Below, in pieces: positions 1-64,000 of a stretch of DNA of 64,000 bases. Position 1 is the stretch's first letter. Each line of letters begins with the position of its first letter. The position numbers and the translations under genes are program-made. The notes below the pieces were generated by a model that was given only the letters and a program-made list of their open reading frames with translations, searched no databases and was not told where the DNA came from. Source of the stretch: Leptolyngbya sp. FACHB-261. GTDB taxonomy: Bacteria; Cyanobacteriota; Cyanobacteriia; FACHB-261. Where the stretch lies: NCBI RefSeq assembly GCF_014696065.1, contig NZ_JACJPL010000031.1, positions 682,001 through 746,000 on the forward strand, in the 5' to 3' direction.

Positions 1-37
1 CCCTCCTGACTGCCTGCCCTGCCGTTGCTTGCGCGTT

Positions 38-1018
38 ATGCCGATTGATAGCGACGCGGGCCTGATGGCCCTCCCTCAGCCCGCTAGGTTCTCTTTCACC
101 ACGCTTCGCCTGGGGGACGCTAACGCCAACAGCGCCTACCTGCCCATTGCTCAAGTCAGTACCCCGACTGAGCGAAGTGGCACATTCAGCTCGGATTCGG
201 TTCCCGCTTTACAGCCGATTATCACTAATCATGGCTGGACCGCTTTCGCGATTATGCTGCTGTTAGCACTAGGGGGCTTGGCTTATGCAGGGCTCAATCG
301 GCATCTACGCTTGCTCAATCAGCGCCAGGAAGACCCAGAGGTGACGCAGGAGTTGCGCCGCCCCCCTAACCGTCAGCCTGCCCGCGAAAGCCTACCTCCC
401 AACAGCAGCAGCATGGGACAGGCACAGAAGATAGACCACTTCCACGAACTCGCGCAAATGCTGCGGGACCGTGATCCCCAAGTGCGTAAACTGGCAGCGT
501 GGGAGCTGAAGAAGCTCAAAGACCCGCGTTCAGTTCGCCCGCTTGTGCAGGCGATGGTTGAATCGGTGCCCGAGCAGCGCAGCCTGATCCTGGCGGCGCT
601 ATCCGAGATCGGTTACGACAATCTGGTCTCTGTGTCACGAGCCCTAACCCTGGCGCTGCAAGACGAAAATCCAGAGGTGCGCCAAAATGCAGTCCGCGAA
701 TTGACTCGCATCCAAGCGGTTAGTAGCCGCAATGCTCAGTTGCTACTCAATGCTGTAGGCGATTCTGATCCCCGTGTGGCTGAGACGGCTCGTTGGGCAG
801 TCGGCAAGATCCAGCAAAGTCAGCGTCAGTTCAGCGCTCAGAGCGAGTTCTTAGAGTCCTACGGTGCCATCTTTGAGGGGCAACAGGCCGCCCAGACACA
901 CCGACCCGTTTTTCACGAACAAGCAGCTCCTCCAACAGAACCACCCAGGACAGCGCGCAGCCAACCGCCTGCCCAGTCCCCTCGTCAGCAACGCCATCCC
1001 CATCATCCTCAGGCTTAG
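38..1018 (+). CDS. HEAT-repeat protein with one membrane segment (possibly 5' partial)
   Basis: This encodes a membrane-anchored HEAT-repeat protein of unknown partner. After a polar N-terminus comes one hydrophobic helix (WTAFAIMLLLALGGLAYAGL, around residues 68-87), a Gln/Pro-rich linker, and then HEAT/PBS-lyase-type helical repeats (around 135-260) with the recurrent pattern D.DP.VR..A...L. The tail is rich in Pro and Gln. Such repeats serve as protein-binding scaffolds, and cyanobacteria have many. The first ATG is at position 38, but the frame is open to the window edge and no ribosome-binding site is visible. A signal peptide could therefore lie further upstream, outside the window. The function is not known. 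Confidence 0.8.
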   Translation: MPIDSDAGLMALPQPARFSFTTLRLGDANANSAYLPIAQVSTPTERSGTFSSDSVPALQPIITNHGWTAFAIMLLLALGGLAYAGLNRHLRLLNQRQEDPEVTQELRRPPNRQPARESLPPNSSSMGQAQKIDHFHELAQMLRDRDPQVRKLAAWELKKLKDPRSVRPLVQAMVESVPEQRSLILAALSEIGYDNLVSVSRALTLALQDENPEVRQNAVRELTRIQAVSSRNAQLLLNAVGDSDPRVAETARWAVGKIQQSQRQFSAQSEFLESYGAIFEGQQAAQTHRPVFHEQAAPPTEPPRTARSQPPAQSPRQQRHPHHPQA

Positions 1019-1027
1019 GATCGCGTT

Positions 1028-1549
1028 ATGGATCTCGACGCCCAAATTGCGGAGTTGCTGCACAATGCTCCCGACGATACTGCGGCCCGTGCGATTCAGC
1101 TAGCGGCCCCCGTTTTCAAGAGTCTGGCTCAGCAACTCGGCCACCTTGAGTATTTTGTGGTGCAGTCGCCAGAGGAAGCCTGGATTGTAACGACCCTGAG
1201 CAGTCGCCATCAACCTGAGAAGCAAAAGACGGTTGTTTACGCTTATCCCACAGAGCAAGACGCAGCAACAGGCATCCAAGGACTAGAGAGTGACCCATTA
1301 GTTGCCCGCAAACAAGGCGTCATCGACATTCTCTTTCAACTATTAGCGCTGAACGTGGTCAATGCCTTGGTCTTCTTCGATACGCCTGGAGATGTTAACC
1401 GAGGCACAGAGATCAAACGCGCTGATCTCAAACACTTAATTGATCTGCAACTTCAACAGGGCAGTGCAGCCAAAGGCTTTAGCCCACGCCCTAATCCAGG
1501 GAAGCGGAACAAGCGCGAACGCAACTCCATTCCTCCAAACTTTGCTTAG
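1028..1549 (+). CDS. conserved hypothetical protein, 173 aa
   Basis: This is a soluble protein of 173 residues that starts 9 bases after the HEAT-repeat gene, so the two are probably co-transcribed. It has no signal peptide or membrane helix. The first 130 residues look like one compact alpha/beta domain, with strands such as YFVVQ, WIVTTL and KTVVYAY. The last 25 residues are basic and rich in Pro, Lys and Arg (PRPNPGKRNKRERN). I recognise the general type as a cyanobacterial conserved hypothetical but no named domain. The pairing with the HEAT protein suggests a shared but unknown role. Confidence 0.75.
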   Translation: MDLDAQIAELLHNAPDDTAARAIQLAAPVFKSLAQQLGHLEYFVVQSPEEAWIVTTLSSRHQPEKQKTVVYAYPTEQDAATGIQGLESDPLVARKQGVIDILFQLLALNVVNALVFFDTPGDVNRGTEIKRADLKHLIDLQLQQGSAAKGFSPRPNPGKRNKRERNSIPPNFA

Positions 1550-1555
1550 GCTTGA

Positions 1556-1963
1556 TTAGTCTTGGAATTCTAAATTCCTAATTTGCAGTTCCAGATAACT
1601 AGTGTCTGGATCAGGAGCACGTTCAAACACACAATGTTCCAGTTCCCCAATCACTAGCTCTGCTGTGGTGTAAATCCGACACCCCTGTTTGACATGACCG
1701 CCAATCGTTCGGCCTGTACTATCAGCCAGAGATAGGTGCAGGTGTAAGCCATGCACGGAAAGCGTACCAACTAGGGAAACGATCTCGAATCGGTCTTCTA
1801 AAAGGGTTGCTGTTGGCTGACCGGCAAAGCGCAGTGCGGCTCGATTCAAGCTACCCACACAAGTCAGGATGAACCCAGCTTGGAGTTGTTGCTCGTTTGC
1901 AAACTCACCTAGAGCCTGCATTAAATCTTGGCCGGGTCGGAGACGTAGCGCCAAGGTTTTCAT
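1556..1963 (-). CDS. PPC/DUF296 domain protein (PD1-like DNA-binding family)
   Basis: The protein is a single PPC (DUF296) domain of about 135 residues. Visible family features are the start LALRLRPGQDLMQAL, the segment GFILTCVGSLNRAALRF, and the core LSVHGLHLHLSLADSTGRTIGGHV, which carries the conserved G.HLH.sL.d..G...GGH pattern. PPC domains form trimers and are found in plant AT-hook proteins and in stand-alone bacterial proteins. The metal-binding-like histidines are present; the bacterial function is uncertain. The ATG at 1963 is preceded by AAGGA at good spacing, which favours it over the TTG one codon upstream. The gene converges on the 173-aa gene, leaving 6 bases between stop codons. 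Confidence 0.85.
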   Translation of the reverse strand: MKTLALRLRPGQDLMQALGEFANEQQLQAGFILTCVGSLNRAALRFAGQPTATLLEDRFEIVSLVGTLSVHGLHLHLSLADSTGRTIGGHVKQGCRIYTTAELVIGELEHCVFERAPDPDTSYLELQIRNLEFQD

Positions 1964-2094
1964 CAATGATTTCCTTAAAGCTTGAACTCGAAGAGCTTGA
2001 GTCGTTCACCCACTCAGGTGATTCAACCGGATGAAGTAACTTCCCTAGGGAAATCCTATCTTGTGGATATTCTTGGGTACTACTGGCAAATGCC

Positions 2095-2574
2095 ATGCAA
2101 AATATTATGCAAAAATCTCTGCTCTCTATCGCTGCTCTTACCTCTGTATTAGTGACCCAAGTCCTAATTAATTCAGCCCAAGCGGCTGAGACTATCTATA
2201 AACTTCGGCTACGTGATGCCGCGACTGGTAACGTGCAACAGGGTAGTGTTTTCTCCCCTGGTGATTTGGATCGCGAAGAATGGGTGGTGGTTACAGTCAT
2301 CGACAATCGCAGGATTAGAGTTCGTCACGCGACTAGCGTTCAAAACAAATTTTTACCCACTCGCACGTGGTTTGATCATCCGGCAACGGCTATTCGCGTT
2401 TGTGTTGCAGAGGAGTTTGATAACCGCAACTGCCAATCGGCTCAGGGAGATACCGTAGATATTCCAACTGGCCGCTCCATCCATGATGTTGCGATCGATT
2501 TCCGATATTCTGAAGCAGGGTCGCTCTACACTCGAGCTGTTCAAATTACACCGGATATTCGGCCCAGTCGCTAA
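2095..2574 (+). CDS. secreted hypothetical protein, 159 aa
   Basis: The N-terminus is a clear signal peptide: two Met, a Lys, a hydrophobic stretch, then a cleavage-like INSAQAAET. The mature part is about 130 residues, mostly predicted beta strand. It has two Cys (VCVAEEFDNRNCQ) that could form a disulphide in the periplasm. ATG codons at 2095 and 2107 are both possible starts. The gene is followed after 6 bases by a TPR gene that also has a signal peptide, so the pair probably form an operon acting outside the cytoplasm. I do not recognise the family. Confidence 0.7.
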   Translation: MQNIMQKSLLSIAALTSVLVTQVLINSAQAAETIYKLRLRDAATGNVQQGSVFSPGDLDREEWVVVTVIDNRRIRVRHATSVQNKFLPTRTWFDHPATAIRVCVAEEFDNRNCQSAQGDTVDIPTGRSIHDVAIDFRYSEAGSLYTRAVQITPDIRPSR

Positions 2575-2580
2575 CCTCTA

Positions 2581-3399
2581 ATGACCTCTTGGATACAGCG
2601 CTACGTTTGCTTAGCAGTCCTGCTGCTCAGTCCTGCAGTTCTGGCCCAGCCCTCCGTGCAAACTGAGCTCGATCGGGGCTTGCGTTTGCTCAACCAGGGA
2701 GACAGTGCCTCTGCCATTACTGTGCTGGAGCAGGTGGCGCAGACTGCGCCTCGCTCAGCCGCCGTGCAGCGAGTGCTTGGCTTAGCCTACCAACGCCAGG
2801 AGCAATATCCTGAAGCAATTACGGCTCTGCGCAAAGCAGTTGAGCTGGAACCGACGAACGTCCAAGGCCATGTTAGTCTCGGCTGGACCTTACACCTAGC
2901 AGGCCAGGAGGCTGAGGCAGCTCACGCCCTCTGGCAGGGCATTGAGCGCGATCCCAAGAGTGTTGAAGCTTACAATGCTCTGGGGATCGTTCGCCTGGCA
3001 CAGGACAACGTTGAAGCAGCGATGGCTGTCAATCGTTGGGCATTGCAACTCAAGCCCGACAACGAAGTTGCTCACTACAACTTAGCCTTAGCCTGCCAAC
3101 GAGCCTGGGATTGGAGTTGTGCCCTTGAGGGGGCAAGGCAAGCTGCGCAGTTAGAACCGAGCAATCCCCATCCCTTGTTTGCTGCTGCCATCACTTACCA
3201 AGCTCAGCATCAGGAGCAAAACGTCGGTCCCAATCGCCCTAAAGATATTGACCCAGAGGCTAAACGTTACGCTCGTCGGGCTACCGAACTCGATAGTCGC
3301 TTTTTTGATGCAGCTTATTTGAAGAGTAATCTACGCCGAGCAGGTTTCTCAACAGAGCAAATTCAAACCGCTCAGCAGATTCTCAGGGTTGCACCTTAG
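2581..3399 (+). CDS. secreted TPR-repeat protein
   Basis: The protein has 272 residues. A signal peptide (ends near VLAQPS, about residue 24) is followed by about five tetratricopeptide repeats between residues 28 and 200, for example AAVQRVLGLAYQRQEQYPEA and VEAYNALGIVRLAQDN. TPRs are helical hairpins that bind other proteins, so this is probably a periplasmic or outer-membrane-facing scaffold. The start lies 6 bases after the upstream stop and has no strong ribosome-binding site, which fits translational coupling to the 159-aa secreted protein. The C-terminal 70 residues are less regular but still helical. Confidence 0.85.
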   Translation: MTSWIQRYVCLAVLLLSPAVLAQPSVQTELDRGLRLLNQGDSASAITVLEQVAQTAPRSAAVQRVLGLAYQRQEQYPEAITALRKAVELEPTNVQGHVSLGWTLHLAGQEAEAAHALWQGIERDPKSVEAYNALGIVRLAQDNVEAAMAVNRWALQLKPDNEVAHYNLALACQRAWDWSCALEGARQAAQLEPSNPHPLFAAAITYQAQHQEQNVGPNRPKDIDPEAKRYARRATELDSRFFDAAYLKSNLRRAGFSTEQIQTAQQILRVAP

Positions 3400-3456
3400 G
3401 AACACAGTTAAAGGGCAGCGCCAGAGAGTATCGCTGAAGCCAATGACTGCTTAAGT

Positions 3457-3924
3457 TTGGGGGTGCCACGACTTAAAAGCGAACGTGGGCGCTTGAGCTA
3501 TGTGCTCTGGGAAGAGAATTGGACAATTCCTCAATTAGCTCTAGAAGTTGTCTCTAGAACTCCAGGTAGCGAGTGCAACGACAAAATCCAGAAGTACGCT
3601 CAAATCGGCGTCCTCTACTATGTCATTTACAACCCTGACTACTAGAAGCGAGACGGGCACGACCCCCTTGAGGTTTACCGTCTGGTCGAGGGAACATACG
3701 TGCGTCAGACGGCTGAACCCATTTGGTTACCTGAGCTAAACCTAGGGATTGGCCGAGGACACGGCACTTATGAAGGCTGGCAGAGAGAGTGGCTTTACTG
3801 GTATGACGCGCAGGGTCAGCGCTTCGCAACACCCGAGGAAGCAGCACGCCAGGAACGTCAGCGCGCTGAGCGATTGGCAGATTTGTTGCGAGCCAGGGGA
3901 ATTGACCCAGATAGTCTTAGCTAA
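3457..3924 (+). pseudogene. Uma2-family (DUF820) nuclease-like gene, broken
   Basis: The reading frame encodes the C-terminal two thirds of a Uma2-type protein: LALEVVSRTPGSECNDKIQKYAQIGVLYYVIYNPDY, then EVYRLVEGTYVRQ and WLPELNLGIGRGHGTYEG, ending in the usual coiled Arg/Glu/Ala tail. The frame is interrupted by a TAG at 3643-3645. It continues unchanged in the same frame on the other side, so one base change (for instance CAG to TAG) explains it. The usual N-terminal part is also missing: the first possible start is a TTG at 3457. Uma2/DUF820 proteins have a restriction-endonuclease-like fold and are present in many copies in cyanobacteria. This copy looks dead. Confidence 0.8.
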
Positions 3925-4055
3925 GGCGTGCTGCTGTACTGCATCTATGTGCGCATCTAAACTGGGGCACAAACTAGCAGCAAACAGTATCAGCGTTCAT
4001 CGGCAGTCGGGGCAGCAGCGATAATAGATAGGCAAACTGCCCTAGTCCTTGTCCC

Positions 4056-5147
4056 ATGCTCAGAGCCGGAATCGTCGGTCTTCCTAACGTTGGCAAATCA
4101 ACTCTGTTTAATGCCCTGGTTGCCAATGCCAAGGCCGAAGCGGCCAACTTTCCTTTCTGCACTATTGAACCCAACACTGGCATTGTTTCTGTGCCGGATG
4201 AGCGTTTGGGGGTGCTCGCTAAGATCAGCAGCTCAGCCGAAATCCTGCCTGCTCGTGTCGAGTTTGTCGACATTGCTGGACTGGTCAAGGGAGCCAGCCA
4301 AGGTGAAGGGTTAGGCAATAAATTTCTCGCCAATATCCGCGAGGTCGATGCCATCGTGCATGTGGTGCGCTGCTTCGACGATCCAGACATCATCCACGTT
4401 GCTGGCTCAGTCGATCCGGCGCGTGACATCGAGACCATCACCCTAGAACTGGCCCTCTCTGACCTATCTCAATTAGAAAAGCGTATCGAGCGGACTCGTA
4501 AAGCAGCTCGCACTGATAAAGAGGCGAAGCTTGAACTTGAAGCACTGGAGAAAGTCCAGGCTGTTCTCAACGATGGCAAGCCGGCCCGACTGGCAAACTT
4601 GACCGAAGAAGAAGAGAAAGCCACTGCCTTCATGGGCTTTTTGACTCGTAAGCCGATCATCTACGCAGCCAATGTCTCTGAAGAAGACCTCGCCAATGGC
4701 AACGGCTGGGTTGATCAGGTGCGTGAGCTTGCGACTAGTGAAGGCTCCGAAGTGGTTATGGTCTCCGCACAAGTTGAGGCCGAGTTGGTCGATCTGTCAG
4801 CTGAAGAACGGCAGGACTTCCTCGAATCGCTTGGCGTGAGCGAAGGCGGTCTGAAGAGCCTGATCCATGCCACTTATCACCTTCTGGGCCTACGCACCTA
4901 CTTCACCACAGGTCCCAAAGAGACCCGTGCCTGGACAATCCATGCAGGCATGGTGGCTCCTCAGGCCGCAGGTGTGATTCACTCCGATTTTGAGCGGGGT
5001 TTCATTCGAGCCGAAACCGTAGCCTATCAGGACCTAGTGACCACTGGATCAATGAACGCAGCTAAGGAAAAAGGCTTGGTTCGCAGTGAAGGCAAGGAGT
5101 ACGTCGTTCAAGAAGGCGATGTGATGCTGTTCCGCTTCAACGTCTAG
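4056..5147 (+). CDS. ychF: redox-regulated ATPase YchF (Obg-like)
   Basis: YchF is a universally conserved P-loop NTPase of the Obg/TRAFAC class that binds ATP rather than GTP and associates with ribosomes and the oxidative-stress response. The length of 363 aa is standard. Visible motifs are the G1 loop [14 protein letters not shown] (residues 8-21), G3-type [17 protein letters not shown], and the YchF-type [10 protein letters not shown] replacing the normal NKxD guanine motif. The C-terminal TGS domain shows [32 protein letters not shown], and the end [10 protein letters not shown] is typical. It appears to be a single-gene unit, with an inverted repeat 12 bases downstream. Confidence 0.97.
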
Positions 5148-5159
5148 ATCTGCTTAGCT

Positions 5160-5192
5160 CAGGTTGAATTGGCAGAAGACAGCCTCAACCTG
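5160..5192. terminator. inverted repeat downstream of ychF
   Basis: CAGGTTGA at 5160-5167 pairs perfectly with TCAACCTG at 5185-5192, with a 17-base loop. No clear T-run follows, so it is only a weak terminator candidate. The rest of 5193-5459 holds no recognisable gene; it is the upstream region of the small membrane protein gene. Confidence 0.35.
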
Positions 5193-5459
5193 AAGCGAAA
5201 CTCCCATTCTCTATCTTTAGAGACATGGGCTGCTAGCAAGTAGTTCAAAGCTGCTCAAAAGCTTGGTACGAGGGCAGCTGCGATGGAATGCTATGCTCCC
5301 TTGTAATCGAGCTCACTCGGGCTTGTGCCAGGGATCACCAATAGCATGTGACGCTTCTCACGGGTTGAGATACGTAACAGCTTCACACTATTTTTATCGG
5401 GGCTTTACCTATGGACTAGCGATGTGATAGCCGAGTCTAAACCCTAAGAGGAAAACACA

Positions 5460-5720
5460 GTGAGCAATGCCAAGCATTACCCTGTCTTAGCTTCAAGACC
5501 AGCCGGACTGACTGGCCAGGGATTAATCAGCTACCCAGCCGCAGGTGCTCAATTCAACTCCACCAGCGCAAAACGAGAAACCATGAGTGAGTCTGGTGTT
5601 TCTCTAACAGCAGCCGGACTGACAGGTGTCATTCTTCTAGGGATGACCATCTTAACGGTGACGCTTTTGCCGGTCATGCTAGCTGTTCAGGTTTGGCAGA
5701 AGTTAACTGACCAAGATTAA
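5460..5720 (+). CDS. small hypothetical protein with one membrane helix
   Basis: The predicted protein has 86 aa from a GTG at 5460, which is preceded by AGAGGA at good spacing. The C-terminal 45 residues hold one strong transmembrane helix (VILLGMTILTVTLLPVMLAVQVW), while the N-terminal half is polar. A shorter product from the ATG at 5583 (about 45 aa, MSESGVSLTAAGLTG...) would contain only the membrane part and is a real alternative. The motif AGLTG occurs in both halves. No family is recognised. About 50 bases after the stop, a repeated CTGCCCCC/GGGGGCAG pairing could end the transcript. Confidence 0.55.
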   Translation: MSNAKHYPVLASRPAGLTGQGLISYPAAGAQFNSTSAKRETMSESGVSLTAAGLTGVILLGMTILTVTLLPVMLAVQVWQKLTDQD

Positions 5721-5776
5721 GTCCCAAAACTAAGCTCTAAGACTAAGCCTGCCAAGATTGAACCTTGTTGTGCGCT

Positions 5777-5832
5777 CTGCCCCCAGCAATATAAGGCAGG
5801 GATAATTGCCGGGGGCAGAGCAAGTTTTTTCT
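5777..5832 (+). terminator. rho-independent terminator after the 86-aa gene
   Basis: The sequence TGCTCTGCCCCC at about 5774-5783 pairs with GGGGGCAGAGCA at about 5812-5822 around a loop of about 28 bases. It is followed directly by AGTTTTTTCTC. A GC-rich stem with a T-run is the classic intrinsic terminator form on the plus strand. It separates this gene from the convergent lysS. Confidence 0.65.
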
Positions 5833-5888
5833 CTACAAGCTTAATTTGAGAGCTTAAGAGTTTAGAGGTTGAGAATTTCCCCTTCTAA

Positions 5889-7409
5889 CTAATCCTCACG
5901 CTTGAGAATCGGGAAGGCGATTACGTCCCGGATGCTGGCAGAGTCTGTAAGCAGCATGACCAGGCGGTCGATGCCCATCCCCATCCCACCCGTGGGCGGC
6001 ATACCGTATTCCAGAGCCATTACAAAATCCTCGTCCAACGGCTGCGCTTCTTCATCGCCAGCCGCTTTCTTCTCGGATTGCTGCTTGAGGCGTTCGTATT
6101 GCTCCACGGGGTCGGTTAGCTCTGAGAAGCTATTGGCGACTTCGCGGCCGACAATAAACAGCTCAAACCGTTCTACTAGGCCCGGTTTATCTCGGTGGGG
6201 CTTGGCAAGTGGCGAGATCTCCACTGGATAGTCGAGCACAAAGGTCGGCTGGATCAGGGTTGGCTCGCCCTTTTGCTCAAAGGCTTGGTTGAGCACGTGA
6301 CCAATGCTGGTGCAGTTGTCTAAGCCGTAGATGCCTGCAGCCTGGGCCGCTTGCTTCGCCTCATCGACGCTGCTGAACTGGGTGAAGTCCAGACCAGTTA
6401 GCTCCTTGACCAGATCGTGCATGGTGACTCGACGCCAAGGGGGTGTCAGGTTAACAGGAGTGCCCTGGTAGGTGAGATGAAGGGTGCCTAAGACCTCATG
6501 AGTGGCATTAGTAATCAGAGCTTCGGTCAGGCTGATCATGTCGGTGTAGTCGGCATAAGCCTGATACACCTCGACCGAGGTGAACTCTGGGTTGTGGCGG
6601 GTGGAGATGCCCTCGTTGCGGAAGATGCGCCCCAGCTCAAACACCCGTTCAAAGCCGCCCACCACCAACCGCTTCAAGTGCAGCTCGGTGGCGATGCGCA
6701 GGTACAGGTCCATGTCCAGCGCATTGTGGTGGGTGATGAAGGGACGGGCATCTGCGCCGCCAGCTTCGGCTTGGAAGACGGGGGTTTCGATTTCGATGAA
6801 GCCCTGGTTCTCCAGATAGCGCCGGAGTGCGGACGTGATCAGGGCTCGCTTGCGGAAGGCTTCGCGGCTTTGGGGATTGACGATCAGGTCTACATAGCGC
6901 TGGCGATAGCGCTTTTCAACGTCAGTGAGGCCGTGCCATTTGTCGGGCAGGGGCCGCAGGGATTTAGTGAGGATGGTGTAGTCACTCACGTAGACCGAGA
7001 GCTCGCCCTTTTCGGTGCGCTTGATCGTGCCGTGTACACCGATGAAGTCGCCAATATCGGAGAGCTTATCTAGACGCTTAAAGGCGTCCTCGCCCATGTG
7101 CTCGGTGAGGCGCTGCTTCTCTAGATAAAGCTGAATCGTGCCGGTTTCGTCCTGTATGGTGCAGAAGGCCAGCTTGCCCATGAAGCGACGGGCCATGATT
7201 CGCCCGGCCACTGACACTTCTAGGTCAGCCTCTTCGCCGGTTGGCAAGTCGCGGAACTTATCCTGCAAGACCTGGAGCGTGTGGCTGCACTGCCAACGGT
7301 AAGCGTAGGGATTCTGGCCCAGTTCTCGCAGTTGTTTGGCCTTCTCCAGGCGAGTGGCGCGGATTTTATCGAGAGCGGACTGATCTTCTGGTTGAGGCCG
7401 ATCGGACAT
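5889..7409 (-). CDS. lysS: lysine--tRNA ligase, class II
   Basis: LysS charges tRNA-Lys with lysine in the cytoplasm. The length of 506 aa is standard. An N-terminal OB-fold anticodon-binding domain (around residues 60-165, [23 protein letters not shown]) is followed by the class II catalytic core. Motif 2 is seen in [21 protein letters not shown], and motif 3 in [16 protein letters not shown] near the C-terminus. The end [10 protein letters not shown] is typical for cyanobacterial LysRS. The gene is monocistronic as far as can be seen and converges on the small membrane protein gene. Confidence 0.97.
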
Positions 7410-7638
7410 GACTCAAGGACTAACAGGCAATACCACAGTGTAACTTGGCACTAGAACGCAGCGCCTGTGAGCAAGGCTGATTCAGGCGCGGCACTGAACT
7501 ACTGAACTCAATAGTGCAGATTCCGGTTAAGCACTAGTCAAGCAATAGAATCACCTCAGAATCACCCCAGCCGGGTACCGTCCAACCGGAGGTCTAGCGT
7601 CTATACTGTCGGCAACCAATCGACGCTGGGCTCAGGAA

Positions 7639-9198
7639 TTGGCAACTGGGGAACGGGCGCAGATCTTTATTAGTTATCGACGCTCTGAGCCGGATCAGTC
7701 GGTGGCGTTGGCGGTTTATCAGGCGCTGGGTCAGGACCATGAGGTCTTTATTGACCAGACGATGACTGTGGGCACACGCTGGGCAGAACGCATTGAAGCG
7801 GAGATCCAACGCTCGGATTATCTAATTACGTTCATCTCGGCGCAGTCAGTGACTAGTGAGATGGTGGTGGCGGAGATTGAGAAAGCCCATCATCTCAGCA
7901 AGCAAACGGGCAAGCCGGGAATTTTGCCGGTGCGCTTGGCCTATACGGAGCCGTTGGTTTATCCGCTGAGCGCTTATTTGAACAGCATCAACTGGGCTTT
8001 CTGGAAGGATGAGCAGGATACACCACGACTGATTGCAGAATTGCAGCGGGCGATTGCTGGGGCAGGCTTGGCAGTTGGGGAACTGAACAGCCGCGCCGCT
8101 CAGCTTCCAGAAGGCGAGCCCCCAGAAGGCCAGCCCCCAGAAGGCCAACCAGACCTGGCGCGTCCCTTGCCCTCAGCTCAGCCGGTGTCGCTGGAGCTGC
8201 CGGAGGGGACGATGGATCCTGAATCGGCTTTCTATGTGGCGCGTCCGTCTGCGGATCCGTTGGCGCTGGAGACGATTGCGCAGCAGGGCGTGACGATCAC
8301 GATCAAAGGCCCTCGGCAGATGGGCAAGAGTTCGCTGCTGATTCGCACGATTGGGGCGGCGGTTGAGGCGGGTAAGCGCGTGGCTTTCCTGGATTTTCAA
8401 CTGTTTGACCAGGCGGCACTGGCAGATGCGGGCCTATTTTTTCGCCGCTTCTCCACTTGGCTAACTAGGAAGCTGAGACTTACCAACCGGATAGAGGAGT
8501 ATTGGGCTTCGGGGTTGGGCCATAGTCAGTGCTGCACCGACTATCTGGAGTGTTACTTGCTGGAGGAGCTGGCTAGCCCATTGGTGCTGGCGATGGATGA
8601 GGTGGAGTCTGTACTTGATACAGACTTCCACACCGACTTTTTTGGCATGTTGCGGAGCTGGCACAACAACCGCGCCATTACTCCGATTTGGAAGCGATTG
8701 GATCTGGTGCTGGTGACTTCGACTGAGCCTTATCAGTTGATCGAGAACTTGAATCAGTCGCCCTTCAATGTAGGTCAGGTGATTGAACTGGAGGATTTCA
8801 CGTTGGCGCAGGTGGCTGACCTTAATCTGCGGCATGGACAACCTCTGAACCTGGAACAGGAGCGGCAATTGATGACGCTGTTGGGCGGGCATCCCTATCT
8901 AGTGCGGCGGGCTCTGTACTTGGTAGCTAGTCAACAAATAACGGTGGCAGATCTGTTCACCAATGCCACAGCCGACCGGGGACCACTTGGCGATCACCTG
9001 AGCTATCACCTGTTCCGTCTGCACGAAAGAAGGGAGCTAGTACAGGGCTTGCTTCAGGTGATCCGTAACCAGACCTGCCCTGATGAGCGCGTGTTCTTCC
9101 GGCTGCGCGGGGCTGGCTTAGTACGTCGCCAGAACCAGCGAACCGTGCCGCGCTGTCAGTTGTACGCAGAGTATTTCCGGGAGCATCTGCGTGGGTAG
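7639..9198 (+). CDS. TIR domain-AAA (AAA_35-like) ATPase protein
   Basis: The protein has 519 aa. Residues 6-140 form a TIR domain: AQIFISYRRS at the start, then SDYLITFISAQSVTSEMVVAEIEKA, where Glu79 or Glu81 sits at the position of the catalytic Glu of TIR NADases. A Pro/Glu/Gly linker with PEGQP repeats (about 153-166) leads to an AAA-like NTPase domain with P-loop KGPRQMGKSSLL (around 222-233) and Walker B LVLAMDEVESVLD (around 315). The C-terminal part looks like a winged-helix lid. TIR domains act as adaptors or NAD-cleaving effectors, and the AAA part is STAND-like. No ATG exists near the start; TTG at 7639 best fits the domain. The next gene carries a related AAA domain. Confidence 0.85.
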   Translation: MATGERAQIFISYRRSEPDQSVALAVYQALGQDHEVFIDQTMTVGTRWAERIEAEIQRSDYLITFISAQSVTSEMVVAEIEKAHHLSKQTGKPGILPVRLAYTEPLVYPLSAYLNSINWAFWKDEQDTPRLIAELQRAIAGAGLAVGELNSRAAQLPEGEPPEGQPPEGQPDLARPLPSAQPVSLELPEGTMDPESAFYVARPSADPLALETIAQQGVTITIKGPRQMGKSSLLIRTIGAAVEAGKRVAFLDFQLFDQAALADAGLFFRRFSTWLTRKLRLTNRIEEYWASGLGHSQCCTDYLECYLLEELASPLVLAMDEVESVLDTDFHTDFFGMLRSWHNNRAITPIWKRLDLVLVTSTEPYQLIENLNQSPFNVGQVIELEDFTLAQVADLNLRHGQPLNLEQERQLMTLLGGHPYLVRRALYLVASQQITVADLFTNATADRGPLGDHLSYHLFRLHERRELVQGLLQVIRNQTCPDERVFFRLRGAGLVRRQNQRTVPRCQLYAEYFREHLRG

Positions 9199-9235
9199 TG
9201 GATCTCCGTCGCGCGAGGACTCAGCTCAGGCGGGA

Positions 9236-9380
9236 GGAGGACCCCCATCCCCCGCGACCCGCGAGCGGGGAGGAAGGGGAGATAAGGATCTAACTCCCCG
9301 TTTCCCCACACAAACCCAAATCAAAAACCAACCTCCGGCCCCCCTCTCCCCGCGGGGGAGGGGCTGGGGGAGGGGTCTCC
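9236..9380. repeat. GC-rich palindromic element (MITE/REP-like)
   Basis: About 145 bases have near-complementary ends: GGAGGACCCCCATCCCCC on the left and GGGGGAGGGGTCTCC on the right. There are further internal pairings, such as CCCGCGACCCGCGAGCGGG and TCCCCGCGGGGGA. Similar 'CCCCTCCCCC...GGGGGAGGGG' palindromes are scattered through many cyanobacterial intergenic regions. It carries no transposase and is presumably a non-autonomous element. It lies just after the stop of the TIR-AAA gene. Confidence 0.6.
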
Positions 9381-9384
9381 ACCT

Positions 9385-9658
9385 CATTAATGAGCCTCTG
9401 AGCTGCATTAATGAGGTTCTGAGCTTCATTCACGAGGCTTGGAGTTGCATTAATGGGGTTCCGAGGCTCATTCACGAGGTTCTGAGGCTCTCTAGAGAGG
9501 ATCAAAGCCTCATTAATGAGGTTCTGAGGTTCATTAATGAGGTTCTGAGGTTCATTAATGAGGCTTGGAGCTTCATTCACGAGGCTCTGAGCTTCATGCG
9601 CGAGGTTTGGAGGCTCTTTAAAGAGGATCAGGAGCTTCATTCGTGAGGCTCGGAGCTG
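9385..9658 (+). repeat. tandem array of about 13 units, 21-bp period
   Basis: The units follow the pattern CATTAATGAGGTTCTGAGGTT with variation. Twelve are 21 bases and one (CTTTAAAGAGGATCAGGAGCTT) has 22. In most units the CTC/NAATG/GAG core makes a dyad-symmetric block such as CTCATTAATGAG; two diverged units keep perfect symmetry with other bases (CTCTCTAGAGAG, CTCTTTAAAGAG). A 21-base period equals seven codons, so one plus-strand frame gives heptads such as LINEVLR and FINEAWS. The last units break that frame, there is no convincing start, and the minus strand is open too. I regard coding as unproven. Confidence 0.8.
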
Positions 9659-9719
9659 GATTGGGCAGGGTGAACGCTAGTGTGCTGGCCCTCGGAGAGT
9701 AGGGGTTGAGGAGAGGCAG

Positions 9720-10595
9720 ATGACCCGAGCGAGTATCTACACAGTTGGCGGTACGGTGCAGGCGGGCAGTGGCATTTATATTCCGCGTCAGGCGGATGAG
9801 GAGCTGCTGAAGCTGTGCCGGGAAGGGGCGTTTGCCTATATCCTCACGGCTCGTCAGATGGGGAAGTCGAGCTTGATGGTGCGCACTGCGGAGCAGTTGG
9901 CCAAGGAGGGCATTCGCTCGGTGATTGTGGACCTTCAGAATTCGGGAGGGCAGATTACACCGGAACAGTGGTACCTCAATTTCGCGATGCGGCTGAAACG
10001 ACAGCTCCGTTTCAAGGCTGATGTGTTGGCTTGGTGGCGGGAGCGAAGACATCTGAGTGTTTCCCAACGCTTAACACTATTTTTTGAGGAGGTGTTGCTG
10101 GCTGAGGTTGAGGAGCGGGTAGTAGTCTTTGTTGATGAGATTGACAGCACCCTCAGTCTTGACTTCACGGACGATTTTTTCACCGCTATTCGCTATCTCT
10201 ACGTGGCACGAGCGCAGAATCTAGTCCTTAAGCGGCTCTCGTTTGTGCTGATTGGCGTAGCAACCCCCAGCGACTTAATACGCGACCCTTGGCGCACGCC
10301 CTTCAACGTTGGGCAACGGGTGGATCTAACCGATTTTAGCTTTGAGGAGGCGCTGCCTCTAGCGGCGGGGTTGGGGCTGGCGGAGACGGAGGCCAAGCGG
10401 GTGCTGGATTGGGTGCTGAAGTGGACGAATGGCCACCCCTATCTCACGCAACGGCTGTGTCGAGTGGTGGCAGAGGCAGGCCCCCCCGGCCCCCAATGCT
10501 GGGGGGAGAACGGAGGGAGGGTGTGGCTAATCGCCCAGTTTCAGGTGGAGCGAGAGGCTTGGTATCCATTGGCCGCTCGGTCTGGGGGAAGGTAA
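9720..10595 (+). CDS. AAA-like ATPase, N-terminal part of a split AAA-WD40 gene
   Basis: The start at 9720 has a good ribosome-binding site (GAGGAG). Residues 1-255 form an AAA_35-like NTPase: P-loop ARQMGKSSLM at 44-53, Walker B VVVFVDEID at 134-142, and later WRTPFNVGQRVDLTDFS and GHPYLTQRLCRVVAEAG, which are standard for this family. The last 36 residues (GPPGPQCWGENGG onward) do not belong: they are read from an inserted palindromic element that shifts the frame and leads to a TAA at 10593. In intact relatives this domain continues into a TM segment, coiled coil and WD40 repeats, as found in the next frame. The NTPase part related to that of the TIR protein suggests a common regulatory principle. 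Confidence 0.8.
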   Translation: MTRASIYTVGGTVQAGSGIYIPRQADEELLKLCREGAFAYILTARQMGKSSLMVRTAEQLAKEGIRSVIVDLQNSGGQITPEQWYLNFAMRLKRQLRFKADVLAWWRERRHLSVSQRLTLFFEEVLLAEVEERVVVFVDEIDSTLSLDFTDDFFTAIRYLYVARAQNLVLKRLSFVLIGVATPSDLIRDPWRTPFNVGQRVDLTDFSFEEALPLAAGLGLAETEAKRVLDWVLKWTNGHPYLTQRLCRVVAEAGPPGPQCWGENGGRVWLIAQFQVEREAWYPLAARSGGR

Positions 10596-13297
10596 AAAAC
10601 TCCGGTTCCCCCCAGCATTGGGGGGCCGGGGGGACCTGGACTGAGGCGGCGGTTGACGGTTTGGTGAGCCGCACTTTTTTTGGAGCGCAGAGCGAGCAAG
10701 ACAATAACTTGCAGTTTGTGCGGGACATGCTGACCAAGCGAGCGCGGGATCCGGTTGGTGTGTTGACGACTTATGGCGAGATTCGCCGGGGTAAGCGCCC
10801 GGTGTTGGATGAGGAGCAATCGCTGGTTAAGTCGCACCTCAAGCTGTCGGGGGTGGTTTGTCGGGCCGATAATGCAGTGCTGCATGTGCGCAATCGCATT
10901 TATCGCACGGCGTTTGATGGCCAGTGGGTTCGGGAGAATTTGCCGGGGACTTGGTGGGACCGGATTAAGCCTGCGCTGCCGGTGATTGTGGGTTTGTTGT
11001 TGCTGTCGTTGGTGATGGCGGGGTTGGCGGGGTATGCGCTTCAGCAGCGTCAGATGGCTCAAACGCAAGCTGTGATTGCGCAACAGCAGACCCAGATTGC
11101 TAATAGGCGGTTAGAGGAAGTCAACCGTCAACGTCAGGAAGCCCAGAAGCAAGCTCGGATTGCACAACAGCAAACCAAGAAAGCCCTGGACTTGCAACTG
11201 GCAGCGGATCAACAGCGCCAGGAAGCCCAAAAGCAGACCGGGATTGCGCAACAGAATGCGCGAGAAGCCAACCAGCAACGGCAAGCGGCACAGAAGCAGG
11301 CTGGAATTGCTCAGCGCAATGAGCAAGCAGCCAACCGAGAGCGCCAACGAGCCGAGGAGCAACGCCTGGAAGCCCAGTTGCAGGAGCAAGGAACCTTGGC
11401 CAGCATCCTGCTCAATACCCAGCCCGTGAATGGTACCCTGCTGGCAATTCAAGCCGCAGGGCGAAGTTTAGCGGAATTTCAGAAGGTTCTCCCCCCGATC
11501 CAATCCAGCCTGCTTAATGCCGTCGAAGCATCCAGGGAAAAAAATCTCTTTCGAGGTCATCAGGATCCTTTAGTCATGTCAGTCGCCTTCGGTCCCGACG
11601 GGCAGACCATTGTTAGCGGCGGTGGAGACAAGACTATCCGACTGTGGGACCGGCAGGGTAAACCCCTAGGCCAGCCCTTCCAGGGGCATGGGGATGATAT
11701 CAATTCTGTGGCCTTTAGTCCCGATGGACAGACCATCGTTAGTGGCAGCAGTGACAAGACCATCCGACTGTGGGACCGACAGGGCAACCAACTAGGGCAG
11801 CCCTTCCGGGGGCATCAGGAGGCTGTCTGGTCTGTGGCCTTTAGTCCCGATGGACAGACCATCGTTAGTGGCAGCAGTGACAAGACCATCCGACTGTGGG
11901 ACCGACAGGGCAACCAACTAGGGCAGCCCTTCCAAGGGCATCAGGGTTGGGTCAGGTCTGTGGCCTTTAGTCCCGATGGACAGACCATCGTTAGTGGCAG
12001 CAGTGACAAGACCATCCGACTGTGGGACCGACAGGGCAACCAACTAGGGCAGCCCTTCCGGGGGCACCAGAAGGCTGTCAGGTCTGTGGCCTTTAGTCCC
12101 GATGGGCAGTCCATTGTTAGTGGCAGTGTTGACAAGACCATCCGACTGTGGGACCAGCAGGGCAAGCCGTTGGGTCACCCATTCCAAGGGCATTGGAGCT
12201 GGGTTTTTTCTGTAACCTTTAGTCCTGATGGACAGACTATTGTTAGTAGTGGTAACGACAGCACCATCCGACTGTGGGACCGACAGGGTAACCAACTAGG
12301 GCAGCCCTTTCAAGGGCATCAGGGTTCTGTCTGGTCTGTGGCCTTTAATCCTGATGGACAGTCCATTGTTAGTGGTGGTTGGGATAGCACCCTGCGACTG
12401 TGGGACCGACAGGGCAAGCAGATAGGGCAGCCCTTCCAAGGGCATCAGGAGGCTGTCTCGTCTGTGGCCTTTAGCCCCGATGGGCAGACCATTGTTAGTG
12501 GCAGTTTTGACAACACCTTCCGCCTCTGGGACCGACAGGGCAAGCCACTAGGCCAGCCCTTCCAGGGGCATGGGGATGATGTCAATTCTGTGGCCTTTAG
12601 TCCCGATGGACAGACCATTGTTATTGGCAGTGATGACAACACCCTCCGCCTCTGGAACCGACAGGGTAAGCAGATAGGGCAGCCCTTCCAAGGGCATCAG
12701 GGTTGGGTCAGGTCTGTGGCCTTTAGTCCCGATGGACGGACCATTGTTAGTGGCAGTGATGACAACACCCTCCGCCTCTGGAACCGACAGGGTAAGCAGA
12801 TAGGGCAGCCCTTCCAAGGGCATCAGGGTTCTGTCTTGTCTGTGGCCTTTAGTCCCGATGGGCAGACCATTGTTAGTGGCAGTTCCAACAGGACCATTCG
12901 CCTCTGGGACCGACAGGGCAAGCAGATAGGGCAGCCCTTCCAAGGGCATCAGGATTGGGTTAGGTCTGTGGCCTTTAGTCCCGATGGACAGTCCATCCTT
13001 AGTGGCAGTGATGACAACACCCTCCGACTGTGGGACCGACAGGGCAAGCAGATAGGCCAGCCCTTCCAGGGGCATCAGGAGGCTGTCAGGTCTGTGGCCT
13101 TTAGTCCTGATGGACAGTCTATTGTTAGTGGCAGCAATGACAAGACCCTCCGCCTGTGGCAGGGCGGCACTTGGCAAGCTGGGCTGCGAATTGATTGCAA
13201 TCGCCTGCGCAACCACCCGGTTATGCGCGAACCCAAGGATGAAGTTGCGCGAGGAGCCAAAGAGACCTGCCAGCGATATGTGTGGAGCAAGCGTTGA
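10409..13297 (+). CDS. transmembrane, coiled-coil and WD40 part of the split AAA-WD40 gene
   Basis: From about 10634 this frame continues the ATPase gene: WTEAAVD, then LVSRTFFGAQSEQDNNLQFVRDML, a transmembrane helix (LPVIVGLLLLSLVMAGLAGYAL, coded near 10975-11040), and a long Gln/Ala/Arg coiled coil of repeated QRQEAQKQ.GIAQQ units (about 11040-11400). A helical linker follows, then 13 WD40 units of 42 residues (about 11570-13200), each with SVAFSPDGQTIVSG and RLWD. The C-terminal tail (CNRLRNHP) is typical. The 5' end before 10634 is out-of-frame shadow or insertion; without frameshifting, translation would need an internal start such as GTG 10664. WD40 propellers bind proteins, probably as the sensing part. 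Confidence 0.8.
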   Translation: MGAEVDEWPPLSHATAVSSGGRGRPPRPPMLGGERREGVANRPVSGGARGLVSIGRSVWGKVKNSGSPQHWGAGGTWTEAAVDGLVSRTFFGAQSEQDNNLQFVRDMLTKRARDPVGVLTTYGEIRRGKRPVLDEEQSLVKSHLKLSGVVCRADNAVLHVRNRIYRTAFDGQWVRENLPGTWWDRIKPALPVIVGLLLLSLVMAGLAGYALQQRQMAQTQAVIAQQQTQIANRRLEEVNRQRQEAQKQARIAQQQTKKALDLQLAADQQRQEAQKQTGIAQQNAREANQQRQAAQKQAGIAQRNEQAANRERQRAEEQRLEAQLQEQGTLASILLNTQPVNGTLLAIQAAGRSLAEFQKVLPPIQSSLLNAVEASREKNLFRGHQDPLVMSVAFGPDGQTIVSGGGDKTIRLWDRQGKPLGQPFQGHGDDINSVAFSPDGQTIVSGSSDKTIRLWDRQGNQLGQPFRGHQEAVWSVAFSPDGQTIVSGSSDKTIRLWDRQGNQLGQPFQGHQGWVRSVAFSPDGQTIVSGSSDKTIRLWDRQGNQLGQPFRGHQKAVRSVAFSPDGQSIVSGSVDKTIRLWDQQGKPLGHPFQGHWSWVFSVTFSPDGQTIVSSGNDSTIRLWDRQGNQLGQPFQGHQGSVWSVAFNPDGQSIVSGGWDSTLRLWDRQGKQIGQPFQGHQEAVSSVAFSPDGQTIVSGSFDNTFRLWDRQGKPLGQPFQGHGDDVNSVAFSPDGQTIVIGSDDNTLRLWNRQGKQIGQPFQGHQGWVRSVAFSPDGRTIVSGSDDNTLRLWNRQGKQIGQPFQGHQGSVLSVAFSPDGQTIVSGSSNRTIRLWDRQGKQIGQPFQGHQDWVRSVAFSPDGQSILSGSDDNTLRLWDRQGKQIGQPFQGHQEAVRSVAFSPDGQSIVSGSNDKTLRLWQGGTWQAGLRIDCNRLRNHPVMREPKDEVARGAKETCQRYVWSKR
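10481..10633. mobile_element. palindromic element inserted in the AAA-WD40 gene
   Basis: The left arm (10481-10511: C7, GG, C5, AATGCT, G6, AGAAC) is the reverse complement of the right arm (10605-10633: GTT, C6, AGCATT, G6, CC, G6) with only small length differences in the homopolymers. The centre (about 93 bases) has no gene. Removing about 152 bases (10481-10632) joins the reading frames exactly, giving AEAG followed by TWTEAAVD, as expected for the family. So the element was probably added to an intact gene. The CCCAGCATTGGGG core resembles dispersed intergenic palindromes common in cyanobacteria. No transposase is encoded; the mobility is inferred. Confidence 0.7.
11575..13185 (+). repeat. 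thirteen 126-bp WD40-coding tandem repeats
   Basis: The repeats are nearly identical at DNA level. Three consecutive units beginning near 11707, 11833 and 11959 are identical over about 100 bases (from TCTGTGGCCTTTAGTCCCG to the CAGCCCTTCC segment). They differ almost only in the last 20 or so bases, which encode the loop after GH (QEAVW, QGWVR, QKAVR, WSWVF, QGSVW, QDWVR and others). Silent sites are also conserved, so the array is recent or kept uniform by recombination. Confidence 0.9.
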
Positions 13298-13807
13298 GGC
13301 GAGTTGAGCCGAAAACCTCAGCATCAATTGCAAAGCTAAGAGCAAAAGTTTGAGCAATTCGAGTTGTGCAACCTGGAGTTTGAGGCGGTTTGCATGGGGA
13401 ATGAACCTCGATAAAAGGCGGTGGGTGTTTGTAAGGGCGAGAAAACCTCGCCCCTACCGTTGGGTGTGGCGAAAGATCAAAAGTGTGGGGGGAAGGAATT
13501 GATTAGAGACAACAAAATTCTGCGTTTGCCTCTTGCGAAACCACGCCAACTACTGTAGGTTTCAATCTCAGTTCAGTTGATGAACGCTACCTAGGAACTG
13601 ATGGACACAGCCCTAGGTAGCTGACCCCCAATCGCCTAAACGGTTGGAGGCTGAGGAGAGTGTAGCACCCGTGTTTCACGAACCGAGGCAGGCGCAGGTA
13701 GGCTGAACTGCTCGCTCTGTGCTTGGTTCTTTAGCTGGACAGTTTGGGGTAATTCATTAGACGAATTACCCCTCTCCCTCCCCTACAAATATTTGGAGAC
13801 ATCCGCA
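13298..13807. other. intergenic region with palindromes, no gene seen
   Basis: The 510 bases after the WD40 gene hold a hairpin at 13431-13457 (GTAAGGGCGAG/CTCGCCCCTAC, one mismatch, a common cyanobacterial 'GTAGGGGCGAG' repeat). A second perfect inverted repeat at 13586-13621 pairs GCTACCTAGG with CCTAGGTAGC around 16 bases. Either could end WD40 transcription, though neither has a T-run. No convincing coding frame is present. Confidence 0.6.
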
Positions 13808-14251
13808 ATGCACCTGACCCAGGTGTTACAGCCGCAGATTTACATTTCCTGGAGCAAAATCGCCCAGTATTTAGGCATCCCCGACTGGATGATTTACCGC
13901 ATCGAACACTGGCCGCATCAGCTCTTTGTGCATCGTGCCAACCGAGGCGGCCAATTCCTCAGCTATCGCGTCTTTAGCGACTGGGCCGAAGCCTGCGCCA
14001 AAACCATCCAGGCCTGCGCCGACCTGCGCATCCTCACCTGGCTCGGCCAAGTCATCAAACAAGACTGCCAACGCTTCACCTACCCCCAAACCACCCTCGA
14101 CCACTGGCGCACTCTCTGGCGACAACGCCACTACCAACTACGCCTACAAGCCACCGCCCCACCACCGCACTCAACCGAATTGCCTCAACAACTCAGCCCC
14201 CAACCCCTAATCGAGTCACACCCAGCCAAAATCAACCCAGAAATACAATAG
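13808..14251 (+). CDS. hypothetical protein, paralogue of the gene at 35.4 kb
   Basis: The 147-aa protein has a start at ATG 13808, preceded by TTGGAG at proper spacing. Residues 1-115 match the protein encoded at 35379-35777 closely: HLTQVLQPQIYIS, KIAQYLGIPDWMI.R.EHWPHQLFVHR, RGGQ..SYRVF, W.EACAKTIQACADLR and WLGQVI. The segment SWSKIAQYLGIPDWMIYRIE resembles a helix-turn-helix, but I cannot name the family. After residue 115 the tail is Pro/Gln-rich and unlike the paralogue. The role is unknown; two copies in 22 kb suggest a multi-copy accessory family. Confidence 0.7.
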   Translation: MHLTQVLQPQIYISWSKIAQYLGIPDWMIYRIEHWPHQLFVHRANRGGQFLSYRVFSDWAEACAKTIQACADLRILTWLGQVIKQDCQRFTYPQTTLDHWRTLWRQRHYQLRLQATAPPPHSTELPQQLSPQPLIESHPAKINPEIQ

Positions 14252-14356
14252 GACCCAAAACAAGACAAACCTACAGCCTTAGTCACTATTCAACCCTCCG
14301 CTCTACAACACAGCATCCAACTTGAACAGCCAGAAAACTATCGGTCTGACATTGCC

Positions 14357-14740
14357 ATGAACTTACCCCCCCAACTCCAGCAAGAAGCCGAAAAGTGGGC
14401 AGCACAACAGGGTATTTCACTAGAGCAGTTTATCCTTAGGGCCATCACCGAAAAAATCGGCAACCTCAGCCAGCAGCTTGACGATCCAGCCTTTCCTGAA
14501 ATTACACAGCGCCAGGGTGCCAGTGGCCTCTTAACTCCAGACCTGCGCGGCACAAGAGTTCGTGTACAGACCCTAGTCGTTGCTGCTCAACAATGGGGAT
14601 TACCTGCCAACCAAATTGCTGCGGAATACAGCCTGACCGAAGCACAAGTGAACGCTGCCTTAGCCTTTTACGAAGCCCATCGCGCCCAAATCGACACCGC
14701 AATTACGGTTGAGCAAAATCTAGAAGCAGCCAATGTCTAG
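14357..14740 (+). CDS. DUF433-domain antitoxin-like protein
   Basis: The 127-aa protein begins with a ribbon/helix-like segment (LPPQLQQEAEKWAAQQGISLEQFILRAITEKI, residues 3-34), as in VapB or RHH-type antitoxins. The DUF433 domain follows: TPDLRGTRVRVQTLVVAAQQWGLPANQIAAEYSLTEAQVNAALAFYEAHRAQID. DUF433 proteins are usually the antitoxin partner of a DUF5615 PIN-like toxin encoded immediately downstream. Here the downstream frame overlaps by 8 bases, as expected, but is only 17 codons long. The antitoxin appears intact and is now without its partner. Confidence 0.85.
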   Translation: MNLPPQLQQEAEKWAAQQGISLEQFILRAITEKIGNLSQQLDDPAFPEITQRQGASGLLTPDLRGTRVRVQTLVVAAQQWGLPANQIAAEYSLTEAQVNAALAFYEAHRAQIDTAITVEQNLEAANV

Positions 14741-14786
14741 CCTACGCTTGCATCTAGATGCCGATACATCAATCAAAGCCTTATAA
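14733..14786 (+). pseudogene. 5' remnant of a DUF5615 PIN-like toxin gene
   Basis: The ATG at 14733 overlaps the end of the DUF433 gene and opens the frame MSSLRLHLDADTSIKAL, then TAA at 14784. The LRLHLDADTS..AL start is what I recognise as the beginning of DUF5615 PIN-like proteins, whose normal length is about 110-120 aa. The rest of the toxin is absent; after 14786 there are only 15 bases before the stop of the next, opposite gene. A deletion is inferred. Confidence 0.6.
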
Positions 14787-14801
14787 GCTAAAGAGCTTTT
14801 C

Positions 14802-15476
14802 CTATTCCATTTCTAAATCAATAATCGGCTGACTACGTACAGTTAAGTAGCGATAAATATCGCCAAAAACATCGCGTCGCAGATAAGGATAATCGCTCAC
14901 CCAAACATCAACATCGGGCAGATAAGCATCAGAAATACGATTAATCCGCTCGAACTCTGGCTCATCCGACATCAGCAAACAGCAAACAGCTTGACGACGA
15001 CTAATCTGTCGATGTTCCGGCTTAAATGGCACCTTCAGCGCCGTTGTCCAAAAGCCATCCTTATCGCCAATCTCCAAATTCAGAAACGGCTTGCGCTCAT
15101 GGCTAACCACTAGCCGCCCCCGGTCATTTACCTTCTCTCGCTTCTCGACAATCTCCTCCGTGCCCCAAACTCTCACCACCTCGCCCTGCCAGAACGCCGC
15201 ATACTGCGGTGCCCGAAACCGACGATTGCGCTGCGCAGCCCAGTAGATCGGCCCCCACAGCCAGTAGAGAAACGAGATCATGCTGAGCAAAAACATCAGC
15301 GAGCCCAGGCCAAAAGACAAAATCCAGAAACCGACCACCCCCAGGCACGACACAGCCACTCGCCGCAACACATCCTGCGGCGTCCCCCAGTAATACTGAT
15401 ACTGGTCTCCCGTTGGCACCAATGGGCAAACTTCTTCGATTTTGGTACGTCTCAGCGGCGTCAACATGAACTTCAC
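14802..15476 (-). CDS. conserved hypothetical membrane protein, 224 aa
   Basis: There are two closely spaced transmembrane helices at residues 38-75 (VAVSCLGVVGFWILSFGLGSLMFLLSMISFLYWLWGPIYWA). A cytoplasmic or periplasmic domain of about 145 residues follows, rich in aromatic and charged residues (FWQGEVVRVWGTEEIVEKREKV, then YLPDVDVWVSDYPYLRRDVF). The start may be GTG 15476 or ATG 15467. I recognise the general pattern as a cyanobacterial conserved membrane protein but know no function. The small Cys-rich gene 23 bases upstream on the same strand may share its transcript. Confidence 0.75.
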   Translation of the reverse strand: MKFMLTPLRRTKIEEVCPLVPTGDQYQYYWGTPQDVLRRVAVSCLGVVGFWILSFGLGSLMFLLSMISFLYWLWGPIYWAAQRNRRFRAPQYAAFWQGEVVRVWGTEEIVEKREKVNDRGRLVVSHERKPFLNLEIGDKDGFWTTALKVPFKPEHRQISRRQAVCCLLMSDEPEFERINRISDAYLPDVDVWVSDYPYLRRDVFGDIYRYLTVRSQPIIDLEME

Positions 15477-15499
15477 AAACTGGCAGCTTTAGATTGAGC

Positions 15500-15727
15500 C
15501 TAACATTTGGGCTCTGGACTACCCGCCTCAAGGTCTTCCGGGACAGCATCCTGAGTCAGTGGATCTACAATTAGCCACTGCTCCGGGTCCAAGACGCGGC
15601 GACAGTTGGGGCAGGGGCTACGGGTAGCAATGCCAGTATGGATAGAGCAGACGATCAACTGACCGTGGTGGAAGAACACCCGGTAGCCGCAAAAGGGACA
15701 TTCCTGGACAAGCAAGCGTACCAGCAA
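15500..15727 (-). CDS. small zinc-ribbon-like protein
   Basis: The 75-aa protein has a CPFCGY motif at residues 10-15, a lone Cys (IVCSIHTG), and a second CPNCRRV near residue 38, plus His residues between. Two CxxC knuckles suggest a structural zinc site. It starts with TTG, or the frame may begin at an internal codon; no strong ribosome-binding site is seen. It is probably co-transcribed with the membrane protein downstream. No function is known. Confidence 0.55.
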   Translation of the reverse strand: MLVRLLVQECPFCGYRVFFHHGQLIVCSIHTGIATRSPCPNCRRVLDPEQWLIVDPLTQDAVPEDLEAGSPEPKC

Positions 15728-16098
15728 GGTTAGCGCTTCCCACTCTAGTGAGACCGACTGGATGCGGTTATCCTACCGCAGTGTTCGTAGCTCCGATGTC
15801 ACAAATTGAACCTTTAGGGTGCAGCGATCAGCATCTCCAGCCAGCCAATCTACAACTCAACCCGAGAAATTACGGATAAAATAGCGGAAAGCGGTGTGAG
15901 ATTCTACTCTCGGGAATTGATTTAGGGTGCAGCCGGAGGGTTTACAGAAAAAACACTAAACCCTCAAGAAGATTACATCCAAACTCTGACTAAAACCCGG
16001 GAAATCACGGGTAACAAAAAATTAGAGAGTGAACTCTAATTCATAAGCCCTGGTCGTTACGGCCTACTAGTATTAATCGAGCAGGAGCCCCGCGCGCC
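15728..16098. other. upstream region of the SLH kinase gene
   Basis: This region of 371 bases has no gene. It holds a 13-base direct repeat TTTAGGGTGCAGC (near 15811 and 15923) and a perfect hairpin at 16020-16041 (AATTAGAG/CTCTAATT). It also contains ACCCGGGAAATCACGGGT near 15995. These could be leader structure for the kinase transcript, but no known riboswitch is recognised. Confidence 0.4.
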
Positions 16099-18183
16099 GT
16101 GAGTTACTGTCTGGCCCCCGAGTGCCCTTCACCCCAGAACTTAGAAGCCCAGGATTACTGTCAAACCTGCGGTTCGCCCTTGCTGCTCAAAGGCCGCTAT
16201 CGGGCACTTTCCCGCTTGGGACGAGGCGGGTTTGGCATTACCTTCTTGGCCCGAGATGAAGACCTACCTTCTCAACCCAAATGCGTCATTAAGCAATTGC
16301 GTTCGGCAAGGCGAGCCCCCAGAGTCTTCGAGGTTGCCTGTCGCTTATTTGAGCGCGAAGCTGCTGCTTTAGAACGGCTAGGACGCAAAAGCAGTCCAGT
16401 CGCTTCTCAAATTCCCCAGCTCTTTGCCTACTTCGTAGAGCAGGGACAGTTTTATCTGGTCCAGGAGTACGTCGAAGGCCAAACATTAGCCCAAGAACTC
16501 AAGCGCAATGGTCCCTTCAAGGAAGTACAGATCCGACAGATCCTTGAGGAGTTGTTGCCCGTATTAGGCTACATCCATCGGCAAGGCGTCATCCACCGAG
16601 ATATCAAACCTGCCAACCTAATGCGCCGCACCAACCAAAACCTGGTGATGCCCCCCTCACAGGCGGAGACAATGGTTCTGGCATCGGTCACCTCCCGTCG
16701 TCTGTCGGCCTCCTCTGTACTGACACCGACCCCCGCGCCTGCGTCTGTAGACGCTGACCCGGACGGCAGGCTAGTTCTGATCGACTTCGGCGCAATCAAA
16801 GACGCCAGCAACACCAAGCTGCAATCCAGTGAGGGCGACACTCAGAACACGCTGATTAACAGCCCTGGGTTCTCCCCGCCCGAGCAGCTCTCTGGCCTGC
16901 CTGTAGGCCCGACCAGCGACCTCTACGCCTTGGCCGCAACCTGTGTCAACCTGCTGGCAGGCTGCTCTCCCAACAGCCTGTACGACCACAACACCGGCAT
17001 CTGGACCTGGCGCACCCGCGTTCAGATCAGCGAGGGACTAGCGGACGTTTTGGACCGCATGTTGAGAGCTGCGGTTATCGAGCGCTACACCAGTGCCGAA
17101 GAAGCATTGGCAGCTCTTCAGAAATGTCCCAAACCTCAAGCGCCTGAACTGGCTAAACCCAAAGAGCGCTCGACCGCCGCTCGCAACTCCCGCACCCGTA
17201 GCCAAACGCCAGCAAAGCAGCCCTCCGCCAAGCGCAATCTCCGCCAAGTCTTACTACTCAGCATCCTGGCAGCAGGTCCCTTTGCGGGTTGGGGATTAGC
17301 CCAAGCCAAGGCGCCCTTCGGGGCTGAACCTCTAAACTTGGCGACGTTGCAGGCCCAACGGCTTTTGAGCACCTCTGGAAATCTAGTACAGATTTCAACT
17401 GCCAACCTGGATCAGTTCCTATCGCGGCTTGGTTTCGGGTCCCCTTCCCCGCAACAGACCCCGACTGCTAGCGCCCCGGTAGCAACGCCAGTTGCGCCCC
17501 TGATGACTCCTCCTACCCCTAAGGGGTCTGGCTCTGCCCTGGCAGCTACCGGTCCCGGCCCCTTTAAAGATACAAAAGGTCACTGGGCTACTGGCTACAT
17601 CAAGGCTCTAACCCAAGATGGCATCATCTCTGGTTTTCCAGATGGTCGCTTTCAACCCAACGCCCCGGTGACACGCGCCCAGTTTGCAACCATCGTGCAA
17701 AAGGCCTTTCAACCCGAGGCCCAGCGTCCCAAGCTAGCCTTCAAGGATGTCCCGCAGAACTTCTGGGCCTCCAGGTCTATTCAAGCGGCTTATCAGAGCA
17801 GCTTCCTGTCTGGTTACACCAATGAGCGCTTCCAACCCAACCAAAACATCACCAGGGTCCAGGCGTTAGTGGCGCTGAGCAACGGTCTCTCACTTATTTC
17901 TACAGACCGCAGCGTGACCGATGCACTCGGTCAATTTCAAGATAGAGACCAGATCCCGACTTACGCTGCCTACCACATCGCTGCGGCGACTCAAGAGCAA
18001 TTGGTGGTGAACTATCCTGACCTCACCCGGCTCAACCCGAACCGGGCTGCAACTCGCGCAGAGGTAGCTGCCTTCGTCTACCAAGCTCTGGTACGTAGCG
18101 GCAGGGTTCAGCCGCTTGATTCTGCTTATGTCGTCGCCAACAAATCTGACTCGGCTTCTGGGCCATTGATCAGCCCTCAGTGA
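16099..18183 (+). CDS. Ser/Thr protein kinase with SLH domains
   Basis: The 694-aa Hanks-type kinase has a cysteine-rich N-terminus (C4, C9, C20, C23: a small zinc ribbon) and a kinase domain at about 33-350. Visible are GRGGFGITFLA, VIKQLR, HRDIKPANL and LIDFGAIKD, with a Thr/Ser/Pro-rich insert of about 45 residues between the HRD and DFG motifs. After a Lys/Pro linker there is a transmembrane helix (VLLLSILAAGPFAGWGLAQA, about 385-405), then three S-layer homology repeats (about 490-680: DTKGHWATGYIKALTQDGIISGFPDGRFQP and variants). SLH domains in cyanobacteria bind pyruvylated or peptidoglycan-linked wall polymers. It may thus sense the cell envelope. Start GTG 16099. Confidence 0.92.
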   Translation: MSYCLAPECPSPQNLEAQDYCQTCGSPLLLKGRYRALSRLGRGGFGITFLARDEDLPSQPKCVIKQLRSARRAPRVFEVACRLFEREAAALERLGRKSSPVASQIPQLFAYFVEQGQFYLVQEYVEGQTLAQELKRNGPFKEVQIRQILEELLPVLGYIHRQGVIHRDIKPANLMRRTNQNLVMPPSQAETMVLASVTSRRLSASSVLTPTPAPASVDADPDGRLVLIDFGAIKDASNTKLQSSEGDTQNTLINSPGFSPPEQLSGLPVGPTSDLYALAATCVNLLAGCSPNSLYDHNTGIWTWRTRVQISEGLADVLDRMLRAAVIERYTSAEEALAALQKCPKPQAPELAKPKERSTAARNSRTRSQTPAKQPSAKRNLRQVLLLSILAAGPFAGWGLAQAKAPFGAEPLNLATLQAQRLLSTSGNLVQISTANLDQFLSRLGFGSPSPQQTPTASAPVATPVAPLMTPPTPKGSGSALAATGPGPFKDTKGHWATGYIKALTQDGIISGFPDGRFQPNAPVTRAQFATIVQKAFQPEAQRPKLAFKDVPQNFWASRSIQAAYQSSFLSGYTNERFQPNQNITRVQALVALSNGLSLISTDRSVTDALGQFQDRDQIPTYAAYHIAAATQEQLVVNYPDLTRLNPNRAATRAEVAAFVYQALVRSGRVQPLDSAYVVANKSDSASGPLISPQ

Positions 18184-18241
18184 TCTCTCTGCAATCAATC
18201 CTGATCAACACAGCTTGGACTGCTAAGGGGGGATTAGTGAG

Positions 18242-19222
18242 TCAGGATGTTAGGTTCAGCAGTGAAGTTTGGCAGTCAAACAAGTGCAAGCCCAAGCGAG
18301 TAGAGAGATCCTCGCAAACTCTAACCCCGCGAACACTGTTACCTCGGCCATCCAATAGGGGTGAGAAGACACCAATCCCCATTTGGTTCGGCACTACGGC
18401 AATGATGCCGCCGCAAACCCCACTTTTGGCTGGTAGACCCACTTTGTAGGCCCACTCCCCCGCAAAATTGTACATGCCACAGCTATACATCACCGTGAGA
18501 ATGTCTCTGACATAGCAGGGCTGGACGGCACGTTCTTGGGTGATTGGGTTAATGCCGCGGTTGGCTAAGGTTGCAGCCATCACTGCCAGATCGCGGCAGT
18601 CCACCATCAAGGAACATTGCTGGAAATAGAGGTCCAGCGCTTCATCAATGCGTTCGTCGATCATGCCGAAGTTGCGCATTAGATAGGCCATTGCCCGGTT
18701 GCGAAACCCAGTCGTGCGCTCTGACATGAAGACAGAAATATCAATCACGACATCGTGACCGACATAGCAGCGAAACATATCGAGCATGCGGTTGAGCCGT
18801 TCAGTAGGGCCAACTCCCTTGAGCAAGCTCGTGGTGGCAATCGCTCCTGCATTCACCATGGGGTTGTAGGGGCGTTTGGAGTGTTCATCCAGCACGATGG
18901 CATTAAAGGCATCGCCGGTGGGTTCTACACCAACTTTGCTCAGCACAGCATCGCGCCCGTGATCCTCTAAGGCCAAGCCGTAGACAAACCCTTTAGAAAT
19001 CGACTGAATCGTGAACAGTTGCTCAAAATCGCCCACAGTGTAAACCTGTCCATCCACGGTGATCACACAGATGGCAAACCAATCTGGATTAGCCTTGGCT
19101 AGTTCAGGAATGTAATTGGCTAGATGGCCTTCACACAGCGGTTGATACTTGCGGTGCAAGTCCTCGAGAAAACGTTGGAGAGGCCCTCGGTCAGCCTCTA
19201 TAGAGTCTGGCTTTTGGCTCAT
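18242..19222 (-). CDS. glsA: glutaminase A
   Basis: GlsA hydrolyses L-glutamine to glutamate and ammonia. The protein has a serine-beta-lactamase-like fold. Length of 326 aa is right for a bacterial form without C-terminal STAS domain. Motifs: catalytic S-x-x-K in QSISKGFVY (around residue 71), [33 protein letters not shown], and [28 protein letters not shown] with the conserved KSGV. The gene stands alone between convergent and divergent neighbours. The divergent pheA begins 72 bases away, so promoters of both share that short gap. Confidence 0.96.
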
Positions 19223-19294
19223 AAGCCGGGCTTGTACCTTGAGGTGAGCTAGCAGATAACCTTCTTTGAGCTTAGAGGGGTCACAACCAACCCG

Positions 19295-20185
19295 ATGGTT
19301 ATCCTCAAATGGCAGGATATCAGCATGGTCACTTCCTATTCGATTGCTTACCTTGGCCCAGCCGGTACCTTCAGCGAAACTGCAGCTCTGCGTTATCTAG
19401 AACTGCTGAATCCGGAGCAGATTACAGGGCTCTGTCCCTATGCCAGCATCCCTCAAGCAATTAAGGCCGTAGCTAGGCGGGAGGTCGAACGCGCCATTGT
19501 TCCAGTTGAGAACTCGATTGAGGGTAGCGTCACCACAACCCTGGATACACTGTGGGCGCTAGACGGGCTACAAGTCCAGCAAGCTCTGGTGTTACCAGTG
19601 ACCCAAACCCTAATCTCCCGAGCAGTTGACCTCAAGCAGATTCAGACTGTTTACTCTCATCCGCAAGGTTTGGCCCAGTGCCAGCAGTGGTTAGAGCAGA
19701 ACCTGCCTCAAGTGCAACTGATTCCCACCAGTTCCACAACGGAGGCGCTTGACTACCTCGACAACCCCACAATGGCGATGATTGCCGCGGAGCGAGCGGC
19801 GAGCCTATACAATCTGCCCATCCTGGCGCGGGCGATTAATGACCACCCAGCCAACTGCACTCGCTTCTGGGCACTCAGCTTGCAAGCAGCGACGGGTGGT
19901 AGCCATACGTCTTTGGCTTTTAGCGTTCCAGCTAATGTCCCTGGTGCGCTGATGCGACCGCTCTCGATCTTCGCTAGCCGCCAGATCAATCTCAGCCGTA
20001 TCGAATCCCGCCCCACCAAACGCTCGTTGGGGGACTATCTGTTCTTTCTAGATCTAGAAGCTGATGCTAACGAGGAGCGGGTCCGCTCTGCCATAGAGGA
20101 ATTGCGGGCCTATGCTGAAACCCTCAAGATTTTTGGCAGCTATTCAGTCCTGTCTTTGGCCCGCCCTGTCACCTCAGAGCCCTAA
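19295..20185 (+). CDS. pheA: prephenate dehydratase
   Basis: PheA converts prephenate to phenylpyruvate in phenylalanine synthesis. This 296-aa monofunctional form has a PDT domain at about 14-190 ([31 protein letters not shown], and the catalytic Thr in NCTRFW). A C-terminal ACT domain follows ([36 protein letters not shown]), whose ESRP motif binds phenylalanine for feedback inhibition. Two starts are possible: ATG 19295 or ATG 19325 ([14 protein letters not shown]). The second gives the usual length, but neither has a strong ribosome-binding site. Confidence 0.95.
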
Positions 20186-20211
20186 TTGCCAACCAGCGTC
20201 AGGTACACCGT

Positions 20212-21303
20212 TCAAGCCCTGGGCAGGTGAGGGAAGGCATCAGCTATAGCCGGATAAGTAATCTTGCCAGCCTTAATGTTGAGCCCCCGCGCCAGCATAG
20301 GATCTTTGTCCAGAGCTTCTTCGCCGAAATCAGCTAAGGCAATGACGTAAGGTAAGGTCGCATTGACTAAAGCTTGGGTAGCTGTCCAGGGCACCGCTCC
20401 CGGCATATTGGGAACACCGTAGTGCAGAACGCCAGCTTCCTCGTACACCGGTTGGGTATGCGAGGTTGTGCGCATAGTCTCAATGCAACCACCCTGGTCT
20501 ACTGCCACATCAACGATCACTGTTCTCGCCTGCATCTGACTAACCAGTTCACGAGATACCAGCACCGGTGCCCGGCGTCCGGGTAGCAGCACCGCACCAA
20601 TCAGCAAATCAGCTTCGGGCACAACCGCTTCAATGTTTGCAGGCGTGCTGTACAGAAGCTCCACGCGTGAACCAAAGATCGTTTCTAGTTCAGACAACCG
20701 ATTCAGGTTCACATCAAAGATCTGCACGCGTGCCCCCAAACCTACAGCCATGCGCGCGGCCTCGGTCCCAACAATGCCACCGCCTAAAACGACCACCCGT
20801 CCAGGTCGTACCCCAGGCACGCCCCCTAAGAGTACACCGCGCCCGCCCTGCTGCCGAGTCAAGTAGTGCGCCCCAAACTGCACCGACAAGCGTCCTGCAA
20901 TCACACTCATCGGCACCAGAAGTGGCAGCTGACCGTTGTTAGCCTGCACCGTCTCATAAGCAACACAGGTCGCTCCTGACTTCAGTAGTGCAGTGGTCAG
21001 TACTTCATCTGCGGCTAGGTGCAGGTAGGTAAACAGCAGCAAATCTGGGTGTAGCAGTTTGTACTCAGAGGGCAGAGGCTCTTTCACCTTGACCACCATC
21101 TGCTGCTCGTAGATAGTCTCAGGGCTGTTAGCTAATTTGGCTCCGGCCCGCTCGTAATCGGCATCTGTGAAACCTGCCCCCGTGCCTGCGCCTGCCTCAA
21201 TCAGTACCTGGTGTCCCCGATGGACCAGCGCTTGCACCGCACTGGGGGTTAGTCCAACACGAAACTCTTGATCCTTGACCTCTCGAGGTACACCAATACG
21301 CAT
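20212..21303 (-). CDS. ald: alanine dehydrogenase
   Basis: Ald catalyses NAD-dependent interconversion of L-alanine and pyruvate plus ammonia. Length of 363 aa is standard. Motifs: [20 protein letters not shown] at the N-terminus, [10 protein letters not shown] with substrate-binding Lys, and the NAD-binding stretch [44 protein letters not shown] and the final [13 protein letters not shown] also fit. The gene is followed on the opposite strand by pheA (convergent, 26 bases) and preceded by the Lon-N-domain gene, 26 bases away on the same strand. Confidence 0.97.
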
Positions 21304-21329
21304 AGATTCAATTTGAATTCAAGGTAAGT

Positions 21330-21974
21330 TCAACTGCTGAGAGTATCTTTCAAAACAGTTTTGGCAGCCAAATGATTACGGGTAGAAGACAAAATGTCAG
21401 CTTCCCGGCGCAAGCGAGCCTCGGTGTCCAACATTTCCAGTAGCATTTGCTGCTCTACACTCGCTCCAGAGAGGTTGCGCCCAATCCAGTAGGACAACTC
21501 TGTGGGTGAAGTTGGCAAATCGTCAGGTAGCTCGATGTCCTGCTCCATCAGCTTGGCAGACAGACGCACGACGTCTTTGAGCAGCGTACTCACTTCGTCA
21601 GCCAGTGGCCCCAGATCCTGAGCAGGGGTTGCATCCTCGAGCCATTCCACTAAGCCGACGTAGTAGGGTTTCTCACGCACATAGTCCAACACCTGAAAAC
21701 GCTGTTGTCCTAGTGTTAAAACCCGCAGTCGACCGTCTGGCAAACGTTGATACTTCACGATCTCGGCGCAGCAGCCGATTCGAGCGGGTTCCTCTCGAAC
21801 CGGATCTACCATTAAGACCCCGAAGCGACGATCACTATCGAGGATGGTATTCATCATGATCCGGTAACGGTACTCAAAGATGTGTAACGGCAAAGGCTGC
21901 CCTGGAAACAGCACAACATCCCCAAGCGGGAATAGGGGTAGTTCGCAGACCGCGATAGAGGAAGGGAAGGCCAT
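21330..21974 (-). CDS. Lon N-terminal (substrate-binding) domain protein
   Basis: The 214-aa protein is a stand-alone LON substrate-binding domain. It shows the classic ELPLFPLGDVVLFPGQPLPLHIFEYRYRIMM, then FGVLMVD, RIGCCAEI and QRFQVLDYVREKPYYVGLVEWL. The last 80 residues are helical (VSTLLKDVVRLSAKLMEQ, LSYWIGRNLSGASVEQQMLLEMLDTEARLRREADIL). No protease or AAA domain is present. Such proteins are conserved in cyanobacteria and plastids; their client is unknown. The gene lies directly upstream of ald and may be read with it. Confidence 0.92.
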   Translation of the reverse strand: MAFPSSIAVCELPLFPLGDVVLFPGQPLPLHIFEYRYRIMMNTILDSDRRFGVLMVDPVREEPARIGCCAEIVKYQRLPDGRLRVLTLGQQRFQVLDYVREKPYYVGLVEWLEDATPAQDLGPLADEVSTLLKDVVRLSAKLMEQDIELPDDLPTSPTELSYWIGRNLSGASVEQQMLLEMLDTEARLRREADILSSTRNHLAAKTVLKDTLSS

Positions 21975-22063
21975 TACCAGTGGTTAGGAAATATTGAGTG
22001 CTTTCAACTACTCTATTCTACGGGTTATTCAGGGTTCAGCGCTGTGGCTAAGATACACAGACA

Positions 22064-22092
22064 GCCCTGCCCCCCATGACAGGGAACAGGGC
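22064..22092 (-). terminator. inverted repeat downstream of rpsJ
   Basis: GCCCTG at 22064-22069 pairs with CAGGGC at 22087-22092, with GC-rich content in the loop. It lies 33 bases beyond the stop codon of rpsJ, the last gene of the str operon. The following bases on the minus strand are T-rich but broken (CTGTCTGTGTATCTT), so this is only a candidate terminator. Confidence 0.4.
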
Positions 22093-22124
22093 AACCTCAT
22101 TAAAGAGAGCCTTGAAACGGGCGA

Positions 22125-22442
22125 TTAGAGTTTGACTTCGATGTCTACACCAGCTGGCAAATCCAACTTCATCAGTGCATCAATCGTTTTAGAAGATGGC
22201 TGATAGATATCAATAATACGACGGTGGGTCCGGGTTTCGAAGTGTTCCCGAGAGTCCTTATCGACGTGGGGTGAGCGCAACAAACAGTAGATGCGGCGCC
22301 GGGTCGGCAAAGGAATAGGGCCAATCGCTGCTGCGTTAGTACGGTTAGCAGTATCGACAATCTTCTCACAAGAGGTATCAAGCAGCCGATGGTCAAAGGC
22401 TTGCAGCCGAATGCGAATCTTTTGCTGTTGGATAGTTGCCAT
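22125..22442 (-). CDS. rpsJ: 30S ribosomal protein S10
   Basis: S10 is a component of the 30S subunit head and also NusE, a transcription antitermination factor. Length of 105 aa is normal. Recognisable parts are [59 protein letters not shown] and [16 protein letters not shown]. It follows tuf by 108 bases and ends the str operon, the usual cyanobacterial arrangement. Confidence 0.98.
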
Positions 22443-22550
22443 TGTTCAGTAGAGAAAGTGGAGTGAGCACAGAGCGGCAGAGCAGGCTTGCACCTGTCTA
22501 CCGCTCTAAGAGAAGTTGAATCGCTAACTAAGGTTTACTTAGCGCAAGTT

Positions 22551-23780
22551 CTACTTGACGATCTTAGAAACCACGCCAGAACCAACTGTACGGCCACCTT
22601 CGCGAATCGCGAAGCGCATTTGCTGCTCAATAGCGATGGGCTTGATCAGTTCAACCGTCATTTTAATGCGGTCACCGGGCATCACCATTTCGGCAGTGCT
22701 GCCATCGTCAGAGGTGAAAGAGGTGATGGTACCCGTTACGTCAGTTGTACGTACGTAGAACTGAGGGCGGTAACCGGGGAAGAAGGGCGTTTTACGACCA
22801 CCTTCTTCTTGCTTCAGCACGTAGACCTCTGCCTCAAACTGGGTGTGAGGGGTGATTGAACCAGGCTTGGCTAGCACCATCCCCCGCTCAATGTCTTCCT
22901 TCTTAACACCCCGTAGTAGCAAGCCCACGTTGTCGCCAGCCATACCCTCATCAAGGGTCTTCTGGAACATTTCCACGCCAGTTACCGTGGTTTCACGGGT
23001 GTCTCTGATGCCTACAATCGAGATCGTTTCGCCAATCTTGACCTTACCGCGTTCAATCCGGCCTGTGGCGACCGTACCCCGGCCCGAGATCGAGAAGACG
23101 TCTTCAACCGCCATCAGGAAGGGCTTGTCGATGTCCCGCTCAGGTGTGGGGATGCTAGCATCCACCGCGTCCATCAGGTCGTAGATCTTGTCGACCCACT
23201 TGTCCTGACCCCGAATGGTCTTGGGATCAGAGGTCATCTTCTCTACAGCCAGTAGAGCTGAGCCTGCCACAATTGGGATATCGTCGCCAGCGAAGTCGTA
23301 GGAATCCAACAGCTCACGAACTTCCAGTTCCACTAGTTCCAGCAGTTCAGCGTCATCTACCTGATCTTCCTTGTTCAGGAACACCACAATATTAGGAACG
23401 CCGACCTGACGGGCTAGCAGAATGTGCTCACGAGTCTGAGGCATGGGGCCATCTGCGGCAGATACCACTAGGATTGCACCGTCCATCTGCGCTGCACCCG
23501 TGATCATGTTCTTCACGTAGTCAGCGTGACCGGGGCAGTCCACGTGGGCGTAGTGACGAGTTTGGGTCTGATACTCCACGTGGGCGGTGTTGATCGTGAT
23601 GCCGCGCGCCTTCTCTTCAGGAGCTGCATCAATATCTGCGTATTTGCGAGCCTGAGCTTGGCCCAGTGCTGCCAAGGTCATCGTGATCGCCGCCGTCAAC
23701 GTGGTCTTACCGTGGTCAACGTGACCAATGGTGCCAATGTTGACGTGGGGTTTGGTCCGCTCAAATTTTGCACGTGCCAT
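22551..23780 (-). CDS. tuf: elongation factor Tu
   Basis: EF-Tu brings aminoacyl-tRNA to the ribosome as the GTP complex. The 409-aa length is the cyanobacterial/plastid size, longer than the 394 aa of E. coli. It shows G1 [11 protein letters not shown]2 with [13 protein letters not shown]3 [12 protein letters not shown] and G4 NKEDQVDD. The cyanobacteria-typical insert near 185-200 ([21 protein letters not shown]) is present. It lies 21 bases downstream of fusA in the str operon. Confidence 0.98.
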
Positions 23781-23801
23781 TGAGTTGTCTTCCTCGTCCT
23801 A

Positions 23802-25880
23802 CTACGCGTTCCCTTTGCTCTTTGCAATGATGGCTTCAGCCACACTCCGAGGAACTTCCTCATAGTGACTAAACTCCATCGTAAAAATGCCCCGACCCTG
23901 GGTTTTGGAGCGGATGTCGGTGGCGTATCCGAACATTTCCGCCAGGGGCACTTTGGCAGCGACCTTTGCTAAGCCTTGAGCTGCCTTTTCCTGACCTTCG
24001 ATTTGACCTCGGCGAGAGTTCAAATCACCCATGATGGTGCCTAGGAAGTCTTCTGGTACTTCTACCTCAACCTTCATCATCGGCTCCAGCAAGACTGGGC
24101 TGGCTTTTAGGAAGCCATCCTTAATTGCCATTGAGCCTGCAATTTTGAAGGCCATTTCCGAAGAGTCAACATCGTGGTAGGAGCCGTCGACTAACGTGGC
24201 ACGTACATCGATCACGGGGAAGCCAGCCAGAATCCCACCTTCGCAGGCTTCCTTCATACCCGCTTCCGCAGGACCAATATATTCCCTAGGAACCGAGCCG
24301 CCAACGATTTTGGAGACGAATTCAAACCCTGTTCCTGGTTCGGCAGGTTCAAGTTCAATCACAACGTGACCGTACTGACCCTTACCACCACTCTGACGGA
24401 CAAACTTGCCCTCAGCCTTGACCTGCTTACGAATAGTTTCACGGTAAGCCACCTGGGGAGCACCCACGTTAGCTTCGACCTTGAACTCTCGCATCATACG
24501 GTCTACCAGGATTTCCAGGTGCAACTCGCCCATACCAGAGATTACCGTTTGGTTAGTCTCTGGGTCGACGTTGACACGGAAAGTGGGATCCTCCTCCGAA
24601 AGCGACTGCAGCGCCTTGGAGAGCTTGTCCATATCCTGCTTGGTCTTCGGCTCAACTGCAACAGAGATAACCGGCTCAGGAATGAACAGGGACTCCAGAA
24701 TAACTGGAGAGGACTCTTCACACAGGGTATCCCCTGTGAAGGTGTCCTTCAGACCCAGCATGGCTCCTAGGTCGCCCGCCCGAAGCTCATCGACGTCGGT
24801 CCGCTCGTCAGCCTTCAACACGATTAGGCGAGAGACGCGCTCTTTCTTACCCTTCGTGGAGTTGAGAACGTAGCTGCCCTTCCTGAGGATCCCTGAGTAT
24901 ACGCGTACGAAGGTCAGGCGACCGAAGGGGTCAGCCATAATCTTGAAGGCAAGCGCAGACATCGGCTCTTCATCGTCAGCATGACGCTCAACGGCAGAGC
25001 CATCCAGCTTGGTCCCTTGAATGGCTGGAACCTCAAGGGGAGAAGGCAGGTAATCAACAACAGCGTCCAGCAGCAGTTGGACTCCCTTGTTCTTGAAGGC
25101 AGAGCCACAGAGCATAGGCACGATTGTGCCTGCGATGGTCCCTTTGCGGAGAGCAGTTCGAACCTCTTCTTCAGTTAGAGGCTCTTCAGCAAAGAATTTC
25201 TCCATCAGCGCATCGTCGGTTTCCGCTACCGCTTCTAGCAGCTTGGCACGGTACTCTTCAACCAACTCCTCCATATCGGCAGGAATGTCGGTCTCGACGA
25301 TGTCAGTACCTAAGTCATTGTTATAGATATAGGCTTTCAAGGCGACCAAGTCTACGATGCCTTTGAGGTCAGCCTCAGCACCAATCGGCAGCTGAATGGG
25401 AACTGCATTAGCGCGCAGTCGATCTACGATCTGCTTGTAAACTCGGACGAAGTCTGCGCCCATTCGGTCCATCTTGTTGACGAACGCGATCCGGGGCACC
25501 CGATAGCGGTCCGCCTGACGCCATACTGTCTCCGATTGGGGTTGAACACCACCTACGGAATCGAATACGGCAATCACACCATCCAGCACCCGCATGGAGC
25601 GCTCCACCTCAATGGTGAAGTCCACGTGACCCGGCGTGTCGATGATATTGATTTTATGGTCTTTCCAACTGGTAGAAATAGCGGCTGCGGTGATCGTAAT
25701 GCCCCGTTCCCGCTCCTGTTCCATCCAATCGGTGACCGCTGTTCCTTCGTGGACCTCACCGATCTTATGGACCACGCCGGAGTAAAACAGAATACGCTCG
25801 GTAGTCGTCGTCTTCCCAGCATCAATGTGGGCTGCGATTCCTATGTTGCGTACCTTCTCGAGGGGAACGGCACGTGCCAC
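23802..25880 (-). CDS. fusA: elongation factor G
   Basis: EF-G drives tRNA and mRNA translocation on the ribosome with GTP hydrolysis. Length of 692 aa is standard. G1 is [15 protein letters not shown], switch II is [16 protein letters not shown] and G4 is [10 protein letters not shown]. Domain IV shows [12 protein letters not shown]-type sequence ([12 protein letters not shown]) and domain V ends [18 protein letters not shown]. The gene sits between rpsG (93 bases upstream) and tuf (21 bases downstream). The Gly-rich sequences are normal and no second copy is seen here. Confidence 0.98.
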
Positions 25881-25973
25881 AACTACCTCCTTGGTTTGGA
25901 CAGGTTAGGCTTGACTGAAAGTTCAAGGCCTTCCGTAAAGATTCTATACTTTCGTCGAAGCTTTAGGGGGGAC

Positions 25974-26444
25974 TTAGTAGCGATAGTGGGCGAACGCCTT
26001 GTTAGCATCAGCCATGCGGTGCGTCTCTTCACGACGACGAATAGCGCCGCCGGTCTCGTTAGCTGCATCCATCAGCTCATTGGCAAGCTTACTGACCATG
26101 CTCTTACCCGCACGCTGGCGCGAGAACTGCGTGATCCAGCGCAATGCTAATGCAGTGCCCCGGTCGCCGCGTACTTCCATGGGTACTTGATAAGTCGCAC
26201 CGCCAACCCGACGAGCTTTGACCTCGACGAGGGGCGTTGCATTGCGCACAGCCCGCTCAAAAAGCTCTAGAGCATCATTGCCCGTCCGCTCCTGAATCGC
26301 TTTTAGAGCGTCATAGACAATGCGAGAAGCAACAGAATACTTACCGCTCACCATGAGGCGGCGAACCATCATGCTGACTAGGCGGCTGCTGTAAACCGGA
26401 TCGGGAGGGACAGGACGTTTGGTAGCGGAAGTACGACGAGACAT
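25974..26444 (-). CDS. rpsG: 30S ribosomal protein S7
   Basis: S7 is a primary 16S rRNA-binding protein that nucleates the 30S head. Length of 156 aa is normal. Typical parts are [57 protein letters not shown] and [20 protein letters not shown]. It is the second gene of the str operon. The 187-base gap to rpsL is larger than usual and could hold an internal promoter. Confidence 0.98.
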
Positions 26445-26631
26445 GGTGAGAGTTTTTTTCCAGAGGTGCTGATGGAGTTTTAACTGAGAGTTGCGTAAGA
26501 CCTAAACAACTAGGCCAACGCTGCTTCACATTACATTCGAAAGCGTTCAGATTGCCAGAACACAAGTTCGATTGGCAACTGGACGCTGAGCCCTAGGCAG
26601 TTTAGACGTCGACGGAAAGCTAGGAGCTACC

Positions 26632-27009
26632 CTATTTTGCTTTCGGACGCTTGGCACCGTACTTCGAGCGACCCTGCTTACGGTCTTTAACACCTGCTGT
26701 GTCCAAGGTACCGCGGATGATGTGGTAGCGGACGCCAGGCAGATCCTTGACCCGCCCTCCCCGAATCATAACCACAGAGTGCTCTTGCAGGTTATGGCCA
26801 ATGCCAGGAATGTAAGCAGTCACCTCAAAACCGGACGTAAGCCGCACACGAGCTACTTTACGCAAAGCAGAGTTTGGCTTCTTAGGCGTTGTAGTGTAGA
26901 CACGAGTGCAGACACCGCGCCGTTGGGGACAGCTCTTAAGAGCAGGAGATTTGGTCTTGACCTTAGAGGCCTGACGTTCGTCGCGGATGAGCTGCTGAAT
27001 AGTCGGCAT
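26632..27009 (-). CDS. rpsL: 30S ribosomal protein S12
   Basis: S12 sits at the decoding centre and affects accuracy and streptomycin response. Length of 125 aa is normal. Recognisable parts are [53 protein letters not shown] and [29 protein letters not shown]. The Lys in TTPKKPNS is wild type, so no classical streptomycin-resistance change is visible. It is the first gene of the str operon rpsL-rpsG-fusA-tuf-rpsJ. Confidence 0.98.
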
Positions 27010-27124
27010 GAGAACTAGCGTAAAACCTACATGGTTACTTTTATTTCAACAATCCCTTATCCTACCAGGTTTTGCTTAGCCATAGCAATTCCCATGTAGA
27101 ACTGAGGCAGTAGAACTTAGAGAC

Positions 27125-27733
27125 TTAGCTGAACAAACCGTCAGTGTAGCGTTCCTCGGACCAAGGTTCGCCCCGACGATGATAGCCATTGCGCTCCCAA
27201 AAGCCTAGTTCTTCCTGGTTCAAGAACTCTAGGCCGTTGATCCACTTTGCACTTTTCCAAGCGTAAAGGTGAGGTACGACCAAACGTATAGGTCCGCCGT
27301 GGTCTGCTGGCAGAGGTTCACCGAACAGACGGTGGGCAAAGAAGTTCTCTTCCCGCAGGAAGTCTTCCAGAGCAAGGTTGGTTGTGTAGCCACCATAGCA
27401 ATGAATCAAAACCTGTTGCGCCTGAGGATCCAACTCCACCAGCTTCATTAGGTCAGGCACTTTGACGCCTGTCCATTGCACGTCTAGCTTTGACCAACGA
27501 GTCACGCAGTGAAAGTCGGCAGTGAAGTCGCTCTGGGGCAAAGCCATTACTTCATCCCAGCCCAGGTGCGCCTCTTGAGCCACCAATCCCCACAGACGAA
27601 GAGTCCAGGTTGCAGTTGCCACCTCAGGTGTCGGCCCATAGGTCAATACCGGAAAACCGTTGGTGAGGTGCTGACCTGGAGGAACTCGGTCGCTCTGGTT
27701 AGCATCGGGCTTGCGAAAAAACTTGCCTAGCAT
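27125..27733 (-). CDS. sulfite-oxidase-like molybdopterin oxidoreductase
   Basis: The protein, of about 202 aa, consists of a single sulfite oxidase-type molybdopterin-binding domain. The key piece is DFHCVTRWSKLDVQWTGV, whose Cys is the expected molybdenum ligand. GGYTTNLALEDFL, GPIRLVVPHLYAWKSAKWI and GFWERNGYHRRGEPW are typical of the small cyanobacterial and actinobacterial members. No Tat signal, haem or dimerisation domain is present, so it is smaller than MsrP or true sulfite oxidase. The substrate is unknown. ATG 27733 (MLGKFFRKPD) is preferred; it lies four codons inside the open frame. Confidence 0.9.
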   Translation of the reverse strand: MLGKFFRKPDANQSDRVPPGQHLTNGFPVLTYGPTPEVATATWTLRLWGLVAQEAHLGWDEVMALPQSDFTADFHCVTRWSKLDVQWTGVKVPDLMKLVELDPQAQQVLIHCYGGYTTNLALEDFLREENFFAHRLFGEPLPADHGGPIRLVVPHLYAWKSAKWINGLEFLNQEELGFWERNGYHRRGEPWSEERYTDGLFS

Positions 27734-27789
27734 GAAGCGCTGCACCTGGAAGTCAGAACTCTAAACCTATTGTAAAAAAGGTTTCTAGC

Positions 27790-27972
27790 CTATGCCTCTT
27801 CGCCTTCTTCATCTTCTTCAGGAGTGGGATAAACGAAACCGGTATTACGTCCCGTCAGGATGGACTTACCTAGGGACAGAGCCCGCTCAGCCTGGAGACG
27901 GGCCTTGCCTTTCCAAACTGCTTTGCGCATGTCGCGCTTGGACTTCGAGGTTTTCTTCTTAGGAACGGCCAT
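27790..27972 (-). CDS. rpmF: 50S ribosomal protein L32
   Basis: The 60-aa L32 protein has the start [24 protein letters not shown] and an acidic C-terminus (EEDEEGEEA). It lacks the zinc-binding Cys pairs of the C+ form, and this is usual in cyanobacterial and chloroplast L32. It is upstream of the sulfite-oxidase-like gene on the same strand. Confidence 0.96.
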
Positions 27973-28020
27973 AGCAATCAGGCGTCTGGGGCAGACGGCA
28001 AACTTGACAACCCTCCCATT

Positions 28021-29508
28021 CTAGGGCTTGAGCGGAGCTTTTGTGCTGGCATTGCTGCCTGGGATGCCCGTAAAGTCGGGATAAGTGATGTTACCGTGCT
28101 CGCTGATATCTAAGCCAGCGAGTTCTTCCTCAACCGAAACTCGAACGCCCACAGTTCTTCTCAGGATTAGAAACAGGAATAAGCCACCACCAAATGCCCA
28201 GAGAAAAATTGCGCTTATACCCACCAATTGAATGCCCAACTGCAGCCAGCCACGCGCAGGAAAGTAAGGATTGCCGAACCAAGGGATGCCAGCTGCCAGC
28301 GTGCCCCACAATCCACAGACGCCATGAACGGCAAAAGCACCAACCGGGTCATCAACCTTAAGGACTGTTTCGACTGTCAATGCGGCTAACAAGGCTAGTA
28401 CACCAGCAATACAGCCGATCAGTAGGGCAGCCCAAGGGGTCACTGTGTGACAGGGGGCGGTAATTGCCACGGTTCCCGCCAAAACACCATTACCCACGAA
28501 AGTCATATCGGGCTTGGAGAAGATTGCCCAGGAGGCGAAGGTTGCCCCTAGAGCTCCGCCTGCAGCTGACAGGTTGGTGTTGAGAATGATCCAGCCCGCA
28601 TCAACATTAGCGAAATTAGTGGAGCCGCCATTGAAGCCTAGCCAGCCAAACCAAAGCAAGAAAACGCCCAACATGCCTAGAGGCAAGTTATGTCCAGGGA
28701 TCGCGCGTGCCTGACCCGTACGACTGTACTTCCCCGTGCGCGGCCCAACGACTAAAGCACCCGCTAGAGCGACCCAGCCGCCCATTGAGTGAACTGCAGT
28801 TGAACCGGCAAAATCGATAAAGCCGAGCTTCTGCAACCAACCAACCGTGCCACCATTCCAATCTGCAAACAGCCCATTCCAGAGCCAACTGCCAGCAATT
28901 GGATAGATCAGGCAGCAGAAGACAACGGCATAGATCAGGTAAGCCAGAAAGCGCGTTCGCTCTGCTAATGCACCAGCGGCGATTGCTGCCGCAGCCGCTA
29001 CGAATACAGCTTGAAAGAAGAAGAAGGTGAAGGGCCAGCCCGCATCAACACCTGGAGCCAGTGTAATGTTGCTGGGAACAGCCGCGAGTTTGGTGGTGGC
29101 ATCAAAGCCCAATGCAAACCAGTTTGTGCCAATCCAGCCCGATGGATTGCTGCCAAACATCAAGCCGAAGCCGACAAACCAGAAGCCACAAAAGGCGATG
29201 GAAACCGTCACGATGATTTTCATCATGACGTTAGCGGCATTTTTCGCCCTCGTAAAACCAGCTTCTAGCATGGCGAAGCCTGCCTGCATCAGGAAAACCA
29301 AGGCTCCGGTCATCAAGGTCCAGAGAATATCAGCAGAGTGCTGGGCAGTCGCAGGGGAAGTCGGCATACCTGCAGGAGGAATAACTTGAGCGGTGGTTTG
29401 AGCGAGGGCAGGTTCTGCCAGCAGCAAGCTAGTTACCAACAGCAAGCTAGTTAATAAACCGCCGCCAATGCCCCGGCAGGCAATTCTCACCAGGTCTGCT
29501 CTGCCCAT
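28021..29508 (-). CDS. amt: ammonium transporter (Amt family)
   Basis: Amt moves ammonium through the cytoplasmic membrane. The start at ATG 29508 has GGAG 9 bases upstream; longer frames upstream have no family similarity. The protein, about 495 aa, begins with a leader peptide ending near AEPALAQTT. It then has about eleven membrane helices, with family signatures such as FLMQAGFAMLEAGFTRAKNAANVMMK and DFAGSTAVHSMGGWVALAGALVVGPRTGKY. The pore His pair is seen in STAVHSMGG and AVHGVCGLWGTLAAG. It is downstream of glnB, the glnK-amtB-like order. PII proteins of this type block Amt when nitrogen is plentiful. Confidence 0.96.
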   Translation of the reverse strand: MGRADLVRIACRGIGGGLLTSLLLVTSLLLAEPALAQTTAQVIPPAGMPTSPATAQHSADILWTLMTGALVFLMQAGFAMLEAGFTRAKNAANVMMKIIVTVSIAFCGFWFVGFGLMFGSNPSGWIGTNWFALGFDATTKLAAVPSNITLAPGVDAGWPFTFFFFQAVFVAAAAAIAAGALAERTRFLAYLIYAVVFCCLIYPIAGSWLWNGLFADWNGGTVGWLQKLGFIDFAGSTAVHSMGGWVALAGALVVGPRTGKYSRTGQARAIPGHNLPLGMLGVFLLWFGWLGFNGGSTNFANVDAGWIILNTNLSAAGGALGATFASWAIFSKPDMTFVGNGVLAGTVAITAPCHTVTPWAALLIGCIAGVLALLAALTVETVLKVDDPVGAFAVHGVCGLWGTLAAGIPWFGNPYFPARGWLQLGIQLVGISAIFLWAFGGGLFLFLILRRTVGVRVSVEEELAGLDISEHGNITYPDFTGIPGSNASTKAPLKP

Positions 29509-29560
29509 CAAGCTGTTCTCCAAGATTCCGTCTGCACTACACAAGCTCTGAAAAGACAAG

Positions 29561-29590
29561 ACCCATGAACCTCTCGGAGGCGTCACGGGT
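29561..29590 (-). promoter_or_regulatory. hairpin in the glnB-amt gap
   Basis: On the minus strand ACCCGTGA pairs with TCATGGGT (seven of eight), enclosing CCTC-CGA-GAGG, a second short stem. No T-run follows, so it may act as an attenuator, processing site or mRNA-stabilising structure between glnB and amt. The hairpin is seen; the role is inferred. Confidence 0.45.
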
Positions 29591-29640
29591 CTGTGGCAAG
29601 GCATTCTTTTAGGGAAGCTGTGCCAGTGTAACCAGTTCAA

Positions 29641-30018
<378 letters not shown>

Positions 30019-30077
30019 CTACAGCCGCAGTTGCTTAGGCTTGACACTCTTCTAGCACCCGACTGTTCGAGAGATAT

Positions 30078-30091
30078 GTAGCAGAGACTAC
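30078..30091 (-). promoter_or_regulatory. NtcA-binding site upstream of glnB
   Basis: On the minus strand the sequence GTAGTCTCTGCTAC fits the NtcA consensus GTA-N8-TAC exactly. About 23 bases downstream is TAGAAG, a near match to the TAN3T -10 element that NtcA-activated class II promoters use at that distance. It lies about 99 bases before the glnB start codon. NtcA is the cyanobacterial nitrogen-starvation activator, so glnB and perhaps amt should be induced by nitrogen limitation. Confidence 0.75.
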
Positions 30092-30292
30092 TGTATTTTT
30101 CCAGTCTTTGCACGGCAGCTTTTAGTAAAGAAATCTAACCAATTGGCTAGGATAGCGATAGGAGGACTGTGACGCAGGAAGAGGGCGTACAGTCTGATAC
30201 GGTTTGCAAAGTTGGTTGCGCAGTACGGTCAAACCTGCGAGCCTCACAGCTTTAGAGTCTTTAACTACTTTCATGCGCATTTGGAGAACGCC

Positions 30293-32905
30293 ATGCTGGA
30301 ACAGTACCGTCAACACGTTGCGGAACGGGCTGCCCTGGGAGTGCCACCCCTACCTCTGGACGCCCAGCAAACTGCCGCCCTCTGCGAATCGCTGAAGAGT
30401 ACCCCTCATGGCAGTGATGGCGCGGAATTGCTGGAGCTGCTGCGGGAGCGCGTGCCCCCCGGCGTAGACTCAGCAGCTTATGTTAAGGCTTCTTTTTTAG
30501 CAGCGATCGCCAAGGCCGAAACCACATCAGCGTTGCTGTCCCCTAGCCAGGCGATCGAAATCCTGGGCACGATGGTCGGGGGCTACAACGTGCGTATCCT
30601 GATCGATCTATTGAGCGATGCCCGCCCTGACATTGCTCAGGCCGCAGCCGACGCCTTGAGGCAGACGTTACTGGTATTCGACAGCTTCCACGAGGTTGTT
30701 GAATTAGCGCAGACCAATGCTTACGCGCAACAGGTTGTTGATTCTTGGGTTGCAGCTGACTGGTTTACTAGCCGTGCACCCTTACCAGAGCAAATTACGG
30801 TGACGGTCTTCAAGGTGCCTGGAGAGACTAACACCGACGACTTATCGCCAGCATCCCACGCCACTACCCGGCCAGACATTCCATTGCATGCGCAGGTCAT
30901 GCTGGAGTCGCGCCTGCCTGGAGCCCTACAAACGATTGCTGGACTCAAGAGCAAGGGACACCCGGTTGCCTATGTTGGCGATGTCGTCGGCACTGGTTCT
31001 TCGCGCAAATCAGCGATTAACTCGGTGCTCTGGCACATTGGCAACGATATTCCGTATGTACCCAACAAGCGCTCTGGCGGTGTGATTCTAGGGGGCGCGA
31101 TTGCGCCGATCTTCTTTAACACTGCTGAAGATTCTGGGGCTCTGCCGATTCAGTGCGATGTTACTCGCCTAGAAACGGGCATGGTGATCACGATTTACCC
31201 CTATGAAGGTCGCATCGTAAGCGAGACCGGCGCAGTCTTGGCAAACTTTGAACTTAAACCCACAACGCTTGCTGATGAAGTCCGAGCGGGCGGTCGCGTA
31301 CCCCTCATTATTGGTCGAGGGCTAACTGACCGAACTCGAGCTGCATTGGGTTTGCCAATTAGCGACATCTTCACTCGTCCGGTCGCGCCGATAGATACCG
31401 GCAAAGGCTTTACGCTAGCGCAGAAAATGGTGGGCAAAGCCTGCGGGGTAGGCGGTGTGCGTTCCGGCACATCTTGCGAGCCTCATATGACTACGGTTGG
31501 CTCCCAGGATACGACTGGTCCTATGACTCGGGATGAGCTGAAAGAACTAGCCTGTCTGGGCTTCTCAGCCGATCTCGTACTGCAAACCTTTTGCCACACA
31601 GCCGCCTACCCCAAGCCGGTTGACATCAAGGTTCATCAAGATCTGCCAGACTTTTTTGCCTCGCGGGGTGGCGTGGCCTTGCGTCCCGGCGATGGCATCA
31701 TCCACTCCTGGCTTAATCGCATGCTCTTACCAGATACGGTAGGGACAGGCGGGGACTCACATACTCGCTTTCCGCTAGGGATCTCCTTCCCAGCCGGTTC
31801 TGGACTGGTGGCCTTTGCAGCAGCCTTAGGAGCAATGCCTTTAGATATGCCAGAGTCAGTGCTGGTGCGTTTCAAAGGTGAATTACAGCCCGGCGTAACA
31901 CTGCGCGATCTTGTGAATGCCATCCCCTATGTCGCTATTCAACAGGGGTTGCTCACGGTCGGCAAAGAGAACAAAAAGAATGTCTTTGCCGGTCGGATTA
32001 TGGAAATTGAGGGTTTACCTGACCTCAAGGTGGAGCAGGCTTTTGAACTGACTGATGCCACCGCCGAGCGCTCCTGTTCGGGCTGCACGATCAAGCTCAG
32101 CCCTGAAACTGTTTCAGAATATCTGCGCTCGAATATTGCCCTTATGCGCAACATGATTGCTCGGGGTTATCAAGATGCAAAAACCCTGTTGCGTCGCATT
32201 GCCAAGATGGAAGAGTGGTTGGCTAATCCGGTACTGCTAGAAGCTGATGCGGATGCAGAGTATGCCGAAATCATTGAGATCGATCTCGATCAGATTACTG
32301 AGCCGATTGTTGCCGCGCCTAACGATCCTGACAACGTTAAGCTGCTTTCTGAAGTTGCTGGTGATCGGATTGATGAGGTATTTATCGGCTCCTGCATGAC
32401 CAACATTGGTCATTACCGGGCTACGGCTAAAGTGCTCGAGGGCGAACCGCCGGTCAAAGGACGCTTGTGGATCTGCCCCCCAACTCGCATGGACGAGTAC
32501 CAACTCAAGCAGGAAGGAATCTACGGCATTTTTGGTGGGGCAGGGGCTCGAACTGAGATGCCTGGCTGCTCTCTATGCATGGGCAACCAAGCACGAGTTG
32601 CTGACGACACCACTGTCTTTTCCACCTCAACCCGCAACTTTAACAACCGCATGGGTAAGGGAGCCCAGGTCTATTTGGGGTCAGCAGAGTTAGCGGCAGC
32701 CTGCGCACAGTTGGGCCGCATTCCCACTGTCGAGGAGTACCGGCAGATTGTAGCCAAAAAAATCGCGCCCCTCTCAGCCGATATCTATCGATATCTCAAC
32801 TTTGATCAGATTGCCGACTTTGAGGACGAAGGCCGGGTTATTCCATTGGAGCAAATGCCGAAAATTGAGGACATTTTGGGTATGCCAGTGGCAGTAGCCC
32901 AGTAG
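30293..32905 (+). CDS. acnB: aconitate hydratase B
   Basis: AcnB interconverts citrate and isocitrate in the TCA cycle, and its family also acts on 2-methylisocitrate. The start ATG 30293 has TTGGAG upstream and gives the usual [22 protein letters not shown]; length is 870 aa. The N-terminal HEAT-like domain is at about 1-160. The catalytic core contains the 4Fe-4S ligands in [10 protein letters not shown] and [26 protein letters not shown] and [17 protein letters not shown] are other signatures. Cyanobacteria usually have this B type. A strong terminator follows 16 bases after the stop. Confidence 0.97.
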
Positions 32906-32920
32906 CTGTCTTTGCTATTA

Positions 32921-32968
32921 CTGAGGGGGCATCATTCTCTGACCTAGTCAAGAATGATGCCCCCTCAG
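32921..32968 (+). terminator. terminator after acnB
   Basis: CTGAGGGGGCATCATTCT (32921-32938) pairs with AGAATGATGCCCCCTCAG (32951-32968) perfectly over 18 bases, with a 12-base loop and followed by AATTTTGGG. This is a long, stable hairpin 16 bases beyond the acnB stop. Confidence 0.8.
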
Positions 32969-32973
32969 AATTT

Positions 32974-33026
32974 TGGGTCCAATTGCAAGTTTTATACAAG
33001 CCCTATATGAATTGCAATTAGGCCCA
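32974..33026. repeat. second inverted repeat after acnB
   Basis: TGGGTCCAATTGCAA at 32974-32988 pairs with TTGCAATTAGGCCCA at 33012-33026 (13 of 15 bases) around a 23-base AT-rich loop. It follows directly after the acnB terminator and precedes the next gene. It may be a decayed palindromic repeat. Confidence 0.5.
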
Positions 33027-33128
33027 CCTAGGGCCTGAATAAACTCTTGGTAAAGCCTCAGTTTTGCTCAAGCTTGATTGCCGCAAGACGGGCACGTTCT
33101 AGGGGTACTCAGCACTCCGACGGCCTCC

Positions 33129-33548
33129 ATGCAAAAACTTCTGGCTTCCTCTCTGTTGGTGCTCTTGGCCCTTCTGAGCACCAGCAAGGCTCAAGCCCAA
33201 ATCACAGCTCAAATTACAGTCGATGATCAGCGACAAAGCTCGCCTATGCGCGCTATTGATCCTAGTCGCTACCCTTATAGATATAGGCCTGAGCCAAGCA
33301 ATAACATGCCTGCTCAGGCCATTGACCTTAACCGATATCCCTATAGCGATTCCAATCCTGCCGGTACGGTGACTCAGGGCAGTGTCACACCGACCTCTCG
33401 TTATCAGCAGGCTGGTTCATCCATGCCTCGTACCTCTCGGACTCGCCGCAGAACACCTGTACAGGGGCGCACGACGGTTCGGGTTAATAACAACGGAACC
33501 ACGGTCTGGCAGAGCCCTTACGGCGAGGTAACGGTTGAGAGACCATAG
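33129..33548 (+). CDS. small secreted hypothetical protein
   Basis: About 139 aa are encoded from ATG 33129, which begins a clear signal peptide (MQKLLASSLLVLLALLSTSKAQAQ). The mature part is polar and disordered-looking, rich in Ser, Pro, Arg and Thr. It has two related segments (AIDPSRYPYRYRPEP and AIDLNRYPYSDSNP), i.e. an internal repeat of the type AID..RYPY. The C-terminal part is basic (RTSRTRRRTPVQGRTT) and ends with short beta-like strands (TVWQSPYGEVTVERP). No family is known. A terminator lies 70 bases downstream. Confidence 0.6.
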   Translation: MQKLLASSLLVLLALLSTSKAQAQITAQITVDDQRQSSPMRAIDPSRYPYRYRPEPSNNMPAQAIDLNRYPYSDSNPAGTVTQGSVTPTSRYQQAGSSMPRTSRTRRRTPVQGRTTVRVNNNGTTVWQSPYGEVTVERP

Positions 33549-33599
33549 CTGAGAGACCGTAATTGAAGCTAGCCAGACACTCTAGCTTATAAACTAAGC

Positions 33600-34076
33600 T
33601 CATCTGTTAGTTTTTTGGCCTGCCTGTGCAGGCTTTTTTGTGTTTGTTGCAGCCTCTGGTTGTAGCTGAATTTCACAAGGCGATTCGTTTGCAGTTGGGG
33701 TGAGATTTTCAACACTGCAGCAAATTAGGCGTTCTCCGTTTTGCTCTAGCAGCAGCCCTGAAATCCGCACAGGTACTAGATGGCCATCTTTGTGAATATA
33801 TTCTTTTTCATAGGGACCGTAGAGCCCTGTCCGTTTGAGTTCCTGAAATGCCGCTAACTCTTGCTCTACATATTTTTCTGGAGTGATATTCTTACAATTC
33901 AGCGTGAGTGCTTCTTCAACCGTGTAGCCTAAAATAGCTGCATAGCCTAGATTTATATCTACTAAGGTTCCATCCAACCGACATAAAGCTAGACCGATGT
34001 CAGCTTTTCCTAAGCAGCCACAGTAGCTCTGCTGAGAAGTTTCAAGCTGAGTGCGAAGCGATTTTAGTTCGTTCAT
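33600..34076 (-). CDS. single PAS-domain protein
   Basis: The 158-aa protein has a PAS domain at about 22-130: ADIGLALCRLDGTLVDINLGYAAILGYTVEEAL, then NITPE..VEQELAAFQELKRTG, the PAC segment EKEYIHKDGHLVPVRISGLLLEQNGERLICCSVENLT, and a Lys/Gln-rich tail. There is no output domain, so it would act through partners, and no cofactor can be inferred. Its last codons overlap the hairpin that terminates the convergent upstream gene. It may be a fragment of a larger sensor, but both ends look natural. Confidence 0.85.
   Translation of the reverse strand: MNELKSLRTQLETSQQSYCGCLGKADIGLALCRLDGTLVDINLGYAAILGYTVEEALTLNCKNITPEKYVEQELAAFQELKRTGLYGPYEKEYIHKDGHLVPVRISGLLLEQNGERLICCSVENLTPTANESPCEIQLQPEAATNTKKPAQAGQKTNR
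33618..33639 (+). terminator. intrinsic terminator inside the convergent PAS gene end
   Basis: GCCTGC (33618-33623) and GCAGGC (33628-33633) with a CTGT loop are followed by six T (33634-33639). This is a textbook plus-strand terminator for the secreted-protein gene ending at 33548. Those bases also encode the Lys-Pro-Ala-Gln-Ala-Gly-Gln end of the PAS protein. Confidence 0.75.
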
Positions 34077-34145
34077 TAACTTTCTTCGCAGACTTTATTT
34101 TAGAGAATATCTATAATTCTGACGATAGCAATCATTTACGAATCC

Positions 34146-34195
34146 TGGCCTCGTGAAAATGGCGTATGTACCTACGCCAGAAAGCTAGGAGGCCA
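34146..34195 (+). promoter_or_regulatory. two-part hairpin upstream of argB
   Basis: TGGCCTC (34146-34152) pairs with GAGGCCA (34189-34195), and inside it TGGCGTA (34160-34166) pairs with TACGCCA (34173-34179). The structure lies in the 329-base divergent gap between the PAS gene and argB, about 210 bases before the argB start. It could be a small RNA, a leader structure or an operator pair. The rest of 34077-34405 is AT-rich and holds no gene. Confidence 0.5.
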
Positions 34196-34405
34196 ATGAT
34201 ATAGATATCGTCATTAACGAAGAAAATACTGAGCAATTTAAGCAACAATAGCAATGTCCTAGTAAAACTACCTGCAGGGCTTAACCATCTCTGCTAGATG
34301 TCATTTAATCTAGAAATTCTAGTTTTTGTAGCTCAGATTTTTGCGCCAGCAACGCTTCCTCGGGGTAGGGTAGTTCATAGATTTTGACTCCCAGGCCCAA
34401 GACTT

Positions 34406-35326
34406 ATGCTCGATGTCACTAATCGCGTTCAGGTCCTCAGTGAAGCGTTACCCTACATCCAGCAGTTTGCTGGGCGCACAATCGTCGTCAAGTACGGGGG
34501 TGCGGCGATGAAGGACAGCACGCTCAAAGATCAGGTGATTCGCGATGTCGTGTTTATGGCTTGTGTCGGGATGCGCCCAGTACTAGTACATGGAGGTGGT
34601 CCTGAGATCAACTCTTGGCTGGGGCGCTTGGGCATTGAGCCACAGTTCAAAAACGGTCTGCGCGTGACTGATGCCGCGACGATGGAAGTGGTCGAAATGG
34701 TGCTGGTGGGGCGGGTCAATAAAGAGATCGTGGAGCTGATCAACCAGGCTGGCGGCTCTGCGGTGGGTCTATGCGGTAAGGACGGCAACCTGATCAAGGC
34801 CCGACCGGAGCAGGAAGGGGTGGGCTTCGTCGGTGAGGTCAACAGCGTAGACACGCGCATTCTAGATTCTCTGCTTAAAGGCGGTCATATTCCTGTGATT
34901 TCTAGTGTGGCGGCTGACGAAACTGGGCAGGCCTACAACATCAATGCCGATACGGTTGCTGGGGAACTGGCTGCGGCAATGAATGCCGAGAAGCTGATCC
35001 TGCTCACCGATACCTCAGGGCTCTTGATGGACTACAAGGATCCCAGCACCCTAATCAGTGCCTTGGATGTACAGGAAGCACGGGAGCTGATTAATAAGGG
35101 CGTAATCTCTGGGGGCATGATTCCTAAGGTTAAGTGCTGTGTGCGCTCTTTGGCACAAGGTGTTCGTGCCGCTCACATCATTGATGGGCGGGTACCCCAC
35201 TCATTGCTGTTGGAAATTTTTAGTGATGCGGGTATTGGCACTAAATTGGTTGGTTCGCGCTTGATGAATCCGGATCTGGACGAGCGTCAACCAGCGTTAC
35301 CGACTGAGCTGCTGAAATCACTTTAG
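34406..35326 (+). CDS. argB: N-acetylglutamate kinase
   Basis: NAGK phosphorylates N-acetyl-L-glutamate, the controlling step of the cyclic arginine pathway; it is inhibited by arginine and relieved by binding PII. The 306-aa protein shows [76 protein letters not shown] and [12 protein letters not shown]. The N-terminal helix ([15 protein letters not shown]), needed for arginine-sensitive hexamers, is present. glnB, encoding its regulator, is about 4.4 kb away on the other strand. Confidence 0.97.
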
Positions 35327-35378
35327 AGCAAGCCTGGAAGGACCGCATAAATTCACTTTTTGGTTGCCTGTATTGCGG

Positions 35379-35777
35379 CTAAGACTGTCCCAAGCCTTGA
35401 GAAGGTGTGGATGCAGTTTTAGCCGCTAGAGCACGAGTAACTCTCAATTGGTAATGCTGCTGTCGCCAGAGTTGCCGCCACTTCTCAACGACCGGCTCGG
35501 AATAGTCGAAGCGTTGACACTCAGCCCGAATCACTTGTCCTAACCACTCCAGCACTCGCAAGTCGGCACAGGCTTGAATGGTTTTTGCGCAGGCTTCCAC
35601 CCATTCTGCAAAGACACGATAGCTAACGAGCTGTCCGCCTCGGTCTTTACGATGCACGAATAGCTGATGGGGCCAGTGTTCGTAGCGACAGATCATCTGC
35701 TCGGGAATGCCTAAAAACCTAGCAATTGAACTTACAGAAATGCAAAGTTGGGGCTGAAGAATCTGAGTCAGGCGCAT
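35379..35777 (-). CDS. hypothetical protein, paralogue of the gene at 13.8 kb
   Basis: The 132-aa protein starts at ATG 35777 with GGAG 9 bases upstream. It aligns over about 115 residues with the protein at 13808-14251: LTQILQPQLCIS, RFLGIPEQMICRYEHWPHQLFVHRKDRGGQLVSYRVF, W.EACAKTIQACADLRVLEWLGQVI and WRQLWRQQHYQLR. The conserved block includes a possible helix-turn-helix (SIARFLGIPEQMICRYE). I know no family name. It converges on argB with 52 bases between. Confidence 0.7.
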   Translation of the reverse strand: MRLTQILQPQLCISVSSIARFLGIPEQMICRYEHWPHQLFVHRKDRGGQLVSYRVFAEWVEACAKTIQACADLRVLEWLGQVIRAECQRFDYSEPVVEKWRQLWRQQHYQLRVTRALAAKTASTPSQGLGQS

Positions 35778-36332
35778 GAGGAAATGCTCCAAAATTGAAT
35801 GGGGAATGAGAGGGCAATTCATTGCAATGAATTGCCTCAGCCCATAGCCGCGCTCGACTCGCCCCACACGCAAGGGGTTGGATCAGCAGTGTTAAACTGC
35901 CCACTAGCCTCCATCTGTGTGCTTTACAGCTTGGGGGTTAGTCACCTGGAGTTTCTTCAAGACCCCAGGTGACGCTAGAGAAGCAATGACTACTTAGCTC
36001 AAGACCCCATCGCAAGTATTGGATAGATGTCAAGTGGGTCATTGGGCTTCTTGCTAGGTTTTGACTTGTATAAGGTCAGTCTTGCTAACACTTAATTCCT
36101 GCTCCGCATAGTACCCGGCAGGGTAATGCCAGTTCTGCGCTGCAATCCCTAAGATGGCCTGAGGATTAAGCAACTGCCCCGTCACCTCTGTAGGAGCTAA
36201 GTCTAAGAAGCTAGTTGGGCTATGGCAATACTTTGCCGGTTCTTGGGTGTGGATGTAGCAATTTGTAGCTTAAGCATTCAACCAGAAATTGAACGATTGA
36301 ATCTTAACTAAAACAACAGAGCAGCAATAACA
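35778..36332. other. 555-base gap upstream of the haem peroxidase
   Basis: A perfect inverted repeat lies at 35941-35973 (GTCACCTGG/CCAGGTGAC, loop 15). Between 36054 and about 36250 the minus strand has an open stretch without an ATG that reads like a fragment (NPQAILGIAAQNWHYPAGYY). A GTG at 36185 would give 43 aa. It may be a gene remnant; no family is recognised. No other gene is seen. Confidence 0.35.
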
Positions 36333-37853
36333 ATGAAGAGACTCCACGGCTTTAGTCCTCGTAGAGGCGACAATTACCCTCTCGGTCAATATGTGCCCAC
36401 GGGAAAGTTTGGTAGGTTATTTCCCAATCTGCGGCCGCTCACACCCTCCAAGGAGAGTTTGACCGATTTGGGCAATGCCATGCTCGATACAAAAGCCGAT
36501 AATCCAAACGGAGATCGAGATGGCGATAACCCTAGTGTTCCAGCTGGCTACACTTATCTTGGCCAATTCATTGATCACGACATCACTCTCGACACAACTG
36601 CGCTCAAAGAAGTTTTGGTTGACCCATTAGCCATTCAAAACTTTCGGACTCCCGCCCTTGATTTAGATAGCGTCTACGGTTCGGGTCCCAGCGGGCAGCC
36701 CTTTCTCTACGATCTCGATGATCCAGACCAGTTTCTAATTGGTTCAACCACAGCAGTCGCCGCTGATGGGCGACCGAGCAAAGAAGCAATTGCAGCAAAG
36801 CCTAACGATCTGCCCCGAGTCAGCAGTGGCCTTGCCGTGCTTGGCGACCCACGCAACGATGAGAATTTGATCGTTGCCCAGCTTCATCTCGCCTTTCTGA
36901 AGTTCCACAATAAAGTGGTTCAGGGCATTAAGAACGGCAGCATCAAGCAGAGTTCTCCCGTTCGCAAAACGCCTTTTGAAGAAGCCAGAGACATCGTGAT
37001 CTGGCATTACCAGTGGATTGTTCTCCACGACTTTCTGCGCCTTATCCTCGACATCCAGCAACTGGATCTGGTGTTGAAACAAGGAAGAGCTTTTTACAAA
37101 CCGATTGGCGAGGCCTTTATTCCAGTTGAATTTTCTGCAGCAGCCTATCGTCTCGGCCACAGCATGATTCGCTCGGTTTATGACTACAACCGAGTATTTA
37201 CCACCGATCAAAAGAGCCCTGGCTTTATCACCCCTGCAACACTTGATCTTTTGTTTGCCTTCACAGCTAAATCTGGTACTAAGGATGATCTTTTTGAGAT
37301 TCCCGTTCCTAGTAACTGGATTATCGATTGGCGGCTATTCTTCGACTTAGATGCTCCAGTGAAGGTCAATCCTAGCCGTAAGCTGGATCCTTTCCTGGTC
37401 AATCCTCTGGCAAACTTACCGAATGTTCCTGCTCCCAGTTCATTAGCCGTTAGAAATCTATTGCGTGGCAGTAGTTTAGGTTTGCCACCCGGCCAAAGCA
37501 TTGCCAGGTCCATGGGACTTAAGCCATTGAAGCCAGCACAAATCGCTGAAGGTCCAGATGGCGCAGTCGCGAAGCAACACAACTTCCATATAGAAACACC
37601 GCTCTGGTATTACATCCTTAAGGAAGCGCAGATTCAGGCGGGCGGCAGACACTTAGGCCAATTGGGCAGCCGAATTATTGCCGAGGTTTTTGTTGGTCTC
37701 CTAGAAACCGATAGCAGTTCGTTCCTGTCTCGCTGCCCCGACTGGAAACCGACTCTACCGGCAAAGGTTCCTGGAACTTTTACCTTTGCCGATTTGCTGC
37801 GGTTTGTCGATGACCTCAATCCTATAGGAGATAAGCCAGCACCAAGCGCCTAA
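36333..37853 (+). CDS. animal-type haem peroxidase family protein
   Basis: The 506-aa protein belongs to the peroxidase-cyclooxygenase superfamily (myeloperoxidase-like fold). GYTYLGQFIDHDITLD holds the distal His next to Asp residues equivalent to the haem-linking/calcium site. Later come VAQLHLAFLKFHNKVV, RDIVIWHYQWIVLHDFLRLIL, and YRLGHSMIRSVYDYNRVF with the proximal His. LWYYILKEAQIQAGGRHLGQLGSRIIAEVFVGLL is the usual C-terminal helix pair. There is no signal peptide. Bacterial members may oxidise halides or make oxygenated lipids; the substrate here is unknown. The gene is monocistronic with a terminator. Confidence 0.93.
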   Translation: MKRLHGFSPRRGDNYPLGQYVPTGKFGRLFPNLRPLTPSKESLTDLGNAMLDTKADNPNGDRDGDNPSVPAGYTYLGQFIDHDITLDTTALKEVLVDPLAIQNFRTPALDLDSVYGSGPSGQPFLYDLDDPDQFLIGSTTAVAADGRPSKEAIAAKPNDLPRVSSGLAVLGDPRNDENLIVAQLHLAFLKFHNKVVQGIKNGSIKQSSPVRKTPFEEARDIVIWHYQWIVLHDFLRLILDIQQLDLVLKQGRAFYKPIGEAFIPVEFSAAAYRLGHSMIRSVYDYNRVFTTDQKSPGFITPATLDLLFAFTAKSGTKDDLFEIPVPSNWIIDWRLFFDLDAPVKVNPSRKLDPFLVNPLANLPNVPAPSSLAVRNLLRGSSLGLPPGQSIARSMGLKPLKPAQIAEGPDGAVAKQHNFHIETPLWYYILKEAQIQAGGRHLGQLGSRIIAEVFVGLLETDSSSFLSRCPDWKPTLPAKVPGTFTFADLLRFVDDLNPIGDKPAPSA

Positions 37854-37867
37854 CTCTTTTAGTTCTA

Positions 37868-37902
37868 CAAAAGGCCCGAGGGGTTACTGCTTGGGCCTTT
37901 TG
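37868..37902. terminator. bidirectional terminator between convergent genes
   Basis: CAAAAGGCCC (37868-37877) and GGGCCTTTTG (37893-37902) pair perfectly with a 15-base loop. The A-run on the left and the T-run on the right let it work in both directions. It serves the haem peroxidase and the convergent aminotransferase gene, whose stop is 4 bases away. Confidence 0.8.
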
Positions 37903-37905
37903 TAT

Positions 37906-39219
37906 TTAGGGCAAACCTGTTTGTAATACCGCTAGGCTCTGATCAAGAAGCTCCAGCGCTTCTTCAACCTCGCTTTTGCTGATATTCAGCGGCGGCGTAA
38001 TGCGCAAGACATTGCCGTAATAGCCACCTTTGCCAATCAGCAAACCGCGTTTCTTAGTTTCTTCAAACAATTGCACAACGAATTTGGTAGCAGGTTCTTT
38101 AGTTTTAGGATCAGTGACCATTTCCACACCCTGCATCAGACCCATGCCGCGCACATCGCCCATGACCGGATATTTCTGTTGCAAAGATTCCAGGCCGGAG
38201 CGGAGTAAAGCGCCTTGAGTCGCAGCATTATCGGCCAAATTTTCTACCTGGATTACTTCAATGGTGGCAACTGCCGCCGCACAGCTCACCGGATTGCCAC
38301 CGAAAGTCGAGACATAGAGCCCTGGAAATCGGTCGGCCAGTTCTGCTTTGGCAATCGTGACCCCCAAGGGCAAGCCGTTAGCAACCCCTTTGGCCATGGT
38401 CATAATGTCTGGCTCCACACCCCACTGCTCAATGCCAAACATCTTGCCGCCAGTGCGCCCGAAGCCAGTCTGCACCTCATCGCTGATGAACACACCACCG
38501 TAGTTCCGCACAGTTTCAGCCACAATGCCAAAGTATTCTGGTGGTGGCGTAATAAAGCCGCCTACCCCCTGAATTGGCTCCGCAATCATGCCAGCAATTT
38601 GCCCAGTCGTGGTGGTCTGGATAACCTGCTCCACGTCCTTGGCACAGCGCAGTTCACAACTGGGATACTCCAGGCCGTAGGGACACCGATAGCAGTAAGC
38701 ATTGGCAACATGCTTCACGCCGGGTACTTGACTGGGCAACTGCCGCCAAGTGCTCTGAGCCGTGATGTTTGTGGTCAAAATTGTGTGACCACTGTAGGCG
38801 TGGCGCAAGGCCAGAAACTCCAGCGAACCAGTGGCGTACTGCGCCAATTGGATAGCTGTCTCATTCGCCTCAGAGCCACTCGGCGAGAAAAAACTTTTCT
38901 GCAAGGAGCCGGGAGTGATCTCCGCCATCTTTTCCGCAAGATCCACAATCGGCGCATTGGGATAGAGCGTCGAGGAATGCAAAAGCTTTTGGGACTGGCT
39001 CAGCACCGCCTCAGTTACGCGGGGATGGTTGTGGCCAACACTGGTCGTAAGAATGCCGCCAAAAAAATCCAGGTAGGACTGACCAGCGACATCCCAGACC
39101 TGAGCTCCCTGACCTCGATCCAGCACCACAGGCTCAGCGTAGTAGTTGGACACACAGGGCCAGAGGTACTCGCGGTGCTTTTCGGCAATGGCCTGAGTGG
39201 GTTGAATATCTTGCCCCAT
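37906..39219 (-). CDS. class III aminotransferase (AGXT2-like)
   Basis: This PLP enzyme belongs to the ornithine/GABA/alanine-glyoxylate aminotransferase group. The start at ATG 39219 gives about 437 aa and fits family alignments; the longer open frame to 39405 has no similarity. Motifs: FFGGILTTSVGHNHPRV, FSPSGSEANETAIQLA, IAEPIQGVGGF, ISDEVQTGFGRTGG with Asp, and TMAKGVANGLPLGVTIAK with the PLP-binding Lys. The Cys-rich insert YRCPYGLEYPSCELRC is typical of the AGXT2 subgroup. The exact substrate cannot be read from the sequence. Confidence 0.9.
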   Translation of the reverse strand: MGQDIQPTQAIAEKHREYLWPCVSNYYAEPVVLDRGQGAQVWDVAGQSYLDFFGGILTTSVGHNHPRVTEAVLSQSQKLLHSSTLYPNAPIVDLAEKMAEITPGSLQKSFFSPSGSEANETAIQLAQYATGSLEFLALRHAYSGHTILTTNITAQSTWRQLPSQVPGVKHVANAYCYRCPYGLEYPSCELRCAKDVEQVIQTTTTGQIAGMIAEPIQGVGGFITPPPEYFGIVAETVRNYGGVFISDEVQTGFGRTGGKMFGIEQWGVEPDIMTMAKGVANGLPLGVTIAKAELADRFPGLYVSTFGGNPVSCAAAVATIEVIQVENLADNAATQGALLRSGLESLQQKYPVMGDVRGMGLMQGVEMVTDPKTKEPATKFVVQLFEETKKRGLLIGKGGYYGNVLRITPPLNISKSEVEEALELLDQSLAVLQTGLP

Positions 39220-39539
39220 GGGAGGTTCAGAGAGGTTATGTGTAGTAAAGTGACCTCTTAACTTACCACCGGATAACCCTTGGTCGACTGCATGGTTTGT
39301 AACGGTTTGCGCAAAAACGTAGGTCTTTGTGCTCTGGTGGGAAGGCTGACCGATGGAAGATTTTCTCATTTCCAGCAAGGGTTTAAGGAAGATTCCTGCC
39401 CCCACTGCTGGAGCGGTGTAAAGGCTTCTAACTCAATTAGCTTGCAGAATTAGGGCCAATTGGCACTTCTGTATATATAATCGAGCGCAGTTTGTCTCCA
39501 TTTACTCATTACTCAGACTTGGTTTGGCAAGGAGCTGAA

Positions 39540-40352
39540 ATGAAACGGATGCTACGCAGGTGCAGTCTAGGACTAGCCCTGATCTTCCTCGTGGGCTTGC
39601 AGACCAAAGTGGCAACAGCCGCTGCCTTAGTGCGTGTTCTGGTTCACGAGGAAGCCAGCAACTCTATGGCGGTATCAGTCTCTCTGCCCGCAACGCTCCA
39701 GACTCAGGGGCAACCGTTGCAACGGTTAGAGCCGGGGCAATGGTACTCTCTACCCACGAGTGTGGTCAGCCGCATCCAGCCAGCTGCAGGCGGCTTGGTT
39801 CGAGTTGGCAACACCTGGTACCCAGGCATGATTGAGGTGCGCCCTCGCCGTGGTGAGGGGATAGCAATTAACATTTTGCCGGTTGAAGAGTATCTGCGTG
39901 GCGTTGTGCCCAATGAGATGCCCGCCAGCTGGCATATGGACGCACTCCAAGCTCAAGCTGTAGCTGCCCGCACCTACGCTCTGCGCACCCAATCTAGCCG
40001 TAAATGGGGCAGTAACCCGTTTGACTTAGTTGATGACACCCGCGATCAGGTTTATCGCGGTTTTTACTATTTCGACTCCCGAAACAACCGCAACGTGCCC
40101 AAGTTCCATCGCCGCACTGATGAGGCCATTGCCGCAACCCGTGGCATCGTCATGGGCAATGCCGCGGGCTACTATCGCGCCCGCATTACCAATAGCTGGA
40201 TCCCCTACAACGGCGGCTACATGCCCAATCCCGATGGCGAACACCTGGACCAGGAAATGACTCAGGCGATGGCTGAACGGGGCTGGAATTGGCAGCAAAT
40301 CATTGCCTGGTGGTACAACAACCCCCAACTGCAACGTTTGCAGCAGCTTTAA
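39540..40352 (+). CDS. SpoIID/LytB-domain protein
   Basis: The protein, about 270 aa, begins at ATG 39540 with AAGGAGC upstream; a signal peptide ends near ATAAALV. The SpoIID domain (about 60-260) shows INILPVEEYLRGVVPNEMPASWHMDALQAQAVAARTYAL, the classical signature whose first Glu is the catalytic residue of SpoIID lytic transglycosylases. It then has DQVYRGF.YF and ATRGIVMG. Outside sporulating bacteria such proteins probably cut or modify denuded peptidoglycan glycan strands in the periplasm. A small zinc-ribbon gene follows at 19 bases. Confidence 0.9.
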   Translation: MKRMLRRCSLGLALIFLVGLQTKVATAAALVRVLVHEEASNSMAVSVSLPATLQTQGQPLQRLEPGQWYSLPTSVVSRIQPAAGGLVRVGNTWYPGMIEVRPRRGEGIAINILPVEEYLRGVVPNEMPASWHMDALQAQAVAARTYALRTQSSRKWGSNPFDLVDDTRDQVYRGFYYFDSRNNRNVPKFHRRTDEAIAATRGIVMGNAAGYYRARITNSWIPYNGGYMPNPDGEHLDQEMTQAMAERGWNWQQIIAWWYNNPQLQRLQQL

Positions 40353-40371
40353 GCCGCCCAATACCTGACCC

Positions 40372-40578
40372 ATGAAAGTCTCTCTGGAGTACCTGTACCA
40401 CTTCTGCTGCGATTATTGCGGCAGTTGGTGGAGCCGTGCGGATATTGAGCCCGTGTCAGGAGAGCAGGTTCACTGCCCTCGCTGCGGTAAGCTCAACACG
40501 GTTGATGCAATCCAGACCTTCCGTAACGCTGCCAGAGGGTCTTGTCTCCAGAAGGCACCAGATCCCCACGTACCCTAA
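40372..40578 (+). CDS. small zinc-ribbon protein, 68 aa
   Basis: The protein has two Cys pairs, CDYCG and CPRCGK (residues 14-17 and about 41-44), spaced like a zinc ribbon; the sequence HFCCDYCGSWWSRADIEPVSGEQVHCPRCGKLN is well ordered. It starts 19 bases after the SpoIID gene, so an operon is likely. The function is unknown; the type is common in cyanobacteria. Confidence 0.75.
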   Translation: MKVSLEYLYHFCCDYCGSWWSRADIEPVSGEQVHCPRCGKLNTVDAIQTFRNAARGSCLQKAPDPHVP

Positions 40579-40579
40579 A

Positions 40580-40613
40580 AGCCCTGCCTCCTAGAGAGTG
40601 GAGAAGCAGGGCT
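40580..40613 (+). terminator. hairpin after the zinc-ribbon gene
   Basis: AGCCCTGC (40580-40587) pairs with GCAGGGCT (40606-40613), and inside it CTCC pairs with GGAG. The T-run is weak (CTATTG), but location directly after the stop makes a terminator likely. Confidence 0.6.
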
Positions 40614-40645
40614 CTATTGAGGGCTATCGGACTAAACGAGCCCCC

Positions 40646-40813
40646 CTAGGGTTGCTCTAGAACACCAATACGGCACTGTTGGTCTTGACTAGCAGTAGCC
40701 AAGTTTGCGGTGATGCGTTCCAGTTGGCTCAGCCGCTCCCCCATTTGCTCCAGTTGTTCCTCTGGCCATTTTTGCAAGTCGGTCCAAGCGTTAATTGATC
40801 GGCTCACCCCCAT
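40646..40813 (-). CDS. possible 55-aa coiled-coil microprotein
   Basis: The frame from ATG 40813 to TAG 40646 encodes 55 residues. A helical stretch with hydrophobic spacing (EEQLEQMGERLSQLERITANLATA) suggests a short coiled coil. There is a weak GAGG upstream. No relative is recognised; it may be a chance frame, though amino acid use looks natural. Confidence 0.35.
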   Translation of the reverse strand: MGVSRSINAWTDLQKWPEEQLEQMGERLSQLERITANLATASQDQQCRIGVLEQP

Positions 40814-40901
40814 TGCTGCTAGTCATTGCTCAACCTCTTCGTCCGGCCCGTAACCACTTAGAGTAGCGGGCTGACGAATAACTCAAAATCCTCAAAGAAG
40901 A

Positions 40902-40945
40902 CCAAACCCTTAGTTGTTGGCCAAGGCTAACAACTAAGGGTTTGG
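40902..40945 (-). terminator. terminator after the Hlip gene
   Basis: CCAAACCCTTAGTTGTT (40902-40918) pairs perfectly with AACAACTAAGGGTTTGG (40929-40945), a 17-base stem with a 10-base loop. On the minus strand it lies 30 bases after the Hlip stop and is followed by TCTTCTTT. Confidence 0.75.
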
Positions 40946-40975
40946 CTAAACCTTAATTAGGCAATTAGGCGAGAG

Positions 40976-41140
40976 TTATAGCAGACCCCAGAAGTGCAGA
41001 ATGCCCTGGTTGCTAACCAACTCAATGATTACAGCAGCGGCAAAACCGATCATTGCCAAACGACCATTCAGGCTTTCAGCGCTGGGCGTGAAGCCAAACT
41101 TGGGGCCGTTGGCTTCAGCAGCCTTGGTGTTAGATTCCAT
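40976..41140 (-). CDS. high-light-inducible chlorophyll-binding protein (Hlip)
   Basis: The 54-aa protein is too short for routine gene length cut-offs but is clear. Its helix carries the chlorophyll a/b-binding signature [20 protein letters not shown], with the Glu, Asn and Arg of the ExxNGRxAMIGF pigment-binding motif, then the end GILHFWGLL. Hlips sit in thylakoid membranes, bind chlorophyll and carotenoid, and protect photosystem assembly under strong light. GAGG precedes the ATG at 41140. The upstream region has an HLR1-like site, and a strong terminator follows, so it is a single-gene unit. Confidence 0.9.
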
Positions 41141-41224
41141 AACGTTTGACCTCTTCTAGAACGGACGAGCAACTAACTAGTTTCAGACAAACAATTCCAG
41201 ACAACGAGCCGTAAGCCGGAGGCC

Positions 41225-41242
41225 TACGTTAAAGAATGTAAC
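41225..41242 (-). promoter_or_regulatory. HLR1-like RpaB site upstream of the Hlip gene
   Basis: On the minus strand GTTACATT-CT-TTAACGTA matches the HLR1 consensus of two (G/T)TTACA(T/A)(T/A) repeats separated by two bases: the first half is perfect, the second fits six of eight. It lies about 85 bases before the Hlip start codon. HLR1 is the known site of the regulator RpaB at hli and photosystem genes. Confidence 0.55.
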
Positions 41243-41337
41243 AAGCCCGCCAGCTAACAGCAACGTTTTCTTCACAGTCCGCTGTGAAGACGAGGCGCAA
41301 TTTGGCTAGAGGTTTCCCCCAGGGCTTCGGTCAACGG

Positions 41338-42555
41338 CTAGGGAACTAGACGAGCGAAGCGCTTTTTGCCAACCTGAAGCACCTTGCCGGTTAACTGTTC
41401 AGGGCTCTCAAAGCTGAGATCAACCTGGTCAATTTTCTGGCCGTCAAGCTTGACAGCCCCACTTTGAATCTGGCGTCGCGCCTCAGAGGAGCTAGCACAT
41501 AGACCACTAGCGCTCAGTAGATAGAACACCGGCGCGGGAAACTGAATATTGGCTAAGGAGAATTCCGGTACACTAGCTGCTGCTGCTGCGTTGCCTTCAC
41601 TCACCAAGGCGCGGGCGCTATCTTGAGCCTGTTTAGCTAGTTCCGCTGAGTAATACTGACTGACGACCTCAAGGGCTAAAAGCTTTTGCCGTTCGCGGGG
41701 ATCAGAGGGGAGTTGGTCTAAAGGCAGGTTCGTGAGCAATTCAAAGTAGTTAAAGATCTGAGTATCAGGCACTTTCTCCAGCTTGGAGTACATACTCAGG
41801 GGGTCTTCGGATAGACCGACATAGTTGCCCAAAGACTTGGACATTTTTTGGTGCCCATCCAAACCAATCAACAGTGGCATAGTCAAACAAAACTGCGGTG
41901 ACAGACCGAAGTGTTGTTGTAGATCCCGTCCCACCAGCAGATTGAATTTCTGGTCGGTGCCGCCTAGTTCGACATCAGCTTTTACGGCTACAGAGTCATA
42001 GCCCTGCATCAGGGGATAGAGAAATTCGTGCAGATAAACAGGATTGTTCACCTGCATTCGCTCAGCAAAGCCTTCCTTAGCTAGCATTTGGCTAACGGTC
42101 ATGGTTGCCAGCAGCTTAATAATTTCTTGCAAGTCTAGCTTGGCAAGCCATTCGGAGTTGTAGCGAATCTCCAGACGTCCAGGTGTGTCAAAGTCTAGAA
42201 CTGGACGCAACTGTTCAAGATAGGTCTGAGCGTTGGTTTGAACCTGCTCTTCGCTTAATTGGCGACGCACTTCAGATTTGCCAGTAGGGTCGCCAATGCG
42301 AGCTGTGAAGTCACCAATAATCAGCACAGCAGTGTGCCCAGCATCTTGAAAAGCACGCAGCTTGCGGAAAACAAGGCTGTGGCCCAAGTGAATATCGGTG
42401 CCCGTCGGATCAATGCCAAGTTTGATGCGCAGAGGCAGTTCGGCTGATTCTAGACGCTTCCAGAGATTGTCCTCAGGACTATTCGGAAAGACTTCGACAA
42501 TGCCTCGGCGTAGCAAGGTCAGAGAATGGGGGTCAGTTACGCTCACAGTCTTCAA
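41338..42555 (-). CDS. tyrS: tyrosine--tRNA ligase
   Basis: TyrS charges tRNA-Tyr. The 405-aa class I synthetase has the HIGH-like motif in [18 protein letters not shown] and the KMSKS motif in [14 protein letters not shown]. The C-terminal S4 RNA-binding domain ([24 protein letters not shown]) completes it. The KMSKS with following GN is the TyrZ-like subgroup typical of cyanobacteria. It stands alone, 608 bases from the divergent PBP gene. Confidence 0.97.
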
Positions 42556-43163
42556 TAGCCAGTCAGGCCAGGATGGAGGCCACGCTTAAGTCAGTGGACA
42601 ATATCCCTGAAGTCTACCCCATGCAGTTGTCCGCTTAGAACTGCTGGTTAGAACTGCGAGCTGAGGAATTAGCTTTCGCAACACTGATCGCAGCTGTTTC
42701 TTGAAATTTAAAAGTACTAGGGATTCGTTTAAACCCTGCCTCGGATCGTGTTTGAAACCTGCCCAGAAAATAGGGTCAAAGTAAACTTTGACTTGCAGCA
42801 GATCTCTGACTGGTACTCGGCCTAAAAAGCCTTATATCTGCTTCTATCCTGCCGCCTGTTCCTGCCACCACAGTTTTCCGCTCGCGGTTGCCGTCTGGGG
42901 TAAGCTAACCTTTAATTTCTGCTGTCTCAGGACCTGAGCTTGTCAAGAGGCCACTACCAAATTCAGCTAGATGCTAGCTGAACTTCCCAGGATGGTGCTT
43001 AGTTCCCCAGAATTGGGGGGCCAGGGAAAGAGCGTCTAAGTTCTGATCAGAAATGGGTAAAGTATAAAATCTACTACTTAGACAAGCTCCCCTTTTAGGA
43101 TGGCCTCAAGCCAGGGGTGGGCAGACTATAATCCACTCGATTCACCCAGACCCCAGGACCGCC
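42556..43163. other. 608-base divergent gap between tyrS and the PBP gene
   Basis: No gene is seen. Near 43004-43034 lies TTCCCCAGAATTGGGGGGCCAGGGAA, whose CCC-AGNATT-GGGGGGCC core resembles the right arm of the palindrome inserted in the AAA-WD40 gene. It looks like one decayed half of such an element. The remainder presumably holds both promoters. Confidence 0.45.
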
Positions 43164-45086
43164 GTGTCTTCTAAGAGTCTCAAACACAAGCAGAAGCAGC
43201 CCTCGCGCCCACCCGAGACTCTGGCTTATGTGCAGTCTGTGGGTAAAGCAGTGGGTGGGTCACTACTGGCCGTGACGCTATTGGGCAGCTCGGTCGTTGC
43301 GGGTGCCCTTTCAGGTTTGGCCCTGAGCTTCCGTGATTTGCCAGATGTGCGGGTGCTCAAGGGCTATGTGCCCACAGAGACAACTCATATTTACGACATC
43401 ACAGGTAAGCCGATCGATAGTGTCCACGGTGAAGCCAACCGTGAAGTTGTCCCGCTTAATTCGATGTCACCCAACCTCAAGCGAGCGGTGCTGGCAATCG
43501 AAGACAGCTACTTCTATTCTCATCGCGGCGTTGACCCCAACGGCATTGCTCGGGCCTTTATCAGCAACTGGGAAAGAGGTTCTGTGGTCGAGGGTGGCTC
43601 CACCGTTACCCAGCAGTTGGTGAAGAATCTGTTTCTGTCGCCTGAGCAAACCTTCAACCGCAAGGTAGCAGAAGCAGTTCTGGCGATGCGCCTAGAGCAG
43701 ATCTTTGACAAGAACGAAATCCTGGAGATGTACCTCAACCAGGTCTATTGGGGACACAACACATATGGCGTAGAAACAGCAGCCGAGAGCTACTTCAACA
43801 AGTCGGCATCTGAACTAACACTGGCTGAGTCCGCGATGATGGCCGGGCTGATTCAGGCGCCCGAAGTCTTTAGCCCCTTCATGGACTACACGCTTGCTAA
43901 ACAGCGCCAGTTGTTGGTGCTGAACCGCATGCTAGAGCTGAAGTGGATTACGGCTGCCGAATACAAGCAGGCCCGCCAGCAGCCGTTGCAGCTGGGCGAA
44001 ATCACCTCATTCCGTCGTAGCGAAGTGCCTTGGATTACTGAGGCGGTGATTCAAGAGTTAACTGACCGCTTCGGCTCAGACGCCATCCTTAAGGGCGGCC
44101 TGCGGGTTCAAACCACAGTGGACTTGCGCCTACAACGTATTGCGGAAGAAACGGTGCGCGGAGAGCACGCTAAATTGCGCCGTCGAGGTCTGCGAGCTGA
44201 CCAAATGGCCCTGGTGTCCCTTGACCCGCGTACAGGCTTTGTCAAAGCAATGGTGGGTGGCGTTAATTACGAAAAGAGCCAGTTCAACCGTGCCCTACTG
44301 GCCAAACGCCAACCTGGCTCAGCCTTCAAACCTTTTGTCTACTACGCCGCTTTCGCCAGTGGCCGCTACACGCCGGAATCCTTTATTTCTGATTCGCCGG
44401 TCAGCTACCGCGATGGCAATGGCTGGTACTCACCGCAGAACTACGACAACTCCTTCATGGGCGGCATTAGCATTCGCAAAGCTCTAGAGTTATCACGTAA
44501 TATCCCCGCCATTCGCCTTGGCAAAGCGGTAGGTATGGAGAAAGTCGTCGAGACTAGCCGAACCCTAGGGATTACCAGTCCGATGGAGCCAGTCACCTCC
44601 TTGCCTTTGGGCGCGGTGGATCTCACACCTATAGAAATGGCTTCCGCCTACGGTGTATTTGCGACCAATGGCTTTAAGTCAGAGCCGACCTTTATTGCTC
44701 GCGTAACCAGCAACAGTGGACGGGTCATCCTGGATAACAATCCAGATCCGCAACTCGTGCTCGATCCCTGGGCTGCTGCCTCTCTCAACAGCGTCTTGCA
44801 AGGGGTGGTCACTCAGGGTACCGGCAAAGCAGCCCAGCTGGGCGATGGTCGTCCAGTAGCAGGTAAAACCGGTACCACCTCTTCAGAACGTGATATCTGG
44901 TTTGTGGGCTATGTGCCTCAGATGGTGACAGCAGTGTGGGTGGGCAACGACGATTATCGCCCTCTGGGCGGCGGCGCAACGGGTGGTGGCTTCGTCGCCC
45001 CGATTTGGAAAGACTTCATGACTAAAGCACTGAAAGGCGTGCCTGCCGAGAAGTTTGACCCACCCTCGAACTTCGAGCGGCCTTAG
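43164..45086 (+). CDS. class A penicillin-binding protein (PBP1A-like)
   Basis: The bifunctional peptidoglycan synthase has 640 aa. After a basic cytoplasmic tail and one membrane helix (about 32-55) comes the GT51 glycosyltransferase domain with AIEDSYFYSHRGVDPNGIARA, whose Glu113 is catalytic, and GGSTVTQQLVKNLFLS. The transpeptidase domain has SxxK at QPGSAFKPF (Ser386), SxN at ELSRN, and KTGTTS around 567-572. It makes and crosslinks glycan strands in the periplasm. Start GTG 43164. The gene stands alone; cyanobacteria usually hold several class A PBPs. Confidence 0.95.
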   Translation: MSSKSLKHKQKQPSRPPETLAYVQSVGKAVGGSLLAVTLLGSSVVAGALSGLALSFRDLPDVRVLKGYVPTETTHIYDITGKPIDSVHGEANREVVPLNSMSPNLKRAVLAIEDSYFYSHRGVDPNGIARAFISNWERGSVVEGGSTVTQQLVKNLFLSPEQTFNRKVAEAVLAMRLEQIFDKNEILEMYLNQVYWGHNTYGVETAAESYFNKSASELTLAESAMMAGLIQAPEVFSPFMDYTLAKQRQLLVLNRMLELKWITAAEYKQARQQPLQLGEITSFRRSEVPWITEAVIQELTDRFGSDAILKGGLRVQTTVDLRLQRIAEETVRGEHAKLRRRGLRADQMALVSLDPRTGFVKAMVGGVNYEKSQFNRALLAKRQPGSAFKPFVYYAAFASGRYTPESFISDSPVSYRDGNGWYSPQNYDNSFMGGISIRKALELSRNIPAIRLGKAVGMEKVVETSRTLGITSPMEPVTSLPLGAVDLTPIEMASAYGVFATNGFKSEPTFIARVTSNSGRVILDNNPDPQLVLDPWAAASLNSVLQGVVTQGTGKAAQLGDGRPVAGKTGTTSSERDIWFVGYVPQMVTAVWVGNDDYRPLGGGATGGGFVAPIWKDFMTKALKGVPAEKFDPPSNFERP

Positions 45087-45183
45087 CCGCCTTAGTTGAG
45101 TCATTAATTAAGGGTTAGGGCAACTACAGGGCAACTACTTAGCACGAGCACCCAGTTAAGCCCTAAGCCCTCCAGGAACCAAG

Positions 45184-45939
45184 TTAAAACTGAATGTGAT
45201 GGAGTAGGGTGGCAGTCAGCTTTGGCGGCAGGTGAAGGCGTTGCTGTAGATCAGCGAGATCGCGGTAGGGCCCATGTTGTCCCCGATTGTGTGTGATCGC
45301 TTGCGCTAGGTTGCTATCAACTCCTGGCAAGTTGGCCAGCTCTTCCGAGCTGGCAAGATTTGGGTCCAGCCGGACTGGCAACTCGGCACCGTCAGGGTCG
45401 TAAAAACAGAAACGCAGAGCCGGGGCTAAAGTTTGCAATTGCTCTACTGGCGCACCAATAGCTCCTGCCACATCTTCAAGGCAATAGAACTGAACACCAG
45501 CACGAGTCAGGCTGACTAGTGACCGAGCTTGACGAATGGAGATTCCAGGCAACCGCAACCAGTCATCTACGCTCGCGCGGTTGACATCGACTACTAATCC
45601 CAAACGTACCGCAACCTCTACCTCAGACAACGATTGCAGTCGATGATAAGGGTCGTTCAGCATAGGCACCAGATTGGCATACTGACGTTCGCTGCGGCGC
45701 GCGTGGACTACTGCAGCCAGCCAGCTCAACAGCGATACAGGCACACCTACTCCCGTTGGTAAGCTGGCTAAGGGCAGAAAGAAGAGGGCGGCATAAACTC
45801 CCCCAGCGACAGTCCAGGGCTGTTGTTGCAGTCGATGCCCCGCAACTAAAAAGCCCAGCCAATGCAAGCCCGGTACTAGAGACCAAAGCTTCCACATCGT
45901 TAGGGACGGAGCAGTTAAACGGTCTGACGATGGACGCAC
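45184..45939 (-). CDS. helix-hairpin-helix protein with N-terminal membrane segments
   Basis: The 251-aa protein has two hydrophobic segments near the N-terminus (LWSLVPGLHWLGFLVAG and GVYAALFFLPLASLPTGVGVPVSLLSWLAAVVHA). Two ComEA-like helix-hairpin-helix motifs follow: VDVNRASVDDWLRLPGISIRQARSLVSLTRAG and LDPNLASSEELANLPGVDSNLAQAITHNRGQHGPYRDLADL. Such HhH motifs bind DNA without sequence specificity, as in competence proteins, but here the membrane part is unlike ComEA. GTG 45939 has GGGAG 6 bases upstream; ATG 45897 is an alternative. Confidence 0.88.
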   Translation of the reverse strand: MRPSSDRLTAPSLTMWKLWSLVPGLHWLGFLVAGHRLQQQPWTVAGGVYAALFFLPLASLPTGVGVPVSLLSWLAAVVHARRSERQYANLVPMLNDPYHRLQSLSEVEVAVRLGLVVDVNRASVDDWLRLPGISIRQARSLVSLTRAGVQFYCLEDVAGAIGAPVEQLQTLAPALRFCFYDPDGAELPVRLDPNLASSEELANLPGVDSNLAQAITHNRGQHGPYRDLADLQQRLHLPPKLTATLLHHIQF

Positions 45940-45960
45940 AGCTTCTCCCGGCCATTCTCC

Positions 45961-46362
45961 CTAACCAATTTGAGCCAGCAACTGGCGACGCTTCTGCTCG
46001 AACTCATACTCAGAAATTAGCCCGTCTCGTCGTAGGTCGTCCAAGGTTCGCAGAGCTTGGGCAACAGAAGCAACGTGCTCTGGGCGAAAGGTGGGGTTGG
46101 CTTCAGGGCCAATGGTGCCAGTGTTAAAGCGTTCGTTGAACTCGGCCTCAGTTTGAGTGAGATACCAAATTCCCTCGATTGCGCTGGCAATTCTGGGAAA
46201 CGGGGTCCAGAAAAACAGCAGGTAAACAACCCCCCAACCTACCTTGCCAGTATAGATCTTGTGCAGACCGGGAAGGGTAAGAATTCCAGCCAATGCTAGA
46301 ATCCCGGCAAGCTTTCTATCCTTACGTTTGGTGGTGGAAACAGGGTAGGAAAGCGACTGCAT
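45961..46362 (-). CDS. TM2-domain and SHOCT-motif protein
   Basis: The 133-aa protein has a TM2-type pair of helices ([48 protein letters not shown]) with the typical LPG.HKFY.G pattern. A C-terminal SHOCT-like helix pair follows (TLDDLRRDGLISEYEFEQKRRQLLAQI). SHOCT motifs often assist oligomerisation or membrane-protein assembly. It lies 21 bases upstream of the HhH gene, so an operon is likely. Function unknown. Confidence 0.85.
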   Translation of the reverse strand: MQSLSYPVSTTKRKDRKLAGILALAGILTLPGLHKIYTGKVGWGVVYLLFFWTPFPRIASAIEGIWYLTQTEAEFNERFNTGTIGPEANPTFRPEHVASVAQALRTLDDLRRDGLISEYEFEQKRRQLLAQIG

Positions 46363-46443
46363 GGGGTCTAAATCTCCGTGTCAGGCTAGCCCACTAGCCT
46401 CCGTTCCATCATAGAAGGCTTGCCGAAATCGGGTGTAGTCGCC

Positions 46444-47088
46444 TCAGGCGTAGATTTGCCCTAGGATGGCGCTGAGCCGATCGTAATCATCCTTGAGCAA
46501 AACGCTCAGCGCCCGTCCTGCCTGCACCAACCAAGTGCGCTCAAGTTGCCGGGCTCGATAGACTTGCCGAATCACCGCCGCTGTGAGTTCATCGACGGGA
46601 GCTCCAGCGACCTGAATCAAGGTGCGCAAGAAATCTAGCCGGTCACTAAAGGCGACGACTTCCGCTGTGGCGCAATGATAAACAGCCTGATGGATTTGCG
46701 GTGGGCGCGGCGGTAGATGCTGATGGATCAGCTGCGGCTGATTGCCCGGTCGAAAGCCGACGATCGCCGCACGAAACTCAGTTTTGAGCATGGCAAAGAT
46801 CTGGGGCTGCTGTTCCCGCAACTGTTGCAGCGAGAGACCTAAGGCCCTGGCCCGGTGGATCGAATCAACTGGCGAGGTGCTGGCATGATAGACCACGGCA
46901 TAAACCTGATTGCCAGTTTCTTCGTCTTGAGCGCTGACCCAAGAGCCAAAAGGCGGCATTTGCGGAAAATTCAGGTCCTCTGGATCGAGGCACTGCGCCA
47001 TAAACTCGGCAGTCGAAGTTTCGATCACCTCAGCAAAGTGATCGGGATGGCGATTGGTTGCGGCGAACTGGGGGAGGGGTAGGCGCAT
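46444..47088 (-). CDS. HAS-barrel-domain protein
   Basis: The 214-aa protein begins with a HAS-barrel type domain (HerA-ATP synthase beta barrel): FAEVIETSTAEFMAQC..PEDLNFPQMPPFGSWVSAQDEETGNQVYAVVYHASTSPVD. A mostly helical half follows (LQLREQQPQIFAMLKTEFRAAIVGF and VAFSDRLDFLRTLIQVAGAPVDELTAAVIRQVYRARQ). It lacks an ATPase domain. Such cyanobacterial proteins are conserved but their role is unknown. It is on the same strand as, and 20 bases after, the Ser/Thr kinase gene. Confidence 0.8.
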   Translation of the reverse strand: MRLPLPQFAATNRHPDHFAEVIETSTAEFMAQCLDPEDLNFPQMPPFGSWVSAQDEETGNQVYAVVYHASTSPVDSIHRARALGLSLQQLREQQPQIFAMLKTEFRAAIVGFRPGNQPQLIHQHLPPRPPQIHQAVYHCATAEVVAFSDRLDFLRTLIQVAGAPVDELTAAVIRQVYRARQLERTWLVQAGRALSVLLKDDYDRLSAILGQIYA

Positions 47089-47108
47089 ATAGGAAGGCTG
47101 GCTTAGAG

Positions 47109-48431
47109 CTACAACACCCGCAGCCCAGCTAGGGTGACTAGCAGAGAGAGCAGACTGCCACTAACAAACAGGGTGTTACGCAGCCAGGTCGGACGTAAAC
47201 CCAGCCAACTCAAGTAACTCTCAATACAGGGGCCTAGGAAATAGCAGATGTTAGCCGTTAAGCCCCAAAAGACTAGGCTGAATAACATTTCTCCTGGCGA
47301 GCCCATGTAATGCAATAGGGTTGAGAGCGTGGGTAAAAACACCACCAGATTGAACAGAGGACGGCGTTCCTCCCAGCCCCGGAAAATGCGGATCGCCTCC
47401 CGTTTGGCACCCGGTTGCTGCTGATCTAGCTGGTCAATGCGGTCACGAATACCCGGTAAGTTCAAACCAACTTCAGCCATGCGGTTAGAGAGGGGCTGGT
47501 CGCGGTTACGCGGCTCAGCCGTGGTCTGCTCTGTAGCCGCGGGTTCGCTACCAAATACCTGAGCGGCCCGCAAAGTTGAGAGCGCTTGGTGAGCGGAACT
47601 AAGGCGGCTATCCAAGGAGGGATCCAGCAGCCGATGCAGCCATTGAGTGAAGCCAGGGCTGAGGCTCACGACCCGTTCAAACTGAAGCTGTAAGTTCCGC
47701 TGTGGCAAATCACTCGGACTTCTGCCGGTAAGGGCATGGACCAAAGTTGCGCCAAGCGCATAGAGATCCGAAGCCGCTACCGTGCGTCCCCCAAATTGCT
47801 CTGGGGGCATGTAGCCATAGGTGCCGACAATTGTGATTGTTTGTCCTTCGACTACCGCCAGGTTTTGCACAGCCCCGAAGTCCACTAAGTGCAAGCGACC
47901 GTTCTCCCCGATCAGCACATTGCTGGGCTTGATATCGCGGTGAATCACAGGCGGCGTGCGGCCATGCAGGTAGATCAGGATTTCCAGCAGTCCCTCTGCC
48001 AGTTCAATTGCTTCGGTCTCAGAGTAGAGCCGGCCCTGCCGGATCCGGTCCGATAGAGACTCACCCGGGATGTAGTCCTTGACCAGGCAGAAACCCCAGC
48101 TTTCAGTGGAATCTGTAGAAAAGTAATCTCGGTAGCGGGGAATAGAGGGGTGATCCAAGGCTTGCAGAATCCGAGATTCTCGCTCAAACAGCTTCAGATC
48201 ATCCCAACTAAACCCTGGCCCAAAGGAGAGAAGCTTCACTACTACGAGTTCCCCACGCACTCGGCCCAAATCGCTCGGCACCTGAGTGCCAGCGTCTGCC
48301 GAGTCCTCTGCTGGGTCGGCAGCGGGTTGGGGAATGGTTTGCAGGTCTTCCGCTAGCCAGGTCTGCCGCCCAGCATTCTGGCCCAGAGGCTGGAGCAGCC
48401 GGTAGCGGTTTTTTAGCACCTTGTCCGTCAC
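47109..48431 (-). CDS. Ser/Thr protein kinase with C-terminal membrane helices
   Basis: The 440-aa Hanks-type kinase has its domain at about 9-290: ATP loop GQNAGRQTW, VVVKLLSFG with the Lys, VIHRDIKPSNVLI and LVDFGAVQNL. The following GTYGYMPPEQFGGR lines up with the activation/P+1 segment, and there is a long acidic insert in the N-lobe (PAADPAEDSADAGTQVP). The glycine-rich loop is imperfect. Three hydrophobic segments lie in the last 90 residues, so the kinase is membrane-bound by its C-terminus. The HAS-barrel gene follows at 20 bases. The response-regulator gene lies upstream on the same strand, 99 bases away. Confidence 0.92.
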   Translation of the reverse strand: MTDKVLKNRYRLLQPLGQNAGRQTWLAEDLQTIPQPAADPAEDSADAGTQVPSDLGRVRGELVVVKLLSFGPGFSWDDLKLFERESRILQALDHPSIPRYRDYFSTDSTESWGFCLVKDYIPGESLSDRIRQGRLYSETEAIELAEGLLEILIYLHGRTPPVIHRDIKPSNVLIGENGRLHLVDFGAVQNLAVVEGQTITIVGTYGYMPPEQFGGRTVAASDLYALGATLVHALTGRSPSDLPQRNLQLQFERVVSLSPGFTQWLHRLLDPSLDSRLSSAHQALSTLRAAQVFGSEPAATEQTTAEPRNRDQPLSNRMAEVGLNLPGIRDRIDQLDQQQPGAKREAIRIFRGWEERRPLFNLVVFLPTLSTLLHYMGSPGEMLFSLVFWGLTANICYFLGPCIESYLSWLGLRPTWLRNTLFVSGSLLSLLVTLAGLRVL

Positions 48432-48530
48432 GTGCCTCCTTCTCCAGAGCGCAGGGGATTTCTAAAATCTAATCCAGGAATCTGGGGATGAGCACAAGTC
48501 TCAAGTTTGCTAAAGCTTGTATCCCCTTAC

Positions 48531-49256
48531 TTAGGAGGGTAAATCGAGCCAGTTTTGATTGATGTGATCCGGCTGAATCAGGCCATATTCCAAGGCTCGA
48601 CGCACACAGAGCATCCGATTGCGCCGCGACCCCCGCTCTTCTTCGTCGGGTTCACCCAGCACTTTGCTCATCACTGACTTGATATGGGAGATCACTGTGG
48701 ACTCAGCAACGACTAGCGTTTCCGAGATTTGGCTGTTCTCCAAGCCCTGAGCCATATGGATCAGCACAATGCGCTCACGGGGCGTGAGCTGCGGCACCTG
48801 AGCCTCTAGAGAGCGGCCAATACCCTTAGCCGCCTGCCGAACTGCTTCAGCCCGCTCTTGTGGGGTAGCCGATTTGAGCAGGTAATCATAAACAACCCGA
48901 GGGTGAGACGTGCTGGTCTGCACAAAGGGCTGGAGGGCAACTAAGCCGGAGCGGTCCCGGTGTCCAGTCATAACAACCAGATGAGTCGGCAGCTTTGAGG
49001 CTTGTACTGCCTGGGCAATAGTAATTCCTGCCAGGTACTCGGGAGGTTGCCCTCGCTGGCGAGGTAACTCTAAATCGACCAAGGCGACCTGCGGCTTCAG
49101 GGTAGTAATTAACTCCAGGGCATCGGTCACGGTCATCGCTTGACCAATCACAGCAAAATCTGGCTGGCTACTAAGATGGGCAGCAGCTCCAGCCAGGGTA
49201 TCTGGGTGATCATCCACCACCACGAGGGTAATGGGCTCGCCAATCGTTTCTGGCAT
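48531..49256 (-). CDS. NarL/LuxR-family response regulator
   Basis: The 241-aa protein has a receiver domain at about 9-135 (VVVDDHPDTL, phospho-acceptor Asp61 in VALVDLELP, Thr/Lys switch residues in VVMTGHRD and LLKSATP). A LuxR-type helix-turn-helix lies at about 155-215 (LTPRERIVLIHMAQGLENSQISETLVVAESTVISHIKSVM). It is a transcription factor. It sits 147 bases downstream of a 904-aa histidine kinase gene on the same strand, so the two probably form a two-component pair. Confidence 0.93.
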   Translation of the reverse strand: MPETIGEPITLVVVDDHPDTLAGAAAHLSSQPDFAVIGQAMTVTDALELITTLKPQVALVDLELPRQRGQPPEYLAGITIAQAVQASKLPTHLVVMTGHRDRSGLVALQPFVQTSTSHPRVVYDYLLKSATPQERAEAVRQAAKGIGRSLEAQVPQLTPRERIVLIHMAQGLENSQISETLVVAESTVISHIKSVMSKVLGEPDEEERGSRRNRMLCVRRALEYGLIQPDHINQNWLDLPS

Positions 49257-49403
49257 ACTGAGTGGCCGTTCAACAGCTAAGGATCTGGGCTAGGAGCATC
49301 CTAGCCTAATGCTCTAGGGCCTAATGCTTCAGAACCTAATGCTTGAGGGTTGAAAACTCAGTTTTGGCACGCTGCTCTTAGCGCCAAGGACTAGCACCAA
49401 GGA

Positions 49404-52118
49404 CTAGGGCAAATCCAGCCTGAGCACCCGAGCGTCTAGTGCTTGTACTTCTGGCAAATTCACCTGATAGGGGGGCGTCCAGCCACGGGCTGAGAGCGAA
49501 TGGATCTGTAGGCGTACGCTCTGGCCGGGTTCAAGGAAACCATCTGCTGCACCCTCCAAGTTGACCTGGCCGGTGATGTCCTGACCCTGACCATCCAACA
49601 GGGCCACTTGGCTGACCAGGAAGATAAAGCGTTCTGAGGCGCGATTGGTGAGCAGCAAGCTGAGCTGAAAGCTGCCATCATTCTGAATCGACACCTGCTC
49701 AGCCTGTAGATCGATGTCCCCCTCCGTCACCCGGCTATCCAACGGCAGAATCGATAAGGTAGGTTTGGCCTCCGGTGAAGAAAACTGGTTGGCCTGAGCC
49801 TGAATCGCCTGTACCCGAGCCAGAGTCTCTAACTCGCGTTGCCGCCGGATCTCAGACTGCTGCTTCTGCCAATCCTGGATGCGCGCCTGAGCACGGGCAT
49901 AGTCAGGAGCAACATCAGGAACCAAGTTGGCGATCGCAATCGCTCGACTGAGCAGTTCTTGCGCCTGAGGCGCATCTGGCGCTACCTGCTTAGCCTGTCG
50001 CTCGGCACTACTGAGGATCCGAGTTGACCACTGTTGGATGCGCGCTTGGGCGTTCCGGTAAACCAGCGAGCGAGGGGAGACCTCACTGGCCTTCTGGATA
50101 GCTTTGACCAGATCACCTAACTGCCCGGTGCGTCCCTCAATTTCAGCTCGCTCCAAAACTTGCTGGTCGCCCACTTGGGCCAGCAAGGTGCGGGCAGTTG
50201 CAACCCCCTCAGGCTGAAGGATCAGCTTGCCTGTTTCGGGGTCGGTAGCACCTGACAATTCTGGGGTTGGTACAGGTGTAGCGGTACGGTTGGCCTCCAG
50301 GCTGCCGGTACGACTTAACAAAGAAGCGGTGAGACCGCCCAATAAGCCAGCACAGGCCATGCCACCCACTAACCAGGTCACAAAAGGAATGGGAGCCCGG
50401 CTACGCTTGATCTTTTTGGGCGGGACTGGTTTGGACGGCGGCTCAGCAGACCAGCTTGTTGAGTGAGCGCCTCCCATCAGGGTTCCAGTCAGGATATCGA
50501 TCGTGAACCGGCTGCCTTGACCAGGCCGAGCATCAATGCGATAGCGAACCCGTGCTCCTACAGCCTCTAGGCGGCGCAAATAACGTCCCAGAGCAAATAA
50601 TCCCGAACCGGGACGGCGCAGATAAGCTTCGCGCAAATCAAACCCAGGACCGTTATCGCTCACGCTCAAACGAAAGCCAGAGGGCAGGCGACGGTCACGA
50701 ACTGGGCTGAAGGCACCAGCGGCGGGCGGTTGCAGGCAATGAAAACACAAATCTAAACGCAGCGGGCTCTGGTCTTCATGCTGAGGGCGGCGGGCGTACT
50801 TCAACGCATTCCAGGTCAGCTCTGAAACTACCTGATAAAGCGTGGCGGCAATGCGGCGGTCAGCGACAGTGTCAAAGGTAAACGCCTGTTGCTCCCACTG
50901 AGACTCGGGCACCGTTTGCCCGTTGAGCCACCAGCGGATCGTGTAAGCGGTACCCTCCCGCTCCAAGCGATCGCGGATTGGGTCTAGAGCCGCACCGAAA
51001 CGCTGACCCCGCGCAAACATGTCTTCAGTGCCATTGCGCAGCAACCGCAACTCATCCTCAGCGGCGCGACAGTGATCGGCAGCTGCTGCCAAGCGCCAAG
51101 CCAAGCGGGCATCTTCAGCTCGGCTGGAGGTTTCTAAACCCGTGAGCACTTCTCGGAGTACCGAAGAGGCCCCCATCAGGCTTTGCTGCGCAGTATTGTG
51201 CAGCTCGCTGCTAAATTGCGCTCGGTAGCGTACCTCCCAGGCATCCAGAGCCAATTGAGAGCGACGGCTGTAGTAAGCGTTGAGCCCTGATACCAGCCCT
51301 ACAGGTACGGCAGAGCCTAAAACCACAGCCAGCAATACCGGCACACTGGGCGACAGAAACACCAGTCCAACGAACAGACCGAAGCCCAAACCAGTCCCCA
51401 GGAGTTCTGGCAAACTGCGCACTGGTGAGAAGCCCCAAGGGCCGGGGGCAGTGCTCTGATCCAAAATGCGAGTCCAGGCCAATTGCTCTCGGACCGAACG
51501 GGCAAAGCGCTGTGCTAACCACAGGCTACAGGCGGCCAAAACCCAGATTTGCGGCTCTTGCACCAGGGGATAGAACAACAGCGCGTCTAGCCAAACCTGT
51601 GCAGGTGGCTCGTTGGCCGAGTTATGAGCAAAGGGCGGACGCAGACGGGATAGAACTTCGCCCCAGCTCTCGCGAGGCAAGGCACTAGGTTGCAATTCTG
51701 CCCGCTGGATTTGCTCGCTTTGCTGTTGGATCTGGCGCTGGAGCACCAGACTTTGGCGATTGTTGAGACCATCGAGAATGCCTAAGGCCCGCCCGTAACC
51801 AGCTAAAGCTTGGTCAGGTTGACGCTCAGCAATTGCATCGGCTTGACGTACCCAAGCCACTGCCACGCGTAGGGGCAAGCTAGCACGCTGTGCCAGGGGA
51901 ACCTGCACTTGGCTGAAATACCCCCCCTCTGGCCAAAATACTTGCAGACTCCACAGACAGGCACCGCTAAGAGCCAGCCCATATACGATGCCCACACCCG
52001 CTTGGCGACAACCGCCCAATAACAGCCAAACGCGGGGGGTAGCAGGTCGCCCAGCAGCTTGGACAGGGCGATTGCTAGCGGTTGATTGATCACTCCGAGG
52101 TTGGCGCAAAAGACGCAT
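49404..52118 (-). CDS. membrane histidine kinase with a C-terminal extension
   Basis: The 904-aa protein has several N-terminal membrane helices (about 40-62, 190-205, 243-280). A HisKA_3-like dimerisation region has the probable phospho-His in SSELHNTAQQSL (His307). A HATPase domain follows (about 415-545: ELTWNALKYARR, SVSDNGPGFDLREAY, GSGLFALGRYL). After it comes one more helix (FVTWLVGGMACAGLLGGLTASLL, about 575-600) and about 300 residues of helical, TPR-like then beta sequence (LLTNRASERFIFLVSQVALLDGQ). A second large domain after the kinase core is unusual. The partner is probably the NarL-type regulator downstream. Confidence 0.88.
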   Translation of the reverse strand: MRLLRQPRSDQSTASNRPVQAAGRPATPRVWLLLGGCRQAGVGIVYGLALSGACLWSLQVFWPEGGYFSQVQVPLAQRASLPLRVAVAWVRQADAIAERQPDQALAGYGRALGILDGLNNRQSLVLQRQIQQQSEQIQRAELQPSALPRESWGEVLSRLRPPFAHNSANEPPAQVWLDALLFYPLVQEPQIWVLAACSLWLAQRFARSVREQLAWTRILDQSTAPGPWGFSPVRSLPELLGTGLGFGLFVGLVFLSPSVPVLLAVVLGSAVPVGLVSGLNAYYSRRSQLALDAWEVRYRAQFSSELHNTAQQSLMGASSVLREVLTGLETSSRAEDARLAWRLAAAADHCRAAEDELRLLRNGTEDMFARGQRFGAALDPIRDRLEREGTAYTIRWWLNGQTVPESQWEQQAFTFDTVADRRIAATLYQVVSELTWNALKYARRPQHEDQSPLRLDLCFHCLQPPAAGAFSPVRDRRLPSGFRLSVSDNGPGFDLREAYLRRPGSGLFALGRYLRRLEAVGARVRYRIDARPGQGSRFTIDILTGTLMGGAHSTSWSAEPPSKPVPPKKIKRSRAPIPFVTWLVGGMACAGLLGGLTASLLSRTGSLEANRTATPVPTPELSGATDPETGKLILQPEGVATARTLLAQVGDQQVLERAEIEGRTGQLGDLVKAIQKASEVSPRSLVYRNAQARIQQWSTRILSSAERQAKQVAPDAPQAQELLSRAIAIANLVPDVAPDYARAQARIQDWQKQQSEIRRQRELETLARVQAIQAQANQFSSPEAKPTLSILPLDSRVTEGDIDLQAEQVSIQNDGSFQLSLLLTNRASERFIFLVSQVALLDGQGQDITGQVNLEGAADGFLEPGQSVRLQIHSLSARGWTPPYQVNLPEVQALDARVLRLDLP

Positions 52119-52143
52119 AATGCGCTTCAGGAGACTCCAAACG

Positions 52144-53316
52144 ATGCCACTGATTTTTACAGTACTGGATGGACCACAACGGGACTGTCAACTGCACCTC
52201 GCCACCGGCTTAGAGGCCTGCTTAGTACGTCTGCCCTCGGGCGTCTTGTCACTGCTGACCCCTGCTGATGAGCTGCCTACCGGAGCCATGGTCTGTCTTA
52301 ACCTGCTGTTTTGGGAAGGCATTTGGTATGCAGCTCCCAGTTTGGCAGGCACAAAAGCCGGGGGACGGCTCTTGAAGACGCTGATGCCTCTACTAGCCGG
52401 AACCCGACTTCAATTTGGCCCACCTAGCCCGCTCGCCTTGGAAGTGACTGAGGCCACCGACGAAGGCATAGCACTGGACCTGCGCAGCCTAGAATTACAC
52501 CCAGAAGATTTGACCAGTGTATCTCGCCTGTCAGGCCGTTCGACTCGGCTGACTAGCTTACCGCCTCGTCTGGCAGGGCTTTTGAAGTTACTCAGCGCCG
52601 TCGCCACTGGCGCTGCAGTTTTATTGGGAGGCATTGCCGTCGTCAAGGCTCCCTTGAATCTGCTTAGCCCGAACAGCTCAGTTTCAGTGCCTGACCCAAC
52701 TGTGACCGTCAGCCATTCTGGTACGAGCGACCCTGCGGTCCTATCAGTTGCGCAAGCTCTACAGGAGCGGCTCCTACAGATTCCAGAGGAAAGTACTCTT
52801 GACGCCCCCAATACCTTGGCAACTTTGGCTGAGATCCGGCGTACAGGCCAGCAATTAGCCCGTATCCATGCCAACTCTCCTCTGGCCATTGGAGTTGCCA
52901 CTGCTACTGCGGCCATTTACGAAGTATCCCGAGGGGCATCTACGGGCAACCGAGAGTCTCTGAGTGCAGCTGCTCAGTCAGCTCGCCGCAGTCTGGATGT
53001 TTGGAGCCAGCTACCCAGTGCTGAGCAGGCTGGAGATCCTGCTTTGTTTTACCGTTCGCTTGCTCGCCTCAGCCTCAACGAGGCTGAGCGGTTATGTGGA
53101 GAACTAGCGGAGACTCAACCAGACAGTCCCAAACTCAATGGAGCGGAGGGCTACACAAGCCCTGAAGAGAGTAAAGCAGAGCCCAGCCCAAGCTCTGGGG
53201 CGATTAACTCAAGTTCGGCAAGCTCAGGTTCAGCATCGGCTTCCAGCTGTCTCTACCCCAGGTCACCAGAAGCAGACTCCATTCCTAGCCCAGAGCCAGG
53301 AAAGCCGGGAAATTAA
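52144..53316 (+). CDS. hypothetical membrane protein, 390 aa
   Basis: The start at ATG 52144 has AGGAG upstream. The first 150 residues look like a compact beta-rich cytoplasmic domain (PLIFTVLDGPQRDCQLHLATGLEACLVRLPSGVLSLL). One transmembrane helix follows (LLKLLSAVATGAAVLLGGIAVVKA, about 170-195). The rest is helical with a Ser/Pro/Glu-rich, low-complexity C-terminus (KAEPSPSSGAINSSSASSGSASASS). No family is recognised. It is divergent from the histidine kinase, with only 25 bases between start codons, so shared regulation is possible. Confidence 0.7.
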   Translation: MPLIFTVLDGPQRDCQLHLATGLEACLVRLPSGVLSLLTPADELPTGAMVCLNLLFWEGIWYAAPSLAGTKAGGRLLKTLMPLLAGTRLQFGPPSPLALEVTEATDEGIALDLRSLELHPEDLTSVSRLSGRSTRLTSLPPRLAGLLKLLSAVATGAAVLLGGIAVVKAPLNLLSPNSSVSVPDPTVTVSHSGTSDPAVLSVAQALQERLLQIPEESTLDAPNTLATLAEIRRTGQQLARIHANSPLAIGVATATAAIYEVSRGASTGNRESLSAAAQSARRSLDVWSQLPSAEQAGDPALFYRSLARLSLNEAERLCGELAETQPDSPKLNGAEGYTSPEESKAEPSPSSGAINSSSASSGSASASSCLYPRSPEADSIPSPEPGKPGN

Positions 53317-53340
53317 GGGCAATCAATTGCGATTAGAGAT

Positions 53341-54600
53341 TCAGATCAAGCGCTCGCGGATCCACAGAGCCAGCAGCGGCAGGGCTAAGCGATAGCCCTG
53401 ATCAGAACCATACAGCAAGCCTTTTTGCTGAAGACCCGCTAGAGCCCCTTGAAGGCTGCCGCCTCTAGATAGGCAATGCTTGTGGATGTACTCACGGCTC
53501 TGAGGCTTGTCGGTTGGGTCGGTTGCCAGACATTCCAATAACTGCACTTGGCTCGCCGGTAGCAGCAGCAGTAACGATTCAAAAATTGCGGACAGATCAG
53601 CTAGCAGACCTTGCAAAGCCTGCTCAACTTGTTGACGACCGATTAAACCTTTGGGGACTTGTAGGGAGTGCAGCCGTCGGGCCAAGGCCAAAGCATCACC
53701 TAAATGCCCCTGCACCGCGGTTAGAAATAGGTCCAGCGCTTGATCGAGCGGGTCAAACGTTAGGCCTTGAGCGGCAAAAACTTTTTGTACCCAAGCGGCC
53801 AGCACCTCGTCGGGTAGCGGATTGAGTTGCAACGATTCGAGGGCTTCGTCGGGTTGGCTGCTGATTTCAGCGATAGTTGCGACCAGTACATAACTGACTC
53901 GGGTTTGCCGTTGAATTTCCTGACGCAAAAATGTTTCCCATTCGCGGTTACGGTCCCAGGAACGGATGTGAGGAAAGCTGGGCAAGCTCAGCACAACCTG
54001 GCCGTTCAGGAATTCTGCCAGTATCTGCGGCAGTTGGATCAGCGCTTCAAAAGCATTCCAAAGCTGGTCGCGAGCCAAACCCCGAACTGGCCTTAACCGC
54101 TGTTCACCCTTGGCATCAACCGTGAGAACCAGCCAGTCAGCAGCAGTCTTCTCCACCCAGCCTCGAATTAGAGCTTGGGCAGGCTCACTTCTGAACGTTT
54201 GGTCTAGGCTCTCGCACAGTAAGTGCACGAAGCGTTCCCCATCCGTCACTCGAATGCAATCCACCTCCAGAACCCAGGCTCCTACTTCCTGGGCGGCTCG
54301 CCGGACTAGGGTTCGCCGCCCGCTACCCGGAACTCCAGTAATCAACAAGTCTCCGTCCCGAGCCAGAACTTGTACAATGCGCTGAAACTCCGCCTGCCGT
54401 CCAATCAGGTCCAAATTCGTTAATGGCTGCAGAGCATTCAGAGTCACACTACCACTGTCTGTCCATAGAGAAACTCCAGCTTCAGGCTGCTCGGCAAGAG
54501 CTTCGGGTAACAAGCGTTGAGCCGACGATGCACCGTCTGGCAGTGCAGTCTTTGGAGCGTCAGGTGGGCAGGCGCTGGAGTGAAGCCTGGAGTGAAGCAT
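53341..54600 (-). CDS. AAA/STAND-like ATPase with C-terminal winged helix
   Basis: The protein, about 419 aa from ATG 54600 (GTG 54618 is an alternative), has a disordered N-terminus, then a P-loop NTPase domain (about 65-330). The segment LDLIGRQAEFQRIVQVLARDGDLLITGVPGSGRRTLVRRAAQ gives the P-loop GVPGSGRRTL. VLTVDAKGEQ appears to be at the Walker B-like position; it lacks an obvious DE pair. Helices and a winged-helix-like end follow (REYIHKHCLSRGGSLQGALAGLQQKGLLYGSDQGYRLALPLLALWIRERL). It is related to archaeal-type and STAND ATPases. Together with its neighbours it may belong to a signalling block. Confidence 0.75.
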   Translation of the reverse strand: MLHSRLHSSACPPDAPKTALPDGASSAQRLLPEALAEQPEAGVSLWTDSGSVTLNALQPLTNLDLIGRQAEFQRIVQVLARDGDLLITGVPGSGRRTLVRRAAQEVGAWVLEVDCIRVTDGERFVHLLCESLDQTFRSEPAQALIRGWVEKTAADWLVLTVDAKGEQRLRPVRGLARDQLWNAFEALIQLPQILAEFLNGQVVLSLPSFPHIRSWDRNREWETFLRQEIQRQTRVSYVLVATIAEISSQPDEALESLQLNPLPDEVLAAWVQKVFAAQGLTFDPLDQALDLFLTAVQGHLGDALALARRLHSLQVPKGLIGRQQVEQALQGLLADLSAIFESLLLLLPASQVQLLECLATDPTDKPQSREYIHKHCLSRGGSLQGALAGLQQKGLLYGSDQGYRLALPLLALWIRERLI

Positions 54601-54645
54601 TGTTATGAGGCGAACCACTAGAGTTCATTGTGGCACTATGCTTAA

Positions 54646-54658
54646 GTGTTAAGAACAC
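54646..54658. promoter_or_regulatory. palindrome between ATPase and cation-pump genes
   Basis: GTGTT-AAG-AACAC is a perfect 5+5 dyad in the 85-base divergent gap, flanked by the near direct repeats TGGCACTA and TAGCACTA. The position between two divergent genes suggests an operator, but this is an inference from symmetry alone. Confidence 0.35.
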
Positions 54659-54685
54659 CTGTAGCACTATTTTTTAGGCCTGCCC

Positions 54686-57541
54686 ATGGTTTCTCCTTCG
54701 TCTGCGACTGAGTCTCCCTCCTCGCCGCCAACGCCGCCAACTCTTTGGCACTCCCTGAGCGCTGAGAAGGCACTGGTTTTGTTAGAGAGCGACCCGGAAC
54801 AGGGACTGAGCGCCGCTCAGATACAGGAACGGACAGATCGTTTTGGCCCCAATGAACTAGAGGAAAAAGCAGGCCGGAGCAGTTGGAGCATTCTGTTAGA
54901 TCAGTTCACCAACATCATGCTGATCATGCTGTTGGCTGTGGCCGTGGTTTCAGCCCTGCTGGGGTCGGTTAAGGACGCCATTGCCATCCTGGTCATTGTT
55001 GGCATCAACGGTTTGCTGGGCTACCTGCAGGAGAGCCGGGCGGAGAAAGCGTTGGCAGCGCTGAAGAAGCTTTCCTCTCCAGTTGTGAGAGTTCAACGTT
55101 CGGGCAAGACTGACGAGGTACCAGCTCAGTTACTCGTGCCGGGAGACATTGTGTTTCTAGAGGCCGGCGGCCAAGTGTCTGCTGATGGTCGACTGTTAGA
55201 AGCCGCCAACATGCGGATCCGTGAAGCCGCCCTCACTGGCGAAGCCCAAGCAGTCACCAAATCAGCCGCAGCTGTGCTGGCTAACGATGCTTCTTTGGGG
55301 GACCGCACCAATATGGTGTTCCAGGGAACCGAAGTCTTGCAGGGCCGCGGCACGATGGTCGTGACCTCGACCGGTATGAGCACTGAATTGGGACGGGTGG
55401 CTACTCTACTGCAAGGCGTTGAGAGTGAACCCACCCCCCTACAGCGCCGCATGAGCCAGCTAGGCAATGTGCTGGTCAGTGGTGCCTTAATTCTGGTGGC
55501 GATTGTCGTAGTCGTGTCTGTCCTACAGGTTCCTGATGGCTTTGCTCGCATCTTCCGTGGCGATTTAACCCCATTGCAGGAACCGCTTCAAGTCTCTCTG
55601 AGTATGGCTGTGGCAGTCGTACCCGAAGGTTTGCCTGCAGTGATCACGGTAGCGCTGGCACTGGGGACGCAGCGGATGGTCCGGCGCAACGCCTTGATCC
55701 GCAAGTTGCCCGCGGTGGAAACCTTGGGGTCTGTGACTACGATTTGCTCAGATAAGACGGGCACGCTGACCCAGAACAAAATGGTGGTGCAGAAAGTGCA
55801 CACCGCCAGCACTACATTTGATGTCAGCGGCAGTGGCTATACACCGGAGGGCCAATTCCAAAAAGTTGAGGCTGCCCAAGCCAACGGGGGGCAAGCAGTC
55901 GAAGCCAAGACCGACCCTGAACTCCATAGCCTGCTCCTGGCTTGCGTTGTCTGCAACGACGCGGTGCTTAAGTCAGAGCCACCCAATATTTGGAGCGTGG
56001 TAGGCGACCCCACTGAAGGTGCTCTGCTGACCCTAGCGGGCAAGGCTCAATTGGACAAGAGCCATGTGGGACAACAGCTGCACCGAGCTGCTGAATTTCC
56101 CTTTTCCTCGGATCGCAAGCGCATGAGTGTAATCTGCGACCGCAAATCCGAGGCAGCTCTGCCGCTACCTGTGCAGACTCCCTACTTAATGTTCACCAAA
56201 GGCTCTCCAGAGCTGGTCTTAGAGCGCTGCAACCGCATCCTGGTCGGCCAACAGCTTGTGCCCATTCAAGAAGCGCAGCGCCGCCAAGTCCTCCAGCAAA
56301 ACGAAGACCTAGCAGGAAGGGGCATCCGGGTTCTAGGCTTTGCCGCTCGTGAACTAGAGACTTTACCTGCTGAAGACAGCGACGAGACCACCGAGCAGGG
56401 CTTAGTCTGGCTAGGGTTGGTCGGTATGCTGGATGCGCCTAGACCCGAGGTGCGAGACGCAGTGGCCCGCTGTCGTCAGGCAGGTATCCGCCCTGTCATG
56501 ATCACCGGCGATCACCAACTCACGGCGGTCGCTATCGCCACTGATTTAGGCATCGTGCAAGAAGGGGCGCAGTCCTTAGGCGGTAAGGAACTAGAACGCC
56601 TATCTCAGTCAGAGTTAGAGAACACAGTCGAAGAGGTGAGCGTCTATGCTCGCGTCTCGCCTGAGCACAAACTGCGCATCGTGCGGGCCTTGCAGAAGAA
56701 CGGCGAATTTGTTGCAATGACCGGCGATGGCGTCAATGATGCACCAGCCATTAAGCAAGCTGACATCGGCATCGCAATGGGTATCACCGGTACCGATGTG
56801 AGTAAGGAGGCCAGCGACATGGTGCTCCTAGACGACAACTTTGCCACGATTGTTGCGGCGACCGAAGAGGGACGAGTTGTCTACTCCAACATCCGGCGCT
56901 TCATCAAGTACATCTTGGGTTCCAACATCGGTGAAGTGCTCACCATTGCAGCTGCACCGATCTTGCTCGCAGGCGGTTCTGTGCCACTAACGCCGTTGCA
57001 AATTCTCTGGATGAACCTGGTCACGGATGGTTTGCCAGCACTAGCCTTAGCCGTTGAGCCTGCTGGCCCCAATGTGATGCGCCGTCCCCCCTTCAGTCCC
57101 AAAGAAAGCATCTTTGCCCGGGGCTTGGGGCTCTACATGATTCGCATCGGCATCATTTTTGGCATCCTCAGCATCATCTTGATGCAAATAGCCTTCAATT
57201 TCCGCAATGAGTTTGGCACTGACCCTGACTCATGGAAGACGATGGTGTTTACAACCCTGTGTCTAGCTCAGATGGGCCACGCTCTGGCGATACGCTCTAA
57301 CAGTCTGCTCACCATGGAGATGAACCCCTTCTCTAATCCCTATGTCTTGGGAGCTGTCTCAGTTACGTCACTGCTGCAACTGGCTCTGATTTACGTCGAG
57401 CCGCTGCGCAGCTTCTTCGGCACCCACGTGCTCTCACTCACTCAGCTGGGCATCTGCATCGGCTTCAGCGCCCTGATGTTTGTTTGGATTGAGGGTGAAA
57501 AGCTGTTCATCCGGTTAGTTAAGGGGAGACAGGAAGGCTAA
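54686..57541 (+). CDS. P2-type cation-transporting ATPase
   Basis: This 951-aa pump has the N-terminal cation ATPase domain ([23 protein letters not shown]), the A domain with TGEAQ ([12 protein letters not shown]), and transmembrane helix 4 with [21 protein letters not shown]. The phosphorylated Asp356 is in [12 protein letters not shown], with [11 protein letters not shown] and [10 protein letters not shown] in the P/N domains and [22 protein letters not shown] in the hinge. PEGLP and the size place it with the PacL/SERCA-like P2 pumps; the ion (calcium or another divalent or monovalent cation) is not certain. The CorC-like gene follows at 34 bases, which suggests an operon for ion balance. 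Confidence 0.94.
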
Positions 57542-57575
57542 CGCACCGGCTGGGAGCGAGGTATAACCAAGCAGT

Positions 57576-58925
57576 ATGGAAGTCCTGCCGCAACTGGGCC
57601 TGGTGGTCCTGCTCATTGCCATTAATGCCTTTTTCGCCGCGGCTGAAATCGCGCTGGTTTCTTCGGATCCCACAAGGCTGGAGGTAATGGCCAAGGCAGG
57701 CAGTCGCCGCGCCCGGCAGGCACTTAAGCTCAGTCGCGACAGCACTCGCTTCCTAGCCACGATCCAGATCGGCATTACCCTGGCTGCCTTCTTTACCTCA
57801 GCAGCGGCAGCGGTGGAGCTATCCCTGCCTTTAGCGAATGCCCTTAAACCTTTGCTGGGGCCATTCGCCAAAAATGCAGCGTTCTTCGCTGTCACCGTTG
57901 TCGTGTCTCTGGTCAGTCTAATTTTCGGCGAACTCACTCCGAAGCGACTGGCCCTGCGTCACGCTGAGTCCGTAGCACTGTTTACAGTGATGCCGATTGC
58001 CTGGCTAGGCAAACTGGCCTCGCCACTGGTCCATCTGCTGACTAGCGCGACCAACACCATCCTGGGCTGGGTCGGTGGCAATGCCCACGACAACGAGGAA
58101 ACTCGCATTAGCCTGGATGAAATTAGGGCACTGATTGAAGCAGCTCGGGAAGGGGGGACCCTAGGCGAGCAGGAGCGGCGCATGATTATGGGCGTGGTGG
58201 GGCTGTCGCGGCTAACGGCCCGGGCAGTCATGGTGCCTCGCGTACGCATGCAGGCGATCAGCGTCAATACCAGCCTGGCCGAGGCTTACAACATTGCGGC
58301 CCAGAATGCCCACACTCGCTTGCCTGTCTACGACCAAGACATTGACCATATTCAGGGAGTTCTGCACGTTAAAGACTTGGTCTGGCCGCAGACAGAAGCG
58401 GGACCGTATCTATCGGACGGAGGCCCAACGCCCAATGTGCGTGAGTTGATGCGTCCAGTGCGCTTCGTACCCGAGTACAAACGCGCCAGTGATATTCTGC
58501 GCGAGATGCAAAAGGGGCGTCTGCACCTGGTCGTGGTCACAGACGAATACGGCGGCACAGCAGGTTTAATTACCCTCGAAGATTTGCTTGAAGAAATTGT
58601 GGGCGAGATCCGCGATGAGTACGACGCTGAAGAGGAAGCGGAGTTTCTGCGATTGGGCCCCCACAAAGGCATTTTCAATGTGCGGGCCAGCTTATCCAGA
58701 GTCAACAACGAGTTGGGCAGCGATCTACCCCGCGATCAGGCAGCGACCCTAGCAGGGTTGTTCCTCGCTGAATTTAATCAACTGCCAACCTCAGGCGATC
58801 GCTTGCAAATAGAGTCGGTAGAACTGCTGGTGCTTGAAGACGGCCAGCGCGTCCGCGTTACTTATACACCGCCAACCACAACCGCAGAGATGGTCACCTC
58901 AGATTCCCCTCAGCAAAGCGACTGA
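57576..58925 (+). CDS. CNNM/CBS/CorC-HlyC family protein
   Basis: The 449-aa protein has a DUF21/CNNM transmembrane domain (about 1-170: [33 protein letters not shown] and [19 protein letters not shown]). Two CBS repeats follow (about 215-340: [51 protein letters not shown]). A CorC_HlyC domain closes it (about 360-435). The family is often called hemolysin-like but mostly concerns magnesium or cobalt efflux. CBS pairs bind adenine nucleotides. It follows the P-type pump by 34 bases. Confidence 0.94.
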
Positions 58926-58964
58926 GCGGACTTCAAGAAACTAAAAATCTGAAAAACTAAAAAT

Positions 58965-59421
58965 GGAAGAGCAAGCCGTAAGCCGGGTTCTGTTATCCCC
59001 AGGGGCCTGCCGCAGCAGACCCAGGGAAGGCAGTTATCTATCTGGGACGCTCGTTACCGAACGCCTCTAGCGGTACGCCAAAAGCGGAGCTGGAAAAAGA
59101 CCAACCATAGCCCCTCGACCTTGCTCCCAACCGGGGTTTACCGAGCCAGGGCCTCTCGACCCTGCTGGTGCGCTCTTACCGCACCCTTGCACCCTTACCT
59201 GTGATTGGAAGCCAAGAGTTGGAGATTGGGACTGTGTGGATTGCTCCTCACCGAACCCCTGCCCCCCGCTCCCGATCCCCATTCCATTGGCGGTATGTTT
59301 CTGTGGCACTTTCCTCACGGTCACCCGCACTGGGCGTTACCCAGCAAGTCTGGTCTTTAGGGAGCCCGGACTTTCCTCAGGTCAGGTTTAACTGACCCGC
59401 AACCGCCACACCTACTCTTCC
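58965..59421 (-). ncRNA. rnpB: RNase P RNA
   Basis: The minus-strand sequence has the hallmark pieces of bacterial type A RNase P RNA. GAGGAAAGTCCGGGCTCCC near the 5' end, CCAGACTTGCTGGGTAACGCCC, and GTGAGGAAAGTGCCACAGAAA follow in order. The 3' part holds GGTAAACCCCGGTTGGGAGCAAGG and GATAACAGAACCCGGCTTACGGCTTGC. The outer stem pairs GGAAGAG with CTCTTCC, which sets both ends. The RNA is the catalytic subunit that trims tRNA 5' ends. The T-rich stretch after 58965 on the minus strand may end transcription. Confidence 0.95.
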
Positions 59422-59432
59422 AATCTTTTAGT

Positions 59433-60248
59433 CTAGGATTTCTTGGACAGAAATGCTTTCAGCAGCACGATATGCCAAGCACTGGTTTGGCGCTTGACTT
59501 TGAAGACCTGCTCCTTGGTCTCTAGGGGGCCATTGCCCACCTGGGTGACCAGCCTGATAATCAGATCCCGGCTCTGTAGGCCGCGCATAAAATCTCGGTA
59601 TCTCGCTTGGAGCTCTATTTTGCTGCGGAAGGTAGGCTGCACGATCTTGACTAAAGTACCGCCATCTTTAAGTTGCAGCTTACCGTCCCTCAGCTCAATG
59701 GCTTCTGGGACACTGGCTTGGCCCTCAAATTGAATACCAGGGTCAATCTCAGTGGGCTTTTGAATGGTGGGTTTCTCCTTAAGAGCCTCTGCGACGTAGA
59801 CCATTGGCTGAGGCTTCTCCGTGGGCCCGGTAATGCCAATGCCGATGATGCGGCTTTGAGCCCAATGGATCTTAACGACTTGGGCATCGACATCGTCCAA
59901 AATGTCTGTATTGTTCTTGACCTTAACGGTGAGTGAGGGCACCTTATTGAGGTCGTAGCTGCCTTTAAAGGAAAACTCGACATCAGCCGGTTTTTTGGGC
60001 TTGTCTGGCGGCTTGGGCTTCGGGCGCAGCACTTTAAGATAAGCCTTAAACCACATCCGGATTTGATACCAGCGCAAAACATACCAGGGTGCATCGGCTG
60101 GAGGCGGCTCATCTTCAGCTGGTTCTACCTTCTTCACCAGCAGCTTGTCCTCCTGTAGCTGTAGCGAACCGTAAACGCTATAGCCAATGGCGATCACGAC
60201 TAGGAAGAAGCCCACCAGGATGAGTAAGTCCTGATCTGACAGGAGCAT
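59433..60248 (-). CDS. hypothetical protein with N-terminal membrane anchor
   Basis: The 271-aa protein has one helix at about 9-27 (LILVGFFLVVIAIGYSVYGSL) and then a Pro/Lys-rich linker (PKPKPPDKPKKPADVEF). About 180 residues of mostly beta sequence follow, resembling an Ig-like or FxLYD-type extracytoplasmic domain (LTVKVKNNTDILDDVDAQVVKIHW). The end is basic. I recognise no family. It lies 12 bases from the end of rnpB on the same strand; the divergent gatB starts 58 bases from its start. Confidence 0.7.
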   Translation of the reverse strand: MLLSDQDLLILVGFFLVVIAIGYSVYGSLQLQEDKLLVKKVEPAEDEPPPADAPWYVLRWYQIRMWFKAYLKVLRPKPKPPDKPKKPADVEFSFKGSYDLNKVPSLTVKVKNNTDILDDVDAQVVKIHWAQSRIIGIGITGPTEKPQPMVYVAEALKEKPTIQKPTEIDPGIQFEGQASVPEAIELRDGKLQLKDGGTLVKIVQPTFRSKIELQARYRDFMRGLQSRDLIIRLVTQVGNGPLETKEQVFKVKRQTSAWHIVLLKAFLSKKS

Positions 60249-60305
60249 AGCTAATACAATGGAATCTCTGTTTGCAAGATTACTTCCTTCGGAAAGGCTT
60301 TGAGC

Positions 60306-61778
60306 ATGACCATTGCTGCGCCTGCTAGAACTCGTTACGAAGCTGTCATTGGTTTAGAAACGCACTGTCAGCTTAAAACCCAAACCAAAATCTTCTGCAG
60401 CTGCTCCACTGAATTCGGCGCACCGCCCAACACAAACGTCTGCCCCGTGTGTTTGGGCATGCCTGGTGTGCTGCCAGTTCTCAACCAGAGTGTCCTGGAG
60501 TATGCAGTCAAAGCCAGCCTAGCTCTCAATTGCCAAATTACTTCCCCTAGCAAGTTCGACCGCAAACAGTATTTCTATCCTGACCTGCCCAAGAACTACC
60601 AGATCTCGCAGTACGACCTGCCAATTGCCGAGCATGGTTGGCTGGAAATCGAACTAGAAAACGGCACGACCAAGAAAATCGGCATCACCCGCCTGCACAT
60701 GGAAGAAGATGCTGGCAAGCTCGTCCATGCCGGGTCTGACCGTCTTTCGGGTTCTGCCTACTCTCTCGTGGACTTCAACCGTACTGGGGTGCCCCTGGTT
60801 GAAATTGTCTCTGAACCAGATCTTCGCTCCGGGGCCGAAGCGGCTGAGTACGCACAAGAGCTGCGTCGCATCCTGCGTTACTTAGGCGTATCCGACGGCA
60901 ACATGCAGGAAGGCTCACTGCGCTGCGATGTCAATATCTCAGTGCGACCGGTTGGCCAAAGCGAGTTTGGCACAAAGGTGGAGATCAAAAACATGAACTC
61001 CTTCAACGCCATCGCTCGTGCGATCGATTACGAAATCGACCGCCAGATTGGTGTGCTTGAAGAAGGGGGCCGTTTGGTCCAAGAGACCCGACTTTGGGAG
61101 GAGAACTCCCAACGCACAATCAGCATGCGCGTTAAAGAAGGCTCCAGTGACTACCGCTACTTCCCTGAGCCCGATCTCGTGCCAATCGAATTAACGCAGG
61201 AGATTCTGGAAGGCTGGCGTGCTCAGTTGCCCGAATTGCCCGCTGCTAAGCGACACCGCTACGAAACAGAACTCGGCCTTTCCCCCTACGACAGTCGGGT
61301 GGTCACTGATGATCGGGCGATCGCTGAGTACTTTGAGGCGACGCTGGCGGCAGGAGCTGAGGCTAAGCAGGCAGCCAACTGGATTATGGGAGACATCACC
61401 AGTTATCTCAACAGTGAGAAAAAAGCGATCACTGAAACCGCGCTGACCCCTACTGCTTTGGGTGAACTCATTAGCCTGATCCAGACCAATACGATCAGCG
61501 CCAAAATGGCCAAGGAACTGCTGCCCGAGTTACTAACGCAAGGTGGCTCTGCCAAAGCCTTAGTAGAGAGCAAGGGTCTGAGCCAAATCTCGGATGCGAC
61601 TGCCCTCAATGCCACGATTGACGAAGTGCTTGCTGCCAATCCGACCGAGCTAGAGCAATATCGTGCTGGTAAAACTAAGCTGCTGGGCTTCTTCGTAGGT
61701 CAGGTCATGAAAAAAACCCAGGGCCGGGCTGACCCTAAGCTAACCAATCAGCTCTTAGCGCAAAAGCTCAAGGCGTAA
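60306..61778 (+). CDS. gatB: Asp/Glu-tRNA amidotransferase subunit B
   Basis: GatB activates misacylated Glu-tRNA-Gln (or Asp-tRNA-Asn) and transamidates it using ammonia from GatA. Start ATG 60306 with AAGG upstream gives 490 aa, against 492 from TTG 60300. Motifs: [24 protein letters not shown], with zinc-ligand Cys in [46 protein letters not shown] and [22 protein letters not shown] helical domain and YqeY-like tail close it ([29 protein letters not shown]). It is monocistronic. Confidence 0.97.
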
Positions 61779-61807
61779 AGGAAGGCGCATCAAAGCCTTA
61801 ACCACTG

Positions 61808-61827
61808 GCCCCTGACGCCTCAGGGGC
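61808..61827. terminator. hairpin between gatB and the SpkB-like gene
   Basis: GCCCCTGA (61808-61815) pairs perfectly with TCAGGGGC (61820-61827) around a CGCC loop. It sits in the 48-base convergent gap, touching the stop of the kinase gene. There is no T-run, so efficiency is uncertain. Confidence 0.5.
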
Positions 61828-63473
61828 TACCACAGCAAATTCTTACGCTCGGGCCGAACTGTAAACAGGTTGGTCCGAGCTTGAGCTAGTTGCTCGTCGC
61901 TGAGCTTGGCACCACTGAGATTGGCCCCGCAAAGGTTAGCGCCTCGGAGATTGGCATTGCGCAAGTAAACATTGCGCAGATCCGCGCCGCGCAGGTCGGC
62001 ACCGCTCAAATCAGCATGGCTCAAGTAGGCATCGGTCAAGAGACTATCCCGCAGGTCAGCCCGGACCAGATTGGCATGACCTAAATCACAGTGTCTGAGG
62101 TCGGCACCGCGCAGATTAGCTTGCAATAGACAGGCTTTGGTAAGAATTGAGCCAGACAGGAGCGCAGCTTGCAGAGCAGCCTGGGTGAGATTGCGCCCTG
62201 CAAAATTGCGAACGCCCTTGGTGTAATCGTTGCGGACTGTGCGAGCTTCGCGCTCGGCATCATGCACCGGCGGTCGAGCCGAGGCCGCAATCACAATCGG
62301 GCGCACCACAGCAGGCGTCAATTTCCCGGCTGAATTTGTGGTTGTCGCATTTTCAGCTCGGCGACGACGGATCGCCATCGCCAGTTGAGATAAGCCGGAG
62401 GAGGTTTGGCTGCCGCTGTTGCCCTCTGAATTGCCCTGACTACCGGAGTGGCCTCCGGTCGTGGAGTTACCCTTGCGAAAGGCCGAGCGATAGGTAGGCA
62501 CGGCTGGCTTGCTTGGTTGCTGGGCCATTAGACCTTGGGCCAGAGTTTGCAGATGGGGAGCCAGGTCTAGGTCCCGCAAAACCTCATTGGCAGAACGGTA
62601 ACGCTGGCGGACCGAATCCTCCAGCATTTTCTTGAGAATGGCATCGAGATGAGGGCTCAGCACAACCTGGTCCTGCCAGATCACCTCACCGGTTAGTGGG
62701 TCGTGGGCTAAGTGCTTGGGAGAACGCCCAGTTAGTAAGTATAAACAGGTCATGCCCAAGGCATAGATATCGCTGGCATAGACTGGGCGCAGAGCCATCT
62801 GCTCAGGTGGGGCAAAACCAGCGGTGCCAATGGCAAAGGCAGTTAAGGCGGTTCGGTCAGATTCAGATAGGTCTGAGGCATCATTACTCACAACACCCGC
62901 TTGCACCTGATGCTTAACAGCGCCAAAGTCAATGAGCACGAGCCGGCCATCTCGCTTGGCCCGGATTAAGTTGGCAGGTTTGATGTCTCGATGGATGACT
63001 CGGTTTTGATGCACAAATTCCAAAACCGGAAGTACTTCAATCAAGAACTGACGCACTTCCACCTCGTTAAATGCCCCCCGGCGCTCGACTTCTTGCTTGA
63101 GCGTCTCGCCCTCAACGTACTGCTGAACCAGATAAAACTCTTCATTCTCGCTGAAGTAGTCTAGAAGGCTGGGCACCTGCTGGTGAACGCCGACTTTAGC
63201 CAGGGTATTGGCTTCGCGCTCGAACAGTTCCTTCGCCATCTTCAGGGCTTGGGGAGCAGTCGCTACAGGACGCAGTTGCTTGACAACAAACAGCGGGAGT
63301 TCAGGTTGCGACTCGTCTTGCGATAGAAAGGTTGCTCCAAAGCCTCCGCGTCCCAGCGGCTCCACTGCACGGTAGCGCTCGTGCAATAGCAACTGATGGT
63401 TGCAAGCCTGACAAAAACGAGTATGGGTCAGATTTTCCGGATTCGGGCAAACAGGGTTGAAGCAATAACTCAT
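61827..63473 (-). CDS. spkB: SpkB-like Ser/Thr kinase with pentapeptide repeats
   Basis: The 548-aa kinase has an N-terminal Cys motif (CFNPVCPNPENLTHTRFCQACN, four Cys), a Hanks kinase domain (about 33-305: GRGGFGATFLSQD, VVKQLRP, HRDIKPANLI, LIDFGAVKHQ), and a Ser/Gly-rich linker. The C-terminus has about 20 pentapeptide A(D/N)LXX units (LRGADLRHCDLGHANLVRADLRDSLLTDAYLSHADLSGADLRGADL, about 420-535), which form a quadrilateral beta helix. This architecture matches Synechocystis SpkB, implicated in oxidative-stress resistance and motility. Its Cys-motif N-terminus resembles that of the SLH kinase at 16 kb. No membrane helix is seen. Confidence 0.92.
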   Translation of the reverse strand: MSYCFNPVCPNPENLTHTRFCQACNHQLLLHERYRAVEPLGRGGFGATFLSQDESQPELPLFVVKQLRPVATAPQALKMAKELFEREANTLAKVGVHQQVPSLLDYFSENEEFYLVQQYVEGETLKQEVERRGAFNEVEVRQFLIEVLPVLEFVHQNRVIHRDIKPANLIRAKRDGRLVLIDFGAVKHQVQAGVVSNDASDLSESDRTALTAFAIGTAGFAPPEQMALRPVYASDIYALGMTCLYLLTGRSPKHLAHDPLTGEVIWQDQVVLSPHLDAILKKMLEDSVRQRYRSANEVLRDLDLAPHLQTLAQGLMAQQPSKPAVPTYRSAFRKGNSTTGGHSGSQGNSEGNSGSQTSSGLSQLAMAIRRRRAENATTTNSAGKLTPAVVRPIVIAASARPPVHDAEREARTVRNDYTKGVRNFAGRNLTQAALQAALLSGSILTKACLLQANLRGADLRHCDLGHANLVRADLRDSLLTDAYLSHADLSGADLRGADLRNVYLRNANLRGANLCGANLSGAKLSDEQLAQARTNLFTVRPERKNLLW

Positions 63474-63499
63474 GGGGTCATACGCTCATGAAGGGCTAC

Positions 63500-63672
63500 C
63501 CTGGCAAGGCAGGTGAATAGTGCACCGGTCAAGACCGCAGGTCGTCTCATAGAACTCGGACCCATGGTCCTTCTGGAATGAGTGAGCGGTTGCACATAGA
63601 GCAGCCAGCAGTTCATGCCACTTCAGGGTTGGGTTCGGGGTGATCCCAGTTTTCAAGATCTACGTTGCCAGG
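63500..63672 (-). ncRNA. candidate structured RNA (6S-like?)
   Basis: The 173 bases are closed by a perfect 8-base stem (CCTGGCAA/TTGCCAGG). On the minus strand an inner stem GTGC-A-ACCG/CGGTGCAC and an apical hairpin CTCAT..AGAA-GGACC-ATG-GGTCC-GAG-TTCT-ATGAG can form, with a large unpaired 5' side. Length, closing stem, bubble and apical arm recall 6S RNA, but I could not match its sequence. A possible -10 (TAGAAC) lies about 14 bases upstream on the minus strand. Strand and identity are uncertain; the rest of 63673-63829 has no gene. Confidence 0.45.
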
Positions 63673-63829
63673 CGCAGCGGGAGTTCTACGGTTTTTACCT
63701 TGAAGAGTTGGTAAAGCCGACCCATTTTTGAGTCAAGGCCAGGTAAATACCCGCAATTTCCAGTAGATCTACTGATTTAGCGTGCTGATTTAGCGCTGGG
63801 TTCCAACGCTTTAGGTGAGAGGGAGGGAG

Positions 63830-64000
63830 CTAGGACTGAGCGAGTAGTAGCAGCGCCTGGACTACGCCCACTAGTACTCCCAAAACACCACCTAAGTTGA
63901 CGATCGCCTGCAACTCTTTTTGCACAATGCCTTGAATGGCTTCTTCTAAGCTGGCTGGTGTGGTTGCCTTGACTCGATCCACAATGACTCGGTCTAGATC
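63830..64000 (-). CDS. DUF445 family membrane protein, C-terminal end (partial)
   Basis: The last 56 codons are visible and the rest lies outside the window. The sequence [36 protein letters not shown] is the typical C-terminal end of DUF445/YheB-type proteins, with a terminal helix. The DUF445 family is membrane-associated and of unknown function. The stop is at 63830-63832. Confidence 0.8.

Follow-up and report, generated by a model that had tools for sequence, protein, structure and literature searches.

In this study, we sought to determine what kind of gene carries the long series of similar WD40 repeats found in a window of 64,000 nucleotides from the cyanobacterium Leptolyngbya sp. FACHB-261 (contig NZ_JACJPL010000031.1, positions 682,001 to 746,000), and where in the repeat unit the differences between these repeats fall. 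The locus is of a known kind, a cyanobacterial WRAP (WD40-family Recently Amplified Propeller) operon, in which a TIR-STAND gene is followed by a gene encoding STAND, membrane, coiled-coil and WD40 regions. The core idea has been published already; what we add is a comparative quantification of the array and an insertion hotspot in the linker. Our main reading, to which we assign a probability of about 0.82, is that this WRAP-type operon would pair a TIR-STAND effector with a membrane-anchored STAND-WD40 sensor bearing diversified blades, and that the copy present here has most likely been inactivated recently or is made as two proteins.

The surrounding genome (6.9 Mb in 36 contigs) is rich in WD40 genes, with 150 scored WD40 matches across the assembly contigs. 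On the forward strand, the gene at 7639-9198 (519 aa) encodes a TIR domain (Pfam TIR_2, E 1e-19), with no N-terminal extension ahead of it, and a STAND-like AAA_35 domain (E 9.5e-114), making it the putative effector partner. Between this gene and the sensor gene lies a 21-bp tandem repeat array detected by TRF (9384-9657; ten copies of TCATTAATGAGGTTCTGAGCT), in which frames are open on both strands and to which arrays at three other sites in the genome are related. The sensor gene begins, again on the forward strand, with an ORF at 9720-10595 (291 aa) that matches AAA_35 (E 2e-35, profile positions 4-238 of 331) in a frame that, in this assembly, differs from that of the WD40 ORF. The second ORF of the sensor gene (10409-13297, forward strand) holds the rest of the STAND region, a putative membrane helix, a coiled coil, the WD40 array (Pfam WD40, 13 stretches, E 1.5e-175) and a C-terminal tail. 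Comparison with 48 homologous cyanobacterial loci places the linker at 10637-11539, and it comprises the STAND tail and, by inspection, a hydrophobic stretch (approximately 10970-11040) and a glutamine-rich coiled coil. A TIR-STAND gene immediately precedes the sensor gene, in the same orientation, at 40 of the 48 homologous loci; at two loci (L071 and L075) it lies on the strand opposite to the sensor gene. The best PDB match of the array, by sequence and by fold, is the WRAP protein of Nostoc punctiforme (2YMU; E 2.6e-235), and a designed seven-bladed relative, 7BIG, matches with a target TM of 0.97. According to published descriptions, WRAP makes up the C-terminal end of a STAND protein, the gene for which is coupled to one encoding a TIR-STAND protein, and WRAP propellers are independently amplified, sometimes disrupted and of proposed function in innate immunity (PMC6805158, PMC9218822).

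The array occupies 11555-13192 on the forward strand and consists of 13 head-to-tail units of 42 residues (126 bp) with a start-to-start spacing of exactly 126; it contains no stop codon, and its last unit loses the repeat pattern past its W. An earlier note on this DNA had likewise counted thirteen 42-residue units, placing the first at 11575 rather than 11555. It had also described the units as near-identical in DNA, silent sites included, which is correct for units 2, 3 and 4 (92-94% identical and sharing unbroken matches of 105 and 110 bases, in keeping with the match of approximately 100 bases reported for three neighbouring units) and for a few other stretches, but not for the array as a whole. 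Over all unit pairs, DNA identity averages approximately 80%, with a mean dN of 0.17 and a mean dS of 0.48; with a dS this high, near-identity at silent sites is limited to part of the array. In all cases (13 of 13), a unit has its nearest relative within its own gene, whether the remainder of the genome or the homologs are taken for comparison, the mean identity among the 13 units being approximately 0.82 compared with 0.71 for the best foreign unit among homologs. Exchange of units with the other WD40 genes of the genome was not seen, since no foreign unit is nearer than a unit of the gene itself (best 0.74). The array was amplified inside the gene and not inherited blade by blade. Compatibility between sites within the array showed no significant relation to distance (21 sites, P 0.63), a test for recombination that has little power with 12 units; recombination may nevertheless be what makes new specificities, as had been proposed.

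Differences between the units are not spread evenly along the blade. Six of the 41 unit codons (4, 5, 6, 8, 24 and 26), a set picked post hoc, take 25 of the 46 amino-acid changes, 46 being the minimum number (binomial P 4e-10), and only 2 of the 37 silent changes, so that nonsynonymous to silent changes stand at 25:2 in these codons versus 21:35 in the others (Fisher P 1e-6). Four positions fixed beforehand from the fungal genes het-d and het-e (unit codons 6, 8, 24 and 26) hold 19 of the 46 changes (P 2e-8), a test of concentration and not of selection itself. This bears out the suggestion that a bacterial STAND protein, here with its AAA_35 match in a frame apart from that of the WD40 array, carries a propeller varying at HET-E-type surface positions. 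Codons 4, 5, 6 and 8 follow GH, in the single loop on which variation had been thought to focus; codons 24 and 26, in the S-x-D-x-T motif (SGSxDxT), are equally variable and add a second loop. In an AlphaFold model, the variable codons fall in the loop ahead of strand a (d-a) and in the one connecting strands b and c (b-c). They map to the codons under selection in het-d and het-e (7, 9, 25 and 27 in their numbering), and work on these fungal genes assigns both loops to the top face of the propeller (PMC1805685, PMC2873952). From the model and by analogy with these receptors, the two variable loops of the array are predicted to lie on one propeller face. The model is good inside blades and poor in overall arrangement (pTM 0.52), and a dip in its confidence near blades 6-7 suggests that the 13 blades may be arranged as 6+7.

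One alternative to diversifying selection is that the array is merely young, that is, recently amplified from one blade and diverging neutrally, with no selection for diversity. Amplification from a single blade has been published for WRAP (PMC9218822), the units group by gene, and purifying selection at the other codons accounts for part of the contrast with the six. The ratio of 25:2 exceeds the neutral expectation only modestly (P 0.03). However, silent changes avoid the six codons and amino-acid changes crowd them, unlike a neutral spread, and the same positions vary in unrelated arrays. We regard mere youth of the array as unlikely, though it deserves to be kept in mind.

The positional pattern extends well beyond this gene. 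The per-codon profile of variability correlates at r 0.79 with the profiles of 24 homologous arrays and at r 0.87 with those of five other highly repetitive arrays from the same genome. When 16 repetitive arrays are pooled, leaving out that of the window, amino-acid to silent changes number 262:37 at the six codons versus 204:222 elsewhere (Fisher P 3e-30). Variability at the same codons is a property of the family, and 17 cyanobacterial arrays thus vary, codon by codon, at the surface positions of fungal allorecognition receptors. The five further highly repetitive arrays of this genome (L094, L095, L100, L102 and L105) include three in nSTAND1 proteins, of which one has a TIR-like and one a caspase-like N-terminus, both by inspection, and one adjoins a TIR gene. 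The L105 array has an overall pN/pS of 1.8. Units of L098, at the start of contig 27, and of L102, at the end of contig 32, are up to 97% identical, and the two are probably a single array split by the assembly.

Homologs with 91-95% identical cores (from the STAND end to the linker) share no arrays: they have unrelated loop orders and unlike blade numbers (11, 14 or more), for instance 14 versus 11, or 11 versus 11 without shared order. L046 compared with L049 and L042 is a case in point. Blade counts in draft contigs are partly truncated or maybe collapsed, whereas the examples quoted here are complete ORFs. That near-identical cores carry unrelated arrays indicates that the arrays turn over fast, and such homologs lend themselves to testing whether NLR-like sensors in bacteria diversify in the manner of fungal ones. 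Homologs commonly have 14 blades, and 10, 11 and 15-16 also occur; blade number therefore varies within the WRAP family. Homogenisation is not universal, since in the old WRAP-homolog arrays of L043, L060 and L076 blades match across genes and are not homogenised, making these three a natural contrast group to the homogenised arrays. Among 59 relatives, there was no genome of the same family for strain comparison.

It is in the linker that the present copy departs from its homologs. The segment between the conserved motifs GHPYLTQ and EQDNNL measures 281 nt in the window (remainder 2), compared with a fixed 45 residues in insert-free homologs. The extra DNA is a frame-shifting foldback of approximately 160 bp (10476-10636) with 27-nt arms (10481-10507 and 10607-10633, 93% complementary), a fold z of -6.2 and -5.3 in two computations, and arms that recur elsewhere in the genome; the final 40 or so codons of the ORF at 9720-10595 are read within it. 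The AAA part of homologs is 55-75% identical to this ORF and runs on in frame into the linker. AAA and linker share one ORF in 51 of 52 homologs, and the remaining one has no AAA match. Of 31 homologs readable at the linker, 18 carry inserts of 1-68 codons, and the 13 that lack one have a mean fold z of +0.7; the insert group, with the window included, has a mean fold z of -2.8 (Mann-Whitney P 5e-5 against the insert-free group). The inserts are in frame in all 18 homologs, but only homologs with a single frame open over the whole site entered this set, so that 51/52 is the unbiased count. They are of several unrelated types (ETRFIASL, PPTPLxKGG...PPFLRGVRGD, GNGEGG...FPFTLLPFTLSP and THPPAPSRKGE), strong folding is seen in many of the longer inserts, and their bearers include L042, L044, L045, L048, L049, L054, L059, L073 and L075, among others. 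The linker therefore tolerates repeat insertion, and the copy in the window is a frame-breaking exception. In the related literature consulted for comparison, we found no mention of a repeat-insertion hotspot in the WRAP linker, which could reflect a hinge that tolerates insertion or a route to switching these genes off. Since the foldback puts the STAND and WD40 halves in different frames, the copy has most likely been inactivated recently, or is made as two proteins. Judged from its reading frames, it is probably a recently broken receptor without a full-length sensor, unless a C7 tract at 10481-10487 on the forward strand (C-CCC-CCC in the AAA frame) restores the frame.

Two other accounts of the frame break must be weighed. 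The break could be a base-calling or assembly error in the C-rich foldback, in which case this would be a WRAP gene of the usual in-frame kind, with an insert of 54 residues in its linker. A single base in the C7 tract, within a strong hairpin, would suffice, and the inserts of homologs are in frame; but the two arms are equal in total length (C7GGC5 versus C6GGC6), which gives no sign that a base is missing, and we consider such an error improbable, on a par with mere youth of the array. Alternatively, the gene could be intact in life, a slip of one base at the C7 tract (by a -1 shift of the ribosome, by slippage of the polymerase or because cells differ between C7 and C8) joining the AAA_35 and WD40 frames into a switchable full-length receptor. 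Read in the zero frame, 10482-10487 is CCC CCC after a C, which is how a slippery heptamer for -1 shifts is built; the new frame meets no stop in the insert or beyond it until that of the WD40 ORF at 13297; the tract is followed by a very stable hairpin; and both the uninterrupted array and the in-frame inserts of 18/18 homologs agree with the idea. Conversely, C-CCC-CCC is not well established as a slippery site, the tract itself lies in the hairpin stem, an open frame across approximately 53 GC-rich codons is not rare, and no homolog has the same arrangement. We judge such a slip still less probable than an assembly error. A bolder combination, that the WRAP linker repeatedly receives unrelated hairpin-forming repeats, which are kept in frame, and that C7 slippage here switches a full-length receptor, as a phase-variable bacterial NLR-like gene, is a speculation for which we would claim slightly less again. 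Finally, although diversity-generating retroelements diversify putative sensors in multicellular bacteria, according to the published passages on them (PMC10907252), we reject them as the source of loop variation, since a search of the genome (97.7% complete) gave no RVT_1 reverse transcriptase match where control genomes were positive, and the variable codons have no shared template.

Returning to the WRAP operon with a recently inactivated or divided sensor, we propose the following working. The downstream gene would encode a STAND sensor anchored in the membrane, with two propellers built from its C-terminal WD40 blades. The blades were amplified and kept alike within the gene, and six codons per blade, located in loops D-A and B-C of the putative ligand face, would have diversified under relaxed or positive selection. 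Binding of a ligand to the variable face of the propellers may lead to oligomerisation of the STAND protein and activation of the TIR partner, as in the fungal NWD/HNWD receptors and APAF-1, and action of the TIR partner could in turn end in cell suicide or arrest. The operon may serve immunity or the recognition of non-self.

How, then, does the locus compare with known systems? None of the described anti-phage defence families in PADLOC fits; the TIR hits are weak (best E 1.5e-6), and the HEAT-ARM_XIII model matches the WD40 array. The highly-repetitive (HR) WD40 proteins of prokaryotes (PMC5587647) share high internal identity, diversity at interaction hotspot sites and enrichment in Cyanobacteria; they are a general class, described without an operon or disruption. 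The fungal NWD/HNWD receptors het-d, het-e and het-r (PMC1805685, PMC2873952) likewise combine a STAND domain with near-identical WD40 repeats, the AAA_35 match and the repeats being in different frames in the present assembly. The selected codons 7, 9, 25 and 27 of het-d and het-e correspond to unit codons 6, 8, 24 and 26 of this array, on either side of an invariant V and an invariant D that both have. In HNWD proteins, however, NACHT and HET domains lie in one chain where AAA_35 and TIR are found here, and HNWD receptors are marked by repeat numbers that are polymorphic within a species and by exchange of units between family members, whereas here all units group by gene. With AAA_35 and TIR in place of NACHT and HET, the system would work like the HNWD receptors but is not a member of them.

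The closest known system is Npun_R6612 of Nostoc punctiforme (2YMU; PMC6805158, PMC9218822). As far as its published description extends, it shares C-terminal WD40 blades, a TIR-STAND gene directly upstream, a cyanobacterial host and gene-specific amplification; its STAND ATPase has as counterpart here an AAA_35 match in a different frame from the WD40 ORF, and disrupted members are known in the WRAP family. It differs in having 14 blades, in two seven-bladed propellers, compared with 13 here, a number that is not strictly defining; in showing, in the same passages, no synonymous differences between blades, compared with a mean dS of 0.48; and in its operon, in that here a foldback insert parts STAND from WD40 and the partner has no N-terminal extension before its TIR domain. 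The locus therefore adds a diverged and diversified WRAP array to a family known for near-identical and disrupted ones.
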